Notes under the pieces: model-generated | What the model saw: only the letters and a program-made list of their open reading frames with translations | Told to the model about the DNA's origin: nothing | The model's database searches: none | NCBI RefSeq assembly: GCF_006740685.1 | Contig: NZ_CP035425.1 | Coordinates: forward strand, 1,031,687-1,095,686 | Length of the DNA stretch: 64,000 nucleotides | Direction: 5' to 3' | Source: Candidatus Nitrosopumilus sp. SW | Lineage (GTDB): Archaea > Thermoproteota > Nitrososphaeria > Nitrososphaerales > Nitrosopumilaceae | Program-made: the position numbers and the translations under genes | Shown here: piece after piece, positions 1-64,000 of the stretch | Layout of the letters: each line of letters opens with the position of its first letter | Numbering within the stretch: position 1 is the stretch's first letter

Positions 1-1
1 G

Positions 2-316
2 ACACACTCTACATTATTTGGAGGAAATTCTACAACTGAACCAATTACCCTTGCAGCCAAATTTACAAACATTTCACCTGAAATGATGTCTCAAGATACT
101 GAAATCATAACTGAGGATGTTTTATCTTCTGACTTGGAAAAAATTACTGAAAATGAAACTATTTCCACTGGCGAAAAATCTATTTCAAAAGAAACCATCG
201 TTATATCTGATGAGTCTGATTATTTACTTTTGGTAGGAATTGGAATAGGAATTACTATTGGAATTGCGATCGGAATTGTTTCTATCATTGTAATTCGACA
301 AAAATCTACAAAGTGA
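2..316 (+). CDS. C-terminal part of a membrane-anchored surface protein (partial)
   Basis: The reading frame is open from the first bases of the window, so only the C-terminal ~104 residues are seen and the true start lies upstream. The visible part is Thr/Ser/Glu-rich and ends in a single hydrophobic helix (a Gly/Ile-rich GIGIGITIGIAIGI-type run) followed by a short basic tail RQKSTK. This is the usual C-terminal anchor of archaeal exported proteins with the bulk of the chain outside the cell. Function cannot be assigned from this fragment. A Rieske gene starts 43 nt downstream on the same strand, but the two need not be related. Confidence 0.6.
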   Translation, partial: THSTLFGGNSTTEPITLAAKFTNISPEMMSQDTEIITEDVLSSDLEKITENETISTGEKSISKETIVISDESDYLLLVGIGIGITIGIAIGIVSIIVIRQKSTK

Positions 317-359
317 CTGAACAAGGTTTATAAGCAATTTGGCGAGTACGTCAGCTTGA

Positions 360-965
360 ATGTCAGAGGTGGGGACGAAAAAGTCTGCCGGATTATCCCG
401 AAGAGACTTTCTAAAGTTAATGGGTGCAGCAGGAACTGGTTTAGCTTTTGCTCCATTTGTCCCATTTGGTAATTTCATGCCAAACCCAAATCAGGCTTCA
501 CTTGAGAAAGTGCCTGTTATTTTGCCTGATGGCACTCAAGCAAACATTAACACTTATCCAATTAATCATGCTGAAGTCATTACCTATCCTGCAACAGGTG
601 ATGCAGCACTTGATGCTGAAGCATTTCGTAAATGGCAATTCATCAGACTTCCTGAAGAACTAGGTGGTGGAAAAAATGATGTTTCTGCATTTAGAGCTTT
701 TAGTATGATCTGTCTTCATCTTTGGTGTTTGTGGAAATATTGGCCTGATGATGGAAGAAAAAGAGGTGAATGTCCTTGTCACGGAAGTATGTATGATCCT
801 GTTTCTGGAACAGCATTTGTTGGTCCTGCATCAGTACAAGCTGCACCATCAAACACTTTACCTAAACTTACTTTGGAAGCTGATGCTGATGGATTGGTCT
901 ATATCATGCCACCAAAGTTTAATGCACAAGAAAATGGAGTAATTGGATATGGCCGTTTCGCTTGA
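360..965 (+). CDS. Rieske [2Fe-2S] protein of a cytochrome bc1/b6f-like complex
   Basis: A 201-residue protein with a twin-arginine signal (SRRDFLKLMG, residues 13-22) followed by a hydrophobic stretch, so it should be exported folded by Tat and stay membrane-anchored. The Rieske signature is complete: CLHLWC at 118-123 and CPCHGS at 138-143. This gives cluster ligands C118, H120, C138 and H141, and the stabilising C123-C140 disulfide pair. It should move electrons from quinol at cytochrome b towards a copper carrier on the outer membrane face. The next gene (cytochrome b) overlaps its 3' end, so the two are translationally coupled. The CxH motif has Leu and Trp at positions that are Thr and Gly in classical Rieske proteins, which may tune the redox potential (inference). 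Confidence 0.93.
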   Translation: MSEVGTKKSAGLSRRDFLKLMGAAGTGLAFAPFVPFGNFMPNPNQASLEKVPVILPDGTQANINTYPINHAEVITYPATGDAALDAEAFRKWQFIRLPEELGGGKNDVSAFRAFSMICLHLWCLWKYWPDDGRKRGECPCHGSMYDPVSGTAFVGPASVQAAPSNTLPKLTLEADADGLVYIMPPKFNAQENGVIGYGRFA

Positions 966-2544
966 GCCAAGAAGAAATGGTGTAGTCGAATTTCTCTATT
1001 GGTTATGGGAAGGTGTAGATAGAACTATTTTTACTGCAATCAAGTTTTCATTCCCTGCAAGATTTGTAAGTCCATTTGGATTTTTGGGAATGCTTACATT
1101 CATTGTATTCATTATGTTGGGAGTTTCTGGAGCTCTGCTCATGTTTTACTATCAACCGATATTGGATAGAGCGTGGGATAGTGTTCAATTCATTAATGAT
1201 GAAGTTCCATTTGGATTCCACATTAGAAACATACACTATCATGGTTCTAATGCAATGGTACTCTTAGCTGTCCTTCACATGTATTATCAATACTTTAGTG
1301 GAAGATACAAAATTAGAAATGAAGTATTATGGATGACTGGTGTCATCTTAGGTGTTGTTACTATCCTAGAAGCATTTACTGGATATGATGTTATATTTTC
1401 TGAAAGAGCAGAACTTGCAATTAGTATTGCAGCGTCACTAACTACGTCAATTCCTATAGCGGGACCTGTTATTCGTGATGCGGCGCTGGGTAGTGGGTTC
1501 TCGGACTTTGTATTAAGATTCTATGCACAACATGTGTTCTTGTTACCAATAGTTATGCTTGGATTGATGGCAGTTCACTTCCCCCGATTCTTGGTGTTTG
1601 ATGTACCAATGGTAATGGCGATTGCTGGTGCAATTTTGATTACTGGTGGTGTCTTTCCAATTGATTTAGGATTCAAGTTTGAACCTACTGTACCGCCTGG
1701 TGTCACTGTTCCTGAATGGTATTTGACTGGAATTTACGCTTTCATGAGAACTCAATATGACAAGTTTGTAACTGGATTGTTGTGGCCTTTGATATTTATC
1801 ATATCGTTTGTATTGATTCCGTTTATCGATAGATACAAGAAATTCTCTTGGAGGGAAAGACCAATCATTACTGCATTTGGAATTACTAGTCTTGCACAAA
1901 TTATGGTGACAACTTATTGGGGATTCTATATCTCACCAGATATCTCAATTCCTTTAGTTGAACGTTTGGTAATTGATCCCGTATTCTTCTACAGTGTAAT
2001 GATATTGTTAGTTCCTATGAGCTTTGGATTTACATACATGATGATTAAACTTGCAAATGAAGCAGAAAGAAAGTCAAAACTGGCAAAGAGTACTGGTCCA
2101 AAGAAAGTTGCAACTCTAAACTTGTCTGAAAAATGGATTAATTGGTTACTTGTAGCATTGTTAGCATTCCAAGTATTTCTTAACATTGCAGCATATAATG
2201 CAGCCATAACTGGAATGAACAACATCTCATTATTCTTCGTCGGACTTATACTGATGGTATTTGCTGGATTCTTCCATATCTACAGATATGGAATGAGTGA
2301 ACAAAAGAATGCTCCTCCAGCTCCTCCAGTTCAAGTATCTGATGAGAAACCAAAATTAGCTGAACCTGAAGAATCTTCTCAAACTGAAGAATCTGCAAAG
2401 CTTCCAGAAGGTAAAACTGCAGCAGATAAACCAGAAGAGAAACCTATTACTCCAGAAGTTTCTGTTCCAAAAACCCAGGCTGATTTGGGAGTTGGTGCAG
2501 ACAATAATCCAAATCTTGGTACTGGTGATCTTAACAAACCATGA
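949..2544 (+). CDS. Cytochrome b/b6 (quinol oxidase subunit of complex III)
   Basis: About 531 residues, many transmembrane helices, overlapping the Rieske gene by 17 nt. The segment RNIHYHGSN...LHMYYQY carries the paired histidines that bind the b hemes, and VPEWYLTGIYAF holds the PEWY quinol-site motif, so b6-like and subunit IV-like parts are in one chain. I prefer ATG at 949 because GGAG at 936-939 sits 9 nt upstream; a TTG at 943 in the same frame is possible but too close to that site. After the last helix there is a ~75-residue Pro/Glu/Lys-rich soluble tail, longer than in ordinary cytochromes b, with no recognised domain. It forms an electron transfer unit with the Rieske protein before it and probably the cupredoxin after it. 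Confidence 0.93.
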   Translation: MAVSLEPRRNGVVEFLYWLWEGVDRTIFTAIKFSFPARFVSPFGFLGMLTFIVFIMLGVSGALLMFYYQPILDRAWDSVQFINDEVPFGFHIRNIHYHGSNAMVLLAVLHMYYQYFSGRYKIRNEVLWMTGVILGVVTILEAFTGYDVIFSERAELAISIAASLTTSIPIAGPVIRDAALGSGFSDFVLRFYAQHVFLLPIVMLGLMAVHFPRFLVFDVPMVMAIAGAILITGGVFPIDLGFKFEPTVPPGVTVPEWYLTGIYAFMRTQYDKFVTGLLWPLIFIISFVLIPFIDRYKKFSWRERPIITAFGITSLAQIMVTTYWGFYISPDISIPLVERLVIDPVFFYSVMILLVPMSFGFTYMMIKLANEAERKSKLAKSTGPKKVATLNLSEKWINWLLVALLAFQVFLNIAAYNAAITGMNNISLFFVGLILMVFAGFFHIYRYGMSEQKNAPPAPPVQVSDEKPKLAEPEESSQTEESAKLPEGKTAADKPEEKPITPEVSVPKTQADLGVGADNNPNLGTGDLNKP

Positions 2545-2595
2545 TCTCAAAAATTTCAAACAAGCTTTATAAGAACTTGAGAGGCGAAAAAAATC

Positions 2596-3060
2596 ATGAG
2601 TAGTCCAACATCTAGTCATGCTTATGGAATTGGACTCATTGCATTGTTAGTTGGATTGTCTGCATCTGTAGTATTTTACACTTCATTTTATCTTCCTGAA
2701 TCTTTAGCAAAACCATCTGTATCTGATCATATTTTACATCCTGAAGAAGAATTTTTCATTATTGAGATTGTTCCAGGTGCAGTTATTGAAGGAAATGAAA
2801 ATTATGTTCCAAATAAGGCCGAAGCTTTACTGACCTTTACAAATAATGTCAAATGGGTAAATATGGATGACACTGCTCATACTGTAACTCCTGATCACAG
2901 ATATGCAGATGGTTTCAGTGGTGACTTTGGTTCCCCTGGAGTAATCAAACCTGGAGATTCCTACGAGTTCTTATTTACAGAAGAAACTGTACTGCATTAT
3001 TTCTGCCAACCTCATCCTTGGATGAAAGGTGAAATTACAATAGCAAAGAGCAGATTCTAG
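2596..3060 (+). CDS. Membrane-anchored blue copper protein (plastocyanin-like cupredoxin)
   Basis: A 154-residue protein with one N-terminal hydrophobic helix (about residues 10-32) and a cupredoxin domain. Type 1 copper ligands are visible in the expected order: H95 in DTAHTVTP, then C137, H140 and M143 in the FCQPHPWM loop. Ammonia-oxidizing archaea use copper proteins in place of c-type cytochromes. Position directly after Rieske and cytochrome b suggests it is the electron acceptor of that complex or a subunit of it (inference). TTTATAAG lies just upstream, at about 2564, so it may also have its own promoter. Its stop overlaps the stop of the opposite-strand gene that follows. Confidence 0.9.
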   Translation: MSSPTSSHAYGIGLIALLVGLSASVVFYTSFYLPESLAKPSVSDHILHPEEEFFIIEIVPGAVIEGNENYVPNKAEALLTFTNNVKWVNMDDTAHTVTPDHRYADGFSGDFGSPGVIKPGDSYEFLFTEETVLHYFCQPHPWMKGEITIAKSRF

Positions 3061-3407
3061 ATAGAATACTTTGCAAAAATTATCTGACTTTCAATTTCTT
3101 TATGTTGTTCGATAATTGATGCCCTGAATTTTACTTCATATTCTTGAGTTGGTTCAAATTTTATTACTGCCGTAAACTCTGCTTTATTTTCTGACATGAC
3201 GTCTTTGTTGATAAATAATCTTGCAACATTGTTGGAAATAGTTTTCCCGTTGTATGATTTGTAGGTGATATGTTCATTTGAATCCAAAATTTGTGTATTG
3301 ATAACTACTCCATCATATCTTCCTGGATATGATACAGTAATTGTTCCTATGATTTCAGAATTTGGATGAATTTCAGTTGAGTTTAACTTGAATTCTATGT
3401 CTTTCAC
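3057..3407 (-). CDS. Hypothetical protein, beta-rich
   Basis: A 116-residue soluble protein without signal peptide or membrane helix. The sequence alternates hydrophobic and polar residues (GTITVSYPGRYDGVVINTQILD and similar strands), suggesting a beta-sandwich, perhaps arrestin- or Ig-like, but no motif allows a functional call. It converges with the cupredoxin gene, and the stop codons overlap by a few bases. Upstream of its start the next feature is tRNA-Arg on the same strand. Confidence 0.7.
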   Translation of the reverse strand: MKDIEFKLNSTEIHPNSEIIGTITVSYPGRYDGVVINTQILDSNEHITYKSYNGKTISNNVARLFINKDVMSENKAEFTAVIKFEPTQEYEVKFRASIIEQHKEIESQIIFAKYSI

Positions 3408-3447
3408 AAAAACACCCCTTTTGATTAGAATAAATAATTTTGTTAAG

Positions 3448-3522
3448 CGGGCCCAAAGGGCTTCGATCCCTTGACCATTGGATTAGAAGTCCAACACTCT
3501 ATCCATGCTGAGCTATGGGCCC
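3448..3522 (-). tRNA. tRNA-Arg(TCT)
   Basis: Reading the minus strand, the 7-bp acceptor stem GGGCCCA pairs with TGGGCCC, followed by discriminator G. The D arm, anticodon arm (stem TTGGA/TCCAA, loop CTTCTAA, anticodon TCT) and T arm (AAGGG/CCCTT) all fold. 75 nt, no intron, CCA not encoded. It decodes AGA/AGG arginine codons. Confidence 0.95.
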
Positions 3523-3555
3523 AAAAACCTAGCAATTAATTACCATTTTAAGGGT

Positions 3556-4416
3556 TTACAGCCACTTTTTTTGGTAATTTTCTCTTTCCATTTTAAAGAG
3601 AAATTGTTGTGCATATCCTGCATATGGACCAAAATAATCTACAATTTTTTCATGTAGGATATCATATTGTTTTTCTGTAATTGTTTTGGTATTAATTTGG
3701 AATTTTTTTGAATAGTATTTTTCTAAAATTCTAATCATCCATCTATCTAATGGAAATGATTCTAATTTATCAAGAGAAAATAACAATACACAATCAGCAA
3801 CTTTATTTCCGATTCCTGGAATTTTCCGAATTTTCTCTTTTGCATCAAAATAACTATTTGATTTTAAATCTTCAACTGTAATTTTTTTAGAAGCGATAAT
3901 TTTTGAAGCTTCTTTAATGAATTTTGCACGGTACCCAACACCGCAGTTTTTAATTTCATTAATAGATGCTTTGGAAAGAGTTTCTGCGTCTGGGAACAGA
4001 AAGAATTCTTGATCTTTGTATGTGGTTCTTTCTCCAAATTTTTGTGATATGTTTTCTAGATTGTTCTTAATTTTTTGAATATTGGAATTTGATGATACAA
4101 TAAATGAAATTAAACATTGGAAAGGATCTTGTTTTATGATTCTTAATCCTGGATATTTTTTTACAGCAGTTTTTACTGTTTTATCTTTTGAAATTGATTT
4201 GATTATCTCATCAAAATGATCTTTGTTTCTAAAAAAATCTGTTTTATGATTTTTTAAAGATTTTATTTTTGCATTTTTGTTTATCTGAAGAATATCTTGT
4301 CCATTTACTCCGTACCAAAACTCATTATATTTTTTCCAAAGAAAAACTTGACCACTATTTATCGAATTTTCAACATCTATTTGGTGATTTTGCATTTCAG
4401 ACAGGAATTTCTTCAT
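3556..4416 (-). CDS. ogg: 8-oxoguanine DNA glycosylase/AP lyase (OGG1-type)
   Basis: A 286-residue HhH-GPD protein. The hairpin plus catalytic region is clear: PGIGNKVADC at 200-209 supplies the Schiff-base lysine K205, and D224 in FPLDRW is the conserved aspartate. This matches the eukaryotic OGG1/archaeal OGG1 arrangement (GVGTKVADC...PVDVH). It removes 8-oxoguanine from DNA in base excision repair. The start at 4416 overlaps the end of the upstream beta-CASP gene by 20 nt; an in-frame ATG at 4395 (residue 8) would leave a 1-nt gap instead, and either is plausible. The N-terminal OGG_N-like part precedes the HhH region. Confidence 0.88.
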   Translation of the reverse strand: MKKFLSEMQNHQIDVENSINSGQVFLWKKYNEFWYGVNGQDILQINKNAKIKSLKNHKTDFFRNKDHFDEIIKSISKDKTVKTAVKKYPGLRIIKQDPFQCLISFIVSSNSNIQKIKNNLENISQKFGERTTYKDQEFFLFPDAETLSKASINEIKNCGVGYRAKFIKEASKIIASKKITVEDLKSNSYFDAKEKIRKIPGIGNKVADCVLLFSLDKLESFPLDRWMIRILEKYYSKKFQINTKTITEKQYDILHEKIVDYFGPYAGYAQQFLFKMERENYQKKWL

Positions 4417-5662
4417 TGACTGCAGGAGAATGTGCTTCTAATCCAAATTTTTCATGAATTTCTCGTGCAAACAAATCACAAGATTCTGAATCCCCATGTA
4501 CGGTTAACACTTTGGGATTTCCTTTAATTTTTTTAATCATGTCAAATAATTCATTCCTGTCAGCATGACCTGAAAATTCAAACTGCTTGACTTGTGCAGT
4601 AACATTGATGTCTTTTCCTCTAGATGATACTGTTCCTGTTTCTAGTAATTTTTTACCTGGTGTACCTTCTCCTTGGTAAGAAACAAGTGCAATTCCATTT
4701 TTATCATCAAATGCTAGGTGCTGTAAATAGAAAACTGCATTTCCTCCAACTAACATTCCTGCAGGTGAAATAACAACACAGGGTTCATTCATTGCCCGTT
4801 TTCTTTCAGCATGATCTGTAATTGCAGTTGCTCCTTTGATTGCATCAGAAAATACTTTAGGATCTCGTAGATATTCTGGATGTCTAAACATTATTTCATT
4901 TACCTTTAATGCCATTCCATCCATGATGATTCTATGTTTAAAGTTGGCATTTCTCAAAATACATGCAATTTCTTGAGAACGTTCCACTGAAAATGATGGG
5001 ATGAATAAAATTCCTTTTCTATCCATTACTTCATTTGCAAATTCAATTAATTCTGTCTCTGACTCTTTTCTTGGTTTTTGTTCTGTCATGGCATATGTGC
5101 TTTCAGTGATTAACATGTCGATTTCTCCAACATCCAAGTCCATTTCACGTAGCATTCTTGAACCATTTGTTTTAATGTCTCCAGTGTAGAATAATCGTTT
5201 ACCTTCAGATTCCACTAATACTGTACTACCGCCAATCACATGTCCTGACTCTCGTAACTCAAACGTTGCATTACCTTTGGTAATTTTTTGTTTAAATCCA
5301 ATCTCTTTTGCATTTTTCATCATATTGTTTAACTCTGGTAAATCAAATGGATGTGAATTTTTTTCAATTTTTAGCATATCTTCAATCAATAATTTTGATA
5401 AATCAAATGTTGGTGGGGTTGCATAAACTTCTGTATTGCCACTTACAAAAAGTGATGGAACATTTCCTGAATGATCCAAGTGAGCATGAGTGATAATAAT
5501 TGCATCCAAATCCTTTGGTTTTACATGAAGTGGGTATTGTGGGGGTGTCCCTCTTCTGCCAAATAATACCCCATAATCAAGTAAGAGATTTGTTCCATTA
5601 CAGTCTACCAAAAAACCTGATCTGCCTACCTCGTTGGCAGCCCCTAAAACTTTAACATTCAA
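4397..5662 (-). CDS. Metallo-beta-lactamase/beta-CASP ribonuclease (aCPSF2-like)
   Basis: 421 residues. The metal-binding signature THAHLDH (residues 58-64) is followed by the later MBL/beta-CASP motifs, including a C-terminal FSGHADR and LTVHGD. There is no N-terminal KH domain, so it resembles archaeal aCPSF2 or RNase J-type nucleases rather than aCPSF1. The expected role is RNA processing or decay in the cytoplasm, as endo- or 5' exonuclease. It is the first gene of a two-gene unit with the DNA glycosylase, which it overlaps; this seems to be compact packing rather than a functional link. Confidence 0.85.
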   Translation of the reverse strand: MNVKVLGAANEVGRSGFLVDCNGTNLLLDYGVLFGRRGTPPQYPLHVKPKDLDAIIITHAHLDHSGNVPSLFVSGNTEVYATPPTFDLSKLLIEDMLKIEKNSHPFDLPELNNMMKNAKEIGFKQKITKGNATFELRESGHVIGGSTVLVESEGKRLFYTGDIKTNGSRMLREMDLDVGEIDMLITESTYAMTEQKPRKESETELIEFANEVMDRKGILFIPSFSVERSQEIACILRNANFKHRIIMDGMALKVNEIMFRHPEYLRDPKVFSDAIKGATAITDHAERKRAMNEPCVVISPAGMLVGGNAVFYLQHLAFDDKNGIALVSYQGEGTPGKKLLETGTVSSRGKDINVTAQVKQFEFSGHADRNELFDMIKKIKGNPKVLTVHGDSESCDLFAREIHEKFGLEAHSPAVNEEIPV

Positions 5663-5775
5663 GAATTAACATGATTTTTCATCTACGTTAAAACCTTCTT
5701 GAGAGTTACCCGATCATTATGTCTAACATAGAATCTTCAAAAGCTTTAATTAGTGCAAGCTAAGATCCGATCCTC

Positions 5776-5988
5776 ATGGGAAGAAGCTTCCAAGAATGGT
5801 TAGGACAACAAGATCAAGCCGTCGTCGCTAAAACACGTGCTGGTGACGAAGCAAACAAACCGCTCCTAAACCAAATTAACTGGATTTGGGTTAACAATCT
5901 GATGAATCAGAAAGCAGACCTTAATCCATCTTCTGCAGAATTACTTGACTGGGTTACTTCTGGTCAAATAGACGCAATGAGAAAATAA
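5776..5988 (+). CDS. Small conserved-looking protein of unknown function
   Basis: A 70-residue soluble protein, fairly polar, with an aromatic patch INWIWVNNL in the middle and no Cys. No family was recognised. It is an independent transcription unit: TTTAATTA near 5746 is a TATA-like element about 25-30 nt before the ATG, and a hairpin with a T-rich tail follows the stop codon directly. That architecture and the clean codon use argue for a real, probably well expressed gene. Confidence 0.75.
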   Translation: MGRSFQEWLGQQDQAVVAKTRAGDEANKPLLNQINWIWVNNLMNQKADLNPSSAELLDWVTSGQIDAMRK

Positions 5989-6020
5989 ACGTGATTATCA
6001 CGTTATCTTTTTGTTTTTTA
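5988..6020 (+). terminator. Hairpin plus T-run terminator
   Basis: An uninterrupted inverted repeat, AACGTGAT and ATCACGTT around a single base (5988-6004), begins at the stop codon of the 70-residue gene and is followed by a T-rich run. It looks like an intrinsic terminator. Archaeal termination generally needs the T-run more than the stem. Confidence 0.7.
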
Positions 6021-6128
6021 AATTTCTTAATCTAAATCCTGCGCATGATTTTTGTCGATCAAATTTCATAACAGGGTTATGGATATCAATCATGGTTTAA
6101 ATAGTAACCAAGCATTCTTAGTTTTGTA

Positions 6129-6431
6129 ATGCCAATAGCAATACTTCCAGACATCGATGAACAAAGATGTATCGGATGTGCACTATGTGTAGAAATCTGT
6201 ACAACTCTTGGTCCTGATGTCCTTAGAGTAAAACCAGTTGAAGGCTGGAAGAGAGGTAAAGCATTTGTCTTTTACCCAGAAAGATGTATTTCTGATGGTG
6301 CATGCATCGGTGTATGCCCAACAAAATCAATCTTTTGGATGAGACCAATGAATTACACTGCTGGACAACCAGTACCTCTTCACAAAAACGGTATCTTCAT
6401 CAACGGTTGGGCAGAAGACGCAGCACTATAA
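6129..6431 (+). CDS. Ferredoxin with two Fe-S sites, one with Asp in place of a Cys
   Basis: A 100-residue bacterial-type ferredoxin. Site one is CxxCxxCxxxC (C14, C17, C20, C24). Site two reads C53-x2-D56-x2-C59-x3-C63-P, so aspartate occupies the position of the second cysteine. In Pyrococcus furiosus ferredoxin an Asp at this position ligates the cluster and allows [3Fe-4S]/[4Fe-4S] interconversion; the same may hold here (inference). A C-terminal ~30 residues beyond the second cluster are unrecognised. The promoter is a clear TTTAAATA at about 6096-6103, giving a 5' leader of only a few bases. Likely a soluble electron carrier in central metabolism. Confidence 0.88.
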   Translation: MPIAILPDIDEQRCIGCALCVEICTTLGPDVLRVKPVEGWKRGKAFVFYPERCISDGACIGVCPTKSIFWMRPMNYTAGQPVPLHKNGIFINGWAEDAAL

Positions 6432-6470
6432 AGCTGAATCTTTTAGCACATTCTTTTTTCTTATTTTTAA

Positions 6471-7994
6471 TTACGAAAAAGATTTTTTCTTGATATTTTT
6501 TGGTAATGTTTTTACAAAATGTTTTAGGAATTCATTTTCTTTGTTGTAACGAATTTCTGAAAATTGATTGTTATCAAAAAACATCTTCCAGGTTTTTTCA
6601 AATTCCGTAAATTCTTTAGGATCAAAACTCATTCGTGACGTTTCATGATGTGCAGCAGGGAAAATATCTGAAATCTCAATTGGAATTAATCCTAGTTGAG
6701 GATTGTATTGGCAAATCTGAGTTTCTTCAAAATCTTTGAGTTTTTTTGATAGATTTACAAATTGATGTGATAGGTATCCTGGTTTGGTAGATGATTCATT
6801 TGTGATGAGGAGTTTCTTTTTCTTTGATTTGAACTTCCTCACTATTTCATGAAATGATTGTACTTCTGGTCTGAATTGATCTTCTTTATCAAATAGAAAA
6901 ATTGCCCTTTCCTTGAATTTTGGTGTACCAATTCTTAAAAATTCCGTATTTTCTGTCATCACTTCTACCATCTCAAATAATTTTGGATGTGCTCTTGCTT
7001 TTTTGATAACATATTCCCATAATCTGCCCTCATGTATTGCTTGTTTGACCTTGTCTACTTCCAATTTTATTGCATAAAGATTGTGGATGGCAAGTTGATT
7101 GATTTTTTCAGTAGATTCTAAATGTCGTAATTCATCAGGAGTATATTTTGTACATATCTCACAATTGCATGGAAAAACTACGATATCTGATAAATTTCTA
7201 GTTCCATCCTCTGTTATGTACCTGTTTTGTTTTGCGTATAGCATGTATGATGCAGAATCAAATGTATCACAACCTAATGCAACTGCAAATGGAATGGTTA
7301 GTGGATGTCCTGCACCAAAAAGATGTAATGGTATGTTGTGTGGGATCTGTTTTTTTGCTGCAACAATCATTTGAGCTAATAATCTGTATTCATATGACTC
7401 CATAAATTCAACTGGACTACCTAATGCCAACATCTTGTATCCCATTTTGAGTAAGCCTTTTGTTGATTTTGCAACAAGATCAAAATGCTCTCCTCCTTGA
7501 ATTGGTCCAATCCAAATCTGTCCGTTATCTTTACTATCTTCAATAGTTTGTTTACACACTTTGAGAGTATGTTTGACATATGCTTCTGCTTTTTTTATCG
7601 GAAGTCCAAACCCTGTTGGTTTGTCTAATGGTATTGCAAAATCTGTCATGATACCTTCTTCGAAACTTGCCATCTCTGTTGGAGTTACTGGAACATCACC
7701 GTATTCTAAAACTTGATATCCTCCAGAGTCTGTCATTACTCCTCTATCGTAATCAATAATTTTATGAATTCCTTTTTCTATTGCCTTGTCTCCATAATTG
7801 TTTCTAGTAATGTATGCATTTGTAATTACTAAATCAAAGCCAATCTCTTTGATCTTTTTTGAAGGAATTGTTTGCTTTACAGGGTGAATAACTGGAACAT
7901 ATGCAGGTGTTTCAATTATTCCGTGATTAGTTTCTATTTTCCCTATTCGGCCTGCCAAATCTGTTTTTGATATTTCAAACAAGTATCTTTTCAA
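6471..7994 (-). CDS. tgtA: Archaeosine tRNA-guanine transglycosylase
   Basis: 507 residues. The N-terminal TIM-barrel domain has the substrate motif MTDSGGYQVLEYG and the zinc site CNCEIC around residue 270, as in archaeal TGT. The enzyme exchanges guanine-15 of archaeal tRNAs for preQ0, the first step of archaeosine formation. The C-terminal ~130 residues are less conserved and may correspond to the extra C-terminal domains of archaeal TGT, with the very end (PUA-like region) apparently short. It is one of several tRNA-modification genes within 15 kb. Convergent with the ferredoxin gene. Confidence 0.92.
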   Translation of the reverse strand: MKRYLFEISKTDLAGRIGKIETNHGIIETPAYVPVIHPVKQTIPSKKIKEIGFDLVITNAYITRNNYGDKAIEKGIHKIIDYDRGVMTDSGGYQVLEYGDVPVTPTEMASFEEGIMTDFAIPLDKPTGFGLPIKKAEAYVKHTLKVCKQTIEDSKDNGQIWIGPIQGGEHFDLVAKSTKGLLKMGYKMLALGSPVEFMESYEYRLLAQMIVAAKKQIPHNIPLHLFGAGHPLTIPFAVALGCDTFDSASYMLYAKQNRYITEDGTRNLSDIVVFPCNCEICTKYTPDELRHLESTEKINQLAIHNLYAIKLEVDKVKQAIHEGRLWEYVIKKARAHPKLFEMVEVMTENTEFLRIGTPKFKERAIFLFDKEDQFRPEVQSFHEIVRKFKSKKKKLLITNESSTKPGYLSHQFVNLSKKLKDFEETQICQYNPQLGLIPIEISDIFPAAHHETSRMSFDPKEFTEFEKTWKMFFDNNQFSEIRYNKENEFLKHFVKTLPKNIKKKSFS

Positions 7995-8013
7995 ATTAAA
8001 AGGCGTTATTTAA

Positions 8014-8562
8014 TCAATCAGCAAAAAATTTTTTCAAATCATTGTTTTTGGTAACTAAATCTAGCCAATCTACTTCATCTGAATCCATATCCTCTGAAAT
8101 TATTGATTCAACTTTTTCTAAAACTTCTTGAATACTTCTTTCAGTAACATCAATCTGGACAACTTTATCTTGAAATTGATTCTTTGCATCATATGTAATG
8201 ACTCCTAAAATCTCACTACTTGCATTTTCTTTACTTTTTTTATCTGAATATCCCCTTTCATTATAGACTTTGATCAAATCATATGGACTGCGCCTCAAAA
8301 CAATAACCTTGCTAATTTTGTCTTTTTCTAAAACATAAGGTGCCAAATGTCCTATTATGACACAATTGCTTGAAATTTTTTCTTTAAGAACTTCTTGGAG
8401 TCTTTCTGTGTCTACATCGTTTGATTCATCGTTTTTTTCTAATAATCCTGAATTTTTTGCAATCTTGTTAATGTCTATCACATCTAGTTTTAATTTTTGA
8501 GCAAGTTCTTTTCCAATAGTATGTTTGCCTACACCTGGAGTACCTGTAATGACTATTGACAT
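8014..8562 (-). CDS. AK6/Fap7-type adenylate kinase-like NTPase
   Basis: 182 residues with an N-terminal P-loop, GTPGVGKHT (7-15), followed by DVIDINKIAK and the later LRRSPYDLIKVYNERGY region, which are typical of the Fap7/hCINAP (adenylate kinase isoenzyme 6) family that acts in late small-subunit ribosome maturation. The oddity is the P-loop: the residue after the GK lysine is His14 where the family has Thr or Ser that helps bind Mg2+; Thr15 follows. A short acidic C-terminal extension is present. It is transcribed divergently from the YchF-like gene, with 63 bp between the starts. Confidence 0.8.
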   Translation of the reverse strand: MSIVITGTPGVGKHTIGKELAQKLKLDVIDINKIAKNSGLLEKNDESNDVDTERLQEVLKEKISSNCVIIGHLAPYVLEKDKISKVIVLRRSPYDLIKVYNERGYSDKKSKENASSEILGVITYDAKNQFQDKVVQIDVTERSIQEVLEKVESIISEDMDSDEVDWLDLVTKNNDLKKFFAD

Positions 8563-8625
8563 GTGATAAATTAGAAAGGTGATGATTAAACGATTTCTGC
8601 AATACTAATAAGTAGAATTGAATTT

Positions 8626-9822
8626 TTGAGATCATTGCAAATTGGTCTCTTAGGTAAAGCAAATGTAGGAAAATCTACTTTTTTCTCTGCTGCGACTGAA
8701 ACTCCTGTACCCTCAGGAAATTTTCCATTTACAACAATTGAACCCAATATTGGAGTTGCATATGTAAAAGCTGATTGTGCTTGTAAGCATTTCAAAATTG
8801 AACATCAAAATGATCTTTGTATTAATGGAACTCGATTTATTCCTGTAAAACTTATTGATATTGCTGGATTAGTTCCAGGAGCTCATGAAGGAAAAGGTTT
8901 GGGAAATCAATTTCTTGATGATGCAAGACAAGCTGAAGTTTTGATTCATGTTGTTGACATTGCTGGTACCACTGATATTCAAGGACAACCTGTACCTCCT
9001 GGAACTCATAACCCCCTTGAAGACGTAGAGTTTGTTCAAGCTGAATTTGATTTGTGGTTTGCTGATATTTTAAAACGTGAATGGGATAAAATTACAAGAG
9101 AGATTCATCAGAAAAGAGCAAAACTTACAGATGGAATTGCAAAACGATTTACAGGTTTAGGCATCAAAGACTTTCAAGTACAAGATGTATTGCAAAAACT
9201 AGGTTTTATCTCAAGAGATCCAAAGGAATGGACTGAAGATGATATTGTTGAATTTGCACGAGAATTGAGAAAAAACACAAAACCCATGATTATTGCTGCA
9301 AATAAAGCTGATTTGTGTCCTGATCTTGAAATCATAAAAAAAATTAATGACAATGTAATTCCTTGTAGTGCAGAAACTGAATTATTGCTAAGAAAAGCAT
9401 CAAAGGCCGGAATAGTGAATTATTCGTCTGGTGATGAGGGATTTACAATTGCAGAAGGAAAAGAGGTTGCTCCTCCGCAACAAAAGGCACTTGATTTGGT
9501 CAAATCTGTTTTTGAAAAAATTCCTTCCACTGGAATTCAAAAAATTCTCAACACCGCAGTTTTTGATTCATTGAATTTCATAGTAGTCTATCCAGTTGAA
9601 GATGAAACAAAACTTACCAACAAAGACGGCATTATTCTTCCTGATACAAAATTACTTCCTCAAGATTCTACTGCAAAAGATCTGGCTGGATTGATTCATG
9701 CCGATATTGCAAAGGGATTCTTGCATGCAATTGACTGTAAAACAAAACAGAGAATCAGTGGTGACCAGAAACTAAAAAATGGTGATGTGATTAAAATTGT
9801 ATCAACACTAAGTAGGGGATAA
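8626..9822 (+). CDS. YchF/OLA1-family translation-associated P-loop NTPase
   Basis: 398 residues. The G1 loop GKANVGKST and the segment SGNFPFTTIEPN (P-loop plus switch I) are at the N terminus. The G3-type DIAGLVPGAHEGKGLG and the G4 position NKADLC follow, and a C-terminal TGS domain ends in NGDVIKIVSTLSRG. The combination is that of archaeal/eukaryotic Obg-like ATPases, thought to act on or near the ribosome. The start is TTG at 8626; an alternative TTG at 8635 would put the methionine directly before the P-loop strand. The Kae1 gene begins 1 nt after its stop, so the two are co-transcribed. Confidence 0.88.
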   Translation: MRSLQIGLLGKANVGKSTFFSAATETPVPSGNFPFTTIEPNIGVAYVKADCACKHFKIEHQNDLCINGTRFIPVKLIDIAGLVPGAHEGKGLGNQFLDDARQAEVLIHVVDIAGTTDIQGQPVPPGTHNPLEDVEFVQAEFDLWFADILKREWDKITREIHQKRAKLTDGIAKRFTGLGIKDFQVQDVLQKLGFISRDPKEWTEDDIVEFARELRKNTKPMIIAANKADLCPDLEIIKKINDNVIPCSAETELLLRKASKAGIVNYSSGDEGFTIAEGKEVAPPQQKALDLVKSVFEKIPSTGIQKILNTAVFDSLNFIVVYPVEDETKLTNKDGIILPDTKLLPQDSTAKDLAGLIHADIAKGFLHAIDCKTKQRISGDQKLKNGDVIKIVSTLSRG

Positions 9823-9823
9823 T

Positions 9824-10807
9824 ATGCTAGGATTGGGAATTGAAAGCACTGCTCATACTTTTTCTTGTGCAGTTATAGAAAAAAAAGGAAAAAAAGGAAA
9901 AATTTTGTCTGATGTTAGGAAAATATATCGTCCTGCTGATGGCGAAGGCATTCATCCACGAGAGGCCTCAAGACATCATATTGAAAACAGTTCTTTGGTT
10001 TTGTCTGAATGCCTTGATGAAGCAAATATCAAAGTCAATGATTTAGATATTGTTTCTTATGCTGGCGGTCCTGGTTTAGGACCATGTTTGCGTGTTGGGG
10101 CTGTCGTTGCAAGATCACTTGCATCTTTCTACAAAATTCCAATATATCCTGTCAATCATGCATTAGGTCACATTGAATTGGGAAAACTATTGACTGGTGC
10201 AAGTAATCCTCTAGTCCTTTTGGTATCTGGAGGTCATACAATGCTTTTGGCATTTCTCAATAAACAGTGGAGAGTATTTGGTGAAACCTTGGATATTACT
10301 TTGGGACAATTACTTGATCAGTTTGGCAGATCTATTGGGTTTGCTTCTCCATGTGGAAAAAATATTGAAGAATTGGCAACAACATCTTCAAACTATGTAA
10401 CATTGCCCTATTCTGTTAAAGGAAATGATGTTTCATTTTCTGGATTATTATCTGCAACAAAATCTGTAGCAAAAAAAAGTAAAGTTGACGCATGTTATTC
10501 TCTTCAAGAAACTGCTTTTGCAATGATTGCAGAAGCTGTAGAGCGTGCACTATCTTTTACAAGAAAGAAAGAACTAATGATTGTAGGTGGTGTAGCAGCT
10601 AACAAGAGATTGTCTGAAATGTTGCAAGACGTGTGTAAACGACATGGTGCAAAATTTTATGTCGTCCCTTTGAAATATGCTGGAGATTGTGGTAGTCAAA
10701 TATGTTGGACAGGACTTTTGGAATCTCAAATCAAAAAGGGCGTTTCACTAAAAGATACTTTTGTTACTCAATCTTGGAGATTGGACACTGTTAAAGTAAA
10801 TTACTAA
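9824..10807 (+). CDS. kae1: KEOPS subunit Kae1 (tRNA t6A threonylcarbamoyl transferase)
   Basis: 327 residues of the TsaD/Kae1/Qri7 family (ASKHA fold). GIESTAHTFS at the N terminus starts the nucleotide-binding domain, and VNHALGH supplies the metal-binding histidines H112 and H116. SGGHTMLL and GGVAANKRL are further family signatures. It transfers the threonylcarbamoyl group to A37 of ANN-decoding tRNAs as catalytic subunit of KEOPS. In many euryarchaea Kae1 and Bud32 are fused; here they are separate, with an opposite-strand gene between them. Confidence 0.95.
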   Translation: MLGLGIESTAHTFSCAVIEKKGKKGKILSDVRKIYRPADGEGIHPREASRHHIENSSLVLSECLDEANIKVNDLDIVSYAGGPGLGPCLRVGAVVARSLASFYKIPIYPVNHALGHIELGKLLTGASNPLVLLVSGGHTMLLAFLNKQWRVFGETLDITLGQLLDQFGRSIGFASPCGKNIEELATTSSNYVTLPYSVKGNDVSFSGLLSATKSVAKKSKVDACYSLQETAFAMIAEAVERALSFTRKKELMIVGGVAANKRLSEMLQDVCKRHGAKFYVVPLKYAGDCGSQICWTGLLESQIKKGVSLKDTFVTQSWRLDTVKVNY

Positions 10808-11127
10808 TTTTTGTAATTTTCAATTGCCTCATCAATACCTTTGAGCCAATTTTTTGTGTTAAACACACCAAACTTGTATGTCTTTTCATCTTCATCTGTT
10901 TTTACAATAAAACATACTTTTTTCATTAGTAATCCCTCTTTCCATGTTTTAGTTACGTTGTCTAATGTTACATCTAAGATAGTGTCTCCCATGTGTTTTG
11001 AAAAATCCATCATTCTTGCTCTGGTCTTGTCAAAAGCTAATCTCTTGTTAGTTAATGTAAGAATTCCTGAGCCTAAAACATCTTCACTACAATCTTCTTG
11101 CTTTAGTCTTTTTTCTCCGTCTTCCAT
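10804..11127 (-). CDS. Small GRAM/PH-like domain protein
   Basis: 107 residues, soluble. The segment GSGILTLTNKRLAFD, followed by beta strands and a C-terminal amphipathic helix, matches the GRAM/bacterial-PH pattern in which a beta-barrel is capped by a helix. Such domains bind lipids or proteins; no specific function can be given. It overlaps the last bases of kae1 in convergent orientation and is divergent from bud32 (gap about 37 bp). Its placement between two KEOPS genes on the other strand is unusual but may be incidental. Confidence 0.7.
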   Translation of the reverse strand: MEDGEKRLKQEDCSEDVLGSGILTLTNKRLAFDKTRARMMDFSKHMGDTILDVTLDNVTKTWKEGLLMKKVCFIVKTDEDEKTYKFGVFNTKNWLKGIDEAIENYKN

Positions 11128-11164
11128 GATTAATTTTTATTGAATTCATTTGAATATAACGGTA

Positions 11165-11785
11165 ATGAAATTAATCAAAAAAGGTGCAGAAGCTGATATC
11201 TATCAAACTATGTGGCAAAATTCTAATGCTATTTTAAAAATTAGGAAGACAAAAAATTATAGAAACTCTTCTCTTGATTCAAAAATCCGTAAACAACGAA
11301 CAATTAAAGAATCTCAAATTATTTCACAAGTAAAATCATTTGGTATTCCTGCACCTCTCGTCTATTTTGTAAATTTAAAAAACACCTCAATCATTATGCA
11401 AGAAATTCCTGGAAAACCTGTTCATGATTTATCTGAATCAAAGATAATTCAACTATCTAAAACAATTGGAAAATTAGTTGGAATGCTTCACAAAAACGGC
11501 ATTATGCATGGCGATTTGACTACATCAAATTTTATCTTCTTCAAAAATGATGTCTATGTAATTGATTTTGGTTTGTCACAAAACACTATCAAGCCTGAAG
11601 ATCATGCAGTTGATCTGAGATTAATTAAGGAAATCCTAAACAGTGCTCATGCAAAAATCATGATTCCTGCTTGGAAAAACTTTCTACTTGGATACAAATC
11701 TGTAGTTGGTAACGTAGATTATGTGAAAATTACTAAATTGGTATCAGATATAGAAAGTCGTGGTAGGTATGCACAAGTTGTTTGA
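11165..11785 (+). CDS. bud32: KEOPS subunit Bud32 (small atypical kinase/ATPase)
   Basis: About 206 residues, the usual size of stand-alone Bud32. Kinase motifs are visible: KKGAEADIY (glycine-loop equivalent), ILKIRKTKNYR with the ATP-binding lysine and the family's RxxKxYR-like signature, catalytic HGDLTTSNF, and DFGLS. Bud32 activates Kae1 in t6A synthesis through ATPase activity. I place the start at ATG 11165 because the N terminus MKLIKKGAEADIY matches family starts; an upstream TTG at 11150 would add five residues. The 3' end overlaps the next gene by 17 nt. Confidence 0.92.
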   Translation: MKLIKKGAEADIYQTMWQNSNAILKIRKTKNYRNSSLDSKIRKQRTIKESQIISQVKSFGIPAPLVYFVNLKNTSIIMQEIPGKPVHDLSESKIIQLSKTIGKLVGMLHKNGIMHGDLTTSNFIFFKNDVYVIDFGLSQNTIKPEDHAVDLRLIKEILNSAHAKIMIPAWKNFLLGYKSVVGNVDYVKITKLVSDIESRGRYAQVV

Positions 11786-12335
11786 TCTATATTTTGTATC
11801 CTCAAATCCCCACAAATACAAAGAAGCTAAAAACATTCTAGATTCATTTGGAATAAAACTAGGTTTTCTAAAATTAGATTTAGAAGAAATTCAATCTACT
11901 TCTCTAAAAGATATTGCAGAAAAAAAAGCAAAAGATGCTTTTTCAAAATCTAAAAAACCAATAATTATAGAAGATGATGGATTGTTCATAGATTCTTTGA
12001 ATGGTTTTCCAGGTCCTTACTCTTCATACGTGTTCAAAACAATCGGCAACAAAGGAATCCTGAAACTTGTTTCATCAAAAAGAAAAGCAAAATTTGTTTC
12101 AATCATCACTTATTGTGATAAAAAAACTCTTGAATCATTTGATGCGAAACTAGATGGTATCATCTCAAAATCTCAAAAAGGTAAAGGTTGGGGATATGAT
12201 CCAATATTCATTCCAAAAAATTCTAGAAAAACTTTTGCAGAAATTGAAAATAAAAATAAATTATCTCACAGATTCAAAGCATTGAAAAAATTTTCTAACT
12301 GGTATTTACATAAGCTGGAATCCAGCGGTCGATAA
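11769..12335 (+). CDS. rdgB: XTP/dITP pyrophosphatase (RdgB/HAM1)
   Basis: About 188 residues. The N-terminal FVSSNPHKYKEAKNIL is the nucleotide-binding signature of the Ham1 family; IEDDGLFIDSLNGFPGPYSS and GWGYDPIFIP are the other two signature blocks. It hydrolyses non-canonical purine nucleoside triphosphates so they are not built into DNA or RNA. ATG 11769 lies inside the end of bud32 with a GGTAGGT stretch just upstream; a GTG at 11760 is in frame. The 3' end overlaps taw1 tail-to-tail by 41 bp. Confidence 0.92.
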   Translation: MHKLFDLYFVSSNPHKYKEAKNILDSFGIKLGFLKLDLEEIQSTSLKDIAEKKAKDAFSKSKKPIIIEDDGLFIDSLNGFPGPYSSYVFKTIGNKGILKLVSSKRKAKFVSIITYCDKKTLESFDAKLDGIISKSQKGKGWGYDPIFIPKNSRKTFAEIENKNKLSHRFKALKKFSNWYLHKLESSGR

Positions 12336-13323
12336 ATCTTTCATTATTTTGTAGGATTGAAATTCTTGAAACAAAACTTTCATCCATTACTGAAAATATC
12401 TTACTTTGTTTTGCAACTTTTTCGCTAAATCTTTTTACTTCTTCCATCTCTAACATGTTTGAATGCTCTAATCTGTTAGTGGAACGTCCAATATGCATGT
12501 AAGATTTTATTTCAATAAAATGTGGACTAGATTCTCTAAACATTTTGGCAAATGCTGGAATCATATCCATTCTATCATTATAACCTCTAATCAGAGTTAT
12601 ACGTAGAACAGTTCTTGTATTGAGATGTTTTAACATACCAAGTGTTCTGTTCCATCTTTCCCATGAATCATCATACTTTGGTTTGTTAATTTTTAAAAAT
12701 GATTCATAGTCTGCAGCATTAGTTGATAAATACAATTGTGTTGGAAGTGCATCTTCATCTTGAAGTCTTTGAATCATGTCTGGTTCTTGACCATTAGTAA
12801 CAAGAAAAATTGATTTTGTTGCTTCAAGTGATTTTAGATATTTTATCAATTCTGGTAATTTGGGATACATTGTTGGTTCCCCTGAGAGTGAAATTGCATA
12901 GTGACTAGGAAGTAATGATTCATCTAATCTTTCTTTGTCATTTCTTGAATCTCCATAATACCCATTGATCAGTTTTTTTCTTTCGGCCATTAGTTTAGTT
13001 AAGATTTCTTCAGGTTCTGCAACTTGTTCTGGTTTCATTTCTAATGAATCATAAAACTCCATTGGCCTCCAACAATATACGCAACGGTTTTCACAATGCA
13101 TTCCAGCCGGAGAAAACTCCATACATCTGTGAGTTGAAATCCCATAAAACTTGTGTTTGTAACAACTGCCTTCATGTTTGAATGATTTTTTCGTCCAATG
13201 ACATAGTTCTACAGTAGAATGATCAGAAACACCATACTTTGCTTTTTTTAATTGTTCAGAAATTGCAGGTTTGATCTGAATTAGTTGTTCTTCTCCTTCA
13301 ACTACTTCGCCTGAACAACTCAT
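12295..13323 (-). CDS. taw1: Radical SAM tRNA-4-demethylwyosine synthase Taw1 (TYW1)
   Basis: 342 residues. The radical SAM cluster is C77-x3-C81-x2-C84 in MHCENRCVYC. Upstream there is the second-cluster motif characteristic of TYW1: C41-x12-C54-x12-C67. The enzyme condenses pyruvate-derived carbon with N1-methylguanosine-37 of tRNA-Phe to make the tricyclic wyosine base. The archaeal form lacks the flavodoxin domain of yeast TYW1, as here. The gene overlaps rdgB at its 3' end. Its start is followed by a 138-bp gap before the first TSP3 gene, which runs the other way. Confidence 0.94.
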   Translation of the reverse strand: MSCSGEVVEGEEQLIQIKPAISEQLKKAKYGVSDHSTVELCHWTKKSFKHEGSCYKHKFYGISTHRCMEFSPAGMHCENRCVYCWRPMEFYDSLEMKPEQVAEPEEILTKLMAERKKLINGYYGDSRNDKERLDESLLPSHYAISLSGEPTMYPKLPELIKYLKSLEATKSIFLVTNGQEPDMIQRLQDEDALPTQLYLSTNAADYESFLKINKPKYDDSWERWNRTLGMLKHLNTRTVLRITLIRGYNDRMDMIPAFAKMFRESSPHFIEIKSYMHIGRSTNRLEHSNMLEMEEVKRFSEKVAKQSKIFSVMDESFVSRISILQNNERFIDRWIPAYVNTS

Positions 13324-13461
13324 AAGTCCAGATCTTGTTTTGGTTTACTTAAATTGATCGAGTTTTTTGTCAAGGATTGAAAATTTTCCCAAATCCTTTG
13401 ATAATTTTGGTCAAATTTAGAGTGAGGTTTAATAACTGGATCCTCAGGAATATTTTAGGCA

Positions 13462-15897
13462 TTGAAGAAAATACACACTTTACCATTTCTATTGTTACTA
13501 TTAACGACTCTAACTAGCATGCCCATCAATCCTGCATTTGCAGCAGGTGACTTGGACAATGATGGCGTTGATGACGCTGTTGATGCCTGTCCTAATTTAC
13601 GTGAAGATTATGAAGGTACTATAGATGGTTGTCCGTCAAACTTTGTCCCATGGTATGATGAAGACTATGATGGAATAGAAGACCATATTGATCAATGTCC
13701 AAATCTTAGAGAACATTACAATTTATTCCAGGATGAAGATGGTTGTCCCGACATTAATCCTAAGGGTGGACCAGGTGGATTACCTGACTCTGATGGTGAT
13801 GGATTTGTTGACACTGTTGATAATTGTCCAACACAACCTGAAACCTTTAACGGTGTTTTAGATACTGATGGCTGTCCTGATGATTATGGTTCTGGTGACC
13901 GTGATAGAGATGGGGTACCTGATGCAGTTGATCAATGTCCACTAAGTCCTGAAACTTATAACAAATTCAAAGACTTGGATGGTTGTCCTGATTCTGTTAC
14001 TGATCTTGCTTTTGTTGACACTGATAATGATGGAATACAAGACTCAATAGACTTGTGTCCAACAGAACCTGAAGTGTATAATGATTACAGAGATACTGAT
14101 GGCTGTCCTGATATTGCACTAGATTCTGATTTTGTTGATACTGATGGTGATGGTATTGCAAATCAATTTGATATTTGTCCTACTGATCCTGAAACTTTCA
14201 ATCGCTTTGCTGATTATGATGGTTGTCCGGACTCTATTCCTTCATTTGCTGGTTCTCTAAATGATGCAGATGGTGATAGAATAATGGATGTTGATGATGC
14301 ATGTCCGCTAGAACCTGAAAGATACAACAGCTTCCAAGATGAAGATGGTTGTCCAGACATTCCTCCTTACTCAAGTGATGTTGATTCAGATGGTGATGGA
14401 ATTCCAAATAGTATTGATCAATGTCCAAATGTAAAAGAAACTTACAATAAATTCAAAGACTTGGATGGTTGTCCTGACTTTGTTGCAGATAACAAAGGAA
14501 CAACTGATTCAGATGGTGATGGAATTATAGACAACAATGATTTGTGCCCAAACCAACCTGAAATATTTAATGGCTTCCAAGATAGAGACGGTTGTCCTGA
14601 TCTTTCTGGATTTGGAGATCGTGATTTAGATGGAGTTCTTGACGCATATGATGAATGTCCAACTGCAAAAGAAACTTACAATAAATTCCAGGATCTTGAC
14701 GGTTGTCCTGATTCACTTTCTGGATTTTCAGTATTTGACTTTGATGGTGACGGAATTGCTGATTTGAATGATCAATGTCCTCTAGAACCTGAAACCGTAA
14801 ATGGATATCATGATCAAGATGGCTGTCCTGATATAGCTGTTATTGATTCAGATGGTGACGGAATTAGAGATTCATTAGATCAATGTCCTTCGACTGCTGA
14901 AACTTGGAACAGATACAATGATGAAGATGGCTGTCCTGATAGTGCTTCTGATCTTGATTCAGACTTTGATGGTATTCCTGATATTGTAGATGAATGTCCA
15001 TTAGACAGAGAACGATACAATGGCTTCCAAGATGAAGATGGCTGTCCTGACTATCCTGATTTCCTTACTGACATAGACTCTGACTTTGATGGATTGATTG
15101 ATTCATTAGATAAATGTCCACTTATTCCAGAAACTTACAATAAATTCCAAGATGAAGATGGTTGTCCTGATTCTGTAGCTGATAACAAAGGCTCTCCGGA
15201 TTCAGACAATGACGGAATTAATGATTACAATGATCATTGTCCAAATCAACCAGAAACCTATAATGGAATTCTTGATCTTGACGGTTGTCCAGATGACTAT
15301 ATCTTAAGTCATGACAGAGACCAAGATGGTATTCCTGATGCAATTGATGCCTGTCCAACTGCAAAAGAGACTTGGAATAAATTCCAAGATGATGACGGTT
15401 GTCCTGATACAATATCCGAATCATTTGTAGTTGATTCAGACAATGACGGTATTCCTGATATTGATGATGACTGTCCGCTAGTTGCAGAAAATTACAACGG
15501 CTTCCAAGATGATGACGGTTGCCCAGATATCGATGACACTCAACCTGACTCAGATGGTGATGGTGTACCAGATGTAATGGATATGTGTCCAACCCAAAAC
15601 GAAACCTGGAATAGGTATGTAGACTATGACGGTTGTCCAGATGTTCTTCCACTTGGAAATATGGTAATTGACAATGATGAAGATGGAATAAATGACGATG
15701 TTGATTTATGTCCAAATCTTAAAGAATCTTGGAACAAGTACAATGATCATGACGGTTGCCCAGATATTGCTCCTGAACAATCAAGATACAAACATGATGC
15801 TGATTTAGATGACATTATCAATGAGAATGATATGTGTCCACTAGAACCAGAGGACTATGACGGTGACAGAGACACTGACGGATGTCCTGACAATTAG
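13462..15897 (+). CDS. Secreted thrombospondin type 3 repeat protein, 20 repeats
   Basis: 811 residues: a signal peptide of ~27 residues (MKKIHTLPFLLLLLTTL...AFAA), then only TSP3-type repeats to the end. Each unit has a DxDxDGxxDxxDxCP calcium loop and a second half (E.YN.F.D.DGCPD) with its own cysteine, so two cysteines per repeat, probably disulfide-bonded outside the cell. I count 20 units; related units recur every six (3-9-15, 4-10-16, 5-11-17, 6-12-18), showing a six-repeat block. The start codon is TTG. The protein is extremely acidic and should form a calcium-dependent rod on the cell surface. Function (adhesion, surface layer, calcium storage) is not shown by the sequence. Confidence 0.88.
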   Translation: MKKIHTLPFLLLLLTTLTSMPINPAFAAGDLDNDGVDDAVDACPNLREDYEGTIDGCPSNFVPWYDEDYDGIEDHIDQCPNLREHYNLFQDEDGCPDINPKGGPGGLPDSDGDGFVDTVDNCPTQPETFNGVLDTDGCPDDYGSGDRDRDGVPDAVDQCPLSPETYNKFKDLDGCPDSVTDLAFVDTDNDGIQDSIDLCPTEPEVYNDYRDTDGCPDIALDSDFVDTDGDGIANQFDICPTDPETFNRFADYDGCPDSIPSFAGSLNDADGDRIMDVDDACPLEPERYNSFQDEDGCPDIPPYSSDVDSDGDGIPNSIDQCPNVKETYNKFKDLDGCPDFVADNKGTTDSDGDGIIDNNDLCPNQPEIFNGFQDRDGCPDLSGFGDRDLDGVLDAYDECPTAKETYNKFQDLDGCPDSLSGFSVFDFDGDGIADLNDQCPLEPETVNGYHDQDGCPDIAVIDSDGDGIRDSLDQCPSTAETWNRYNDEDGCPDSASDLDSDFDGIPDIVDECPLDRERYNGFQDEDGCPDYPDFLTDIDSDFDGLIDSLDKCPLIPETYNKFQDEDGCPDSVADNKGSPDSDNDGINDYNDHCPNQPETYNGILDLDGCPDDYILSHDRDQDGIPDAIDACPTAKETWNKFQDDDGCPDTISESFVVDSDNDGIPDIDDDCPLVAENYNGFQDDDGCPDIDDTQPDSDGDGVPDVMDMCPTQNETWNRYVDYDGCPDVLPLGNMVIDNDEDGINDDVDLCPNLKESWNKYNDHDGCPDIAPEQSRYKHDADLDDIINENDMCPLEPEDYDGDRDTDGCPDN

Positions 15898-18800
15898 GTG
15901 TTCGTAAAATGAAGCAACAATATCTTTTAGGATTTTTACTTTTACTCACCCTAACTATTGGAATGGCACCAAGCAGTGTCTTTGCAAATGAGGCAATTGA
16001 TTCTGATGGTGATGGTGTTCCAAATGCAATTGATGAATGTCCTCATCTCTTAGAAGACTATGATCCTCAATACGGTAACAACATTGACGGTTGTCCTGCA
16101 GACTTTGTTCCTTGGTATGATGCTGATTATGACGGTGTTCAAGACCATGTTGATAATTGTCCTACTGTAAAAGAAACTTACAATAGATTCCAAGATGAAG
16201 ACGGTTGTCCTGACTTGTCTCCTTACACTGATGCCGGTATTGCTGACTCTGATGGAGATGGCTTTCCTGATTATCTAGATTTGTGTCCAACACAACCTGA
16301 AACATTTAACGGAATTGATGACACTGATGGCTGTCCTGATGATGATCATTCTGTAATTGATAGTGATCAAGATGGAATCTCTGATGGCAAAGATTCCTGT
16401 CCACTAGATCCTGAAACTTACAATCAATTCCAAGACCATGACGGTTGTCCTGACTCTGTTGATGACGCATTATCTGGATACACATTCCCTGACACTGACG
16501 GTGATGGAATTGAAGACAGATGGGATTCATGCATTTTTGAGCCAGAAAACTATAACAATAATTTAGATTGGGACGGTTGTCCAGATATTCCTGGAGTAAC
16601 AAATCCTGAAGCTCCTGATACTGATTTTGATGGAATTCCTGATGACAAAGATGCATGTCCTCTAGACCGTGAAAATTATAACAAATTTGAAGACTCTGAC
16701 GGTTGTCCAGATGTAGTTCAACATATGATATTTGGCGATTATGATGGTGATGGAATCCCTGATCAAGATGATTTATGTCCATACAGTCCTGAAACTTATA
16801 ACAAATTCCAAGATGAAGACGGTTGTCCTGATTTAGTAGCTGATAACAAATTATCTGTAGATACTGATGGTGATGGAATTATTGACAATATAGACCTGTG
16901 TCCGACACAACCTGAAACTTACAATGGTATTCTAGACACTGACGGTTGTCCTGACAGTTCACTTTACAGATACGATGCAGACATGGATGGAATTTTAGAT
17001 AATGATGATGCATGTCCACTAGAACCTGAAACTTACAACTTGTATCTAGACACTGACGGTTGTCCTGACTCTGTTGATGACGCATTATCTGGATATACAT
17101 TCCCTGACACTGATGGTGATGGAATTGAAGACAGATGGGATTCATGTATCTATGAGCCTGAAAACTTTAACGGATTCTTAGATGATGACGGTTGTCCTGA
17201 AACTTTGGGCACCACTGCTGGTGATATGATTGATTCTGATTATGACGGTCTTGCAGACCACTTGGACCAATGTCCAACTATTGCTGAAAGATATAATAAA
17301 TTCCAAGATGAAGACGGTTGTCCTGATAGTATTATTCACCAAACAATAGGTGACTCTGATGGCGATGGTATCTATGATGATGTTGACCAATGTCCAACTG
17401 CAAAAGAGACCTACAACAAATACATGGACACTGATGGTTGTCCTGATTTCATTGCAGATAATAAGCTCTCAGCAGATACTGATGGTGATGGAATTCTTGA
17501 TTATCTAGACTTGTGTCCAACACAGCCTGAAACCTACAATGGATTCCAAGACTCTGACGGTTGTCCTGACAGTTCTGTGTCTACCCTTGATTCAGACATG
17601 GATGGAATTTTAGATATTAATGATGCATGTCCACTAGAACCTGAAACTTACAACAGATACCTAGACTCTGATGGTTGTCCTGACTCTGTTGATAGTACAG
17701 CCTCAACTTACACATTCCCTGACACTGACGGTGATGGAATTGAAGACAGATGGGATGCATGTATCTATGAACCCGAAAACTATAACAATAATTTAGATTG
17801 GGACGGTTGTCCTGATACTCTAGGTGCAGAATCTACTACTCCTGTTTATGCTGACTCTGATGGCGATGGATATCCTGATGCTGTAGATTCCTGTCCAACA
17901 GAATCTGAAACTTGGAACAAATACCTAGACTCTGACGGTTGTCCAGACATTGCTCCAGAACAACAAAGATTTGTCCATGATGATGATCTAGATGACATCA
18001 TTAACGACGAAGACTTGTGTCCACTTGATCCTGAAGATTATGACGGTGATAGAGACACTGACGGTTGTCCTGATCCATAGGTCTAATTGAATTTCTAATA
18101 TTTCAAAAGAACCTATTTAACGTGAGACTTAATAAATACTTGATAATAGCGGAATCAGGAAACTATGAAACAATATCTTTTAGGATTTTTACTTTTACTC
18201 ACCCTAACTATTGGAATGGCACCAAGCAGTGTCTTTGCAAATGAGACAATTGATTCAGATGGTGATGGTGTTCCAAATGCCGTCGATTTTTGTCCTCATC
18301 TCTTAGAAGACTATGATCCTCAATACGGTAACAACATTGACGGTTGTCCTGCAGACTTTGTTCCTTGGTATGATGCTGATTATGACGGTATACAAGATCA
18401 CCTTGACAACTGTCCTACTGTAAAAGAAAATTACAATAAATTCCAAGATGAAGACGGTTGTCCTGACTTGTCTCCTGACGGTGATGGTGGAATTGTGGAC
18501 TCTGATGGTGACGGATATCCTGATTATCTAGACTTGTGCCCATCACAACCTGAAACATTTAACGGAATTGATGATACTGACGGTTGTCCTGACGATGAAC
18601 ACAATTTACTAGACCGTGATCAAGATGGCATCTCTGATAGCAAGGATTCTTGTCCACTAGAACCTGAAACTTATAACTTGTATCTGGACACTGACGGTTG
18701 TCCTGACTCTGTTGATTCCACAGCTTCTATCTATGAATTCCCAGATACTGATGGTGATGGAATTGACGATAGATGGGATCAATGTCTAAACGAGCCTGAA

Positions 18801-20325
18801 AATTACAACGGATTCCAAGACCAAGATGGTTGTATTGATATTCCAGGTGCTGATGCAAATGGAATTATTGATTCAGATTATGATTCAATTCCTGATGACA
18901 AAGATGCTTGTCCATTAGAACGTGAAAACTATAACAAATTCCAAGATGAAGATGGATGTCCTGATGTTTTACAATTACAAATCAGTGGTGATGCTGATGG
19001 TGACGGTTTACTAAATGCCTTTGATGATTGCCCATATGTTCCTGAAAACTATAACAAATTCCAAGACACTGACGGTTGTCCTGATTTAATTGGTGATAAT
19101 AGATATTCTTATGACTCTGATGGTGATGGAATTATTGATAATTTAGATTGGTGTCCAAATCAGCCTGAAACCTACAATGGATTCCAAGACTCTGACGGTT
19201 GTCCTGACAGTTCTGTATCTACTCTTGATACTGATAGAGATGGAATTCCAAATGTTTCAGACTCTTGTCCACTAGATCCTGAAACTTACAACTTGTATCA
19301 AGACACTGACGGTTGTCCTGATTCAGTTGATGGTGCACTATCTGGATATACATTCCCTGACTCTGATGGTGATGGAATTGATGATAGATGGGATGCTTGT
19401 GTTGATGAACCAGAAAACTTTAACGGATTCTTAGATGATGACGGTTGTCCTGACACACCAGGAGTTTCCAAATCAGCTTTGCTTGATACTGATTATGACA
19501 ACATTCCTGACATACATGATTTATGTCCAACAATTGCAGAAAATTACAACAAGTTCCAAGATTATGACGGTTGTCCTGACACAATAGAACATGGTTCATT
19601 TGGCGATTCAGACGGTGATGGAATAATTGACAATGTAGACCAATGTCCTAAAAGTAAAGAAACTTACAATAGATTCCAAGACACTGACGGTTGTCCAGAT
19701 TCACTTTTTGATGGCTATTCTACTTATGATTCAGATGGTGATGGCATAGTTGATAACCTCGACTTGTGTCCAACACAGCCTGAAACATACAACGGATTCC
19801 AAGACACTGACGGTTGTCCTGATAGTTCTGTCTCTACACTTGATTCAGACCTGGATGGAATCATAGACATTTCTGATGCATGTCCACTAGAACCTGAAAC
19901 TTACAACTATTATCAAGATGAAGATGGTTGCCCTGATTCTACAGGTACTGTAACATCTTCTTACTCTTTCCCAGATGCTGACGGTGATGGAATTGATGAC
20001 AGATGGGATTCATGTCTAGATGAGCAAGAGAACTTTAATGGATACTTGGATTGGGATGGATGCCCAGACGAATTGGCTGCAGCATCAACAACTCCAACAA
20101 GATTTGACTCTGATGGTGACGGATTCTATGATGGAATTGATTCCTGTCCATCAAAACCTGAAACCTGGAACAAATACAATGATCATGACGGCTGTCCAGA
20201 CATTGCTCCAGAACAACAAAGATTTGTCCATGATGATGATCTAGATAGCATCATTAATGATGAAGACTTGTGTCCACTTGATCCTGAAGATTTCGATGGT
20301 GACAGAGACACTGACGGTTGTCCTG
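13558..20325 (+). repeat. Tandem TSP3 (calcium-binding) repeat region in three genes
   Basis: 54 units in all (20+17+17), each about 35-47 residues (105-140 bp), recognisable in DNA by recurring GACGGTTGTCCTGA-like and GATGGTGATGGAAT-like stretches. The region is coding throughout, apart from the two short gaps and signal peptides between genes. Confidence 0.9.
15909..18080 (+). CDS. Secreted thrombospondin type 3 repeat protein, 17 repeats (paralog 2)
   Basis: 723 residues with signal peptide MKQQYLLGFLLLLTLTIG...VFA and 17 TSP3 units. Related units recur every five: repeats 5, 10 and 15 carry a distinctive DRWD(S/A)C (I/F) variant lacking the CP proline, repeats 8 and 13 follow a VADNK/IADNK linker, and 3, 8 and 13 share DLCPTQPET. 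It starts 11 nt after the first paralog, with AGGTG at the preceding stop as ribosome binding site, so the two form an operon. The last unit (DDLDDIIND...DRDTDGCPD) is nearly the same in all three proteins and may be a conserved C-terminal cap. Confidence 0.88.
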   Translation: MKQQYLLGFLLLLTLTIGMAPSSVFANEAIDSDGDGVPNAIDECPHLLEDYDPQYGNNIDGCPADFVPWYDADYDGVQDHVDNCPTVKETYNRFQDEDGCPDLSPYTDAGIADSDGDGFPDYLDLCPTQPETFNGIDDTDGCPDDDHSVIDSDQDGISDGKDSCPLDPETYNQFQDHDGCPDSVDDALSGYTFPDTDGDGIEDRWDSCIFEPENYNNNLDWDGCPDIPGVTNPEAPDTDFDGIPDDKDACPLDRENYNKFEDSDGCPDVVQHMIFGDYDGDGIPDQDDLCPYSPETYNKFQDEDGCPDLVADNKLSVDTDGDGIIDNIDLCPTQPETYNGILDTDGCPDSSLYRYDADMDGILDNDDACPLEPETYNLYLDTDGCPDSVDDALSGYTFPDTDGDGIEDRWDSCIYEPENFNGFLDDDGCPETLGTTAGDMIDSDYDGLADHLDQCPTIAERYNKFQDEDGCPDSIIHQTIGDSDGDGIYDDVDQCPTAKETYNKYMDTDGCPDFIADNKLSADTDGDGILDYLDLCPTQPETYNGFQDSDGCPDSSVSTLDSDMDGILDINDACPLEPETYNRYLDSDGCPDSVDSTASTYTFPDTDGDGIEDRWDACIYEPENYNNNLDWDGCPDTLGAESTTPVYADSDGDGYPDAVDSCPTESETWNKYLDSDGCPDIAPEQQRFVHDDDLDDIINDEDLCPLDPEDYDGDRDTDGCPDP

Positions 20326-20333
20326 ATAACTAA
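18165..20333 (+). CDS. Secreted thrombospondin type 3 repeat protein, 17 repeats (paralog 3)
   Basis: 722 residues, same plan as paralog 2: signal peptide, 17 TSP3 units, five-repeat register. The DNA for signal peptide and first repeat is almost identical to paralog 2 (75 bases from 18171 match 15918-15992 exactly), whereas later repeats have diverged, for example DRWDQCLNEPE in repeat 5 and a lost proline (GCID) there. The 84-bp gap before it contains a TTAATAAATA promoter-like element at about 18129 and AGGA before the ATG, so it may also be transcribed alone. Confidence 0.88.
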   Translation: MKQYLLGFLLLLTLTIGMAPSSVFANETIDSDGDGVPNAVDFCPHLLEDYDPQYGNNIDGCPADFVPWYDADYDGIQDHLDNCPTVKENYNKFQDEDGCPDLSPDGDGGIVDSDGDGYPDYLDLCPSQPETFNGIDDTDGCPDDEHNLLDRDQDGISDSKDSCPLEPETYNLYLDTDGCPDSVDSTASIYEFPDTDGDGIDDRWDQCLNEPENYNGFQDQDGCIDIPGADANGIIDSDYDSIPDDKDACPLERENYNKFQDEDGCPDVLQLQISGDADGDGLLNAFDDCPYVPENYNKFQDTDGCPDLIGDNRYSYDSDGDGIIDNLDWCPNQPETYNGFQDSDGCPDSSVSTLDTDRDGIPNVSDSCPLDPETYNLYQDTDGCPDSVDGALSGYTFPDSDGDGIDDRWDACVDEPENFNGFLDDDGCPDTPGVSKSALLDTDYDNIPDIHDLCPTIAENYNKFQDYDGCPDTIEHGSFGDSDGDGIIDNVDQCPKSKETYNRFQDTDGCPDSLFDGYSTYDSDGDGIVDNLDLCPTQPETYNGFQDTDGCPDSSVSTLDSDLDGIIDISDACPLEPETYNYYQDEDGCPDSTGTVTSSYSFPDADGDGIDDRWDSCLDEQENFNGYLDWDGCPDELAAASTTPTRFDSDGDGFYDGIDSCPSKPETWNKYNDHDGCPDIAPEQQRFVHDDDLDSIINDEDLCPLDPEDFDGDRDTDGCPDN

Positions 20334-20374
20334 TTTTTGAAATAGTAAATATATTCAAATTATTTAGTTTGTTT

Positions 20375-21337
20375 ATGCTTCCAAAATTTTCCAGTAGGGC
20401 ATTTTTAGCTCCTATGGCGGGAGTCAGTGATCCTGCTTTGAGATTGCAATGCAAAAAGATGGGAGCTGGATTGGTTGTAACTGAATTTACAAGCATTCAC
20501 AGTATTATTGCAAAAGAAGAACAACTCAAAGAAAACATGAAGACAATTCAAGAGTTCATTGAATTCTCAGAACAAGAAAGGCCAATCTCTGTTCAATTGT
20601 TTGGATCTGATCTTTATGCATTAGAAAAGGCTGCAACTATTGTAGAGCCTTACTTTGACATCATTGATTACAACATGGGTTGTCCTGCACCACACATTAC
20701 ACAACAAATGGCAGGAGGAGCTCTACTCCAAGAAGTAAATCTCACACAAGAAATTTTCAAGACTCTAGTAAATGCTGTAAAAAAACCAGTAACTCTGAAG
20801 ATTCGCTCCGGCGTTACTGAAGCAAGCAAATTTCTTTTTAGAGAAATTGCAAAGATTGCAGAAGACCAAGGGATTCAAATGATAACTTTTCATCCTAGAA
20901 CTGTCAGTCAGGGATATTCTGGAAATGCAGATTGGAGATTAATCAAAGAACTCAAAGAAATTTCTAACATTCCTATAGTTGGAAATGGCGATATTGCTAC
21001 TCCTGAAGATGCTAAAATGATGCTTGATGAGACTGGTTGTGATTATGTCATGATTGGCCGTGGTGCCATGGGAAATCCTTTCTTGTTTGAGCAGATTAAT
21101 GATTACCTTAGGACTGGTTCATACAAGGAATACTCCTTCAAAGACAGACTGGATTCATTTTTTGATTATCTTTGTCTTACCAACCAATACAAAATCAAAT
21201 TCTCTAATATCAAAAGTCAAGCCATGAGATTTACAAAAGGACTGAAGGGTGGCTCCAAACTCCGTTCTAAAATTACCTTTTCAAAAAATCTTGAAGAACT
21301 AGAAAAGATCATGCGTGAGGCATATTCTATATCTTAA
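20375..21337 (+). CDS. dus: tRNA-dihydrouridine synthase
   Basis: About 320 residues of the Dus flavoprotein family. LAPMAGVSD near the N terminus binds FMN, NMGCPAP holds the catalytic-loop cysteine, and MIGRGAMGNPFLF is the phosphate-binding signature. It reduces uridines in the D loop of tRNA with NADPH. The start is ATG 20375 (MLPKFSSRAFLAPMAG); a TTG two codons upstream is in frame. ATATATTC at about 20349 is a candidate TATA box. Confidence 0.93.
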   Translation: MLPKFSSRAFLAPMAGVSDPALRLQCKKMGAGLVVTEFTSIHSIIAKEEQLKENMKTIQEFIEFSEQERPISVQLFGSDLYALEKAATIVEPYFDIIDYNMGCPAPHITQQMAGGALLQEVNLTQEIFKTLVNAVKKPVTLKIRSGVTEASKFLFREIAKIAEDQGIQMITFHPRTVSQGYSGNADWRLIKELKEISNIPIVGNGDIATPEDAKMMLDETGCDYVMIGRGAMGNPFLFEQINDYLRTGSYKEYSFKDRLDSFFDYLCLTNQYKIKFSNIKSQAMRFTKGLKGGSKLRSKITFSKNLEELEKIMREAYSIS

Positions 21338-21477
21338 ATTTATTTTTAAATTTGGTAATTTTCTTTACAAGTGTTAATGGTTTTGACCAAAATAATATTG
21401 AATTTTTAAGTAAATCGGACTATTCTTATATATTTCAAGATGGCATTTTAGTTATGAAAATAGGAGTTGAATCATAA

Positions 21478-21717
21478 TTGGCAACAGCTTATGTTCTCAT
21501 AAACTGTGAGCTTGGTTCTGAAGAATCTGTAATATCAGAACTAAAATCTATTGAAGGTGTTGTTGAAGTTCATGGCACATTTGGTGCATATGACATTTTA
21601 GCAAAAGTTGAATCTGATCAGGTAGAAGCATTACGCGAAACTATTACTTGGAAGATTAGAAAAATCCCAAAAATTAGATCAACACTGACTCTAATGGGAA
21701 TTGAAGGACAACAGTAA
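21478..21717 (+). CDS. Stand-alone Lrp/AsnC RAM-domain protein (copy 1)
   Basis: 79 residues that correspond only to the effector-binding RAM domain of Lrp/AsnC regulators (VEVHGTFGAYDILAKVE...), with no helix-turn-helix. Such small proteins bind amino acids or other ligands and may oligomerise with full Lrp regulators. The start is TTG, with AGGAGTT about 12 nt upstream and a TTATATATT promoter element at about 21426. A close paralog lies at 54122-54361 in this window. Confidence 0.85.
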   Translation: MATAYVLINCELGSEESVISELKSIEGVVEVHGTFGAYDILAKVESDQVEALRETITWKIRKIPKIRSTLTLMGIEGQQ

Positions 21718-21798
21718 CTTCAAAATCCTTTGCTTTTATACTTAGTTTGCAATAAGATAATATCCCTTCAAACAACATGTCCTCCAAAAGGATACCTC

Positions 21799-21821
21799 CT
21801 GAGAGGAAGTTTTCCTCTCAG
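21799..21821. other. Perfect 10-bp hairpin between convergent genes
   Basis: CTGAGAGGAA and TTCCTCTCAG flank a 3-nt loop. It lies between the ends of the RAM-domain gene (plus) and the PII-like gene (minus). No strong T-run follows on either strand, so it could be a terminator stem, an RNA stability element or a protein site. A 27-codon open frame (21778-21861) spans it, but nothing supports its translation. Confidence 0.5.
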
Positions 21822-21860
21822 CAGCTTTATTTCAAAATAGAACTGAATAAAATAAAATGA

Positions 21861-22208
21861 TTAGAGGGCTTCAGAACCCGTCTTTTTAGATGCTATGTTT
21901 AGAGCACTTTCTACATTGGTGACTATGATAATTCCATCTCCACCTTTTCCTGTATAAGCTGCATCAGCAATTGCTGAGGTTACTTTCTCTACGTTTGAGT
22001 CATCTACTATTGTTGTTATTGTTGCAACTTTGTTATATTCTGCAGTGAAATGACCTGTACCTCTTCCTGATCTGATCTCTTGTCTTTTTCCAGAACCTCT
22101 ACCATTGCCTTCTAAGATGGTATATCCTCCAACTAGATCTTTTATTGCATCAGAAACTGCACTTGTTTTGTCTGTTTGAACAGTTGCCTCGATTCGTTTC
22201 ATTTGCAT
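21861..22208 (-). CDS. PII-like signal transduction protein
   Basis: 115 residues with the PII fold pattern: N-terminal strand MKRIEATVQTDKTSAVSDAI, a flexible T-loop region (GRGSGKRQEIRSGRGTGHF), the strand VATITTIVDD, and the C-terminal signature YTGKGGDGIIIV, a variant of the canonical TGxxGDGKIFV. The T-loop has no tyrosine at the usual uridylylation position and differs from GlnB/GlnK, so ligand and partner are unsure. PII proteins sense ATP/ADP and 2-oxoglutarate and control ammonium transport and assimilation; no amt gene is nearby. Confidence 0.8.
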   Translation of the reverse strand: MQMKRIEATVQTDKTSAVSDAIKDLVGGYTILEGNGRGSGKRQEIRSGRGTGHFTAEYNKVATITTIVDDSNVEKVTSAIADAAYTGKGGDGIIIVTNVESALNIASKKTGSEAL

Positions 22209-22321
22209 TTGTTTTTTTGTATTATTTAAAAAAGATCATATGTATTTTTTAGAATTTTATGATACATTGTTGGTTATTTCATAATCCTCTGGGCTTTTTA
22301 GTGTAGAAAAGAAGGAAAATT

Positions 22322-22498
22322 ATGAAAAGTGACGAGAAGAGATCTCACAGACTAAACTATCTCCTAAAATGCTATTTGAGTAATCCTCAAGAAAATGCTC
22401 TATATCAAAGAGCAAAACAGATGGGCGTATCTGATTCTACTGCAAAAGACTACATCAGAACTGTCATTATCCAAGCACAGAAAATCTATGCAAAATAG
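22322..22498 (+). CDS. Small basic protein, possibly HTH-like
   Basis: A 58-residue reading frame starting at ATG 22322 with GAAGGA about 10 nt upstream. The sequence is largely helical; QRAKQMGVSDSTAKDYIRTVIIQAQK resembles a recognition-helix region (xxMGVSxSTxxxY) of a helix-turn-helix protein, so a small DNA-binding regulator is plausible. Codon use fits its neighbours. No family was recognised. Confidence 0.6.
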   Translation: MKSDEKRSHRLNYLLKCYLSNPQENALYQRAKQMGVSDSTAKDYIRTVIIQAQKIYAK

Positions 22499-22596
22499 TC
22501 TCAAACCCCCCTTTTTGATTAAATCTGCAATTAAGAGAAGTCATTCGTAATCTTAAACAAGGAATTCATAAATAATCATTATAGGAGAAAATACTC

Positions 22597-23304
22597 GTGG
22601 ATACATTACTTGATGATGTAAAGGCCCTTTTGGAAAAAGACTTTGGCGATGATAGAATTCTAAAACAAATTCGTCGAGCTTGTGAAAATAATGAAGTAAT
22701 TAGCAATTTTGAAAGAAATTATGTTAAAAAATTAGCAGAAAAACATCTTGGAAGAAAACCTGAAACTCCTGGACCTGTTCAAACATCTGTGGTTCCAGAT
22801 GTAATATTGCCTGAAACTGCATCTGCTCAAAATACTATATCTGCTCAAAAAACACAAACAATCAGATCCCCTCCACCTAAAATTTCCTCTAGTTCCTCAA
22901 AGAACTCAAAACTAATGATTGGTATTGGTGCAGTCGCTTTGATAGTAATAGTTGCAGTTGCTGTATCCTTTAGTGGAATTTCTACTGGACCATCTAATGT
23001 TGTAAAGAATCCTACTGAAACAATTACAGAATCACTAGTGATTCAAACCGACTTTTCATCATATAACAACAAAGACATTATTTCAATAAATGGCATTTCA
23101 GATACAACTGGTTCGGTGAATCTGTCTATAGAGAACCAGAAAGGTGAACTTGTTTGGGCAGAACAACTTTCTCTAAAAAGTGATGGACGATATTCCACAC
23201 TTGCAATTGCTGGTGGTCCTGGATGGGAAAGTTCTGGCACATATACTATCAAAGTAGATAATGGCGCTGAAACAAAATCTAGTACATTTTCATTTACAGC
23301 ATAA
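22597..23304 (+). CDS. Single-pass membrane protein with cytosolic helical head and outer beta domain
   Basis: 235 residues, start GTG with AGGAG at 22584-22588. Residues 1-52 are charged and helical (a SHOCT-like or coiled region), 53-105 a Pro/Ser/Thr/Gln-rich linker, and about 107-127 one transmembrane helix (MIGIGAVALIVIVAVAV). The outer part, with beta-sandwich-like strands (SINGISDTTGSVNLSIEN...), ends in YTIKVDNGAETKSSTF. The type II topology is inferred. Function unknown. The 3' end overlaps an opposite-strand gene by 11 bp. Confidence 0.75.
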   Translation: MDTLLDDVKALLEKDFGDDRILKQIRRACENNEVISNFERNYVKKLAEKHLGRKPETPGPVQTSVVPDVILPETASAQNTISAQKTQTIRSPPPKISSSSSKNSKLMIGIGAVALIVIVAVAVSFSGISTGPSNVVKNPTETITESLVIQTDFSSYNNKDIISINGISDTTGSVNLSIENQKGELVWAEQLSLKSDGRYSTLAIAGGPGWESSGTYTIKVDNGAETKSSTFSFTA

Positions 23305-23893
23305 TTCTTTCAAATTCTTTCCAATGAGAATCAATGATATCTCTTAGCTTTTCTACGCTGATCTCTTCCATGTATTCGCGATAAACTATGTACTTGTTTT
23401 GTCGATTTGAATCCTCCCCGTAAATGTCGCTAGTATTTTTTGGAACTGCATTTGATTTCCATTGATTCATCTCAAAGACCCATACTGTTGCATCTGGATT
23501 TGAAAAATCAATATCATCGCATCCTACAACATACAGGTAGCATTTTGCTGATTGGTTTAGTTTTTCATGTAGCTTTTCATAGGCAATCATCTGTCCCTTT
23601 GCAATGTTTATCTTGTCGTTGTGAAATCCTTTGAATTCTAAAATGACGAATCCCCCCTTGTGCTCGATTAACCAGTCAATATCTGTGCCTCCTGAGGCTA
23701 TCATCCCGTGTACGATGAGGTCTCCTAGTACTTCCCTTCCCCGAGTAAATTCTGATTCATCAAAAATCTGATATTTTGCTTTTTGACTTTTGCGAATAAT
23801 CTGAGGCTTGTATTCGTTTTGTGCAGGTTCGTTTTTTTCGTAAATATTGTCAATCAAATCACTGGTCTCATTGGCCATAAAGTTTTGAATCAA
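23294..23893 (-). CDS. Putative PD-(D/E)xK-fold nuclease-like protein
   Basis: 199 residues. The segment GTDIDWLIEHKGGFVILEFKG (69-89) has the spacing of a PD-(D/E)xK active site: D71/D73, then E86 and K88 in ILEFKG, followed by an amphipathic helix (KGQMIAYEKLHEKLN). The fold occurs in restriction, repair and RNA-related nucleases and in inactive relatives. No partner gene (methylase, helicase) is adjacent, so a cellular role is not clear. An internal ATG (residue 6) is an alternative start. Confidence 0.6.
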   Translation of the reverse strand: MIQNFMANETSDLIDNIYEKNEPAQNEYKPQIIRKSQKAKYQIFDESEFTRGREVLGDLIVHGMIASGGTDIDWLIEHKGGFVILEFKGFHNDKINIAKGQMIAYEKLHEKLNQSAKCYLYVVGCDDIDFSNPDATVWVFEMNQWKSNAVPKNTSDIYGEDSNRQNKYIVYREYMEEISVEKLRDIIDSHWKEFERIML

Positions 23894-23949
23894 AAACCTA
23901 ATGATAAGAGAGTTTGTAAAATATAGTAAAGTTGTTCTATTTTTCTGGC

Positions 23950-24183
23950 TTATCTACAGAGAAATTCTCCGCCTGCACCTTTATACAAAATAAAATATTC
24001 CTCAGGATTCTTTCTTTCTTTTTTTGCATTTAGTGCATCTTGATACATTTCAAAATGCTCTACAAGATACAATTGGTTTCCTGGCTCTGAAAAATAATCA
24101 ATCCCAATCAAATCAAACCCATTATCTGGAGTCAGTTTTTTCTTTTCTTCTTGAAAATTATCTTCAGTCAATCTATTGATCAT
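23950..24183 (-). CDS. Small hypothetical protein coupled to tbp
   Basis: 77 residues, soluble and acidic, with aromatic residues clustered in DYFSEPGNQLYLVEHFEMYQDA. No known domain. Its start lies 11 nt inside the 3' end of the TBP gene, so it is translationally coupled to tbp and probably co-expressed; whether it works with TBP is unknown. Confidence 0.65.
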   Translation of the reverse strand: MINRLTEDNFQEEKKKLTPDNGFDLIGIDYFSEPGNQLYLVEHFEMYQDALNAKKERKNPEEYFILYKGAGGEFLCR

Positions 24184-24736
24184 AAATCATTAGATTTTTT
24201 TCTTCTAAGACTGAATGTAGATTGTGAACAGAACGATATACATCTGATTCTTTTTTGGCTCCTGTACAAACCAATTTACCTGATGCAAATAACAAGATTA
24301 CAGTTTTAGGGTCAAGCATTCTGTGAATGAGTCCTGGAAATTGTTCTGGCTCATACATGCTTCTTGGTAATGTTCTTGCTGCTTTTTCTAGATGTATCTT
24401 TCCACCTAGATTAATTGCTGCAACAATATTTTGCACGGTAATTACTGCATCATTTTTTATTTTGATTTTTCCTTTTCTGAGCTTTTGAACAACAGTGTTT
24501 ACAGCTTTGATTGCCATCTCTTCTGATTTTGCTCCTGTACAAACCATCTTTCCTGTTCTAAAAATCAAAGTTGCAGTTCTTGGACTCTTTAATCTGAAAA
24601 CTAATCCTGGAAATTGTTCTGGATGATATTCAGTGTCTGGAAATTTTTCTGTAATTTCATTAAGGTCAATCTTTTGATCAACAGATGCTGATGCAACAAC
24701 ATTTTCAACACTCACAATGGGCTTTGTTTGAGGCAT
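24173..24736 (-). CDS. tbp: TATA-box binding protein
   Basis: 187 residues forming the two TBP direct repeats: EYHPEQFPGLVFRL...KMVCTGAKSEE and MYEPEQFPGLIHRM...KLVCTGAKKES. TBP binds promoter TATA boxes and recruits TFB and RNA polymerase. Its own promoter is unusually good (TATATATAAA on the minus strand) and lies about 25-30 nt before the ATG, implying a leaderless mRNA. The downstream small gene overlaps its end. Confidence 0.97.
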   Translation of the reverse strand: MPQTKPIVSVENVVASASVDQKIDLNEITEKFPDTEYHPEQFPGLVFRLKSPRTATLIFRTGKMVCTGAKSEEMAIKAVNTVVQKLRKGKIKIKNDAVITVQNIVAAINLGGKIHLEKAARTLPRSMYEPEQFPGLIHRMLDPKTVILLFASGKLVCTGAKKESDVYRSVHNLHSVLEEKNLMIYDQ

Positions 24737-24754
24737 AACGAGGGACTTTAAATA

Positions 24755-24770
24755 GGCCCTTTATATATAC
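24755..24770 (-). promoter_or_regulatory. TATA box of tbp
   Basis: On the minus strand AGTATATATAAAGG is a near-consensus archaeal TATA element about 25 nt before the tbp start codon. A second TTTAAAG-type stretch lies closer to the start. Confidence 0.65.
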
Positions 24771-24802
24771 TAGTCAAATTTTTTGGGAATGTTTGGGTTT
24801 GC

Positions 24803-25258
24803 TCAATGGTGGCCTATCCACTGATATCGATATTCTTCATCGATAATGTCTGTGACAATTTCTTTGTTCTTGATTTTTGTTTTAGGTAATGCCACATCAA
24901 AGAGTCCTAGTTGCCCCTTGTATGGGATGGGGATTCTAAATGATTTTGGGTTTTTTAGCAAAAACCCAAAAGTTCTGTCATGAAAATTTTTTGAAGCAAG
25001 ATGGAATTCTTGGTCTTCTTTGACTTGTTTTAGAGTGTCATATTTTTTCACATCATAGATTTCCACTTTGCCAACAATTGCACCTGTGACAAATTTTTTG
25101 TCAATCTTTAATCTCTTACAATCTTCTTTTCTGATCTTTAATGGGGCATGTATTAGCAATTCTCCACGAAAATTTGTGTTCCATTTACGTAACTCGATTG
25201 TCTTTTTTCCTAGAATGATTAAATCAGCAAATGGTTGAGACACTGAAAGACATTTCAA
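24803..25258 (-). CDS. ASCH-domain protein
   Basis: 151 residues. The N terminus CLSVSQPFADLIILGKKTIELRKWNT matches the ASCH signature (small beta-barrel related to PUA, with conserved K/E/R for RNA or nucleotide binding), and GELLIHAP follows as expected. ASCH proteins are proposed RNA-binding regulators or amidohydrolases of modified nucleosides. It follows the PLP-rhodanese gene after 1 nt and is in one operon with it. Confidence 0.85.
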   Translation of the reverse strand: MKCLSVSQPFADLIILGKKTIELRKWNTNFRGELLIHAPLKIRKEDCKRLKIDKKFVTGAIVGKVEIYDVKKYDTLKQVKEDQEFHLASKNFHDRTFGFLLKNPKSFRIPIPYKGQLGLFDVALPKTKIKNKEIVTDIIDEEYRYQWIGHH

Positions 25259-25259
25259 A

Positions 25260-26801
25260 TTATTCTCTAGCTACCTGAATGTATTCTCCAGGATTTTTGC
25301 CTCTTCCTTCAGGCAAATTTGTTATTCCTCCATTCAAACTTTGAGTAACTATTCCTTTGCTAGCCAAAACTTGTGCAGTCATAAGTGATGTATTTCCTGC
25401 CATACAGACTAGTAGTGATTTGCCTTTGGAACCTTCTAGCTCTTTGCTAAGTTCTTCAGGAACTTGTTGTGTTGATAATAGATTGTTAATGGTAGATGCT
25501 TTTGGTACAGTAATTTTTGATTTGTCAACGCCTAATGATTTTGCAATGATTTCAATTCCTTCTTCTTTAGGTGTGTATTGTGTGTGCACCCAAATGATAT
25601 TGTCGTACTCGTCTGCAACAGCAGCTGCATCTTCTACTGATATTTTCATTGGAGGTTTATCTTGAGAGATTTGTTCAAAGTTCTTTCTGTATTTTTCAAT
25701 TCCATCAGCAATCATGACTACTGCTTTTTTGATTTCTCCCTTGTATGCCATCTCTAGTGCTGCATAAAGCTCTAATGCACTGCTTTCACCAATGTCGTGT
25801 CCTTTGTCTACCATAAACTTGAGAAGGAATTTTACATTCTCAAAATCAATCTCATGCTCTGTATATGCTTCAGGATTGTACAATGTCAAGCCTTCAGCCT
25901 TGGATTTTGTTCTAATTCCTGCAACATCTTGGCCTAATGGTGGGAAAACAACATGAACTGCTTTTTTGTTGTATTTCTCAGACATGTATTTGCTCAGACC
26001 ACCTGACGTGCCTCCTGTCCCAAATGAACAAAATAATGCATAATCTTCTAATGAATCGCCATTTTCGTGCAATTGCTGATCAATTTCAGGTGCAGTGACT
26101 GTATTGTGAATATCGATGTTTAATTCATTATCATATTGTTTTGGACAAAACATATTGTAAATCTCTGCAAGGAATCTTGCCAAATTAATGATGTCTTGTT
26201 TTGCTAGCAGTGCTTCTATTTCTTCAAGATTCTTGTCAAACACTTGAGGATCAAATCCCATCTCTGTTAATTGTGAGCGAATGTTTGCAGCTGTTGCCTT
26301 TGCGGCCATTTCATCTGCTTTGTTCTCCATTCCCGGAGCTGGACAAATGTCCATGTCTAAATCCATAATCTTGATATTTTCATTTCTTAATTCTTTGAAT
26401 ACGCCTTCTTGTAATTTTCTTGAAACAAGTGCAACTACAGTTACTCCCAGTTTTGATAAGAGACCTAATGCAATTCCAAAATTGCCTGACGTTGCTTCGA
26501 TGACAATGCGTTTGCCGTTGCATTTGCCAGACTTGATTGCCTCATGAATTATGTGTGATGCTGCTCTTACCTTGATGGAGCCACTAAGTAACTCTGAATC
26601 AAACTTTCCATAAATTTTGAAATCTTTGTCATCTAGATTTAGTTTGTAGACACTTTTGGCACACTCTTTCAAATCTTGTGTTAGGTCTACTAGCGGTGTT
26701 GCATTTACAATCTTGTCTCCTTCTTTGTGTGGAATTTTATTCCATACTTCTTCTTCAAATTTTTGCAACAGTGCAGGATCGTAATTTTGATTTTCTGACA
26801 A
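25260..26801 (-). CDS. PLP-dependent cysteine synthase-like enzyme fused to a rhodanese domain
   Basis: 513 residues. The N-terminal ~380 form a fold-type II PLP enzyme: SGSIKVRA with the likely Schiff-base K77, TSGNFG (104-109) and GTGGTSGG for cofactor phosphate. A helical insertion (about 150-220, NKADEMAAKATAANIRSQL...) is unusual for cysteine synthases. The C-terminal ~125 are rhodanese-like, with the active-site loop CMAGNTS (C466) and LNGGITNLP. The pairing suggests direct transfer of sulfane sulfur to or from the PLP site, as in sulfur assimilation or cysteine formation (inference). The substrate could equally be serine, O-phosphoserine or O-acetylserine. Confidence 0.82.
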   Translation of the reverse strand: MSENQNYDPALLQKFEEEVWNKIPHKEGDKIVNATPLVDLTQDLKECAKSVYKLNLDDKDFKIYGKFDSELLSGSIKVRAASHIIHEAIKSGKCNGKRIVIEATSGNFGIALGLLSKLGVTVVALVSRKLQEGVFKELRNENIKIMDLDMDICPAPGMENKADEMAAKATAANIRSQLTEMGFDPQVFDKNLEEIEALLAKQDIINLARFLAEIYNMFCPKQYDNELNIDIHNTVTAPEIDQQLHENGDSLEDYALFCSFGTGGTSGGLSKYMSEKYNKKAVHVVFPPLGQDVAGIRTKSKAEGLTLYNPEAYTEHEIDFENVKFLLKFMVDKGHDIGESSALELYAALEMAYKGEIKKAVVMIADGIEKYRKNFEQISQDKPPMKISVEDAAAVADEYDNIIWVHTQYTPKEEGIEIIAKSLGVDKSKITVPKASTINNLLSTQQVPEELSKELEGSKGKSLLVCMAGNTSLMTAQVLASKGIVTQSLNGGITNLPEGRGKNPGEYIQVARE

Positions 26802-26860
26802 TTTCCAAAATCCTCTGTTTTTCTCTCAATAAAATATCTATAGAAAATTAGTTCAGCCTA

Positions 26861-28423
26861 TTAGATATCTAAAATCTTGATGACCTTGTTTGGGATATCT
26901 CTAAGACGGCTTACTGCCATAGTTTTTTCATATCCTAAATGTCTTAGATTGTTTGCAATAGTTGTTGCTCTAACTGTATTTGGCCCAAGACCCAAGGCTG
27001 CCATACTAATTCCCAATCCTTTCAATGACTTTGTCATGTTTCTGACTGCATCAGGATCTGATGGTTCCCCGTCAGTTAATGTCAAGAAAATATCAGGTCT
27101 CTTTGATTGTAAAATTGGAAACATCTTATCATATACTTCTGCTAGGGGAGTTGAGCCATTAGCTACGATTTGAGCTAATCTCTTTGCAGTGACATTATTC
27201 CATTTCATGTTGTCTGGTTTGATAGACCAGCATACTACTGATCTGTTCTCTGTACTAAATGCATAGACTGCAAATTTTACTTTGAGATATGCTAATACTT
27301 CACAAAGAGCAAGTGTTGCTTTTTTGTATTCAATTGCATCTGAAGAAATACTAGATGAATGATCTAACAGAATGACAATTTTGGTTTTGATTGATTTTTT
27401 TATGTCTGTAAGAAATGGCTTGTTTCCTTCAATGTAGTTTTCCTCATCAAATTCATCACCTGAACTTAGATGTTGTTCTTTCCAACCTGTTTTCCATTCT
27501 TTGAATTTTGTTTTTAATCCGTTTATCAAACTCATGTCATAGATTGTTGTTTCATCCACATTTCGTGTTGATGGTATCTGAATTCCTATGGCTTCAGGCA
27601 TCAGTCCCTTGTTTTCTGTCTTTTTGTCCTCATCTAACAAAACATTGTACTCATCAATTACATTGTCTCCTTTCAATATTGCAGCAGGATCTACATCACC
27701 AAAGTCGTCTTCCTTGTTTTTAGAAACTATCTTCAAAACTCTTAGGAGTTCTTCTTCAGACAATGGCATTCCTGCTTTCATAAATGGCAGTGATACTGGA
27801 ATTGTTAGAAGAGAATCAATTTCTAAAATCTTGATAATTTCACTGACGTTTTTTTCAAGCCATTCTGTATCGTGGTTTTCTTCTATTGCTTTGGTTACCA
27901 TTTTTTTGGCAAACGCATCTGCTTTTCTTATTCTCTCAAAGTGGCTTGATTGAACTTCTCCTTTTATTGCGCCAAACATAAAGTACTGATAAAACGCCTC
28001 AACTAGCCTTGCTTTTCCATAAATTGTGTGCAACTGGGGCCTTGAAACAAGCATGTAGGCATAATTGAAGATAATCTCGTTATCCATTCCTCTCCAAATC
28101 TTTCTGCCTAACTCTTCGATACGTCTTGTTTCCATTGTGTTTAGAATAAAACCAAATGCGTGATCATTGCTGAGTATTTTCTTGCAAAACTTTATTCTCA
28201 TTGCCTCATACCATAATGAAGTTCTGAATTGTCTGTACTTTTGAAAATCACTCCCGATTCTTTTTTCTAATGGCGTTAAGATTACCTTGTTTTCTTTTAG
28301 TCTTGTTTTTGTCTCAACCTTATCTGAAATCTCTACAATTATGTTGTCTCTTTCAGACCATCTTCTAACAAGAAATGTGGCAATCTCTACTAGTGATTCG
28401 TTTTGAAGTTTGACTGATTGCAT
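26861..28423 (-). CDS. VWA-domain (CoxE/NorD-like) partner of a MoxR AAA ATPase
   Basis: 520 residues. The C-terminal third is a von Willebrand A domain with a full MIDAS: DHSSSIS, the conserved Thr in NGSTPLAEV, and TLTDGEPSD. The N-terminal two thirds are helical, without known domain. The gene begins directly after the stop of the MoxR gene, the standard MoxR-VWA pairing; such pairs insert metals or remodel protein complexes as chaperones. The client here is unknown; copper enzymes are one possibility in this organism (inference). Confidence 0.85.
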   Translation of the reverse strand: MQSVKLQNESLVEIATFLVRRWSERDNIIVEISDKVETKTRLKENKVILTPLEKRIGSDFQKYRQFRTSLWYEAMRIKFCKKILSNDHAFGFILNTMETRRIEELGRKIWRGMDNEIIFNYAYMLVSRPQLHTIYGKARLVEAFYQYFMFGAIKGEVQSSHFERIRKADAFAKKMVTKAIEENHDTEWLEKNVSEIIKILEIDSLLTIPVSLPFMKAGMPLSEEELLRVLKIVSKNKEDDFGDVDPAAILKGDNVIDEYNVLLDEDKKTENKGLMPEAIGIQIPSTRNVDETTIYDMSLINGLKTKFKEWKTGWKEQHLSSGDEFDEENYIEGNKPFLTDIKKSIKTKIVILLDHSSSISSDAIEYKKATLALCEVLAYLKVKFAVYAFSTENRSVVCWSIKPDNMKWNNVTAKRLAQIVANGSTPLAEVYDKMFPILQSKRPDIFLTLTDGEPSDPDAVRNMTKSLKGLGISMAALGLGPNTVRATTIANNLRHLGYEKTMAVSRLRDIPNKVIKILDI

Positions 28424-29218
28424 TTAGTTTCCAAACATTGAGGTAATGATGTCACTTACTTTTTGATACTCTATGTCTCCCCATTGTGTGTACACATTTC
28501 CAAAAACAAAATTGGCAGCTTCCTTTGCAGCCATTCCTCCATCTAACAATTTTGCAAAAGCAATTGTCTCCCTTAGACTTGGCGAATAAAACAACTCTTC
28601 AACTGCTGCTGCTTGTCTTAGTGTATTTGCTAGTTTGATTGCCTGAACTATCTCTGACTCGTGTTCTCCAGATACGTGTTTTTTTACAATCTCCAACTCT
28701 ACTTCTTCAGGAGGATACTCTAATCTGATTCGAACTGGGAATCTGCTTAATAATTGTGGAGGTAATTCCTTTGTTCCACTGTGAGTTAATGGGTTAATTG
28801 TTGCAATGACAAACCAGTCATCTTTTGCTTTGACTACTTCGCCAGTTGCTTCTTTTAATGCAATTTGTCTTCTGTCATCTAGTGCTTCATCTAGTCTGAG
28901 CAAAACATCTGCTTCAGCAGAATTGATCTCATCAAGGTACAGCATACTTCCTTCTCTCATTGACTTTATCAAAACTCCTTCTTCAAAACTCACAGTTCCA
29001 TCAGTGAGTGTTTTGGTTCCAACTAGATGGCTCTCTCTTGTTCTGAGACTAAAGTTGATTGATTCAAGGTTGATTCCTTTGCTCTTTGCAAAATCTCTTA
29101 CTAGTGATGTCTTACCTGTGCCCTTTGGTCCTATGATTAGCACAAAAAGTCCTGCATCATATGCCTTGTTGAGAGTTTGAATTGAATTATTCCAATCTAG
29201 ATACTGAACTTCTTCCAA
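28424..29218 (-). CDS. MoxR-family AAA+ ATPase
   Basis: 264 residues. Walker A GPKGTGKTS, Walker B MLYLDEINSA, sensor 1 IATINP, and the arginine-finger segment PPQLLSRFPVRI follow in order. It resembles NorQ/CbbQ-type MoxR proteins. Start at 29218, immediately upstream of the VWA gene, with which it forms a two-gene unit. Confidence 0.9.
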   Translation of the reverse strand: MEEVQYLDWNNSIQTLNKAYDAGLFVLIIGPKGTGKTSLVRDFAKSKGINLESINFSLRTRESHLVGTKTLTDGTVSFEEGVLIKSMREGSMLYLDEINSAEADVLLRLDEALDDRRQIALKEATGEVVKAKDDWFVIATINPLTHSGTKELPPQLLSRFPVRIRLEYPPEEVELEIVKKHVSGEHESEIVQAIKLANTLRQAAAVEELFYSPSLRETIAFAKLLDGGMAAKEAANFVFGNVYTQWGDIEYQKVSDIITSMFGN

Positions 29219-29258
29219 AGTACGTTTTCATTGATTTTGACAATATTTATTGTTAGAT

Positions 29259-30716
29259 CTATTTTCCAAATGCTTCTACTTTTGCAAAAGATGCATCGAG
29301 TCTTTGATGGAGTGTTTTGTTCCATTCATCAAAACCAGATGGGTCTTTTGGATATTTTTCATAATGCTCTACTAGCCATTGGTTTTCTTTTGATGTGTAT
29401 CTTAATCCGTCTGCAACTGTCTTGTTCATTGCACCTCTGATAATCATTCCAATCTTTCCTAATCCTGAAAAGTCTGGGTGTTCACCTTTACTGATGGATT
29501 CAACATCCATGTTTCCCAAAAAGTGTTTCATACCATAACTGATTTGCTCGTTTGTCATTTGTTGAACTAGTCTTCTAAACAATTCTAGACCTGCAGTCTT
29601 GTAACCATACTCTTTAATGAAATCTAAATTGTATTGCCATAGACTTGCTTCTGAAAAGTCATTTGCTTCAAGTGCTTGTGCAACATTGTTTCCTAGAATT
29701 GTTCCTGCAATCAATGCTGGACCGATTCCTCCTGCATCAATTGGTTTTGGCATCCATGCAGAATCTCCAACCATCATGTATCCGGCAGAAACCATACAAT
29801 CGTTTTGTCTTCTAACTGAAACTTGGAAAATTCCTGAATTGTTGTTAATGTCTTCAGGGTCTTGTGAAAGTTTTGGATTTTTAATTACAGTGTTTCTGTT
29901 CAAGTATTCTTTCATCAAAGATTCAACATTGTCTTTTTTGCCTAATCGTTTGTTTCTTCTTTCTAAAAGTGATTTTTCAACACCTAGACCGATGTTTACT
30001 TTGTTTTCTGCTTTAGGAAATACCCATCCGTATCCGCCTGGAGCAATGTCTTGGTCTAAATGAATAATACAATAATCTGGATCAAACTCTGTTAGATCTT
30101 TTTGTCCTGGTTCAAAATACATAATGTATCTGCCAGTTGATTCCAAGTCTCGTCTGTCGATTCTCTTTTCTACTTTGGTAGAGTTCTTCAGTCCGCTTCT
30201 AAGCATGGATGCGACACCTGTAGCATCAATGACAATTTTTGCTGTCTTCTTAAATGGCTCATTTGTCTTGCTGTCTGTTCCCTGAACTCCTACAACTTGC
30301 TGACCTTCGTAAATTAGACCTGAAAGATTTTTTTCAAACTCAAACTCGATTCCCATTTTTTTACATCTTTCATTTTGAATCTCTGGTAACTTTTGACGAT
30401 TCAACATGTATCCTGCACCATCAAATGGAATTGCAGTTTCTTTATCTGGAGAAAATGCCATTACACCTTTTACATCATGTTCGATTTCTGGTCTGGTCCA
30501 TTGAACCTTGATTCTCTCTGACATATAGTCAACTGCTTCTTTAGAGCATGCATCTCCACAGACCCAGCCAGACAATGACTTTCTACCTGGTAATGATGCA
30601 GAGTTTCTGTCAACGACTAGAATCTTTGCGTTCTGATTTGTATAATGAGAAATAGCTTGAGCTGTAATTGTACCTGCAAGGCCTCCACCTGCGACTATAA
30701 CATCGTAATCTGCCAC
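29259..30716 (-). CDS. Geranylgeranyl reductase family FAD flavoprotein
   Basis: 485 residues. N-terminal FAD-binding Rossmann motif DVIVAGGGLAG, then GDSAWMPKPIDAGGIGPALIAG, the second FAD motif of the geranylgeranyl reductase family. In archaea the family saturates the isoprenoid chains of ether lipids or of menaquinone. ~485 residues is longer than the ~400 of typical GGGP reductases because of a C-terminal extension. TATTTAAAATAA about 25 nt upstream of the start is a promoter candidate. The exact prenyl substrate is not determined. Confidence 0.85.
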   Translation of the reverse strand: MADYDVIVAGGGLAGTITAQAISHYTNQNAKILVVDRNSASLPGRKSLSGWVCGDACSKEAVDYMSERIKVQWTRPEIEHDVKGVMAFSPDKETAIPFDGAGYMLNRQKLPEIQNERCKKMGIEFEFEKNLSGLIYEGQQVVGVQGTDSKTNEPFKKTAKIVIDATGVASMLRSGLKNSTKVEKRIDRRDLESTGRYIMYFEPGQKDLTEFDPDYCIIHLDQDIAPGGYGWVFPKAENKVNIGLGVEKSLLERRNKRLGKKDNVESLMKEYLNRNTVIKNPKLSQDPEDINNNSGIFQVSVRRQNDCMVSAGYMMVGDSAWMPKPIDAGGIGPALIAGTILGNNVAQALEANDFSEASLWQYNLDFIKEYGYKTAGLELFRRLVQQMTNEQISYGMKHFLGNMDVESISKGEHPDFSGLGKIGMIIRGAMNKTVADGLRYTSKENQWLVEHYEKYPKDPSGFDEWNKTLHQRLDASFAKVEAFGK

Positions 30717-30805
30717 GATAAGGGGTTTGCCTGTCCGTATTTAAAATAATACCATGAAATTGTCTAAGGAATAGTATGTTTTTGGTAAATTGATCGATTC
30801 AAAAT

Positions 30806-30884
30806 TTGGGGTCGGTTCGTCGCGGCGTCTTCAAAGCTTTCGCTCAGACTGGAGCGGCTGTTATCTCCTCATTCCCAACTGATA
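30806..30884 (-). ncRNA. Candidate small structured RNA (GC-rich island)
   Basis: This stretch is far richer in G+C than the surrounding AT-rich DNA and contains no plausible gene. On the minus strand it has a hairpin AGC-GAAA-GCT with a GNRA tetraloop, extended by GTCT/AGAC across an asymmetric loop containing CTGA and TTGA, reminiscent of a kink-turn, and the ends can pair (TTGGG with CCCAA). Minus orientation is favoured by the GAAA loop. It lies downstream of the S3Ae/DUF54 operon. Not matched to a known RNA family; could be a C/D-box-like guide. Confidence 0.35.
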
Positions 30885-30906
30885 ATGTGATTTTATTCTA
30901 TTTAAT

Positions 30907-31332
30907 CTAGTTGGCAATTTGAAAAATTTCTGTAAATGTTTTGATGGTATCTTTTTTGTTGTATACTGGTGTGTGGATTTTTAATTTGATCGTGTCTTTT
31001 TCACTTAGTGTGACATTGCCTTTTACTAATTCCTGTTTGTCTAATCTCATGTGAAATCTTGAATCAACTGTCCTCTCTTCAATCTCGTCGATTAACTCCT
31101 CAACCTGCTCTGGTGGCAGCAACTCTACTAGTTTTTTTAGAAAATTTAGAGCCTGTTTTTTGACAATTTTTGCATAAAGTAAAAGAATCGGATTATCATA
31201 GTGACCTGTAGTTTCATTAACTGTAAAATCCTCTTCCTTTAGTTCTAGTATCTCAAAGGATTGGAAAATTTTTGAAATGTCTTCAGTTGCATGAACTATG
31301 GCATCAATTGTAATCTCTATCTTATCATTCAT
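30907..31332 (-). CDS. DUF54/PF01877-type RNA-binding protein
   Basis: 141 residues. AIVHATEDISKIFQSFE, ETTGHYDNPILLLYAKI and FHMRLDKQELVKG follow the pattern of the archaeal RNA-binding family COG1325 (once annotated as exosome subunit, L5-like fold). It is the last gene of the S15-S3Ae operon, 26 nt after S3Ae, which fits a role in RNA or ribosome metabolism. Confidence 0.78.
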   Translation of the reverse strand: MNDKIEITIDAIVHATEDISKIFQSFEILELKEEDFTVNETTGHYDNPILLLYAKIVKKQALNFLKKLVELLPPEQVEELIDEIEERTVDSRFHMRLDKQELVKGNVTLSEKDTIKLKIHTPVYNKKDTIKTFTEIFQIAN

Positions 31333-31358
31333 GATTGTACTAGGATATGATTAATTGA

Positions 31359-31970
31359 TTATGCTTCAAGCAAAACTGTTTCTTTCTCAGCAGTTCTGAT
31401 GAGTTTGACTTTCTCAAGACCTACATGTCTTACTCTGATGACTTTTTTGAATGCAGCCATAATGTCTGAGTTAATCTTACTGTAACATGTTGCTTGAACA
31501 AATTGCTCAATTGTCATTTCTGGAACTTGTTTGTTAATTACATCTCTTGCAATTAATCGAAGTGCGTGCTTTCTAGATGTGTTAAGTTGTCTGTGGGTCA
31601 AAGCAATTACTTTGATTCTAAAGATGTATCCATCTTTTGTTTTGACATCAATAATGAAATTAATTTTTGATGAACCACGTCTTACTAGACTGCGCAAAAA
31701 TTCTTTTGAATATTCATATCTCTTGAAGATTGTTGATGCTTTGTCTCCATCAACTTTGTCAACTTGGAAATAGATCTTGTATTGGTGTTGTGAAGGATCT
31801 CCTTTTAGAATATCATAAAGTGTAACCTCTAAAACTCTGCCAGATGCATTTTCATCATCTGTAATTGGTACATATCCAATTGGTACGTTGTTAAATGAAT
31901 CTGGAGCATTTACAGTAATCCAGCGTTTTTCTCGCCACTTGTCCTTTACTCTACCTTTTCTACGTGCCAA
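31359..31970 (-). CDS. rps3ae: Ribosomal protein S3Ae (eS1)
   Basis: 203 residues. KWREKRWITVNAPDSFN near the N terminus and GRVLEVTLYDIL are typical for S1e/S3Ae, a small-subunit platform protein found in archaea and eukaryotes but not bacteria. It follows serS after 40 nt on the same strand. Confidence 0.95.
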   Translation of the reverse strand: MARRKGRVKDKWREKRWITVNAPDSFNNVPIGYVPITDDENASGRVLEVTLYDILKGDPSQHQYKIYFQVDKVDGDKASTIFKRYEYSKEFLRSLVRRGSSKINFIIDVKTKDGYIFRIKVIALTHRQLNTSRKHALRLIARDVINKQVPEMTIEQFVQATCYSKINSDIMAAFKKVIRVRHVGLEKVKLIRTAEKETVLLEA

Positions 31971-32010
31971 TTATTATCGACCTTCAAACCCAAAATATAA
32001 GGGTATGTCA

Positions 32011-33276
32011 CTAGATCTCTTTCTGGTTTCCCATATAGCTCTGTAAAACCTGAGGGATTTTGATATGGCCGTCTTTTGTCTGGAAATTCTCCATAATTGA
32101 GACCAATACTCTGGTAGTAGCTACTAGTGTGCTGTTTAGCGTGTGCAGATACTGCGTGTCTTCATTTGTTTTGTCCCTGAATCTGATCTTTAGTCTTCTT
32201 GCTTGGTAGTCCAAACAGTTTGAGCATGATACTATTTCTCTGTAGGAATTTTGTCCTGCCATCCATGCCTCAATATCATATGTCTTGGCTGAAATCTTTC
32301 CCATGTCTCCAGTTGACAACAACATGACTCTGTGCGGAATTTCTAATTTCTGATAAAATTCTTCAGCTACTGCTAGCATCTTTTCATGCTCTTTCCAAGA
32401 ATCTTCTGGTCTTGCAAAAACAAACTGCTCAATCTTGTCAAACTGGTGTACTCTGAAAATTCCTTTTTGATCACGTCCATGTGCTCCTGCCTCTTTTCTA
32501 AAACATGGACTAACTCCTGCATATCTTATGGGGAGATCTTTTCCTTCTATGATCTCTTTTGAGTGCATTGCTGCCATTGCATGCTCTGATGTTCCAATCA
32601 TGTAGAGGTCTTCTTCTTCTACTTTGTAGATTACCTCCTCAAAATCATCTGCAATCACTGCACCTTCCATTGATGTGCGATTAATCATGTATGGGGGCTG
32701 AACAAGCGAATATTCTTTTTCTGTTAGAAAATCTAATGCAAAATGAATTAGTGATTGGTTTAGTCTTACTAGATCATTTTTGAGATAATAGAATCTTGCC
32801 CCTGCGACTTTGGCTGCCCTCTCTAAATCAACTAGATCCAAATTCTCAGATATGTCAATGTGATCATTTATCTTAAAATCAAACTGAGGAATCTCTCCCC
32901 ACTTTCTCATTTCTTTGTTGGCAGTTTCATCTGCTCCAACTGGAACTGACTCGTGAACCAAGTTTGGTATTGTTAATGCTAATTTGGAATACTTGTTTTC
33001 AATACTTTCTTGCTCTGATTCTAATTTTGCAAGTTCTGCTGAGACGTTTTTCATTTCTGCTAAAATTGATGACGTGTCTTCTCCTGCCTTTTTCTTTTGA
33101 GAAATCTCATTGCCTATCTCGTTTCTCCTTTTTTTGAATTCATCAGTCTTGATGATGAACTCCCTTCTCTTTTGGTCAGACTCGATTAATCCATCCAAGT
33201 CAAAATCTACTGCCCTTGCTTTGAGCATATCTCTGATAATCTGTGGCTTTTCTTTGAGCAGTTTGGGGTCTAGCAT
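32011..33276 (-). CDS. serS: Seryl-tRNA synthetase
   Basis: 421 residues, the common (bacterial/eukaryal type) SerRS. The N-terminal coiled-coil arm covers residues 1-110. Class II motif 2 is in SPCFRKEAGAHGRDQKGIFRVHQF and motif 3 in SCSNCLDYQARRLKIRF. Its ATG shares bases with the stop codon of pcc1 (TAATG), so translation is coupled. Confidence 0.96.
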   Translation of the reverse strand: MLDPKLLKEKPQIIRDMLKARAVDFDLDGLIESDQKRREFIIKTDEFKKRRNEIGNEISQKKKAGEDTSSILAEMKNVSAELAKLESEQESIENKYSKLALTIPNLVHESVPVGADETANKEMRKWGEIPQFDFKINDHIDISENLDLVDLERAAKVAGARFYYLKNDLVRLNQSLIHFALDFLTEKEYSLVQPPYMINRTSMEGAVIADDFEEVIYKVEEEDLYMIGTSEHAMAAMHSKEIIEGKDLPIRYAGVSPCFRKEAGAHGRDQKGIFRVHQFDKIEQFVFARPEDSWKEHEKMLAVAEEFYQKLEIPHRVMLLSTGDMGKISAKTYDIEAWMAGQNSYREIVSCSNCLDYQARRLKIRFRDKTNEDTQYLHTLNSTLVATTRVLVSIMENFQTKDGHIKIPQVLQSYMGNQKEI

Positions 33277-33518
33277 TATTCAATCACCTTTAGTGCGACC
33301 TGGATATGGTCCATCACTTCATCTATTGTCCCGATTAACTGTTTCATGTTCTTCTTACTTTCAAAATTAAAAACTAGTTTGTTATCAACATTTTCAACAT
33401 TAAGACTCAACCCTTCTGGAAAATCTACATTATCTGGTTCTAGTGCTTTTTTGACAGTTTCAGCCTTTTCTTTTGAAATGTTATTGAGAGCTATCTGCAC
33501 TTGACACGTTAACGACAT
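33276..33518 (-). CDS. pcc1: KEOPS subunit Pcc1
   Basis: 80 residues with the Pcc1 pattern: an N-terminal strand, helix KEKAETVKKALEPDN, strands LSLNVENVDNKLVFNFES, and the C-terminal helix IGTIDEVMDHIQVALKVIE. Pcc1 is the dimerising KEOPS subunit that binds Kae1 and tRNA. It sits 22 kb from kae1 and bud32 in this window. It overlaps the RecJ-like gene by 38 nt, longer than usual, and the serS start by 1 nt. Confidence 0.85.
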   Translation of the reverse strand: MSLTCQVQIALNNISKEKAETVKKALEPDNVDFPEGLSLNVENVDNKLVFNFESKKNMKQLIGTIDEVMDHIQVALKVIE

Positions 33519-34902
33519 TTACTTCTAAATAATTGAGGAATTCATCTAATTTGTCTTTAGTTATTTTTGCGCCAGCTGCTGCATTGTGACCTCCTCCAAT
33601 ACCATCAAATTTTTCAGCGCCTGTTCTCATCAATTCGCTTAGGTTGATATCTGATGTGCAACCAAATGATTTTCTTGATGAAAACTTGATTGTGTTTTCT
33701 TCTCCCTTTGTCCTCAAAATTACAATTTTTCCTGAATTCTTTGGAGACCCTGCAATTAGAGATGAGATAGTTCCTGTCATTGTTTCAGGGACAATGTCTT
33801 CTCCATTTACCATCACACATGTCTCACTTTCTGAAATCCTCCATCTCTCATTTGCTAGGATGTTCATGTATTCTCTGATCATCTTTCTATAATCAGTCAA
33901 GATGGTCTCTCCTTCTCTTAGGATCTTGTTTCTATCTCCCATACAGATTGCCATTCCGACTCCAGAGCGGTTAATTCTTCCACAAGAGTTTAGCATAGTT
34001 GAAAACTCTCTGCCGTCTCTGAGGAAACTTCTCTTGTCTTCTCTTGGAAATGTGTATGTGTATCCAATTAATTCTGACATAATTTCAGTGGCATTTTTTC
34101 CTGCCGTGAATTTGGTGATTGACTCGATGACTTGTCTCTTTTCTTCCTCGTCTAGTTCTGCTGGAACTCTCCATCTGCCCCCGTCTTTTAGCTCAATTCC
34201 AGATGAATTTAGCAAAGAAAGGCAAGCATCCCTATTCCAAGTCAGTCCTTCAATAAATGGCTGTGATGTAAATGCAAGAGCGTCTGGGAGAGGTCTTGTC
34301 TCTCTTCCGACCAATAACAGGTCCAAGTCAATCTCAACTAATCCTAACTCTTTTGCAGTATTTGCAATCTCAAAATTCTTTCCAGTAAATGATTTTCTTT
34401 CTCCTTGGTCTTGTCTGTCCCCTAGTGCTGAGACTACTGCAATTGATGACAAATCAGAATTTTTCTCATCTAGTGCCATGGATGCAAGATATGCCATACC
34501 ACCTGCACAAATCTCCAGTCCTCCATCAATTCCATATTTCCATGCATTGATGACATTTTGATTGTCCATCTCTTCATCTGAAATCTGGTGATGATCCAAG
34601 ACAACCCAATTATCTCCAAGTGTCTCGTTGAGGTTTTTTGCAAAACCTCCTCCAAGATCAGTAACTATGTGAAAATCTCTGGAATCTGTTTTGAAAGATT
34701 CTACGACATTTTTACTAAATTCTTTTGATGTTCTAACAGTACAATTTGCCCCTGCTCTGATTAGGGCTTTGGTAATGATACTTCCAGATGTTAATCCATC
34801 ACAATCAATGTGGGTTGTAACAAAAATTGATTTTTTTGATCTTATACAATCTGAAACCTTATCTTTGAAAAACGAAAGTGACTCATCAAGTGATTTTGCC
34901 AT
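33481..34902 (-). CDS. DHH-family phosphoesterase, archaeal RecJ-like (GAN)
   Basis: 473 residues. THIDCDGLTSGS is motif I, DLGGG motif II-like and VVLDHHQISD the DHH motif. The C-terminal DHHA1 domain ends with GGGHNAAAGAKI. Archaeal RecJ homologues include GAN, which binds GINS in the replisome, and exonucleases acting on RNA or DNA. The gene follows rps15 with overlapping TAATG, as in many archaea where S15 and RecJ-like genes are adjacent. Confidence 0.88.
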   Translation of the reverse strand: MAKSLDESLSFFKDKVSDCIRSKKSIFVTTHIDCDGLTSGSIITKALIRAGANCTVRTSKEFSKNVVESFKTDSRDFHIVTDLGGGFAKNLNETLGDNWVVLDHHQISDEEMDNQNVINAWKYGIDGGLEICAGGMAYLASMALDEKNSDLSSIAVVSALGDRQDQGERKSFTGKNFEIANTAKELGLVEIDLDLLLVGRETRPLPDALAFTSQPFIEGLTWNRDACLSLLNSSGIELKDGGRWRVPAELDEEEKRQVIESITKFTAGKNATEIMSELIGYTYTFPREDKRSFLRDGREFSTMLNSCGRINRSGVGMAICMGDRNKILREGETILTDYRKMIREYMNILANERWRISESETCVMVNGEDIVPETMTGTISSLIAGSPKNSGKIVILRTKGEENTIKFSSRKSFGCTSDINLSELMRTGAEKFDGIGGGHNAAAGAKITKDKLDEFLNYLEVNVVNVSSADSSQ

Positions 34903-35351
34903 TACTCTAATTGAGCTACTACTGATTTATATTTCCAAGTTGCTGGAATTCTGCCAATTCTTTTGTAGTAGACTGATAATCTGTGAACTTTGGCTTCGAT
35001 TAGTTCCAAAGATCTAACATTTCTTCTGTCTCCTTTGTTGTTTTTGAGATGTTTTTGAAGACCTACTGCCTTTTTGACAATGTTTTCCAAGTCTTCAGGC
35101 ATTTCTGATTTCAAATCATTTTCTTCTAAAATCTCTCCAACTGTCTTTTTTGTAATTGGTTTGATTAGTGGGATTGAATGTTGGTCTCTTAACTTAATTC
35201 CAATTTGACTAGGAGTTAGTCCATCTTTGGAATATTTGATAACTAGTTCTTCAATTTCTGCAGGACTTTGTGTGATCCATGAAGGTGCACGAAGAGTAGC
35301 TGGTCTAATGGAATGTGACTTTCCATGTCTGTGTGTATGCATTCTTCCCAT
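34902..35351 (-). CDS. rps15: Ribosomal protein S15 (uS15)
   Basis: About 149 residues. The start MGRMHTHRHGKSHSIRP is the archaeal/eukaryal S15 N-terminal extension; I chose this ATG over an in-frame GTG at 35363 because it matches the family start. The C-terminal part (LELIEAKVHRLSVYYKRIGRIP) is the three-helix core that binds 16S rRNA. First gene of the operon S15-RecJ-Pcc1-SerS-S3Ae-DUF54. Confidence 0.95.
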   Translation of the reverse strand: MGRMHTHRHGKSHSIRPATLRAPSWITQSPAEIEELVIKYSKDGLTPSQIGIKLRDQHSIPLIKPITKKTVGEILEENDLKSEMPEDLENIVKKAVGLQKHLKNNKGDRRNVRSLELIEAKVHRLSVYYKRIGRIPATWKYKSVVAQLE

Positions 35352-35391
35352 AATTTGGCTCACTAAAGTACAGAATTAAACGTTACTTATA

Positions 35392-35444
35392 CTGATCTCG
35401 TACATTATTCGAAATTTGGGGTCCAGAATAAAGTTTTAAATAAG
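35392..35444 (+). promoter_or_regulatory. Promoter of the 110-residue gene with motif CTGATCTCGTAC
   Basis: CTGATCTCGTAC at 35392-35403 and the TATA-like TTTTAAATAA at 35434-35443, about 32-42 nt before the ATG at 35476. The same 12-mer occurs exactly once more in the next intergenic region, at 35855-35866. Confidence 0.5.
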
Positions 35445-35475
35445 TACTATTCGTCCAATCGATTAGGTAAACGGT

Positions 35476-35808
35476 ATGAATACAAAAGTACTCTTAACAG
35501 CAACCATGCTATCTGTATTTTTCTTCGGTGCCATCGGTGCAGCTTCCGTTGCATTTGCCCAGTACATGGGTAACGTTGGTGGAGAAGGAGAGACAGGCGC
35601 TTATACCTTAGAAGAAGCACTTGAGATTCAAAGAAGAAGAATCGAAGCTGCTGAAGCAAACCCATCTTCTGGTTCAGGAACTCCATACCTTGATGCTAGT
35701 GGTGTAGTCGGTGCAGCAGTTATTGCAGGTGCAGTCTTTGGTGGTATTGCAGGAGCTTTCTTCATTAGAGGAAGATCTGGCAAATACGCAGCAATGGGTA
35801 GAGGATAA
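35476..35808 (+). CDS. Small exported membrane protein near amo (110 residues)
   Basis: A signal-peptide-like N terminus (residues 5-28, VLLTATMLSVFFFGAIGAASVAFA, probably cleaved after AFA), an outer loop with a charged helix (LEEALEIQRRRIEAAEAN) and a C-terminal transmembrane helix (VVGAAVIAGAVFGGIAGAFFI) ending in basic residues. This is a compact single-span surface protein. It has its own strong-looking promoter and terminator-like T-rich tail. Two-helix proteolipid of the ATP synthase was considered, but no membrane Glu is present. Position 2 kb from amoB makes it a candidate for one of the newer archaeal AMO subunits AmoY/AmoZ (inference from known neighbourhoods, not proven). Confidence 0.7.
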   Translation: MNTKVLLTATMLSVFFFGAIGAASVAFAQYMGNVGGEGETGAYTLEEALEIQRRRIEAAEANPSSGSGTPYLDASGVVGAAVIAGAVFGGIAGAFFIRGRSGKYAAMGRG

Positions 35809-35854
35809 AATACCTCACTTTTCTCTTATTTTATTATTTGACCTTTAGCGTATG

Positions 35855-35894
35855 CTGATCTCGTACTTTGTGAAAATAAAAGAAATGTATATAT
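35855..35894 (+). promoter_or_regulatory. Promoter of the 89-residue gene with motif CTGATCTCGTAC
   Basis: The second copy of CTGATCTCGTAC (35855-35866), then TGTATATAT at about 35886-35894, some 25 nt before the ATG at 35919. Confidence 0.5.
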
Positions 35895-35918
35895 CGCAGA
35901 AATTAAGCCAAAATATAC

Positions 35919-36188
35919 ATGACTCCTATCGTAGGAACTTTCCTTAGCATCCTGTCTTCATTAACAGGACAACTAGGACCAAACTATGATCCATTATTCT
36001 ATGATGTAATGATTTACATCTTCGGAACCATGATGTTCACAATATTCCTTCTAGGAATTATCTCATTCTGGTTACGTGTTCACGGATGGGCATACAAAGA
36101 CAACCGTGAGAGATGGGTCGACGAATTGGACAGACACTTTGAAAGAGAAGGTATCGGTCTTATTCCAGACAACGGAAAATACTGGTAG
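35919..36188 (+). CDS. Small single-span membrane protein near amo (89 residues)
   Basis: One transmembrane helix (about residues 27-51, DVMIYIFGTMMFTIFLLGIISFWL) followed by a hydrophilic, aromatic and charged tail (HGWAYKDNRERWVDELDRHFEREGIG). The gene has its own TATA box and the same 12-bp upstream motif as the preceding gene, so the two are probably co-regulated. No family was recognised by motif; like its neighbour it is a candidate AMO-associated subunit. A T-rich stretch follows the stop. Confidence 0.7.
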   Translation: MTPIVGTFLSILSSLTGQLGPNYDPLFYDVMIYIFGTMMFTIFLLGIISFWLRVHGWAYKDNRERWVDELDRHFEREGIGLIPDNGKYW

Positions 36189-36288
36189 AAATCTACCTTT
36201 ATCATTTTCATTATTTTTAATTCCTTAAAACAATCTAGCTCTAACGCATTTTTGAAATTTCTTTAAATTTTACAAAGTCTGCAATTGT

Positions 36289-36813
36289 CTAATTCTCTGG
36301 CAGGAAGTCTCTGTCCTTTGATTCATCATATGCCTTTGATGTAAATTCTGCCTTGTAGTGATATCCGTCCTGTAATGGGTGGTTGATAAAGTGAGGTGAC
36401 TCTTTTCCATTAACGTACATCGTAGACTTGCTCTGCTCCATGTCCCTTAGAGGGAAATCCCACATCCACAAAAAGTGGCCTATCTCAAATGGGAACTCTT
36501 CTTCCCATTCTGCATAAATTGTGCCATCATCAGTCAGGGTATACATTGTTCTTTGGCATTCGCCGTCTAGACCTGAATTGATATTTGCAGGAATTTCTGC
36601 TGGAATGCCATCAATTACCAACTCCAAGGATGCCTTGATTTTGTAAGGAGTATCTCTGTCATTGATACAAACCTTGAGAGGATCGTCTTGACTTAGTTGA
36701 CCCTGAATCACACTACTTGCAACACCAACTGATATTGCAATTACTGCAGTAATAGCTAGAAACTTTAGTGTCTTTTTCCTCTTGTAAGGATCACCAGTTC
36801 CTGGCCATATCAT
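36289..36813 (-). CDS. Membrane-anchored hypothetical protein
   Basis: 174 residues: short cytosolic basic start (GDPYKRKKTLK), one transmembrane helix (16-37, FLAITAVIAISVGVASSVI), and an outer domain of about 135 residues containing two cysteines (VCIND and GECQRT) that may form a disulfide. An HFLWMWDFPLRDME segment and the final HINHPLQDGYHYKAEF are notable. No known family. It lies downstream of amoB on the same strand, two genes away. Confidence 0.7.
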   Translation of the reverse strand: MIWPGTGDPYKRKKTLKFLAITAVIAISVGVASSVIQGQLSQDDPLKVCINDRDTPYKIKASLELVIDGIPAEIPANINSGLDGECQRTMYTLTDDGTIYAEWEEEFPFEIGHFLWMWDFPLRDMEQSKSTMYVNGKESPHFINHPLQDGYHYKAEFTSKAYDESKDRDFLPEN

Positions 36814-36853
36814 AATAGGATAATTTTAGGCAGATTCCTTAAAGTCCTTTCTC

Positions 36854-37168
36854 TTACTCATAGACAATCTCAATTGTGTCTAGTTGGTCCTGGTGGTCTG
36901 CAATAAAATAGGTAATCTCATCTGAATCAATCTCCAGCCATTCTGATTCCCCTTTGTATGGGAGGTAATCCTCTACAAACAATTCGCCAGGACCTGTCAT
37001 TCTTACAAGGACATTTTCTCTTTTTGGATTTATCTTAAAAGGTAACTTGAGGACTTTGCCTCTTCTTTGATTCTGTATGTTTACTTTGTATGGGTCTTCT
37101 CTGAATTCGACTTGACCAAAAAAGTAACTTTGAAAAATATCTAATTTTTTGATTTTGAAACTTAGCAT
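36854..37168 (-). CDS. Hypothetical protein downstream of amoB
   Basis: 104 residues, soluble, beta-rich and with no Cys. RRGKVLKLPFKINPKRENVLVRMTG is a strongly basic strand region, the C terminus is acidic. No family recognised. It follows amoB on the minus strand after about 100 bp, which include the pyrimidine-rich 3' element and a hairpin, so it is probably transcribed separately. Confidence 0.65.
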   Translation of the reverse strand: MLSFKIKKLDIFQSYFFGQVEFREDPYKVNIQNQRRGKVLKLPFKINPKRENVLVRMTGPGELFVEDYLPYKGESEWLEIDSDEITYFIADHQDQLDTIEIVYE

Positions 37169-37214
37169 CTTTTTTACTTACTTTGTTGTTGCAGATAAGA
37201 CTTGGTTTTTTTGA

Positions 37215-37231
37215 CTTACGTTAATCGTAAG
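37215..37231 (-). other. Hairpin after amoB
   Basis: CTTACG and CGTAAG around a 5-nt loop, 35 nt past the amoB stop. No T-run follows on the amoB strand; it may protect the 3' end or act with the T-rich element before it. Confidence 0.4.
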
Positions 37232-37240
37232 GATGTTTAG

Positions 37241-37265
37241 AAAATGAAAAGGAAAAGGTTGGGTG
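37241..37265 (-). terminator. Pyrimidine-rich 3' element of amoB, identical to that of amoA
   Basis: Beginning two bases after the stop codon, 25 nt on the minus strand (pattern CACCCAACC then T- and C-rich runs ending ATTTT) are identical to 39927-39951 after amoA. It contains three T-runs and so may direct termination, but a shared control role is possible. Confidence 0.6.
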
Positions 37266-37266
37266 G

Positions 37267-37836
37267 TTAGATTACTTGCCAGGGTCGTGTTGCAAACGTA
37301 ATGACATATCCAACGCCAATCATAATTGATTGATATGCGATGTTGGTATATGGGATTGGTTTGATAATTGGTTCTCCTTCAACGACAACTGTTTGTCCTG
37401 GACCAAGTCCTGGACCAACTTTGGCTACATTGAGTTGGGTGTGTACGTGGTATACACCTGCTTCAAGTGCTTTAGCAGATAGTGAATATTCTACAACAGC
37501 GTTTCCTGGAATGTCAAAGACGTTTCCTGGAGGATCTCTTGAGAGCATCTCCCATCTGTTACCTGCGTTAGTAGACTCTGAGAAAATGGAAATCCATCCT
37601 CTAAGGTCTCTTTCTACAAGACTGACTAATGTTCCTTGAAGTGTCAAGGTTTCGCCAGTTTGCAGGGATTGTCTGTTAAAGGTTTCATCTTCAATTCTGA
37701 TGAAACGACTCTGGAGTTGTGCTTGGACACCGTGTGCATCTGCAGTTGGAAGAATAGTCTCAACCCAGTTGAAACCTAAGGTTCCTAGTGCAAGTACGAC
37801 AGCTAGTCCGAATACGAAAATCTTTTTTTCGACCAT
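37267..37836 (-). CDS. amoB: Ammonia monooxygenase subunit B
   Basis: 189 residues, the short archaeal AmoB that lacks the second cupredoxin domain of bacterial AmoB. A signal peptide of 34 residues ends in TADA, leaving H35 as the mature N terminus; with H130 and H132 (YHVHTQLN) this makes the CuB site. A C-terminal helix (IMIGVGYVITFATRPW) anchors it. AmoB is part of the membrane complex that oxidizes ammonia to hydroxylamine. Transcribed divergently from amoC. TATA-like CATATAACG (minus) near 37873-37880 gives a short leader. Confidence 0.97.
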   Translation of the reverse strand: MVEKKIFVFGLAVVLALGTLGFNWVETILPTADAHGVQAQLQSRFIRIEDETFNRQSLQTGETLTLQGTLVSLVERDLRGWISIFSESTNAGNRWEMLSRDPPGNVFDIPGNAVVEYSLSAKALEAGVYHVHTQLNVAKVGPGLGPGQTVVVEGEPIIKPIPYTNIAYQSIMIGVGYVITFATRPWQVI

Positions 37837-37872
37837 AGTTATCCCTAATATTGTGAAAGATAATACACGTCG

Positions 37873-38069
37873 TTATATGTTTTACCTTCATTGCGAGGAT
37901 CGATACTAATACCGATGTTAATCGTTGATGTTAATCATTGAAAATGGCAAAAAATGATTGTTATTTTTACAATGGTAAAAACATTAAATGAAATTATTTC
38001 ATAAATCAATTAAAAATTCATTAGAAATTTGAAAAAAAATTGTCTAGTTTCAATCTCTTACTTTATATT
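37873..38069. promoter_or_regulatory. Divergent amoB/amoC control region
   Basis: Contents: amoB TATA element (37873-37880, minus); two direct copies of the 13-mer GATGTTAATC(G/A)TT at 37914-37926 and 37927-37939; the palindrome ATGAAATTATTTCAT at 37988-38002; and the amoC TATA element CTTTATATT at 38061-38069, about 23-30 nt before ATG 38092, implying a nearly leaderless amoC mRNA. The tandem 13-mers look like regulator sites. Confidence 0.55.
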
Positions 38070-38091
38070 CTCAATATACACCATGTGTATC

Positions 38092-38655
38092 ATGGCACAG
38101 ATGCCCGCATTAATCCCAAAAGAAGTTGAGATTCAGAGACTTAAGAAAATCTGGCTCATCGTTATTGCTATGGGATCTACCGCAGCATCAGTCGAAGTAG
38201 ATAACTTCGTTGATGGTTCTCTACATCAGACATCTATCAGAGATAGTGCATTTACTCCAGCTCACTGGTGGTTATATTCCCACTTTGTAGCACTTCCACT
38301 CGGATGGGGTTCAGCAGCAATCTATGATAGAAAAGTTCCAGTTCTCAGAGGTCCAAATAATTCAATGAACACTGGTTTGAAAATGACCATTCTTGGTTAC
38401 TTAGCAACTATGTTTACAATTGGAGTCAATGAGATGTGGCACTTCTGGTTTGTAGAGGAAATCTTTGCAGTTCCAAATCACTGGATGTTTAACATGGGTG
38501 TTGTAGTAGCATTCATGGGTGCACTTGCATACGTAGTCAGAGTATATGCTAGACTCGTAGAACTAGGTGCAGAAACTCCAGGAGAGAACCCATATGTCGC
38601 AGAGATGTACAAGATGGCCTTAGAAGGCAAATTGTACAGTAGATCTATTCCATAG
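38092..38655 (+). CDS. amoC: Ammonia monooxygenase subunit C
   Basis: 187 residues from ATG 38092 (MAQMPALIPKEVEIQRLKK). The frame is open further upstream to a TTG at 38029, but the TATA box at 38061-38069 would lie inside that extension, so the shorter form is right. Several transmembrane helices. Candidate metal ligands, as known for CuC in related particulate monooxygenases, lie in SVEVDNFVDGSLHQTS (Asp/His) and NEMWHFW. A terminator follows the stop. Confidence 0.97.
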   Translation: MAQMPALIPKEVEIQRLKKIWLIVIAMGSTAASVEVDNFVDGSLHQTSIRDSAFTPAHWWLYSHFVALPLGWGSAAIYDRKVPVLRGPNNSMNTGLKMTILGYLATMFTIGVNEMWHFWFVEEIFAVPNHWMFNMGVVVAFMGALAYVVRVYARLVELGAETPGENPYVAEMYKMALEGKLYSRSIP

Positions 38656-38661
38656 ACAAAA

Positions 38662-38698
38662 TGTGCAATCGCACAATTTTTTCTTATTTTATTATTTT
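38662..38698 (+). terminator. Terminator after amoC
   Basis: A TGTGC-aatc-GCACA stem followed by several T-runs (ATTTTTTCTTATTTTATTATTTT) directly downstream of amoC. Confidence 0.65.
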
Positions 38699-38777
38699 CT
38701 AGAAAGAGACGTAGATCGTACCCTTGACCGCAGTTTAAGAAAGACTTAAAAGGATTCTCTATTAGAATAATTCCAGA

Positions 38778-39140
38778 ATGACTCTTCCAAAAGGATTCGG
38801 TTCAGGCGGCAGCGGTGGATCATCTAGTGCTGACGTAGAACGAATGATTGGAAAACGCGTTGAAAACATGACTGGTATGATCACAATTTCATACTGGGCA
38901 GCATTAATTGCTACTTTTGGTGGTACTGCAGCAGGATACTTCTACTATCCATGGGCATATCCAACAGCAAGTGGCCACTTTGCATTCATCGTACTTGCAA
39001 TCATTGAGGCAATAGGTTACATCTTCTGTGTTAAAGTCATGGAAGAAGGTTCCAATAAGAACAGTAATGGTATAGTTGGCGGCAGTATTGCAGCAACCGT
39101 AGCATTCGTGCTATTCGTATCATTATATGTCGGTTGGTAA
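38778..39140 (+). CDS. amoX: AmoX, AMO-associated membrane subunit
   Basis: 120 residues: Gly/Ser-rich soluble start, then three to four predicted membrane helices (MITISYWAALIATFGGTAAGYFYY, HFAFIVLAIIEAIGYIFCV, GIVGGSIAATVAFVLFVSLYVGW). Its position between amoC and amoA is where AmoX (orf38) is found in marine ammonia-oxidizing archaea; AmoX co-purifies with archaeal AMO. TTAAAAGG about 25-32 nt upstream suggests its own leaderless promoter. Confidence 0.92.
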   Translation: MTLPKGFGSGGSGGSSSADVERMIGKRVENMTGMITISYWAALIATFGGTAAGYFYYPWAYPTASGHFAFIVLAIIEAIGYIFCVKVMEEGSNKNSNGIVGGSIAATVAFVLFVSLYVGW

Positions 39141-39143
39141 TCA

Positions 39144-39182
39144 GAAGGCAAACCCTTCAGATACACTTCTTTTTCATTTTAA
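39144..39182 (+). terminator. Terminator after amoX
   Basis: GAAGG-caaac-CCTTC stem (39144-39158), extendable with mismatch by TC/GA on either side, followed by CTTCTTTTTCATTTT. Confidence 0.55.
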
Positions 39183-39274
39183 TTTCTAACAAGAATCTGT
39201 GATGTTTGCCAAATAAAACAACGATCTTCATCACACTCTAAAATTTTATATACTGACCGTTTCTTCAACTTGAT

Positions 39275-39925
39275 ATGGTCTGGTTAAGACGATGTACACA
39301 CTACTTGTTCATAGTAGTGGTTGCAGTTAACTCTACACTGTTAACAATTAACGCAGGAGACTACATCTTCTACACTGACTGGGCTTGGACTTCGTACACG
39401 GTATTCTCAATATCGCAAACGTTGATGCTTATTGTAGGTGCAACATATTACCTAACATTTACAGGCGTTCCAGGCACAGCAACGTACTACGGTCTGATTA
39501 TGACAGTATACACATGGGTAGCCAAAGCCGCATGGTTCTCACTCGGTTATCCATATGACTTCATTGTAACTCCAGTTTGGCTACCATCAGCAATGCTGTT
39601 GGACTTAGTATACTGGGCAACAAAGAAGAACAAGCACTCCTTGATACTGTTCGGCGGTGTACTAGTAGGAATGTCATTACCATTGTTCAACATGGTAAAC
39701 CTGATAACAGTAGCAGACCCACTTGAAACGGCATTCAAATATCCAAGACCAACATTGCCACCATACATGACACCGATAGAACCCCAAGTTGGTAAGTTCT
39801 ATAACAGCCCAGTCGCTCTCGGTGCAGGTGCAGGTGCAGTTTTGGGATGTACATTTGCAGCATTAGGTTGTAAATTGAATACATGGACTTACAGATGGAT
39901 GGCCGCTTGGTCAAAGTGGGACTAA
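39275..39925 (+). CDS. amoA: Ammonia monooxygenase subunit A
   Basis: 216 residues, five to six membrane helices, starting MVWLRRCTHYLFIVVVAVNS, the standard archaeal AmoA beginning; STLLTINAGDYIFYTDWAWTSY is the region used in archaeal amoA surveys. It belongs to the membrane core of AMO. TTTTATATA at 39244-39252 is about 25-30 nt before the ATG, so the mRNA is leaderless or nearly so. The T-rich 3' element that follows is shared with amoB. Confidence 0.98.
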   Translation: MVWLRRCTHYLFIVVVAVNSTLLTINAGDYIFYTDWAWTSYTVFSISQTLMLIVGATYYLTFTGVPGTATYYGLIMTVYTWVAKAAWFSLGYPYDFIVTPVWLPSAMLLDLVYWATKKNKHSLILFGGVLVGMSLPLFNMVNLITVADPLETAFKYPRPTLPPYMTPIEPQVGKFYNSPVALGAGAGAVLGCTFAALGCKLNTWTYRWMAAWSKWD

Positions 39926-39926
39926 A

Positions 39927-39951
39927 CACCCAACCTTTTCCTTTTCATTTT
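39927..39951 (+). terminator. Pyrimidine-rich 3' element of amoA, identical to that of amoB
   Basis: 25 nt starting two bases after the amoA stop, identical base for base to the minus strand of 37265-37241 after amoB. Followed by further T-runs (ATTATTATC). Confidence 0.6.
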
Positions 39952-40005
39952 ATTATTATCACTTAGAGGATTCTCTAAACAAAATTTTATTCAGAAAAAT
40001 AATTT

Positions 40006-40440
40006 TTAGTTTTTTATTTCTCTAACATCTGCAAGATCTTTTAGCAATTCTTCTAATTGCTTTGCACCAAATTCTTTTGAAACAACACTTCTTGCTTTCT
40101 CCCAGTAAGGAAGAGTTTTGTCAATTGCAGATTTTCCTTTAGGAGTTAATTTTACAAAAGTCGTTCTTTTGTCATCACCTGATTCCATTTTGATGAATCC
40201 TTCTTTTTCAAGTGGTTTGAGATTTCTTGTTATTGTAGTTCTATCCATTACAAGCCCTTTTGCTAGTTTGCTAATACTTGGTGAATCAAAGATATGGATC
40301 CCAACTAGAACCGTAAACTGTGTTACCTGTAATCCACTTGGTTTTAGAATCTCGTCAAATAATTGGGTAATAATTCGTGATGCAGCTCGAATGTTAAATG
40401 CAGGACATAATGCTGGAAGTTCTGAAAATCTGTCTTTCAT
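40006..40440 (-). CDS. MarR-family transcription regulator
   Basis: 144 residues. Winged helix-turn-helix with recognition region SISKLAKGLVMDRTTITRNLKPLEKEGFI and wing MESGDDKRTTFVKLTPKG, the MarR signature, flanked by dimerisation helices. It is divergent from a four-gene operon, and two perfect 12-bp palindromes lie between them, so it probably represses itself and that operon, responding to a small ligand or redox signal (inference). A His/Cys sensor is not obvious; one Cys is present near residue 12. Confidence 0.9.
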   Translation of the reverse strand: MKDRFSELPALCPAFNIRAASRIITQLFDEILKPSGLQVTQFTVLVGIHIFDSPSISKLAKGLVMDRTTITRNLKPLEKEGFIKMESGDDKRTTFVKLTPKGKSAIDKTLPYWEKARSVVSKEFGAKQLEELLKDLADVREIKN

Positions 40441-40468
40441 AATGATCTAACACATTTGAGCTTAATAT

Positions 40469-40502
40469 GTGTATATACACTTAATAATAGGTGTATATAC
40501 AC
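40469..40502. promoter_or_regulatory. Twin palindromic operators of the MarR operon
   Basis: GTGTATATACAC occurs twice, at 40469-40480 and 40491-40502, 22 bp centre to centre, about two helical turns, hence on the same DNA face. They lie between the start of the MarR gene and the ATG at 40510, and overlap the likely TATA elements for both directions. Binding by the adjacent MarR dimer is the simple reading. Confidence 0.8.
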
Positions 40503-40509
40503 ATATTAT

Positions 40510-40845
40510 ATGAAATGCGAAACCCAAACCCAAAATGTGGGAATCTATGGAATCTATGGAACCCACACAACAGAAGCATGCCCACTTTTTAATGAGGAAA
40601 ACAGAAAGTTGCTTCTAGAGGTAGCATCCACCTTTGAAAACGATGCAAGCAAAAAAGGAATCAAAGTCATCTCAATGTATCACTCTGGTTTAGAACATAC
40701 ATTCGAATGGATTGTTGAAGCACCTGGCGCACATGCAATCCAAGACTTGATGGTGCAAACCAAGGTTGCAAAATTCAATTCAACCAAAATCGTCCCATTA
40801 AGGACAACCCAGGACGTAGTGGAGTACTGCCAAAGTATAGAGTGA
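40510..40845 (+). CDS. Small alpha/beta protein, first gene of the MarR-controlled operon
   Basis: 111 residues from ATG 40510; the open frame extends upstream through the operators, but that region is regulatory DNA. The sequence suggests a ferredoxin-like alpha/beta barrel domain (GIKVISMYHSGLEHTFEWIVEAPGAHAIQDLM...), as in small dimeric DUF3303-like or stress-responsive proteins. Cysteines at CETQ, ACPLF and EYCQS. Function unknown. The next gene overlaps by 4 nt. Confidence 0.7.
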   Translation: MKCETQTQNVGIYGIYGTHTTEACPLFNEENRKLLLEVASTFENDASKKGIKVISMYHSGLEHTFEWIVEAPGAHAIQDLMVQTKVAKFNSTKIVPLRTTQDVVEYCQSIE

Positions 40846-41135
40846 CAAAAATGATGAAAACTCCTTCCTTTTTCTTTTTTAGAAATTATTCCAAAAACAA
40901 TTCATCAGGTCTTCCTCCATATTCTAGACGAGCACTCATTGCTGTCTTAGTAGCTATTCCGATGGCGTTTACGTTGAATGTCCCTCTTAACATATTTGGA
41001 ACCTTTATCCCAGTCTGGGGAATTATCTTGATCAATGCAATTGTAATTCCATCTTACATGACATTCATTATTCCAAAAGCATCAAAGCAATTTGCTTCTT
41101 GGCTCAATTCTGGAAATGAAAGGAGATCGGCATGA
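40842..41135 (+). CDS. Small two-helix membrane protein (MarR operon, gene 2)
   Basis: 97 residues, or 94 from ATG 40851. Two hydrophobic helices (ALIAVLVAIPMAFTLNVPL and TFIPVWGIILINAIVIPSYMTFII) with a basic N terminus, so both ends probably face the cytoplasm. GTG 40842 overlaps the preceding stop as GTGA. It resembles short DUF2798-type membrane proteins in pattern; no function known. Confidence 0.7.
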   Translation: MTKMMKTPSFFFFRNYSKNNSSGLPPYSRRALIAVLVAIPMAFTLNVPLNIFGTFIPVWGIILINAIVIPSYMTFIIPKASKQFASWLNSGNERRSA

Positions 41136-41623
41136 AAGATACAATCAGAAATCAGATATCTTTCAAAAATTTGAAATTTACAAGTCTTGTTTATGCTGGA
41201 CTTTTGGGAACTATTGCATTTAATGTAGCAATGTATGTTGATATTTCTATTACTGGAGTTTCACTTGATATTGTAACAGTTCTTGGAAATTTAACAATAG
41301 GTGAATCTGAATACTCTCAAACCGTAGGTCATGCAATCCATCTTGCTAATGGTGTTGGTTTGTCGTTGTTTTTTGGATATGTCTTCTTACCCATCTCTAC
41401 CAGAATCCTCAAAGGAAGAATATGGTTTCATGGGGTAATCTATGGAACAACTGTTACTGTCACAACTGTCTGGTTTGGAATGTTACCTGCATTAGGTGCA
41501 GGAATTGCAGGACTGGATATTGCCTCTGAAGTCCCAGCAATGACTCTATTTCGACATGTCATTTTTGGAGCAGTAGTTGGGGTTTTTTTCAAGCAAATTT
41601 CTAAGGAGGGTTTGAGAAATTGA
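41132..41623 (+). CDS. Four-helix membrane protein (MarR operon, gene 3)
   Basis: 163 residues with about four transmembrane segments: FTSLVYAGLLGTIAFNVAMYV, HLANGVGLSLFFGYVFLPI, WFHGVIYGTTVTVTTVWFGML, HVIFGAVVGVFF. Intramembrane His and Tyr occur (GHAIHLANG, FRHVIFG). Start overlaps the previous stop as ATGA; an AGGAG precedes it. No family with known activity identified (DUF-type). Confidence 0.7.
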   Translation: MKDTIRNQISFKNLKFTSLVYAGLLGTIAFNVAMYVDISITGVSLDIVTVLGNLTIGESEYSQTVGHAIHLANGVGLSLFFGYVFLPISTRILKGRIWFHGVIYGTTVTVTTVWFGMLPALGAGIAGLDIASEVPAMTLFRHVIFGAVVGVFFKQISKEGLRN

Positions 41624-41772
41624 ATATCATAAGAATTGATTCTTGCAGGAGATGTGGTCAGGAATTACAGGTAACTCGACTTTGCATTTATTGTAATCAA
41701 CCTTTGAATTTTGATTGTACAAACTGTAACCTGTTTGTAGATGGACACGTTCATAATCATCTCTCAAAGTAG
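41620..41772 (+). CDS. 50-residue zinc-binding miniprotein (MarR operon, gene 4)
   Basis: TTG start at 41620 overlapping the previous stop, with AAGGAGG at 41603-41609 as an excellent ribosome binding site. Three CxxC pairs (CRRC, CIYC, CTNC) and a final HVHNH give eight or nine potential metal ligands in 50 residues, enough for two zinc sites. Such proteins serve as rubredoxin-like or zinc-ribbon adapters, or metal chaperones; no function can be named. Confidence 0.75.
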   Translation: MNIIRIDSCRRCGQELQVTRLCIYCNQPLNFDCTNCNLFVDGHVHNHLSK

Positions 41773-41896
41773 AATCTTACAATTTTGAGAAAATTACGAA
41801 GTTTGTATTTAAGCTCTTACTCAACTAGGAAAAAGTTAGTTCGAGATCAATTTTTTTTGTGTTCCTAAGAGTTAAAAAATTCTGTGATACTAACTA

Positions 41897-42760
41897 TTGA
41901 AACAAGTATACTCCCAAGTATCAACGGTTATCCCAAAACCCTTTGTAAAATGGGCCGGCGGCAAGCGCCAACTAATTCCTATTCTAAATGAGAATTTACC
42001 AAAATCCTTTGGGACATATTATGAGCCATTTATTGGAGGGGGTGCATTGCTCTTCCACATCCTTACAGAAAGAAACGGTCAAAAATGCAGCATCTCTGAT
42101 TTGAACTCTGATCTGGTTTTAGCATATACTACAATTCGCAATAGAATTGATGACCTAATTTCATCACTAAAAAATCATGAAAGAAATTATCATAAAGATT
42201 CAAAATCCTACTATTACTCTGTTAGAGAATCAAACCCAAGAAGCGAAATTGAAAAGACTTCAAGATTGCTCTTCTTGAATAGAACCTGCTTTAATGGATT
42301 GTACAGAGTAAACAGCAAAGGAAAATTCAACGTTCCACTAGGACGATACACAAATCCAAATATCGTAAATGAGGAAAACCTACGTTCTGTCAGTTCAATT
42401 CTGCAATCAAGCAAAGTTGCAATCAAATGCCAAGACTTTGAGGCAGTACTACGTGATGCCAAAAAGGGAGATTTGGTATACTTTGATCCACCATACCAGC
42501 CAGTAAGTGATACTGCCAATTTTACAAGTTATACTAACAAGGACTTTACAGACAAGGACTTGGAAAGGCTAGCCGAGTTATGCAACAAACTAGATTCTAA
42601 AGGATGCAAAGTATTGTTATCAAATTCTGATTCAAAACAAGTTTCAGATATGTTCTCAGAAAAACCTTGGAAAGTAAACAAGATTCGAGCAAACCGCTCA
42701 ATCAATTCCAATTCTCAAAAGAGAACTGGTCACTTTGAATTATTGATTAAAAATTATTAG
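41897..42760 (+). CDS. dam: Dam-type (D12 class) N6-adenine DNA methyltransferase, orphan
   Basis: 287 residues. PFVKWAGGKRQL (15-26) is the SAM-binding FxGG-type motif of the Dam/DpnII family, FIGGGALLF follows, and DPPY (197-200) is the catalytic motif. GATC is the usual target in this family, but the site here is unproven. No restriction gene is adjacent, so it is a solitary methylase. TTG start at 41897, preceded by ~125 bp without a gene. It ends 1 bp before the tRNA-Thr gene on the other strand, a context often used by acquired genes. Confidence 0.9.
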   Translation: MKQVYSQVSTVIPKPFVKWAGGKRQLIPILNENLPKSFGTYYEPFIGGGALLFHILTERNGQKCSISDLNSDLVLAYTTIRNRIDDLISSLKNHERNYHKDSKSYYYSVRESNPRSEIEKTSRLLFLNRTCFNGLYRVNSKGKFNVPLGRYTNPNIVNEENLRSVSSILQSSKVAIKCQDFEAVLRDAKKGDLVYFDPPYQPVSDTANFTSYTNKDFTDKDLERLAELCNKLDSKGCKVLLSNSDSKQVSDMFSEKPWKVNKIRANRSINSNSQKRTGHFELLIKNY

Positions 42761-42761
42761 A

Positions 42762-42835
42762 AGCTTCGAACGGGATCCGGACCCGCGACCTTTACCTTAC
42801 CAAGGTAACGCTCTACCAGGCTGAGCTATCGAAGC
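42762..42835 (-). tRNA. tRNA-Thr(GGT)
   Basis: Minus strand: acceptor GCTTCGA/TCGAAGC with discriminator T; anticodon stem TTACC/GGTAA, loop TTGGTAA, anticodon GGT; T arm GCGGG/CCCGT-like. 74 nt without intron or encoded CCA. Confidence 0.94.
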
Positions 42836-42926
42836 ACAAATTCACCCTGTAGAAAATCCTTATAATTCTTCATTATCTTGGCAAAATCTGTAAACTGTTA
42901 AATTTCACACAGATTTTTACCCTTTT

Positions 42927-43050
42927 GGAGGAGTAATCAAGCCTGGCCAAAGTAAGCACATCTTGTGCTTTTGGACATGCAGGACTTAAGATCAAATAAT
43001 GGGTGATCCTGTCTCTCAGGAGTTCGTGGGTTCAAATCCCACCTCCTCCA
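42927..43050 (+). tRNA. tRNA-Leu(TAA) with two introns
   Basis: Acceptor GGAGGAG (42927-42933) pairs with CTCCTCC (43043-43049), discriminator A. T arm GTGGG-TTCAAAT-CCCAC. Long variable arm of a class II tRNA (CTC...GAG). The anticodon arm is CAGGA-CTTAAG(A)-TCCTG, anticodon TAA, interrupted by a 15-nt intron at 42991-43005 in the canonical 37/38 position. A second intron of 24 nt (42953-42976), containing a 7-bp hairpin AAGCACA-TCT-TGTGCTT, splits the D stem; removing it restores ATC/GAT pairing. The mature length is then 85 nt. Exact splice points are inferred from pairing. Confidence 0.9.
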
Positions 43051-43057
43051 TACACAA

Positions 43058-43441
43058 CTATTTCTGTTTAATTCCTCTAGCGTTTAGAACTTCATAGACT
43101 TCTGGTATGGACCAGACATAACCAACATGGACACAATCTTTCTCATCACAGAGCTGGCAATACAACTCTCCTTTCTGAACTGCAACTTCGGCAATTCTGT
43201 TTTTGATATTGTCCTTTAGAATAATTCTATCATCATCGACTGAAATCTTTTCAATCTTTGGAGCATATCTTGCAAAGGTTTTGTCCTTTTGCATCATCTC
43301 CTCTAACATGTAAGTAACATAGCCTGAGAAACTGTTGACACCTTTCATTGCAAGGTCGTCTTTACTCTTTTGATAAACTTCTTGGAATTTATCATAAACA
43401 GTTTCTGAAACGGTAATTGATTTGAATCCGGCTTTTGGCAA
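43058..43441 (-). CDS. Ribbon-helix-helix-like protein with C-terminal Cys/His cluster
   Basis: 127 residues. The N-terminal FKSITVSETVYDKFQEVYQKSKDDL resembles a ribbon-helix-helix DNA-binding unit (a strand followed by helices). Near the C terminus CQLCDEKDCVHVGY offers three cysteines and a histidine for a metal. No full family match recognised; a metal-sensing or structural-zinc regulator is a fair guess. Starts divergent from the gene at 43561. Confidence 0.65.
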   Translation of the reverse strand: MPKAGFKSITVSETVYDKFQEVYQKSKDDLAMKGVNSFSGYVTYMLEEMMQKDKTFARYAPKIEKISVDDDRIILKDNIKNRIAEVAVQKGELYCQLCDEKDCVHVGYVWSIPEVYEVLNARGIKQK

Positions 43442-43560
43442 TTTACTTTCCTCTTACCGTACTTTAAGGTACCCCTGTATATAAGATTTTATTTTAAAAA
43501 ATGGATTTTCAAAGTTAATGAAAATTAGTCTTTATACAATAGCTTGGTCCAAGAGCAATT

Positions 43561-44454
43561 ATGGGAAAAGGATATTCTGAAGAAGAGATTCGTGAAAAAC
43601 TAATTTCAGTTTTGAAAGATTCTGAATCCGGAATGTCTGGTGTTGAGATTTCAGAAAAAATGAAAGTGAATCGTGTCACCATGACAAAGTACCTCAAGGT
43701 CTTTGCAGTTGAAGGACTGGTACGTCAAAAAAATATTGGAAACATCACATTGTGGTTTTTAGAGCCAGGACAAGAATCATTCAACTTTCCTGATGATTAT
43801 TTCAAAGTAGCACCTCAGTTTCTTGATTACTTGATTAAAGGAAATGAAGACCAAGTCTATTCTTTGATTAGAAACTCCATTCACTCAGGTGCTACTGTTA
43901 ATCGCTTGATAATTGAGGTCATTTCTCCTGCAATTGAATCTGTGAAAAGTCTGTTTGATGAGGGAAAGATTGGAACTGCAGAGCAAAACCTACTTCGAAC
44001 TATAATTTCAAAATCTCTTCAGATACTAAATCAAATCCCAATAGTTGCTGATTCTAAAAAAAATGTAGTTGTCATATCTGCTGATTTTCAAAGCAGTCTG
44101 CTTGCTGAAGCTGCTTCTACCATGTTTCATTCAGATGGGTGGAGGGTTTCTCATTTGGGTGACATGTCATCTGCTATTGATGTATTATTTGATCTTGATT
44201 TTCAAAAACTAGTTTCAAAAATTTGGAAACAAAAACCTGGCGTTTTAGTTGTATTGGTTTTCTCGCAAACTGATGAGGCCCTGAACTTTTTTGCTGATTC
44301 AATTAATCCAACAAAGTCAAAGTCTGGAAAACGTATGAAATTGGTACTGTGTGGAAATGCTACTAAGAAAGCAAAAACCGAGTCTGATCTTGTGACGCAA
44401 AAACTAGATGAAATTATTCAGTGGTCTCAGACAGTATATCAGAATTTGAAATAA
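43561..44454 (+). CDS. wHTH regulator with degenerate B12-binding-like domain
   Basis: 297 residues. 1-80: winged helix-turn-helix (GVEISEKMKVNRVTMTKYLKVFAVEGLVRQ). About 85-165: a helical cap like the MerR/CarH and methyltransferase cap domain (LIRNSIHSGATVNRLIIEVISPAIESVKSLFDEGKIGTAEQ). About 168-297: a Rossmann domain (NVVVISADFQSSLLAEAASTMFHSDGWRVSHLGDMSS) that aligns with cobalamin-binding domains. The DxHxxG motif, whose His ligates cobalt, is replaced by DFQSSL, so B12 binding in the usual base-off way is unlikely. Role: probably a ligand-responsive regulator. Confidence 0.72.
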   Translation: MGKGYSEEEIREKLISVLKDSESGMSGVEISEKMKVNRVTMTKYLKVFAVEGLVRQKNIGNITLWFLEPGQESFNFPDDYFKVAPQFLDYLIKGNEDQVYSLIRNSIHSGATVNRLIIEVISPAIESVKSLFDEGKIGTAEQNLLRTIISKSLQILNQIPIVADSKKNVVVISADFQSSLLAEAASTMFHSDGWRVSHLGDMSSAIDVLFDLDFQKLVSKIWKQKPGVLVVLVFSQTDEALNFFADSINPTKSKSGKRMKLVLCGNATKKAKTESDLVTQKLDEIIQWSQTVYQNLK

Positions 44455-44529
44455 TGGGCCCGATGAGATTCGAACTCATGACCTTTCGATTATCAGTCGA
44501 ACGCTCCAGCCAAGCTGAGCTACGAGCCC
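44455..44529 (-). tRNA. tRNA-Ile(GAT)
   Basis: Minus strand: acceptor GGGCTCG/CGGGCCC, discriminator A; anticodon stem TTCGA/TCGAA with loop CTGATAA, anticodon GAT; T arm ATGAG-TTCGAAT-CTCAT. 75 nt, no intron. It directly abuts the stop of the preceding plus-strand gene. Confidence 0.94.
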
Positions 44530-44562
44530 ACGAAGAAATCTCTAGGCCAGAGTCATTTAAGT

Positions 44563-45117
44563 CTAATTTTCTTTCCACTTGATTGAGCAGCCAATAGATG
44601 GGTCAAAGTCTTTTTCAATTTTTTGACCTGATACTAGTTTGTCGATATTGTTGATCATTGTCTTTTCAGTTGCAGTATCGTCTGGCTTCATTGCATTGTC
44701 AATTCTTCCATGAAATACTAGCTCTTTTTTAGCATCAAACAAGAATGGGTCTGGTGTACACATTGCGCCATATTTCTTGGCAATCTCTTGTGTCTCATCA
44801 ACTAGATAATCAAACTTGAATCCCTTTTCCTTTGCAGTCTCTTTCATTGCCTCAAAACTGTCTTCAGGATAATCAGTAGAATCATTGCTGTTAATTGCAA
44901 TCATGGCAACATCATTGCCGCACTTTTCATACAACTCGTTGAGTGCATCGACTTTGGCTTTGACATAAGGACAGTGATTGCACATGAAGATTACGAGATA
45001 TCCTTTGTAATCCTTGTAGTCTCCCAATGCGTGTTTTTTATCATCAATTCCTAAAAGGTCAAAGTCAGGTGCGACATCTCCTGTCTTTAGCTTGACTTGA
45101 GATTCTAAAAGTACCAT
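44563..45117 (-). CDS. Thioredoxin-fold peroxiredoxin-like protein
   Basis: 184 residues of the AhpC/TSA-redoxin superfamily. GDVAPDFDLLGIDDKKHALGDYK begins the fold and VIFMCNHCPYVKAKVDALN gives a CxxC (CNHC) on the first helix, as in thioredoxin-like resA/YneN-type proteins. The later CTPDPFLFD has the cis-Pro region. Cytosolic, thiol-disulfide reductase or peroxidase; exact activity not resolved. Confidence 0.82.
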   Translation of the reverse strand: MVLLESQVKLKTGDVAPDFDLLGIDDKKHALGDYKDYKGYLVIFMCNHCPYVKAKVDALNELYEKCGNDVAMIAINSNDSTDYPEDSFEAMKETAKEKGFKFDYLVDETQEIAKKYGAMCTPDPFLFDAKKELVFHGRIDNAMKPDDTATEKTMINNIDKLVSGQKIEKDFDPSIGCSIKWKEN

Positions 45118-45197
45118 GAGTAAACGCTCTTGTTTTCAAATAAAATTCTTGCCAAGAAGACAACAATTAAAATCCACAGATAAATCAAGTCTCGTGT

Positions 45198-45271
45198 GGG
45201 CCGGTAGTATAGCCTGGTAGTATACCCGCCTTGCACGCGGGGGGTCACGGATTCAAATTCCGTCCGGTCCA
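45198..45271 (+). tRNA. tRNA-Ala(TGC)
   Basis: Acceptor GGGCCGG/CCGGTCC has the G3-U70 wobble that identifies alanine tRNAs. Anticodon stem CCCGC/GCGGG, loop CTTGCAC, anticodon TGC; T arm ACGGA-TTCAAAT-TCCGT. Discriminator A, 74 nt, no intron. Confidence 0.95.
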
Positions 45272-45349
45272 CTTCTATTTTATGCGCGATCCACGCTGAA
45301 TATCGAACGGCTAAATGGATTTAAATAGGACAAGTTTCCGTTTTTTCTC

Positions 45350-45451
45350 ATGGCAAGCGCAGTAGACGGATGGCCGGTATTCATTCCGCTAATAGTTGGT
45401 TTAGCTCCAGGATTAATTTACTGGTTAGCAATTACCGCAAAGAGAAACTAA
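45350..45451 (+). CDS. 33-residue single-helix membrane miniprotein
   Basis: ATG 45350 to TAA 45451. One helix (WPVFIPLIVGLAPGLIYWLAI) with a basic end AKRN. The promoter GATTTAAATAGG at about 45318-45329 lies 25-30 nt upstream and the stop is followed by T-rich DNA (CTTTTTATTATTTTATTTTT), so this is a complete, leaderless transcription unit. Candidate small subunit of a respiratory complex; no proof. Confidence 0.65.
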   Translation: MASAVDGWPVFIPLIVGLAPGLIYWLAITAKRN

Positions 45452-45571
45452 ATCTTACATCTCTTTTTATTATTTTATTTTTCTAGTGTAAACTAGGTTA
45501 AACGATGTTACCTTTCTTGTTCACTATATGATATATGCTAGAAAATTAATCCCTATTCCCAAGAAATCTTG

Positions 45572-46636
45572 ATGTCAAAAATTATCCTTGCTGCATTTTT
45601 GGTTTTTCTACTAGTTCCGTTTTCTCAAGCCTTTTCTGCTGAAGTTACAGACACTCCTTCAACACTTTCTGTATCCATTACCACTCAAACACCTTTTGTC
45701 TATCAGGACTCTGATGGATATACTGTTGTAGTTGGCAATGTCAAAAATCACAATACCCAAACCCCTGTAACTAACGTAATGATTCAAGTGAACTTTTTTG
45801 ATGATTTTGATCCTAGCCCACTAGAGGTAAGCAGTGGACGAACCACACTTGAGGTAATTGCTCCAAACGGGGAATCTCCATTTGCAATTCGCTCTGAAAC
45901 TCCAAACCCTGCAATAACTCAAGCATCAGTATCTCTACTTGGATTTGATTCCTCATCTCCAAAACAAAGAGGCCTTACAGTATATTCTAGTGAAGTATCA
46001 TTTGATGGACATCTTCGTTTTGAAGGGGTTTTGCAAAACAGTGGGGCTCCAAACTCTAACACCAATGTCTACATGGCATTGTATGATGGATTTGAACCTC
46101 CTCGAATCCTTGAAGTAATTACAGTTGAACTAGGTGATGTAGAATCTGATAGTGAAGTCTCCTTTAATGTCAATAAGCAAATTGATGCAAGAGCCGTAGG
46201 ATTTTTGTTATTTGCCGAATCTGATGTCTTTTCTTCTAACTTTGTTGACATAGAAATTCCTGAACCTCAAGCATTGACAAAACTAGTTTCAATCTCTAAT
46301 GTCTCTGTAACAAATTCTCAAGGAGAGAAACTTTCTGAAATTCCAGTAAACTCTATTGTAAACATCAAGAGTGAAACTTGGATACAATTTGCCGCCGACC
46401 CAAGTACCAATGAAACACCATACACGTACTATGTGCAAATCAAAGAGGCCGGAAACGGAATGGTAGAGTATATTGGAAAAGATGATGGGCGCTTTATTGG
46501 AACGGGACTTCAATCACCAACAATAGACTGGATGCCAAAAAACAGTGGACTCTATTTCATTGAGACATTTGTCTGGGACAGAAATGATATCCCAATAGCA
46601 GAACAGGGTCCGTTTGTATTGATTAATGTCCAGTAG
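45572..46636 (+). CDS. Secreted protein with FxLYD-like beta domains
   Basis: About 354 residues from ATG 45572 (a TTG one codon upstream is in frame). The signal peptide is ILAAFLVFLLVPFSQAFSA. The segment VVVGNVKNHNTQTPVTNVMIQVNFFD recalls FxLYD domains (extracellular beta-sandwich). A second similar part (GHLRFEGVLQNSGAPNSNTNVYMALYD) and a third beta region follow. No membrane anchor at the C terminus. TATA-like ATGATATATGC at about 45526-45536. Confidence 0.75.
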   Translation: MSKIILAAFLVFLLVPFSQAFSAEVTDTPSTLSVSITTQTPFVYQDSDGYTVVVGNVKNHNTQTPVTNVMIQVNFFDDFDPSPLEVSSGRTTLEVIAPNGESPFAIRSETPNPAITQASVSLLGFDSSSPKQRGLTVYSSEVSFDGHLRFEGVLQNSGAPNSNTNVYMALYDGFEPPRILEVITVELGDVESDSEVSFNVNKQIDARAVGFLLFAESDVFSSNFVDIEIPEPQALTKLVSISNVSVTNSQGEKLSEIPVNSIVNIKSETWIQFAADPSTNETPYTYYVQIKEAGNGMVEYIGKDDGRFIGTGLQSPTIDWMPKNSGLYFIETFVWDRNDIPIAEQGPFVLINVQ

Positions 46637-46669
46637 TAGGTTTATTTTCAAAGAAGCTCAATAGCTGTC

Positions 46670-47146
46670 ATGTCTGAATTTTCTCTAGTTGCAATGGGTG
46701 GGACATTTGATATTATTCACAGAGGACACATCACGTTACTATCAAATGCATTTGAAATATCAGACAAAGTAATAATTGGATTGACTAGTGATGAGCTTGC
46801 AAAAAGCAAAGGAAAGACTCCTTTAAACAATTATGAAAAACGATTGGCAAATCTAACTGAAACTATATTCAAAGAATTTCCAAACTCTTCTTTTCAAATC
46901 AGTAAACTGGATAATGATTTTGGACCTGCAGTTTTAGAACCAGAAGTAGAAGCCCTTGTTGTAAGTGATGAGACAAGCAATCAGGGAGATGTGCTAAATG
47001 AGTTGAGGGCTCAAAAGAACCTCTCTCCAGTCAAAGTCATAACAGTACCAATGTTCTTGGCAAAAGATGGCTCTAGAATATCTACTACTAGAATCAAGAA
47101 CTCGGAAATTGATTCAGAAGGAAACTTGTTATCAGTTGACAAGTAG
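46670..47146 (+). CDS. coaD: Phosphopantetheine adenylyltransferase (archaeal CoaD)
   Basis: 158 residues. MGGTFDIIHRGHITLL contains the nucleotidyltransferase (H/T)xGH motif; VIIGLTSDELAKSKGKTPL and SRISTTRIK (the C-terminal ISSTxIR-type motif) fit archaeal PPAT. Catalyses the penultimate step of coenzyme A synthesis. CoA is in heavy demand in the 3-hydroxypropionate/4-hydroxybutyrate cycle used by these organisms (established knowledge of the group). Confidence 0.93.
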   Translation: MSEFSLVAMGGTFDIIHRGHITLLSNAFEISDKVIIGLTSDELAKSKGKTPLNNYEKRLANLTETIFKEFPNSSFQISKLDNDFGPAVLEPEVEALVVSDETSNQGDVLNELRAQKNLSPVKVITVPMFLAKDGSRISTTRIKNSEIDSEGNLLSVDK

Positions 47147-47198
47147 CTTGCAGAACTTTGAGTAATTGCAATAAAACAAAATTCTAAGATTCAGGCTC

Positions 47199-47528
47199 AT
47201 GGCAATTATCCCCTACATGATGAAGAAGATAGACACAGATGTCTCTAATCTAAAGCAGGGATTGCATCCTCAGAACTTGTCATATTGGTATGATAAAATT
47301 ATCAAAGAAACAATTGAGATGGCACCACCTTGGCTGCAAGACAAAATCAAAGTTCATCAAGACCCAATATTGCCAATGAAATTTAATCTCGATATTTCAA
47401 AACGTGCAGTTCGCTATTTCATGATTGTAGTTGACAATAATCTTGATGACATGCCATATACAACAAAATTGTATTTTCTCAAAGTTCAAGAAATAATGTC
47501 CACTGAAATGGATAAATCCCTAGTTTGA
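47199..47528 (+). CDS. Hypothetical protein
   Basis: 109 residues, soluble, no Cys. NLSYWYDKIIKETIEMAPPWLQDKIKVHQDP followed by FNLDISKRAVRYFMIVVDNNLDDMPYTTKLYFLKVQ suggests a helical protein. Not recognised. ATG start, 52 bp after coaD; T-rich sequence after the stop. Confidence 0.7.
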   Translation: MAIIPYMMKKIDTDVSNLKQGLHPQNLSYWYDKIIKETIEMAPPWLQDKIKVHQDPILPMKFNLDISKRAVRYFMIVVDNNLDDMPYTTKLYFLKVQEIMSTEMDKSLV

Positions 47529-47603
47529 TTGCATTTTTTTTATTCTAGGCACAAATGAGACCTCTAAGTATCTATAACCAGAAGAATTCCCATAATCATA
47601 ATC

Positions 47604-48572
47604 ATGGACCTTTACAAATCAAAGTATTCTGATAAGAAAAAATCTGGAGGAAGACGAAGAGACGATGCACCTCGTTCTTTTAGAAATTCCAGGGATGATC
47701 GATTTTCTAGAGATAGAAAAAGAGAATCTGCAACAGTGACTTGCGCTGATTGCGGTGATGAATGTGAAGTTCCATTTGTCCCAAGAACTGACAGACCTGT
47801 ATATTGTAGCGATTGTTTTAGAAAAAACAAACCAGAGGATTCAGATGATAGAGGTTCAAGATATTCCAGAGACGACAGAAGAGAATCTCGCAGAGATGAT
47901 AGAGGTTCAAGATATTCCAGAGATGATAGACGTGAATCTGCAACAGTGACTTGCGCTGATTGCGGTGATGAATGTGAAGTTCCATTTGTCCCAAGAAGTA
48001 ACAAACCTGTTTACTGTAATGATTGCTTTAGACAAAACAAACCACAAGACTCTGATGATAGATATTCCAGAGACGACAGAAGAGAATCTCGCAGAGATGA
48101 TAGAGGTTCAAGATATTCCAGAGACGACAGAAGAGAATCTCGCAGAGATGATAGAGGTTCAAGATATTCTCGAGATGACAGAAGAGAATCAAGTAGGGAT
48201 AAACCAAGAAAACTAAAAAATGATAAATTTTCAAAAAAGCGAGAGAGCTTTTTCAGTAATGGTTCAGACAAGTTCTATGCAACAATAAAAGAAAAATTGT
48301 TTGAAATTTTGGGAGGCAAAGTTTGCTCTAGTTGTGGATTTAAAGATGAAAGAGCTTTAGGATTCAGCCCAATTGCTGATGATTCTACTTTTGATGAAAT
48401 TGGACGTGGCGGTGCTGCATCCTCCTGGGGAAAATATATCTCAGAACCTGATCTTGCAAGAGAGGAACTCAAGGTATTGTGCTTGAATTGCAATGAAATT
48501 AGACAACCTATCGCAAAGCCCAAAGAAAAATCAAGACCTAAACAGAAGAAAAGTAAATTCTTCCCACGATGA
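47604..48572 (+). CDS. SR-like protein with two zinc ribbons and an HNH-like C-terminal domain
   Basis: 322 residues. Two near-identical zinc ribbons (CADCGDEC...CSDC/CNDC, about 45-75 and 115-145) are separated and followed by Arg/Ser/Asp-rich repeats in which RYSRDDRRES occurs five times. The C-terminal ~90 residues hold another CxxC...CxxC pair (CSSCGFKDERALGFSP...LCLNCNEIRQ) in an HNH-endonuclease-like arrangement. At DNA level 60-odd bases of the two ribbons match exactly, so the duplication is recent or kept uniform. The composition resembles eukaryotic SR/RGG proteins and suggests RNA binding (inference). Confidence 0.78.
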   Translation: MDLYKSKYSDKKKSGGRRRDDAPRSFRNSRDDRFSRDRKRESATVTCADCGDECEVPFVPRTDRPVYCSDCFRKNKPEDSDDRGSRYSRDDRRESRRDDRGSRYSRDDRRESATVTCADCGDECEVPFVPRSNKPVYCNDCFRQNKPQDSDDRYSRDDRRESRRDDRGSRYSRDDRRESRRDDRGSRYSRDDRRESSRDKPRKLKNDKFSKKRESFFSNGSDKFYATIKEKLFEILGGKVCSSCGFKDERALGFSPIADDSTFDEIGRGGAASSWGKYISEPDLAREELKVLCLNCNEIRQPIAKPKEKSRPKQKKSKFFPR

Positions 48573-48632
48573 TCTAAAATCATCTTTGAGAATTTATTAA
48601 CACTTTAATTATAATAATTTTGAAATTAAACT

Positions 48633-48716
48633 ATGAATAGCGATCATAAGGCATTAGGGATTTCTCTAATTGCAGTAGTTGGAGTAATAGCACTCTGGAC
48701 TGCATTTGGTGCTTAG
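48633..48716 (+). CDS. 27-residue single-helix membrane miniprotein
   Basis: MNSDHKALGISLIAVVGVIALWTAFGA-type peptide (positions 48633-48716): short polar start, one hydrophobic helix. AT-rich TTATAATAAT at about 48609-48618 lies some 20 nt upstream. It resembles the miniprotein at 45350 in plan but not in sequence. It ends just before the opposite-strand gene end. Confidence 0.5.
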   Translation: MNSDHKALGISLIAVVGVIALWTAFGA

Positions 48717-48718
48717 AT

Positions 48719-49000
48719 TCAACCTTTAACAATCTCTACTTGATTCTCAAGTACTTTGGTTGAGATTATTTTGTGTTCTTTGTCAATTATTGACTGAGTA
48801 AAATCTGCAAATTGTTCTACCTCTGATTCATTTTCAAGTAGAATGCTGTGAGCTGATTTGTCTTTTAGTGATATTACTAGTTCATTTTTTACAAGATTTA
48901 GAATTCCTGTGATGAATGTCTCATTGCCATCTTTGATGAAGATTAGACTGGCTAATTTCTGAGCCTCGTATTTGTCCTCACAAGTAATTGTTATTTTCAT
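48719..49000 (-). CDS. Hypothetical protein coupled to trpS
   Basis: 93 residues, soluble, alternating strands and helices (MKITITCEDKYEAQKLASLIF...). Similar in pattern to small Pcc1/CTAG-like folds, but the match is not convincing. Its ATG overlaps the trpS stop (ATGA), so it is translated after trpS. Confidence 0.65.
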   Translation of the reverse strand: MKITITCEDKYEAQKLASLIFIKDGNETFITGILNLVKNELVISLKDKSAHSILLENESEVEQFADFTQSIIDKEHKIISTKVLENQVEIVKG

Positions 49001-50109
49001 TTGTTCTCAAAAAGAAATTCATCTATTCTGTCTTTTGCTTTTTCACGATTCTCTTGATGTACTGCTAGGAATTCATTTATTTTTTCAATCAAGATTGCTT
49101 TTAGTTCTCCAGAAAGCATTTTTCCAGACTTGTAATCATCATAAATTGATTTTAGCTTGTTATCATCTGGCTCAAAAAATATTCTGAGATATTGATATGA
49201 TACATCAATGTCTGGATTTCCTCCAAGCTTTCTGTGCTCCTCTACACTTGTCTGTCCGCCTGAAAATGCATGTTTGTTGATCTTCTTTTTTACCACATTT
49301 GGTGCATCTGTTGTGTAGACAGTACCGTTTTCATTTGAAGCTGACATTTTTCCTCCAGGTCCTTCTAGTCCTGGAATCATAATGTTGTGAATCAGTGCTG
49401 GTTTTGGTTTTCCAATTTTTGGTGCAATGTCTCTTGTAAGTCTAAAGTGAGGATCCTGGTCAACTCCTAAAGGAATCAAGACTGGCTTGTCTTCAATGAA
49501 GCATGGGGCAGACTGCAATGACGTGTAAAAAATCATGCCGATGTTTGTGTCATTTGTAAATCCAAAAGTTGCTTTGGTGTTTGAGAAATTAATCTTCTTT
49601 GCAACCTGAGCTGCAATTGGATAAAGCGTTTGAATATTTTTTGTGTTAATGATGATTTTTGTTTTTTCTGGATTGAAACCTAATGCGATAAAGTCCAATG
49701 CGTTTTCGTATGCAAACTTTCCAGTCTCCTCTAATGTTAGATTGGGTTTTGAGAAAAACTTTTCGTCATCTGTGAGCTGAAAATACATGTTAACATCAAA
49801 TTTTTCTTGTAGCCACTTTGCAAAGACCCACGGAACCAAGTGGCCAATATGGGTATGCCCTGATGGACCTCGTCCCGTGTATAGGAAGAACTTGTTGCCT
49901 TTTTCATAGTCATCAAGAATTCTGCTCATCTCTCTATGTGAGAAGAAAATTCCTCTTCTTAGCATGAAATGATCTTCTCCGGTAATCTTTGTGATTCTTT
50001 GTAATAATTCTGGAGAAATCTTCTGAGTGCCAAACTGCTTGATTAGTTTATCATAATCGATATCCCCCTCGACATGCCAAGGAGTTACAATGAAATCGTC
50101 AGCTGACAT
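48997..50109 (-). CDS. trpS: Tryptophanyl-tRNA synthetase
   Basis: 370 residues, class I. YTGRGPSGHTHIGHLVPW contains the HIGH motif and GGKMSASNE the KMSKS counterpart (KMSAS), both characteristic of the archaeal/eukaryal TrpRS. Charges tRNA-Trp, whose gene is at 57999-58072 in this window. Divergent from pheS with 44 bp between starts. Confidence 0.96.
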   Translation of the reverse strand: MSADDFIVTPWHVEGDIDYDKLIKQFGTQKISPELLQRITKITGEDHFMLRRGIFFSHREMSRILDDYEKGNKFFLYTGRGPSGHTHIGHLVPWVFAKWLQEKFDVNMYFQLTDDEKFFSKPNLTLEETGKFAYENALDFIALGFNPEKTKIIINTKNIQTLYPIAAQVAKKINFSNTKATFGFTNDTNIGMIFYTSLQSAPCFIEDKPVLIPLGVDQDPHFRLTRDIAPKIGKPKPALIHNIMIPGLEGPGGKMSASNENGTVYTTDAPNVVKKKINKHAFSGGQTSVEEHRKLGGNPDIDVSYQYLRIFFEPDDNKLKSIYDDYKSGKMLSGELKAILIEKINEFLAVHQENREKAKDRIDEFLFENK

Positions 50110-50153
50110 TCAAATTGACTTAGGTTAAGGTTTAAAAAGTCTTTTTCGAAGTT

Positions 50154-51545
50154 TTGGTGTTGTCACAGGTTTTTCATGATATTGAAAAAAAAATTATTGC
50201 ATCTCTAAAAGATAATCCTAAACAGACTCCTGAAAATCTTGAAGAATCTACAAAACTTTCACCTGACCAAATTCGACGTGGAATAGAGTGGCTGAAATTA
50301 AAAGAACTGGCAAATGTTGATGAGTCTCAAACAAGCCTTGTTAGTTTAGGAAAAAATGGAAAAGAGTCTCTTGAAAAAGGATTGCCTGAAAGAAGATTAC
50401 TAGAATTACTAAAAACAAAATCAAAATTATCTGATTTACAAAAAGAACTGGGTCCTGTATTTGGACCTGCAATGGGACTAGCAAGAAAAAACAATTGGGT
50501 AGAGGCATCAGCAGACCAAATCACCCTAAAAAATCCTCCAGATGTTTTGCCTGGAGAAAAATCTCTAAAACAAATTGGAGAGCAAAAACTATCTGCTGAT
50601 AAACTAGACTCTGATGACTTGTCTGGACTTTTGAGACGTCCTGACTTTGTTGTAGAGGAAATCGTAAAGACAAAACAAATTTCGTTAACTGATTCTGCAA
50701 AATCAATCAATCTTGATGCATCTTCAGGAGGAATTGATGTAGAGGCCAAAGTACCTGAAGTCTTTGTTGCCAGAACTCATCCACTAAAAGACACCATTGA
50801 TGAGATTCGTGAAATTTTTGTCACTTTGGGTTTTTCAGAAATCTATGGAAACATGACCCAATCAAGCTTTTGGAACTTTGATGCACTGTTTACTCCGCAG
50901 GATCATCCTGCAAGAGAATTGCAAGACACCTTCTATCTTGATGGAATTTCTGCCAAAAAAATTGCAACTCCTGAACAGATCAAAAAAGTTTCTGAATCCC
51001 ACAAGAAGAACTGGAGATACCAGTGGGATATCAATGAGGCACGCAAGATGGTTTTGCGAACCCATACTACTTGTGTTACAATAAAACATCTTGCAGAAAC
51101 AAAGCCTGATGAGGCTCGGGTATTCTCACTAGGACGTGTTTTTAGAAATGAAAAAGTCAGCTACAAGCATCTTGTAGAATTTAATCAAATTGAGGGTGTA
51201 GTGGTAGGAAAAGATGCAAACTTGAGAAACTTGATGGGAATTCAACGAGAATTCTACAAACGAATTGGAATTACAAAAATAAAATTCTGGCCAACATTTT
51301 TCCCATATACTGAACCATCACTTCAAACTATGGTGTACAATGAAAGACTAGGAAAATGGGTTGAACTCTTTGGAATGGGAATCTTTAGACCCGAAGTAAC
51401 AAAACCTCTTGGTATAACAAAACCTGTTTTGGCATGGGGTGGAGGCATTGAAAGAATTGCAATGCTAAAGTATGGTCTTGATGATGTAAGAGAATTTTAC
51501 AATAACAATTTGAATTGGTTGAGGAGTGCAACAAAATGCCAGTAG
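50154..51545 (+). CDS. pheS: Phenylalanyl-tRNA synthetase alpha subunit
   Basis: 463 residues. N-terminal winged-helix regions typical of archaeal/eukaryal PheRS alpha, then the class II core: motif 2 in VFSLGRVFRNEKVSYKHLVEFNQIEG, motif 3 in GWGGGIERIAML-like AWGGGIERIAML. The start is TTG at 50154. Overlaps pheT by 10 nt. Confidence 0.96.
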   Translation: MVLSQVFHDIEKKIIASLKDNPKQTPENLEESTKLSPDQIRRGIEWLKLKELANVDESQTSLVSLGKNGKESLEKGLPERRLLELLKTKSKLSDLQKELGPVFGPAMGLARKNNWVEASADQITLKNPPDVLPGEKSLKQIGEQKLSADKLDSDDLSGLLRRPDFVVEEIVKTKQISLTDSAKSINLDASSGGIDVEAKVPEVFVARTHPLKDTIDEIREIFVTLGFSEIYGNMTQSSFWNFDALFTPQDHPARELQDTFYLDGISAKKIATPEQIKKVSESHKKNWRYQWDINEARKMVLRTHTTCVTIKHLAETKPDEARVFSLGRVFRNEKVSYKHLVEFNQIEGVVVGKDANLRNLMGIQREFYKRIGITKIKFWPTFFPYTEPSLQTMVYNERLGKWVELFGMGIFRPEVTKPLGITKPVLAWGGGIERIAMLKYGLDDVREFYNNNLNWLRSATKCQ

Positions 51546-53179
51546 TAGAATTATCTTATTCCAGTCTTCAAAAACTAATTGGCAAGGCCTCAAAAAAACA
51601 GATTGCAGACTCATTGCCTTTCTTAGGACTGGACATTGAATCTGAAGACAAGGATCTAGTCCGAATAGAGTACAGTCCAAACAGACCTGACTATTCCACT
51701 GACTTTGGTATTGCATTGGGAATGCAAGGGCTGTTAGGTTTGAAGACAGGAGCAATCAAACTCAAAATAAAAAAATCAAAACAATATTCCATTACTGTAA
51801 AACCTGATGTCTCTAAAGTAAGACCGTTTGTGACTGGAATTGTTGCAAAAAATGGGAAAATTGATGATAAAACCATCAAGCAACTCATGGCAATGCAAGA
51901 AGACCTGCATTTTGGTATCGGACGAAAGAGAAAGAAATCATCAATTGGAATTCATGATTTAGATAAAATCCAATTTCCTCTAGTGTACACTACATCAGAT
52001 AGAAAGCACAAATTCACACCGCTGAATTCTGAGAAGGAATTGTCTGTAGATGAAATCCTCAAAACAACTGAAGTTGGAAAAGACTATGGGGATTTGCTTG
52101 CAAATTTCTCCAAAGTGCCTTTGATACTAGATACAAATAACAAGACTGTGTCATTTCCTCCAATAATTAATGCAGCAGTAACCACAGTAACTACAAAAAC
52201 AAAAAATCTCTTTGTTGAGGTTACTGGAATAAACAAGGCAGATGCAGAAGATATGTTATCTGTTGTTGCAACAATTCTGCAAAGTGCAGGATTCTCTTTG
52301 GAATCAGTTCAGATCTCTGGTGCAAAGAACACCTCTCCAAAACTTGCTGAAAGAAAAATGACTGTCAGTCCACTGTTGATTAATCAGACACTTGGATTAG
52401 ATCTTAATACATCAAAGATTGTCTCATCACTAAAAAAATCAAGACTGGATGCAACTGTAAAAGGCAAAAACATTGTTTGTGTTATTCCTGCATATCGTTT
52501 TGATATTTTTGGCCCAATGGATTTGGTCGAAGAAGTTGCTTTAGGCTATGGTATACAGAATCTCGAGCCTACAATAACACCTTCTCAGACACTTGGCCAA
52601 ACAAATCCAATTTCGCTAGAACTAAAATCACTCAGTCAAACTATGATTGGACTAGGATATCTTGAAGCATTGAATTCTAGTCTAACAAGCAAAAGAGTTC
52701 TTTATGAAATGGCAAACCGTGAACCAAAGACAATCATCTCTGTTCGTGATTCAAAAAGTCAAGAGCACACAATTTTGCGTGATTCAATTTTACCTGGATT
52801 GCTAGAAAATCTATCAAAGAACATTCATGAATCATATCCTCAAAAATTATTTGAAACTGGAACTGTCTTTTCTTCAGAGAATCCAATCTCTGAAACAATT
52901 AATCTATCTGTTGTTAGTGCACACCAGGATGCAAACTTTACTGAAATCAAATCTGTTTTGCAATCCATGCTAAAGACAGGATTTGGTTTAGAAATTACAA
53001 CAAAAACTACAGAGCATCCGACATTTGAGAAAGGTCACTGTGCATCTGTGATAATTGACAACAAAACAGTTGGCGTCATTGGAGAAATCAATTCCAAAAT
53101 CATTGAAAATTATAAAATCCGCGTACCTGTAGTCGGGTTTGAAATTTCCTTATCTAAGTCTATTCTCAAATCTCTTTAG
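51536..53179 (+). CDS. pheT: Phenylalanyl-tRNA synthetase beta subunit
   Basis: About 547 residues from ATG 51536 (MPVVELSYSSLQKLIG), with GAGGAG at 51520-51525 upstream. B1/B3/B4 domain (YSPNRPDYSTDFGIALGMQGLL), B5 and the catalytic-like core (YLEALNSSLTSKRVL...ILRDSILPGLLENLSKN) are present; the length fits archaeal PheT. Forms the (alpha-beta)2 enzyme with PheS. The 3' end overlaps an opposite-strand gene by 30 bp. Confidence 0.96.
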   Translation: MPVVELSYSSLQKLIGKASKKQIADSLPFLGLDIESEDKDLVRIEYSPNRPDYSTDFGIALGMQGLLGLKTGAIKLKIKKSKQYSITVKPDVSKVRPFVTGIVAKNGKIDDKTIKQLMAMQEDLHFGIGRKRKKSSIGIHDLDKIQFPLVYTTSDRKHKFTPLNSEKELSVDEILKTTEVGKDYGDLLANFSKVPLILDTNNKTVSFPPIINAAVTTVTTKTKNLFVEVTGINKADAEDMLSVVATILQSAGFSLESVQISGAKNTSPKLAERKMTVSPLLINQTLGLDLNTSKIVSSLKKSRLDATVKGKNIVCVIPAYRFDIFGPMDLVEEVALGYGIQNLEPTITPSQTLGQTNPISLELKSLSQTMIGLGYLEALNSSLTSKRVLYEMANREPKTIISVRDSKSQEHTILRDSILPGLLENLSKNIHESYPQKLFETGTVFSSENPISETINLSVVSAHQDANFTEIKSVLQSMLKTGFGLEITTKTTEHPTFEKGHCASVIIDNKTVGVIGEINSKIIENYKIRVPVVGFEISLSKSILKSL

Positions 53180-53413
53180 AAAAGATACTGCCAGCATTCC
53201 TATTCCTGTGACAAAAAATCCTATCCCTACAGCCAATTCAATTTTCATTCTTTGATGAATATTCTTTTTTTCTTCATCAAGCATGTAATACGACTCTGAA
53301 TCCAAATTTTCTAAAAACTGAATCTGCGGATAATCAAAAATTATGATTAGTATACCTAAAATCAAAACTATCATCCCAATGAAAAACAGTGTTAGGTTTT
53401 TGATTTCCATCAA
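53150..53413 (-). CDS. Small two-helix membrane protein
   Basis: 87 residues: helix LTLFFIGMIVLILGILIII, an outer or inner acidic loop (ENLDSESYYMLDEEKKNIHQRMK), helix LAVGIGFFVTGIGMLAVSFL and a basic end. Helical hairpin topology. No family recognised. The possible RNA at 53427-53608 lies directly upstream of its start. Confidence 0.65.
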   Translation of the reverse strand: MMEIKNLTLFFIGMIVLILGILIIIFDYPQIQFLENLDSESYYMLDEEKKNIHQRMKIELAVGIGFFVTGIGMLAVSFLKRFENRLR

Positions 53414-53426
53414 TGGTTTTTAGTAG

Positions 53427-53608
53427 GATGGGTTCTATTAGTAATCGCCCAAGAGCAGGCACGCAGACGGATTAGGATGATGTCGATCGTAATGATACCA
53501 ATGATTTCTAATTCACCCAGGCGTGCTACATTATGGGCAACCCCGGTTTCAGAACCCAAGGAGGTTTTGGCTAAAATACCAATGAGATTGTGCGAGTCAG
53601 AACCGGGG
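53427..53608. ncRNA. Candidate structured RNA with nested helices and a pseudoknot
   Basis: On paper four helices nest: GGGTTCT (53430-53436) with AGAACCC (53551-53557); GCCCA (53447-53451) with TGGGC (53534-53538); GCACGC (53459-53464) with GCGTGC (53521-53526); GGATTAG (53469-53475) with CTAATTC (53508-53514, one G-U). CCCCGGTT (53541-53548) with AACCGGGG (53601-53608) crosses the first, a pseudoknot. G+C is above the surroundings. Strand undecided: plus would precede the EVE gene, minus the small membrane gene. RNase P and SRP RNA signature sequences were not found. Open frames of about 67 codons on both strands are a caveat. Confidence 0.45.
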
Positions 53609-53658
53609 AACAATTTTCATAAACCATAAAACATCCCTTGATGCTACAAAATTTGAAA

Positions 53659-54078
53659 ATGGTAAATTACTGGTTGGCAAAACAAGAACCTAGCGGACCT
53701 AGAGGTTACAATTTTGAACAACTAAAAAAAGACAAAACTACAGTTTGGGACGGAGTCCATAACAATCTTGCATTAAAACACATGAGGGAAATGAAACCTG
53801 GTGATCTTGTATTTTTTTACCATACTGGTGATGAGAGACAAGCAGTTGGAATAATGCAAGTTACATCAAAACCATATTCCAATCCAAAAGAAGATGTTGA
53901 GCGATTTATCGTAGTTGATGTAAAATACAAAAAAGCACTAAAGCGTCCTGTAACACTTGATGAGATGAAGAAAAATAAAAAGTTCAAAGACTGGGAGCTT
54001 ATTCGAATCTCAAGATTGTCTGTAATGCCTGTTCCAAAACCAATTTGGGATGAGATTTTAAAGATTTCTCAAAACTGA
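53659..54078 (+). CDS. EVE-domain protein
   Basis: About 139 residues from ATG 53659 (MVNYWLAKQEPSGPRGY); in-frame starts at 53638 and 53641 would add up to seven residues. The pattern YWLAKQEP...VWDGVHNNLALKHMREMKPGDLVFFYHTGDERQAVGIMQV is the EVE (thymocyte nuclear protein 1-like) fold of the PUA/YTH group. EVE domains bind modified bases in DNA or RNA. The gene stands alone. Confidence 0.88.
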   Translation: MVNYWLAKQEPSGPRGYNFEQLKKDKTTVWDGVHNNLALKHMREMKPGDLVFFYHTGDERQAVGIMQVTSKPYSNPKEDVERFIVVDVKYKKALKRPVTLDEMKKNKKFKDWELIRISRLSVMPVPKPIWDEILKISQN

Positions 54079-54121
54079 ATGTAATCGGTTTATTGATATA
54101 GTCGATTTTTGTAATTATTTC

Positions 54122-54361
54122 ATGGCAACAGCTTATGTGTTAATCAACTGTGAACTAGGTTCAGAAGAGGCAATTATCAGCCAACTAAAGGGCCTAGAAG
54201 GTGTCAAAGAAGTTCACGGAACTTTCGGTGCATATGATATTTTGGCCAAGATCGAATCTGATACTGTTGAAAAACTTAGAGAAACAATTACTTGGAAGAT
54301 CAGAAAAATTGAAAAGATTCGTTCAACACTAACCCTAATGGGTATCGAAGGCCAGACATAA
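54122..54361 (+). CDS. Stand-alone Lrp/AsnC RAM-domain protein (copy 2)
   Basis: 79 residues, paralog of the protein at 21478: nearly the same length and about four in five residues identical (ATAYVLINCELGSEE, VHGTFGAYDILAK, ETITWKIRKI, RSTLTLMGIEGQ shared). No DNA-binding domain. The differences cluster in residues 16-30 and 45-53, near the likely ligand or dimer surface. Confidence 0.87.
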   Translation: MATAYVLINCELGSEEAIISQLKGLEGVKEVHGTFGAYDILAKIESDTVEKLRETITWKIRKIEKIRSTLTLMGIEGQT

Positions 54362-54379
54362 ACACCCTTTTTTCTTATT

Positions 54380-54946
54380 ATGATTCTGCATTTCATTTTT
54401 GTAGTCAAAGAAGAGGAACGCGAAGAGCGTCAGTTTGAATATGAATATGTCAAGAAGATGGCTCAATTCTTCAAAGTTTGGATTAAAGAAAAGTTTGGCA
54501 AAGACTATGAGATTCAATGCGATGAGATGATTACAAAGCCTACTAGTATTCTGCAAAGACTTGACACACATACTCTATTGCGTGATCATGAACAAAGAGG
54601 AAAAGACATCTATCATTTCTATCTGACTCACTTTAGACCAATGTGGACTGATTGTACATGTGAAGGATATCATGCAGAAAACTTTGGAATGGTGTATTGG
54701 TTACGACCAAAGGAACCAAACGATGAACTATACTTGGCAGAAAAAAACTGTACAACTGTTTCTCATGAAATACTTCATGAACAGTTACGACAAATGGGAC
54801 GAAAAAAACATGCAAGAGAAGTTCATGACATTTGGACAAAACATATCTTTGAACAATTAGAGTTTGAACAGTATGATAATGACTTCAAAAAAACTGATGG
54901 AAAACCAACTTTTCTAGCTATGGATACTAGAGAACTAAATTTGTAA
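54380..54946 (+). CDS. Putative zinc metalloprotease-like protein (HEILH)
   Basis: 188 residues. SHEILHEQLR (128-137) contains HExxH, the zincin zinc-binding and catalytic motif; further His residues follow in the next helices (KKHAREVHDIW). Three cysteines cluster at CTCEGYH and KNC. No signal peptide. The N-terminal third is charged and helical. Family not recognised, so peptidase activity is an inference from the motif. Confidence 0.6.
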   Translation: MILHFIFVVKEEEREERQFEYEYVKKMAQFFKVWIKEKFGKDYEIQCDEMITKPTSILQRLDTHTLLRDHEQRGKDIYHFYLTHFRPMWTDCTCEGYHAENFGMVYWLRPKEPNDELYLAEKNCTTVSHEILHEQLRQMGRKKHAREVHDIWTKHIFEQLEFEQYDNDFKKTDGKPTFLAMDTRELNL

Positions 54947-54948
54947 AA

Positions 54949-55581
54949 TTAACACTTTGTTACAGAATAAATATTATTTTCAAAGTTTGCTGTCTTGAAA
55001 TCTAATTTGGTTTCAGGATCATCTTTTCTTGATTTGCTTAATTCTTCTAATTCAACTAGTGCATCTCCTTTGAATCCTACTGATGAACCATAAATTGCAT
55101 CAGTTAACATAGTTCCATGATCACCGTTCTTGATGTCATCTACAATCTCATAGAACTTGGCTGCATCTTTTTTATTGACTGGATGTCCAGTTGCCTTGTT
55201 TTGTGCAACTGCAATGTACATTCCGTTATTTTTTACTGCTACAGGAATCTTGTGATTCTTGCCGCTTTTACCCGGAATTGTTTCATTAACTAGAACCTCA
55301 CATTTGTGGTACATGCTTGAGACATAAGCATAGAATCTGTATTGAGCATATTTTCCTGCCTTGTCTTCTTCGCAACCAACAAAGACTTTGTGCAATAATT
55401 CTAAAGCATCATCATTCATACTTTGTAATCTGTCATCGATTCTTCCTCTTTCAAGAAGCTCTGATTTGCATTCTTTTGCAACTAGAACTAAAATGAAATC
55501 AGGTAAATTGTAATTTTTCAGAGCTGCAACAAATGCACCTGCTTGAGACATGCCAAACTTTGGAAAACCCTTATTGACCAT
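54949..55581 (-). CDS. Hypothetical protein
   Basis: 210 residues, soluble. Starts MVNKGFPKFGMSQAGAFVAALKNYNLPDFILVLVAKECKSELLERGRIDDRLQ. Helical first half with four cysteines overall (AKECK, VGCEE, HKCEV, VTKC), mixed second half. No motif recognised. Convergent with the HEILH gene (2 bp between stops). Confidence 0.65.
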   Translation of the reverse strand: MVNKGFPKFGMSQAGAFVAALKNYNLPDFILVLVAKECKSELLERGRIDDRLQSMNDDALELLHKVFVGCEEDKAGKYAQYRFYAYVSSMYHKCEVLVNETIPGKSGKNHKIPVAVKNNGMYIAVAQNKATGHPVNKKDAAKFYEIVDDIKNGDHGTMLTDAIYGSSVGFKGDALVELEELSKSRKDDPETKLDFKTANFENNIYSVTKC

Positions 55582-55712
55582 TTTTACACCTCAAAAATCC
55601 GCAACTCCCTAACAATGTAATAGAAACCTGCTTTTGGCTTATAATTGTTAAGAATTTACATGCCTGCGGCTTTATTTTTGCAATTTTTTTAATTGTAAAT
55701 AATAAATTCGGG

Positions 55713-57995
55713 ATGAATTTTTTACATTATGTGAATATTGATTCTACTCCAGAACTTGTTTCAGGAGTTTATGCTAAACTAAAAGAAAATATCGCAAAAT
55801 TTCGAAATGTTACGGGACGACCGCTAACACTTACTGAAAAAATTCTATCTGGACATTTTAATGAAATTGATGACACAAACTATGCTGGCGGAAAAGATTA
55901 CGTTTTTCTAAAACCTGACAGAGTCGCACTACAAGACGTAACAGGACAAATGGTAATGCTGCAATTCATGCAAGCAGGACTCAAACAAACAGCTTTGCCA
56001 ACAACTGTCCACTGTGATCATCTGATTCGAGCTGAAGTTCAAGGTGACATTGACATGAAAGTTTCTTTAGATGAGAACAGCGAAGTCTTCAAATTTTTGC
56101 AATCAGCTGCTGCAAAATATGGCTGTGGTTTCTGGAAACCAGGTGCCGGTATTATCCACCAAGTAGTTCTTGAGAACTATGCATTTCCTGGCGGACTGAT
56201 GATTGGAACTGATTCTCACACACCAAATGCAGGTGGCCTTGGAATGATTGCAATAGGTGTTGGTGGCCTTGATGCAGCAGAAACTATGGCTGGAATGCCT
56301 TGGGAATTACTATATCCAAAAAGAATTGGTGTAAAACTAACTGGTGAATTAAACGGCTGGACTGCACCTAAAGATATCATTCTAAAAGTTGCCGAAGAAC
56401 TGACAGTTTCAGGTGGAACTAATTCTATTGTTGAATACTTTGGTCCTGGAACAAAATCAATTAGCTGTACTGGTAAAGCAACAATTACCAACATGGGTGC
56501 AGAAATTGGTGCAACATGTTCTGTATTTCCATATGATGAGAGAATGGAGACTTATCTCAAATATACAAACAGAGGCGACATTGCAGAACTTGCAAACCAA
56601 AACAAAGATTCTCTTGTAGCTGATCCTGAAGTAGAAGCAAACCCTGAAAAATTCTTTGATAGAGTAATTGAAATTAATCTTTCAACATTAGAGCCACACA
56701 TTGTTGGACCACACACTCCTGACTTGGCACGCTCCATTTCAAAACTATCTGATGATGTAAAATCAAATGACTATGTTGATCCAATCTCTGTTGCACTAAT
56801 TGGAAGTTGTACAAACTCATCTTATGAAGACATGTCAAGAGCTGCCAGTCTAGCTGAGCAAGCAAAAGCAAAGGGCATCAAAGCAAAGATTCCATTATTG
56901 GTTACTCCTGGTTCTGAGCAAATCCGAGGAACAATAGAACGTGATGGACAGATGGATTCACTAAAAGACATTGGTGCAACTGTTCTAGCAAATGCATGTG
57001 GTCCTTGCATTGGTCAATGGAACAGACCTGAACTAGACAATGATGAAGAAAATACTATTGTTACAACATTTAACAGAAATTTCCCTGGAAGAAATGACGG
57101 TCATAGAAGTACACTGAATTTCATTGGCAGTCCTGAAATGATTATTGCACTTTCTTTGGGTGGAAGACTTTCCTTTAACCCACTAGTTGATGAGTTGACT
57201 GCAGCTGATGGAACAAAGTTCAAGCTAGAACCTCCAAAGCCAGCTCCAGAAGTTCCTAAAGAGGGATTCATGAGACCTGAAGGAATCTTTGTTGCGCCAC
57301 CAGAAAACTCTGATGATGTTGAAGTAATTATTGATCCTAACAGTAAACGACTGCAAAAACTAGAGCCATTTACAAAATGGGATGGAAATGACTTTGAAGA
57401 ACTTCCAATCATGGTAAAGGCCAAAGGAAAGTGTACTACTGATCATATCTCTCCAGCAGGAGCATGGCTATCCCTTAGAGGTCACTTGGATAATCTCAGT
57501 GACAACATGCTGCTTGGTGCAGTTAATGCATTTAATGACGAAGTAGGAAAAGGCAAGAACGTTCTAAACAATCAACTAGAATCATTTTCAAAAATCGCAA
57601 GACAGTACAAAGAAAAACAGATGAGATGGGTAATCATTGGCGACAACAATTACGGAGAAGGAAGCAGCAGAGAACACGCTGCAATGACTCCAAGATACTT
57701 GGGATGTGCTGCAGTAATTACAAAGAGTCTTGCAAGAATTCATGAAACTAATCTAAAGAAACAAGGCCTGTTAGCATTGACATTTAGCAATCCTGATGAT
57801 TATGAAAAAATTCTAGAAGATGACAAGATTAGTCTAGTTGATTTGAATAACTTGTCACCTGGAAAACAAGTCAAATGTATCATCACTCACAGTGATGGAA
57901 ACAAAGAAGAAATCATGCTTAATCACTCTTACAATCAAGCTCAGATAGAGTGGTTCAAAGCTGGTTCTGCTCTTAATGTTCTAAGAAATAGATAA
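55713..57995 (+). CDS. acn: Aconitate hydratase
   Basis: 760 residues. Cluster cysteines sit in IGSCTNSSYEDM and NACGPCIGQWNR; DSHTPNAGGLGMIAIGVGG and the swivel-domain signature GDNNYGEGSSREHAAMTPR are complete. This mitochondrial-type aconitase interconverts citrate and isocitrate through a [4Fe-4S] cluster in central carbon metabolism. TTGTAAATAATAAATT about 20-30 nt before the ATG is a promoter candidate. Confidence 0.95.
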   Translation: MNFLHYVNIDSTPELVSGVYAKLKENIAKFRNVTGRPLTLTEKILSGHFNEIDDTNYAGGKDYVFLKPDRVALQDVTGQMVMLQFMQAGLKQTALPTTVHCDHLIRAEVQGDIDMKVSLDENSEVFKFLQSAAAKYGCGFWKPGAGIIHQVVLENYAFPGGLMIGTDSHTPNAGGLGMIAIGVGGLDAAETMAGMPWELLYPKRIGVKLTGELNGWTAPKDIILKVAEELTVSGGTNSIVEYFGPGTKSISCTGKATITNMGAEIGATCSVFPYDERMETYLKYTNRGDIAELANQNKDSLVADPEVEANPEKFFDRVIEINLSTLEPHIVGPHTPDLARSISKLSDDVKSNDYVDPISVALIGSCTNSSYEDMSRAASLAEQAKAKGIKAKIPLLVTPGSEQIRGTIERDGQMDSLKDIGATVLANACGPCIGQWNRPELDNDEENTIVTTFNRNFPGRNDGHRSTLNFIGSPEMIIALSLGGRLSFNPLVDELTAADGTKFKLEPPKPAPEVPKEGFMRPEGIFVAPPENSDDVEVIIDPNSKRLQKLEPFTKWDGNDFEELPIMVKAKGKCTTDHISPAGAWLSLRGHLDNLSDNMLLGAVNAFNDEVGKGKNVLNNQLESFSKIARQYKEKQMRWVIIGDNNYGEGSSREHAAMTPRYLGCAAVITKSLARIHETNLKKQGLLALTFSNPDDYEKILEDDKISLVDLNNLSPGKQVKCIITHSDGNKEEIMLNHSYNQAQIEWFKAGSALNVLRNR

Positions 57996-57998
57996 TGG

Positions 57999-58072
57999 TG
58001 GGCCCAGACGGATTTGAACCGACGACCGATGGTTTTGGAGACCATCGTCCTACCAGGCTAGACTACAGACCC
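57999..58072 (-). tRNA. tRNA-Trp(CCA)
   Basis: Minus strand: acceptor GGGTCTG/TGGGCCC (with G-U pairs), discriminator A; D stem GTC/GAC; anticodon stem ATGGT/ACCAT with loop CTCCAAA, anticodon CCA; T arm GTCGG-TTCAAAT-CCGTC with one T-T mismatch. 74 nt. No intron, unlike many euryarchaeal tRNA-Trp genes. Confidence 0.9.
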
Positions 58073-58163
58073 ACAAGAATCGACATATTCATCTAGAATT
58101 TTAACTTATTTTTAACCAAGATTTATTTGCAATACTCATCAATTTGTAACAGTCGAGCAAATT

Positions 58164-58697
58164 ATGGTAAAAAAAATGTTAATTGCACTAGGAGCAATTC
58201 CTGTTATCGTTGCATTACTGATTTCAGTTCCACTGCTAACTAAAAATGAAATTCCAATTTCTGCTGCAAACTCTTTTGATAGAATCGATATCGAATACAC
58301 AAAACATCAACTAAAGAAAATCGATTATGGTGTAACTGAACGTACTGGTGCACAAAAGACCGAGATTCTAACAATCAAAAATGACGGCGAGATAAAATAT
58401 TCTGTAACTGAACAAGGATACCTTCAGCCCGACATTCGGTCACAATTAGATGAGAAAAAACTAAACAAAATAAAGGCACTAATCAAGGAAACTGGATTTA
58501 TGCAAATTCCATCTGAATCATTTCCAATTCTAGAGAATGCAACAGAGTTTCAAAAATCTAATGTAAAAATAACTTTGAATGGACGCGCTCAGGAAATCCA
58601 TTGGCCAGAACAAAGTGCAACTGATGGTTTTATCCCTCCAATTATTACCATGGTCGAAGCTGAACTAGACCAAATTATTTCAGAAATTAGTGAATAG
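58164..58697 (+). CDS. Membrane-anchored extracytoplasmic hypothetical protein
   Basis: 177 residues: N-terminal helix MLIALGAIPVIVALLISVPLL after two lysines (signal anchor), then a ~150-residue outer domain with alternating strands (DIEYTKHQLKKIDYGVTERTG...TEILTIKNDGEIKYSVTEQG) and a helix LNKIKALIKETGFM. No Cys. Function unknown. Confidence 0.7.
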   Translation: MVKKMLIALGAIPVIVALLISVPLLTKNEIPISAANSFDRIDIEYTKHQLKKIDYGVTERTGAQKTEILTIKNDGEIKYSVTEQGYLQPDIRSQLDEKKLNKIKALIKETGFMQIPSESFPILENATEFQKSNVKITLNGRAQEIHWPEQSATDGFIPPIITMVEAELDQIISEISE

Positions 58698-58727
58698 GTA
58701 CAAATAGCCTCTAGCAAAAATTAGAAC

Positions 58728-59696
58728 ATGCTTCCACTATCTGGAGAACGTAAAGACGCAAAGGGAATAATTTCTGAAAAATCAGAATCATCTGATGTCA
58801 TTCGTGGTTCCTCTACTCTAAAACGTGGATTTGCCCACATGCTAAAGAACGGAGTTGTAATGGATGTTACAAATGTAGAGCAAGCCCAGATTGCAGAAGA
58901 AGCAGGCGCAGTTTCAGTAATGGTACTAGACAAACTTCCATCTGATGTTAGAAAGGCAGGTGGCGTTGCAAGAACTGCAAGTATTAGAATTATTGAAGAA
59001 ATTATGGATTCAGTTACAATTCCTGTAATGGCAAAATGTAGAATTGGTCATGTTAACGAAGCACTTGTCTTACAAGAGACAGATGTTGACATGATTGATG
59101 AATCCGAAGTATTGACTCCAGCTGATGAGTTACGTCACATCTGGAAATGGGATTTGACAACACCTGTTGTAAATGGTGCTCGTTCCTTGGCAGAAGCTTT
59201 GAGAAGAATTGAAGAAGGAGCTGCAATGATCAGAACAAAAGGAGAACCAGGAACTGGTAATGTTGCTGAAGCAATTACTCACATCAAAAAAGTAAATGAT
59301 GAACTAAGAACAATAAAATCAATTTATGATTCTGGAGACAATCAAGATCTAGTTAGAATGGCAAGAGAATTCAAAGTATCTTATGATATTGTAGAACAGA
59401 CTGCAAAACTTGGTAGATTACCTGTTGTGAATTTTGCAGCAGGTGGAATTGCAACTCCAGCTGATGCAGCATATCTAATGTCATTAGGATGTGATGGAAT
59501 CTTTGTTGGTTCAGGAATTTTCAATGCAAATGATGCAGCAGAGCGTGCAAGAGCAATTGTATTGGCAACTACCTTCTGGAATGAGACTGACAAGGTAAAA
59601 GAAGCACAAAAAATGATTGATGAAAGACAATCAATGTTAGGATTAGATGTTAAAACATTAGAGTTACGTATGCAAGATAGAGGCGGTTCAGCATGA
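58728..59696 (+). CDS. pdxS: Pyridoxal 5'-phosphate synthase, lyase subunit PdxS
   Basis: 322 residues, (beta/alpha)8 barrel. [44 protein letters not shown] includes the catalytic lysine of the first step (VLDK); [11 protein letters not shown] and [14 protein letters not shown] are phosphate-binding loops. Makes PLP from ribose 5-phosphate, glyceraldehyde 3-phosphate and ammonia from PdxT. Overlaps pdxT by 4 nt. Confidence 0.97.
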
Positions 59697-60307
59697 GTGC
59701 CAAAATTGGAATTCTAGCCATTCAGGGTGATGTTGCAGAAAATGTATCATCATTGGTAGCATCAATTGCTGACTTGAATCAGGATGCAACTGTTCATGTT
59801 GTAAAGACTCCTGAAGAAATATCTGAAATGGATGGACTAGTAATTCCTGGTGGTGAAAGCACTACAATCGGACAATTATCTTTAGTTAATGGCTCTCAAA
59901 AAGTAATCAAACAAAAGGTAGAATCTGGAATGCCAGTTCTAGGAATTTGTGCAGGAATGGTGTTACTAGCAAGCAATGCAAGTGACAAGGTTGTTGGAAA
60001 AACAGAGCAACCATTATTTGATTTTCTAGATATTCAACTAGAGAGAAACTCTTTTGGTAGACAACGTGAATCATTTGAAGCTAACATCTCAATGGAACCA
60101 ATCGGAATTTCAAATTTCAATGGCGTCTTTATTCGTGCACCTGCAATCTCTTCTGCTGGTGATGTTGAAGTATTGGCAAAGTTTAATGAAAAAATCGTTG
60201 CAATCAAAAAAGGTAACATCATTGGTACATCATTTCATCCAGAACTAACTGATGATTTAGCAGTTCACAAATATTTTGTAAATCTAGTTAAAGATTCAAA
60301 ACAATAA
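59693..60307 (+). CDS. pdxT: Pyridoxal 5'-phosphate synthase, glutaminase subunit PdxT
   Basis: 204 residues. Class I glutamine amidotransferase: [10 protein letters not shown], catalytic Cys in [10 protein letters not shown], and the His/Glu pair in SFHPELTDD. Supplies ammonia to PdxS. Linked to pdxS by ATGA overlap, and valS follows after 14 bp. Confidence 0.96.
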
Positions 60308-60321
60308 TTTCAAAATTAAAA

Positions 60322-62637
60322 ATGGACCCAAAAATTACAGAGAAAGCTTGGAATCCTGAATTAGAAGCACAAGTTCTAAAGAAATGGCAAGAGTCAGACC
60401 TTTACAAATTCACTCCAACTGATGATAATTACACCATAGATACGCCTCCACCATATCCTTCAGGCAGGCCTTGGCACATTGGAGCAGCAGCTCATTACTC
60501 CCAGATAGACATGATTGCAAGAACTGCGCGCATGAATGGCAAAAACGTCTACTTTCCAATTGGAATTGACAGAAATGGTTTGCCTGTAGAATTCTACACT
60601 GAGAAAAAACACAACATCAGAATGAGAGAGACAGAACGTGGAGAATTTTTGAATTTGTGTAGAGAAGCACTAGATGACTTGGAAGAAGAGATGGTGTTGA
60701 TTATGACAAATCTCGGTCTAAGTGGAGACTTGAAGAACCATTACAGAACTGATTCAGAAGAATATCGTGCATTAACACAATCTACATTTATCACTTTATG
60801 GAAGGAAGGAAAAATAGTTCTAGCTACAAGACCTAACAACTATGATTGGGTTTCAGGAACTACAATTGCTGATGCAGAAATTGCATATCAGGACTTGCAG
60901 ACAAAACTAGTCCACATGAAATTCAAGATTAAAGATACAGATAAGGAAATTATCATTGCAAGTACAAGACCAGAATTATTATGTGCATGTCGTACCATTA
61001 TTGTAAATCCTGAAGATGAAAGATATGCCTCATTTGTTGGAAGTAAGGTGATAGTTCCAATTACTGGAGCAGAAGTTGAAATTAAAACTCATCATTCAGC
61101 TCAACAAGACTTTGGTTCAGGAGCTGTAATGGTTTGTAGTTACGGTGATCAAAACGACGTTGCATTGTTTAGAGAAATGGAGCTTGAAGAAATTGTTGCA
61201 ATAGGTTTGGATGGAAGGATGACAGAAGCTGCAGGAGCATATGCAGGACTAAAACCAAAACAAGCTAGAGAAAAAATTATTGAAGATTTGGAAGCTAAAG
61301 GATTTGTAGAGAAAATTGAAGAGATTAATCACAGAACTCCAATTTCAGAAAGAAGTAAGATTCCAATTGAGATTATTCCGATGGAGGAGTACTATCTCAA
61401 ACAGAAGGATTCTGTTGAAAAAATGAGAAAATTAGGCTCAGAAATCACGTTTTACCCCTCTATGCACAAGCAAATTTTGATGAATTGGCTTGATTCCATA
61501 TCTATTGACTGGCCAATTTCAAGAAGAAGATACTATGGAACAGAGATTCCTATTTGGTATTGTTCTAGTTGCAATGAACCACATGTTCCAGAACCAGGAA
61601 AATACTATCAACCATGGAAAGAAAAATGTCCAATTGAAAAATGTGCAAAGTGTGGAAATGGTGAATTTACTGGAGAAGATAGAACATTTGATACATGGAT
61701 GGATAGTAGTGTTTCACCATTGTTTGTTACAAAGTATAACAAGGATTCAGAATTCTTTGAAAAAACTTATCCAACATCACTTAGGCCTCAAGCAAAAGAT
61801 ATCGTAAGGACATGGTTGTATTACACACTTTTACGATGTGACATGTTAACTGGCAAAAAACCATGGACTGAAGCTTGGATTATGGGATATGGTCTTGATG
61901 AGAATGGAATGAAGATGAGTAAAAGTAAGGGAAATGCAATTGATCCACTTCCAGTAATTGAGAAATTTGGAGCTGACACATTCCGATTTTGGAGTGCAAG
62001 TGAGATTAATCATGGTTATGACTTTAGATGTAATGAACAAAAGATAGAGTCAACCAAGAAATTTTTGAGCAAGCTATGGAATGTTTCAAGATTCTTGTCT
62101 AGCTTCCCGATAGTCAAAGAAGCAAAACCTACAACAGTTGACAAATGGATTTTATCTGAACTAAATAATTTAGTTAAAGATTGCAAGAAAGGATATGACC
62201 AATACAATTTCTTTGTTCCAGCAATTGCAATTAGAGAATTTACTTGGAATCTATTTGCTGCTCATTACATTGAAATGGTCAAAAAACGAGCCTACGGAGA
62301 AGGATTTTCTGAAGAAGAAAGAGATGCTGCAATCTACACTCTACACAAAGTATTATCTACAGTTCTAAAATTATTAGCGCCAATTACACCATTTATCACA
62401 GAGCATCTATGGCAGACACTATACTCTGATACCAGTATTCACACAGAAAGACAAGCAGAATCTGAAGAGACTGAAGATTATTCTAAAATCACTGAAGAAG
62501 TTGTACAGTTTAATTCCAAAGTATGGAATGAGAAAAAGGCAAAGGAATTATCATTAAAGGATTCTATTGCAATAGAAATTCCTGAAAGTCTATCAGAATT
62601 TAAGAAAGATTTACAGTCAATGCATAATCTTGAATGA
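60322..62637 (+). CDS. valS: Valyl-tRNA synthetase
   Basis: 771 residues, class I. HIGH counterpart in PSGRPWHIGAAAHY, then the CP1 editing domain (about 150-330), a CxxC zinc pair (WYCSSCNEP, CAKCGNGE), and KMSKSKGN. LRPQAKDIVRTWLYYTLLR and YDFRCNEQKIESTKKFLSKLWN are ValRS-like rather than IleRS- or LeuRS-like. It lacks the long C-terminal coiled coil of bacterial ValRS, as in archaea. Confidence 0.88.
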   Translation: MDPKITEKAWNPELEAQVLKKWQESDLYKFTPTDDNYTIDTPPPYPSGRPWHIGAAAHYSQIDMIARTARMNGKNVYFPIGIDRNGLPVEFYTEKKHNIRMRETERGEFLNLCREALDDLEEEMVLIMTNLGLSGDLKNHYRTDSEEYRALTQSTFITLWKEGKIVLATRPNNYDWVSGTTIADAEIAYQDLQTKLVHMKFKIKDTDKEIIIASTRPELLCACRTIIVNPEDERYASFVGSKVIVPITGAEVEIKTHHSAQQDFGSGAVMVCSYGDQNDVALFREMELEEIVAIGLDGRMTEAAGAYAGLKPKQAREKIIEDLEAKGFVEKIEEINHRTPISERSKIPIEIIPMEEYYLKQKDSVEKMRKLGSEITFYPSMHKQILMNWLDSISIDWPISRRRYYGTEIPIWYCSSCNEPHVPEPGKYYQPWKEKCPIEKCAKCGNGEFTGEDRTFDTWMDSSVSPLFVTKYNKDSEFFEKTYPTSLRPQAKDIVRTWLYYTLLRCDMLTGKKPWTEAWIMGYGLDENGMKMSKSKGNAIDPLPVIEKFGADTFRFWSASEINHGYDFRCNEQKIESTKKFLSKLWNVSRFLSSFPIVKEAKPTTVDKWILSELNNLVKDCKKGYDQYNFFVPAIAIREFTWNLFAAHYIEMVKKRAYGEGFSEEERDAAIYTLHKVLSTVLKLLAPITPFITEHLWQTLYSDTSIHTERQAESEETEDYSKITEEVVQFNSKVWNEKKAKELSLKDSIAIEIPESLSEFKKDLQSMHNLE

Positions 62638-62764
62638 GTCCTAGATTCATGTTATGATAGAATGGGAACCGTGGTAGAGTGGATGCTACTACTAGTACTA
62701 GAATGAGTACGGTGATGAAATTATAGATAGAAGAATTTGCTGTTAATTGTAAAACAAAATAGAA

Positions 62765-63136
62765 TCATCTAGTATCTGTTTTACCTTTTTGATTTTCATC
62801 AGGAGTAACTGGCTTACGTGGAGCTTCAATAATTGTATCTTTTTGAAGTCTAAATATTGTACCCTTAGGAAAAATAAGAAAACCTTCTTTAGATTTTTTA
62901 AATTTTTTTACAGAAACAATGACATGTGTTTTTTGTGGTAATCTTATTTTTGTTCCCGGTTTAATTTTATAATTTATTTTAATTATTGGAGTAAGAGTCT
63001 TAACTTGAATTTGTTTCGGAATAGGAAATGTTTTTGGAATAATTATCTTACCTTCATCAGTCATCATTATTTTTATAAAAATGGGAGAAATAGTTTTGAA
63101 TTTTATTCCTTTAACAAGTTTAATTTTATTTGTCAA
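62765..63136 (-). CDS. Hypothetical basic protein
   Basis: 123 residues, rich in Lys, Ile and Pro. Repeated short strands (KTISPIFIKIMMT..., LTPIIKINYKIKPGTKIRLPQKTHVIVSVKKF) suggest a beta protein; there are no cysteines or membrane helices. It overlaps the upstream gene by 4 nt (ATGA) and is the second gene of a pair. Confidence 0.6.
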   Translation of the reverse strand: MTNKIKLVKGIKFKTISPIFIKIMMTDEGKIIIPKTFPIPKQIQVKTLTPIIKINYKIKPGTKIRLPQKTHVIVSVKKFKKSKEGFLIFPKGTIFRLQKDTIIEAPRKPVTPDENQKGKTDTR

Positions 63137-63540
63137 ACTCTTACACCTTTTACAAATTCTGCATAGTATTTCAAACGAAATTCTTGGATATACGTATAAT
63201 CTTCTTTGAATTCTCTGTATTCTGGGTTGTCAAGAAGTTTCTGTAATTCATTAAAACTAAAACGAAAATACAGTGCAATTTTAGGCTCAATAATTCCATT
63301 TAATGCAAGGTATGCTATTTTTTCATGTATATTTCCATAATTTTCTAGAAATGCTTTTTCATTGATTGTTTTTCTGCTTCTTTCAATAATCACAATTTCC
63401 TTTTCTAATTCATTTAATAATTCTAAATGCTGTTTCTTTGATTGTCTTTTATTAGATAATGCACTAACAATAAGACCTCCCCCTGCAGCTCCTGCACTTA
63501 TTGCAGAAATTATTCCAGCAATTACTATATCATCAACCAA
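63133..63540 (-). CDS. Membrane-anchored helical protein
   Basis: 135 residues. N-terminal glycine-rich transmembrane helix (IVIAGIISAISAGAAGGGLIVSAL), then a basic turn (NKRQSKKQH) and a long helical cytosolic part (HLELLNELEKEIVIIERSRKTINEKAF) that could be coiled coil. Unrecognised. Divergent from the truncated gene at the window end. Confidence 0.6.
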   Translation of the reverse strand: MVDDIVIAGIISAISAGAAGGGLIVSALSNKRQSKKQHLELLNELEKEIVIIERSRKTINEKAFLENYGNIHEKIAYLALNGIIEPKIALYFRFSFNELQKLLDNPEYREFKEDYTYIQEFRLKYYAEFVKGVRV

Positions 63541-63642
63541 TCTACTAATGTATTGTCGTATGCCTTTATGAGTTTGTATATTAAAAATTAATTTTTGAGA
63601 ATAAAGTATGAATTTATTTAGATCTAATCTGTTTGATGATCA

Positions 63643-64000
63643 TTGTTTTTTAAAGGAAAAGCTTTTGAAGAAATTAAAAAACCCATGCTAGTAGTTTTCC
63701 TAGTGATAGGCGGATTGATGATCGCAACTCCATGGATAATTCCTTATGATACTACAGCCATATCATTTGTAAATTCTGCATTATTTGCCATATTGTTAAC
63801 ATCTTCATCGTGGTTTATTGCTAAAGGAATTGCAGGAAAAAATTCTGAAGAAAATAAAGAAATCAAAGGAAAATTGGATTTAGTACTAAGTAAATTAGAA
63901 TCAGAAAAACCTGAAGTTGTTGATGTTCAACTCCCAAAAACTGGCACATCTGATATACCAAATATTATGAAAGAATGGGAAATTGTAATTAAAACTCAAA
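63643..64000 (+). CDS. Membrane protein, 3' part missing (window end)
   Basis: The frame opens at a TTG (63643; ATG 63685 is an alternative) and runs past the window end. Two hydrophobic helices (LVVFLVIGGLMIATPWII and ISFVNSALFAILLTSSSWFIA) precede a charged, coiled-coil-like region (NSEENKEIKGKLDLVLSKLESEK). At least 119 residues. Function unknown. Confidence 0.6.
   Translation, partial: MFFKGKAFEEIKKPMLVVFLVIGGLMIATPWIIPYDTTAISFVNSALFAILLTSSSWFIAKGIAGKNSEENKEIKGKLDLVLSKLESEKPEVVDVQLPKTGTSDIPNIMKEWEIVIKTQ

Follow-up and report, generated by a model that had tools for sequence, protein, structure and literature searches.

In 126 of 131 distinct complete arrays of thrombospondin type 3 (TSP3) repeats from the Nitrosopumilaceae, the number of units between a head unit and a tail unit is an exact multiple of six (6k, k=1-4) or of five (5k, k=1-5). 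Together with two recent and exact one-block duplications seen in the DNA of relatives, this supports the proposal, made in a first-pass annotation of the locus in Candidatus Nitrosopumilus sp. SW, that such arrays grow by blocks of several units and not by single repeats; the block structure on which that proposal depends is present. The window, which is the whole 64,000-nucleotide stretch of DNA analyzed from that genome, contains one six-type gene and two five-type genes side by side.

Three adjoining TSP3 genes and their repeat register

The region from 13462 to 20333 of the window holds three adjoining plus-strand open reading frames, the TSP3 genes A, B, and C (Table 1). Cutting the proteins at their cysteine pairs gives 20, 17, and 17 units, 54 in total, with 108 cysteines (40+34+34), two per unit, so that the reading frames and the unit parse both agree with the first-pass count of three tandem genes and 54 two-cysteine units. 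The cysteine spacing is C-x15-C in 51 of the 54 units, the exceptions being the three head units. Units are 34-44 residues long and carry an extra DxDG ahead of the second cysteine, and they are accompanied by no partner domain. The three proteins contain 57 DxDxD[GSND] motifs, and acidic residues number 221 against 37 basic in A, 197 against 22 in B, and 190 against 24 in C.

Table 1. Features of the TSP3 gene cluster, in window coordinates
Feature	Coordinates	Strand	Basis
Gene A, 811-aa predicted secreted TSP3 protein, 20 units	13462..15897	+	Open reading frame, units, Pfam TSP_3 E=2e-35, period 6, orthologs with equal spacing
A, predicted signal sequence MKKIHTLPFLLLLLTTLTSMPINPAFA, probable cleavage after AFA	13462..13542	+	Sequence reading
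A, head unit (unit 1), outside blocks, shorter Cys-Cys spacing	13546..13653	+	Unit parse
A, block 1 (units 2-7)	13654..14379	+	Units; A1 blocks form one clade across species
A, block 2 (units 8-13)	14380..15072	+	Units, block tree
A, block 3 (units 14-19)	15073..15792	+	Units, block tree
A, tail unit HDADLDDIINEND..., mean identity 0.77 to B/C tail	15793..15894	+	Units, unit-string alignment
Gene B, 723-aa predicted secreted TSP3 protein, 17 units	15909..18080	+	Open reading frame, units, Pfam, period 5
B, block 1 (units 2-6)	16116..16733	+	Units
B, block 2 (units 7-11), 615 nt	16734..17348	+	Units, DNA self-comparison
B, block 3 (units 12-16)	17349..17975	+	Units
B, unit 5, first DRWD unit, within conversion zone; more copies at units 10 and 15	16488..16613	+	Units, codon identity
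B, tail unit, homogenized with C tail	17976..18077	+	Units, self-comparison, codon identity
B-C gap, 84 nt, A+T-rich TATA-like stretch	18081..18164	+	Sequence reading
Gene C, 722-aa predicted secreted TSP3 protein, 17 units	18165..20333	+	Open reading frame, units, period 5
C, blocks 1-3 (18369-18986, 18987-19601, 19602-20228); DRWD at units 5, 10, 15	18369..20228	+	Units

The first unit (head) and the last (tail, HD.DLD.IIN) are unlike all other units and are common to A, B, and C; because both fall outside the blocks, the blocks begin at unit 2. Protein A consists of the head, three blocks of six units, and the tail; B and C each consist of the head, three blocks of five, and the tail, with an exact DRWD at units 5, 10, and 15 in both. 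Read by eye, all three N-termini resemble a Sec-type hydrophobic signal ending in AFA or VFA. Each protein ends at its tail unit (...DGCPDN/P), and neither a hydrophobic segment nor a membrane or sorting anchor was found there. Gene C matches B at 93% DNA identity over approximately the first 300 nt, and the TATA-like stretch between the two might serve C as a separate promoter; a sigma-70 scan, which applies a bacterial consensus to an archaeal host, gave matches at chance level. Elsewhere in the window, at 47720-48190, lies a tandem 210-nt duplication of a CxxC zinc-finger-like segment, with Arg/Asp/Ser-rich stretches between.

Membership of A, B, and C in the TSP3 class is clear from profile scores. 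Pfam model TSP_3 (PF02412) scores them at 120, 119, and 100 bits against a cut-off of 25 (E-values 1e-29 to 1e-35), and profile matches among PDB structures are to OmpA TSP3 and COMP. The best NCBIfam match is MtsC (NF047638), with E-values down to 3e-54, yet the scores of 184.5, 137.6, and 125.9 bits lie below its cut-off of 350.

Register was measured after trimming the head and tail; periods of 2 to 8 were allowed, and unit order was shuffled 5000 times. The best period is six in A (in-register identity 0.636 vs 0.584, P=0.0016) and five in both B (0.713 vs 0.596, P=0.0006) and C (0.699 vs 0.588, P=0.0006), so the registers of six and five that the first-pass annotation had read, with DRWD variants at every fifth unit of B and C, stand against shuffled orders. 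DNA self-comparison makes the 615-nt spacing of B and C visible directly; Tandem Repeats Finder did not detect the arrays, because they are too diverged. The six-unit register of A comes mostly from block positions 1-3, and its positions 4-6, compared between blocks across relatives, reach identities of 0.59-0.61, barely higher than the 0.584 found out of register in the window's A. In B and C, the five-unit register shows strongly at positions 2-4 and weakly at positions 1 and 5.

Block number and distribution in the Nitrosopumilaceae

Arrays were parsed in about 100 Nitrosopumilaceae loci, a start, head, tail, and stop being required, and removal of near-copies left the 131 distinct complete arrays. 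Between head and tail, the 73 five-type arrays have 5, 10, 15, 20, or 25 units and the 53 six-type arrays 6, 12, 18, or 24. Among the five misfits, one has a unit that falls under the detection threshold (L021), three have a unit shortened by about 17-25 residues (L074, L075, L104), and one starts inside a broken gene (L089); none of the five has cleanly gained or lost one to four units. Because the modal number of three blocks is mostly common by descent, the weight of the rule rests on the 17 of 126 arrays with other block numbers, not all of which are independent. Further cases on long contigs agree: L043, within a chromosome of 1.67 Mb, has five-block and two-block genes; L139 and L140, on a single contig of 2.05 Mb, have four-block genes; and L141, on a contig of 180 kb, has a five-block gene. 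The linker at a given block position hardly varies in length within the family, even at identities as low as about 60%.

Two arrays preserve the duplication itself. In L084 (24 units), the gene repeats itself 696 nt further on, a shift of exactly six units, with 686 nt nearly identical, a 641-nt exact run, and the duplication junction around positions 3 and 4. In L051 (20 units), the offset is 615 nt, exactly five units, and the repeat extends over 932 nt with an exact run of 834 nt. Each is one whole-block duplication. At another locus (L097:7997-15703), the region is broken into about eight TSP3 fragments, some with runs of N, by either decay or assembly error.

Conservation extends to the gene order (Taw1, TSP3 genes, Dus), which is nearly restricted to the Nitrosopumilaceae. 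Taw1 upstream and/or Dus downstream is found at nearly all loci, as far as the contigs extend, and in a class-wide sample 77 of the 78 genomes matching B belong to this family. Among named relatives in the contig collection, a Nitrosopumilus bin comes nearest, with 89% identity across B. The genes flanking the window's locus, identified from sequence by eye, are apparent housekeeping genes (YchF-like GTPase, Kae1, Bud32, Taw1, Dus) and gave no clue to the function of the TSP3 proteins. TSP_3 matches occur in 134 of 250 family genomes and in 84 of 131 of good quality, counting any TSP3 protein and not this locus alone; since about one-third of the good-quality genomes have no match, the proteins are dispensable. 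In the small-genome relatives L029, L032-L035, and L037, the same neighbors enclose a single 16-unit array without the HD tail and with no obvious block period in its spacing, possibly an ancestral or a reduced state.

In the whole 1.5-Mb genome, a TSP_3 scan at E<=0.001 matched at the window cluster only. A weaker search returned a single TSP3-like unit outside the window (G000:C1:159827-159928, minus strand) whose frame contains a stop codon; it may be a remnant. Many relatives (among them L122-L125, L127, L128, and L133) have a second type of TSP3 protein, about 500-540 residues long, in which TSP3 loops of the classic form accompany a conserved C-terminal domain; it was not detected in the window's genome. 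In two further proteins (L099:4433-6406 and L100:2868-4853), a signal sequence is followed by the same trio of TSP3 units, with equal linkers (44 and 42; DRMD/DRFD), and a fused partner, in one case a Kazal plus metallo-beta-lactamase-fold protein and in the other a HAD-like protein. Within the family sample, full-length matches to these fusions occur only in genus g33, and the joining of the trio to predicted secreted enzymes hints at a docking role.

Conversion, selection, and the kinship of A with B and C

Where the amino acid is the same, the fraction of identical codons at B position 4, which holds DRWD, is 0.836 within the gene and 0.554 between species; at position 5 the values are 0.619 and 0.597. 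In 19 of 21 species, position 4 is the most alike. When B is compared with C from the same genome, codon identity is 0.83-0.85 for units 2-3 and 17 and about 0.61-0.65 in the middle, against about 0.58-0.65 between species. The raised synonymous codon identity in the DRWD zone indicates conversion, beyond protein-level constraint alone. Gene conversion homogenizes the DRWD unit across the blocks of B, and B with C at their ends. Gene A is stable, with no comparable conversion zone between its blocks and only position 2 mildly raised. All three genes are under purifying selection (dN/dS 0.06-0.12). One other three-gene locus (L103) presents an extreme of conversion: its B/C blocks are almost wholly homogenized at positions 2-4, and its B1 equals C1 over the tested units.

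The first-pass annotation also held that the founder block differed between the arrays, which is partly supported: A has an extra unit in each block, but the founders are related, and the first blocks of A, B, and C may form one clade. When A is aligned with B/C as strings of units, scored on mean identity, one unit of each A block (6, 12, and 19) stays unpaired, an arrangement from which the founder blocks of A and B/C read as related, with one unit added in A. In a block tree from all shared positions, the A blocks split from the B/C blocks with support of 99. Across 10 species, the first, second, and third A blocks fall into one clade apiece, and therefore are older than the radiation of the family.

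A common three-block ancestor of A and B/C was considered and rejected: in trees from positions 1-3, holding all second blocks together (p-AU 0.0015) or all third blocks together (p-AU 0.0009) is excluded. At the low resolution of these same positions, holding all first blocks together is allowed (p-AU 0.76), and A as one clade is allowed and not required (0.51); within-gene conversion could imitate this pattern of values. The first block and the ends are probably common by descent, with internal blocks multiplied separately in A and in B/C. Because conversion can blur the signal, our confidence in separate multiplication is only moderate.

Candidate function and competing explanations

The account we favor, and consider likely, is that these genes encode secreted calcium-binding TSP3 filaments of a matrix, with lengths set by in-register whole-block recombination, by conversion, and by purifying selection. 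The conserved locus would produce three secreted, very acidic, disulfide-rich chains, which in seawater would bind calcium and most likely become stiff, extended filaments, part of a matrix around the cell and loosely held at or outside the S-layer. Each chain would have a constant head and tail flanking a block present k times, the block being of six units in A and of five in B and C. Chains would change in length by unequal homologous recombination between in-register blocks, and therefore by gain or loss of whole blocks only; conversion would limit divergence among the DRWD units within a B gene and between the ends of B and C, with A mostly held at three blocks. The 50-100 calcium ions and long rigid rods suggested in the first-pass annotation, like the surface location, rest on homology. 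AlphaFold models of full-length B (26 alignment rows, pLDDT 56) and of one B block (62 rows, pLDDT 60) have pTM of about 0.2 and are uninformative.

A different reading makes the block a structural or functional period, a superhelical turn or a docking period with one DRWD contact, such that recombination yields changes of every size and selection retains only those of whole periods. The near-invariant linkers, the strong purifying selection, and the reappearance of DRWD and its context as a trio module in the g33 fusions speak for it, but in-register homologous recombination by itself already predicts whole-block change, raised synonymous codon identity in the DRWD zone points to conversion as well, and positions 4-6 of A share so little between blocks that no repeated contact is visible in that sequence. 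We judge it unlikely. A bolder extension, which we hold as speculation and still more doubtful, is that the block is a functional super-unit with one DRWD docking site per B/C block, that the filaments form an anchoring scaffold outside the S-layer, and that the trio holds the g33 enzymes on the surface; a change in k would then alter the number of sites by whole steps.

The registers might instead be relics of a single founding event, old duplications common to relatives with nothing ongoing. The antiquity of the A blocks, each a clade that predates the family radiation, fits this; block gain, loss, and conversion, however, continue in B/C and in some A genes, and the L084 and L051 duplications contradict it unless they are assembly errors, so we give it very little credence. 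Assembly error as a general explanation, with near-identical repeats collapsed or expanded when short reads were assembled, likewise seems highly improbable. Many relatives are metagenome bins, where repeat collapse could imitate whole-block change, and several variants lie on short metagenome contigs (4.8 kb for L084), but complete genomes show the same pattern, non-modal genes occur in the L043 chromosome and in the long contigs with L139/L140 and L141, and blocks in most variants have a mean nucleotide identity of 0.65-0.85, low enough for unique assembly.

Proteins of this kind have parallels. The TSP3 segment of a bacterial OmpA-family protein (PDB 5WTL; Dai et al. 2017; profile E=9e-9) likewise has DxDxDGxxDxxDxCP...GC with a cysteine pair per unit, but it has fewer and shorter units and an OmpA domain, whereas the proteins here have 17-20 units and no partner domain; a Pfam scan found the OmpA peptidoglycan-binding domain absent from A, B, and C. 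Myxobacterial MtsC (NF047638), named for cell-cell cohesion, also carries TSP3 arrays, but the scores here fall below its curated cut-off and the window's proteins have no C-terminal anchor. For evolutionary pattern alone, the proteins and organisms being unrelated, the title of a study of spider major ampullate silk genes (PMC9779670) describes homogenization in clustered genes for repetitive structural proteins.

The first-pass remark that the role of such proteins had not been described was overstated. In the available text of Bayer et al. 2019 (PMC6593220), two TSP3-repeat (TT3R) proteins of Nitrosopumilus are reported as 15-40-fold more abundant in H2O2-exposed cultures, in which small aggregates were seen; they are proposed as putative extracellular-matrix components resembling myxobacterial thrombospondin-like proteins, and the authors note that the rise may be renewal of damaged protein. 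Those proteins share genus and repeat class with A, B, and C, and that text treats abundance only, without repeat register, block rule, conversion, or locus. Another article, as excerpted (PMC7265257), cites work in which adhesion of marine ammonia-oxidizing archaea is tied to an extracellular, thrombospondin-like structure bearing five calcium-binding domains. The excerpts at hand from literature on glycoproteins and biofilms of these archaea do not name A, B, or C. The proteins are of a known kind; within a limited search, the whole-block rule and the localized conversion appear to be new to the literature.

Ammonia-oxidizing archaea are among the most numerous microbes of the ocean, and their outer matrix is poorly known; the locus supplies a defined and conserved candidate for part of it. 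The findings raise the question of whether the block is a structural period. The whole-block rule, the one-block duplications, and the mapped conversion zone together make a clear prokaryotic case of a surface protein evolving through higher-order repeats, and the persistence of the rule across relatives shows a route by which long surface proteins evolve.

Follow-up and report, generated by a model that had tools for sequence, protein, structure and literature searches.

The region considered here lies in Candidatus Nitrosopumilus sp. SW, in the spacer between pheT (51515-53179) and a gene for an EVE-domain protein (53659-54078); all positions, unless stated otherwise, are those of the window, that is, the whole 64,000-nucleotide stretch of DNA that was analyzed. 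In the oriented alignment of the genus, a block of about 170 nt on the + strand (53443-53612) is conserved, beginning around AATCGCCC (53443) and ending sharply at GGGGAACA (53612), and both flanks are unconserved except for AT-rich boxes. Genus conservation and covariance-model matches together mark this block as the core of a predicted two-hairpin H/ACA guide RNA. A structured RNA had originally been predicted at 53427-53608, an interval that overlaps the real RNA but is shifted relative to the conserved block; consequently, it took in about 16 nt of unconserved leader and missed the terminal ACA box (53610-53612).

A TATA-like box, CAATGGTTTTTAGTAGGA, is located on the + strand about 25 nt upstream of the RNA (53411-53428) and represents a candidate promoter element. 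It is conserved across the genus alignment, and in other genera and families, its position is taken by TTAATATTTGA or boxes like TTAATTTAATAAG. The position of this AT-rich element, 25-30 nt ahead of the RNA, suggests that the RNA has a promoter of its own. The boxes before (53411-53428, CAATGGTTTTTAG) and after the RNA (53615-53640, AAACCATAAAAC) are near reverse complements, and hence both flanks carry promoter-like elements; the downstream one probably serves the EVE gene. A small reading frame is present on the - strand (53150-53413). It encodes 87 amino acids with two hydrophobic stretches and overlaps the 3' end of pheT in antisense; a relative was found in 12 of the 30 genus loci, with Pfam matches below the cut-off only.

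The + strand folds with an energy of -54.5 kcal/mol (z -2.0, with 6 of 200 shuffles as good), and the - strand gives a z of -2.9. Folding energy alone is only mildly unusual and unconvincing; covariation is decisive. In the genus alignment (A1), which comprises 29 of the 30 genus loci, the omitted one (L023) being truncated by a contig end, compensatory changes occur in 5 of 39 pairs. A second, model-based alignment (A3) was built from 35 hand-picked, diverged loci, with split loci (genus g2 of family f2) and loci showing only hairpin II (family f8) omitted. Here, compensatory changes affect 31 of the 39 pairs and 91.6% of cells pair, values that lean towards the proposed structure because the alignment was fitted to it. 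None of 500 shuffles reached the observed covariation values, and slid structures paired in only 31-53% of cells. The presence of a structured non-coding RNA, as originally proposed, is thereby borne out by both the conserved block and the compensated pairs.

In the overall fold, a short helix encloses hairpin I, and hairpin II comes next. Both hairpins are composed of a lower stem, an internal pocket and an upper stem, with ACA directly after the stem; at the end of each upper stem, tandem GA letters are found, together with UGA in the 3' strand. The closing helix P1 pairs GCCCA (53447-53451) with TGGGC (53534-53538), and all five of its pairs are compensated in A3. In hairpin I, the lower stem is formed by GGCACGC (53458-53464) and GCGTGCT (53521-53527), with 3 of 7 pairs compensated within the genus and 6 of 7 across families. 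The upper stem and kink-turn comprise ATTAGGA plus TGA (53471-53480) on the 5' strand and AATGA plus TTCTAAT (53500-53512) on the 3' strand, as indicated by compensatory changes and conserved letters; in one homolog (L037), the top of hairpin I is reduced to GATGATAATAATGATT, a bare kink-loop. The pocket holds two candidate guides identified by the target search, GACGG (53466-53470), complementary to CCGUC of 23S rRNA, and ACCCAG (53515-53520), complementary to CUGGGU. The ACGG of the former is kept in 33-35 of the 35 homologs, and each letter of the latter is identical in 33-34 of them, one row being gapped. Each letter of the hairpin I ACA box (53528-53530) is found in 32-34 of the 35.

Hairpin II has a lower stem of CCCCGGTT (53541-53548) and AACCGGGG (53601-53608), in which 4 of 8 pairs are compensated in A3. 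Its left guide, AGA (53551-53553), which would pair with UCU of helix 69, is a weak arm and only partly conserved. The right guide, GUCAGA (53596-53601), is complementary to UCUGAC of helix 69. The kink-turn is formed by GA (53561-53562) on the less conserved 5' side and AATGA (53581-53585) on the 3' side, where TGA is present in 34 of 35 homologs, and the terminal ACA box (53610-53612) is found in all 35. Thus, the letters that are invariant or nearly so are the two ACA boxes, the kink-turn UGA, ACGG and ACCCAG in pocket I, GUCAG in pocket II and the CCCCG/CGGGG stem.

Several helices named in the original prediction coincide with this fold. The CCCCGGTT/AACCGGGG helix is present and kept in 29 of 29 full-length genus homologs, and the nested + strand helices are real, namely P1 and, in hairpin I, the lower stem and 53469-53477/53506-53514. 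The crossing helix of the proposed pseudoknot did not hold up: although this genome allows TGGGTTCT (53429-53436) to pair with AGAACCCA (53551-53558), the TGGGTTCT strand is located 5' of the conserved RNA and was found in only 1 of 30 loci. The direct repeat TCAGAACC (at 53549 and 53597) does exist on the sequence level, though not as a repeat unit, one copy being the left pocket of hairpin II and the other its right guide plus stem.

With high confidence, the region is considered to encode a stand-alone, two-hairpin box H/ACA guide RNA of about 170 nt, whose hairpins I and II are aimed at the equivalents of E. coli U2586 and U1921, respectively. This reading draws on sequence, structure, covariation, conserved boxes and guides, rRNA complementarity and the presence of Cbf5-type and Nop10 genes; transcription, RNP assembly, the modified uridines and the physiological role are inferred. 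Both hairpins show the stem-pocket-stem arrangement with ACA after it, lower stems of 7 bp (I) and 8 bp (II), and 15 nt from pocket to ACA; the GA stem of hairpin I is 10 bp. According to PMC7991803 and PMC4652768, the lower stem of an archaeal H/ACA RNA measures 7-9 bp, the pocket-to-ACA distance is 14-16 nt and the GA stem has 8-11 bp, with 10 seen in crystals. The hairpins fit these rules provided that both G's of GACGG are assigned to the guide. The kink-turn TGA letters of hairpin I and of the 3' strand of hairpin II are present in 29-34 of the 35 homologs, and each pocket shows bipartite complementarity to rRNA, with a gap of 5 letters instead of 2 in hairpin I and a short left arm in hairpin II. 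Genes of the Cbf5 type (DKCLD) and for Nop10 were detected above the cut-off in the same genome. In the proposed mechanism, each hairpin, with its ACA box and a kink-turn cap for L7Ae, would be bound by Cbf5-Nop10-Gar1-L7Ae. Hairpin I would then hold the 23S peptidyl-transferase loop (CUGGGU..CCGUC) so that the U2586 equivalent enters Cbf5, and hairpin II would hold the 3' side of helix 69 (UCUGAC-U-C-UCU), where the U1921 equivalent (yeast psi2264) would be isomerized.

A transcript of the - strand was rejected, as the G-U pairs of the covarying helices fall on the + strand; the strand assignment rests on pairing and not on the promoter, since an AT-rich box also stands on the far side. A C/D box RNA was likewise rejected, the C/D arrangement being absent from the alignment by inspection and Rfam giving no match. 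The Rfam scan found no family here at gathering level, and relaxed-threshold matches near the locus (DM_SisR1, SNORA62, FTX_1 and others) were far below the cut-off and treated as chance. The exclusion of RNase P and SRP RNA was also correct, both being found elsewhere in the same genome (RF00373 at contig positions 279358-279637 and RF01857 at 714309-714620). The description "unclassified" proved too strong, because the RNA can be assigned to the box H/ACA guide RNAs. It is an RNA of a known kind that is apparently uncatalogued at this locus. According to PMC7991803, two-hairpin H/ACA RNAs are reported to be rare in archaea, and a 2012 review (PMC3432209) notes that small RNAs had not been examined in any thaumarchaeon by that time. 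No H/ACA RNA of Thaumarchaeota was described in the open literature searched.

The RNA is single-copy in its own genome according to BLAST. When a 221-base query was searched against 61 related genomes, matches at 83-100% were obtained in 30 of 37 genus genomes, including its own (E below 1e-50); the 7 genus genomes lacking a match at this threshold include several incomplete ones. With a first covariance model (R1) and an E limit of 1, matches were obtained in 73 of 151 order genomes. Covariance modelling, which had been suggested as a check across Nitrosopumilales, revealed compensatory changes, and a model built from diverged homologs (R2) gave matches with E no higher than 0.1 in 143 of 150 class genomes; of the 11 genomes from other orders, 8 were matched. 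At phylum level, R2 matched 64 of 200 genomes at E up to 0.01, of which 28 lie outside the order, and the guide letters were visible by eye in most of 27 further loci inspected (31 fetched). Second R2 matches in two genomes (L274 in G201 and L276 in G228) were treated as false, being closely similar, coding-like stretches; weak R2 matches are therefore not to be trusted at face value. Named genomes contain 116 stretches with a 19-letter signature, and the 80 of these 116 matches that were listed belong to Nitrosopumilus, Nitrosarchaeum, Nitrosotalea, other archaea and one Pseudomonas. The RNA is kept by almost all ammonia-oxidizing archaea of this group and their kin.

Two families depart from the compact arrangement. 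Family f2 (L081, L082, L084, L087, L088) has roughly 100 nt between hairpins I and II, with a ATTATTATAAATGG-like AT-rich box about 30 nt before hairpin II, and judging from this layout, its hairpins look as if they had been turned into separate genes. In family f8 (L076-L078, L083, L086, L090), only hairpin II is recognizable beside pheT; hairpin I was not found next to it in these loci, perhaps through loss, relocation or divergence.

Potential targets were scored over 981 candidate uridines of the 16S and 23S rRNAs of this strain, which stood in for the rRNAs of all homologs, with arms limited to 6 letters in the main ranking. In first scans with long arms, LSU 854 and other positions had come out on top for hairpin II; since the 6-letter limit was chosen after these scans, the ranks are descriptive and do not constitute a pre-set test. 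Positions were named after E. coli and yeast by counting, and the numbers used for E. coli U2584-A2587 are consistent with the table in PMC2584109. Hairpin I, ranked in 34 of the 35 homologs (L106, which lacks hairpin I letters, was left out), picks the 23S loop CUGGGU-UUAGA-CCGUC at U2677/U2678, the equivalents of E. coli U2585/U2586, and one of these two is in the top 3 in all 34 homologs with arms of 6. In most homologs, 5 rRNA letters (UUAGA) stay unpaired, compared with the canonical 2; L096 and L097 are exceptions in which the two-letter gap, at U2586, scores best. By median rank, LSU U2677 ties with SSU U1316 over all 34 homologs and leads it in a one-per-group set of 18. Hairpin II picks UCUGAC-U-C-UCU of helix 69 at U2017, the equivalent of E. 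coli U1921, which stands alone at the top by median rank. With arms of 6, U1921 is rank 1 in 19 of 35 homologs and among the three best in 30 of them; with arms of 7, it is rank 1 in only 12, and the left arm is short and variable. The patterns CTGGGTN{2,6}CCGTC and TCTGACTNTCT occur once each in the LSU locus, with 0.01 expected.

The choice of sites is where the main competing explanation lies: the RNA could be an H/ACA RNA that acts on other positions, hairpin II on U1915/U1917 or U1923 and hairpin I on U2585 or another uridine. In its favor, the published HP2 and Pab40/Pf7 act on U1915/U1917 equivalents (PMC2584109), U1923 is within the top 10 for hairpin II in 17 of 35 homologs, U2677 (E. 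coli 2585) has a better median rank for hairpin I than U2678 (E. coli 2586), and some homologs outside the class carry GUUAG-type instead of GUCAG right guides in hairpin II. Against this stand the ranks of the helix 69 alternatives with arms of 6, where U1915 never falls within the top 10 and U1917 does so in only 3 of 35 homologs, as well as the presence of GUCAG next to the target uridine position in all 35. On balance, different sites seem rather unlikely.

A different possibility is that the RNA forms a cis-acting leader or trailer of a neighboring mRNA, with EVE downstream or pheT upstream. The original prediction had allowed for either a stand-alone RNA or a leader. In counts where some genomes appear twice, pheT adjoins the RNA in all 30 genus loci and in 61 of the 69 further loci that came from the order searches, and with pheT nearby almost throughout, read-through from pheT followed by processing could occur. 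However, the EVE gene is in the flank in 29 of 30 genus loci and only 27 of the 69 others, so it is absent beside many copies of the RNA; in addition, a spacer carrying an AT-rich box of its own separates the f2 hairpins, and the invariant part consists of trans-acting guide letters and two ACA boxes. A cis-acting role is thus very improbable, and a stand-alone RNA is favored over an EVE leader, because the RNA persists where EVE is missing from the flank and is preceded by the conserved AT-rich box about 25-30 nt upstream. Still less can be said for a small protein gene or a chance spacer structure. Open frames are present in this genome (67 codons on the - strand and 50 on the + strand), but neither is conserved, in line with the original view that no convincing gene is present: the longest - strand open stretch varies from 32 to 68 codons over 29 loci, the alignment contains single-base gaps, and base-pair covariation is strong. 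This last explanation is already refuted by the frame and covariation data.

The box H/ACA guide RNA proposed here resembles several described RNAs. Two diverged homologs align with the HgcG model (RF00064) over its full length, in the expected position and orientation: L082 scores 28.1 bits (E 3.3e-4 in a search of 14 loci) and L254 scores 31.1 bits (E 3.6e-5 in one of 15 loci). Both scores, and that of a weak match to L075, lie below the 77-bit cut-off of the model. The copy of this strain matched neither HgcG nor any other Rfam family. A further HgcG match, in genome G180 (contig C41), was treated as chance, the locus being non-homologous. HgcG/Pab40/Pf7 of Thermococcales share with the present RNA the H/ACA hairpins with ACA boxes, a CCCG-rich lower stem in the last hairpin and the aim of that hairpin at helix 69. 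They differ in that Pf7 has three hairpins rather than two (PMC2584109) and in the right guide of the last hairpin, which is GUUAC in the HgcG model and GUCAGA here. The RNA probably works like HgcG and is probably related to it; it is kept apart from the HgcG family because none of the 150 class genomes passes the 77-bit gathering threshold.

In PMC2584109, Haloferax volcanii HP1 is predicted for psi2621 (E. coli 2586) and HP2 for psi1956/1958 (E. coli 1915/1917) in H. marismortui numbering, and Grosjean and colleagues regard the halobacterial HP1 and HP2 as homologs of Pf7 stems II and III. Compared by published description and not by sequence, the H. volcanii pair is similar in having two hairpins, with hairpin I fitting the HP1 site and hairpin II lying on the HP2 helix; the long spacer reported between the two in halobacteria resembles family f2. 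In contrast, the hairpins are adjacent in most homologs here, and hairpin II points to E. coli 1921 rather than 1915/1917. In yeast 25S rRNA, psi2264 in helix 69 is listed with snR3 (PMC8307265). A table in PMC2584109 equates yeast 2258 with E. coli 1915 and 2260 with 1917, and by counting from the first of these pairs, yeast 2264 corresponds to E. coli 1921, the site assigned to hairpin II; the likeness to snR3 is a functional analogy at this one site only.

It is very probable that the RNA directs pseudouridine formation at two 23S rRNA sites. A function is thereby assigned to a conserved "empty" spacer beside pheT in an abundant group of marine archaea, and a covariance model and named sites (U2586 and U1921) are supplied for thaumarchaeal rRNA pseudouridylation. 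If the U1921 site holds, it connects the modification of helix 69 in archaea with that in eukaryotes in a way that can be tested directly. A shift of target within helix 69 is plausible. As a more tentative proposal, somewhat short of an even chance, the RNA may belong to an ancient two-hairpin guide spread across the archaea and form its Thermoproteota branch, in which hairpin II switched by six nt in helix 69, from U1915 (Pyrococcus HgcG) to U1921. If true, archaea would possess a guide for the eukaryotic snR3 site, and thus a precedent for that inter-subunit bridge modification.

In seven loci from other classes (L246, L248, L249, L253, L255, L257 and L263), the hairpin I guides GACGG and TTTACCCA or TTCTACCCA persist, and the right guide of hairpin II is GUUAG/GUUAC-like, not GUCAG. 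These guides are closer to that of HgcG and could possibly represent a record of guide switching within helix 69.
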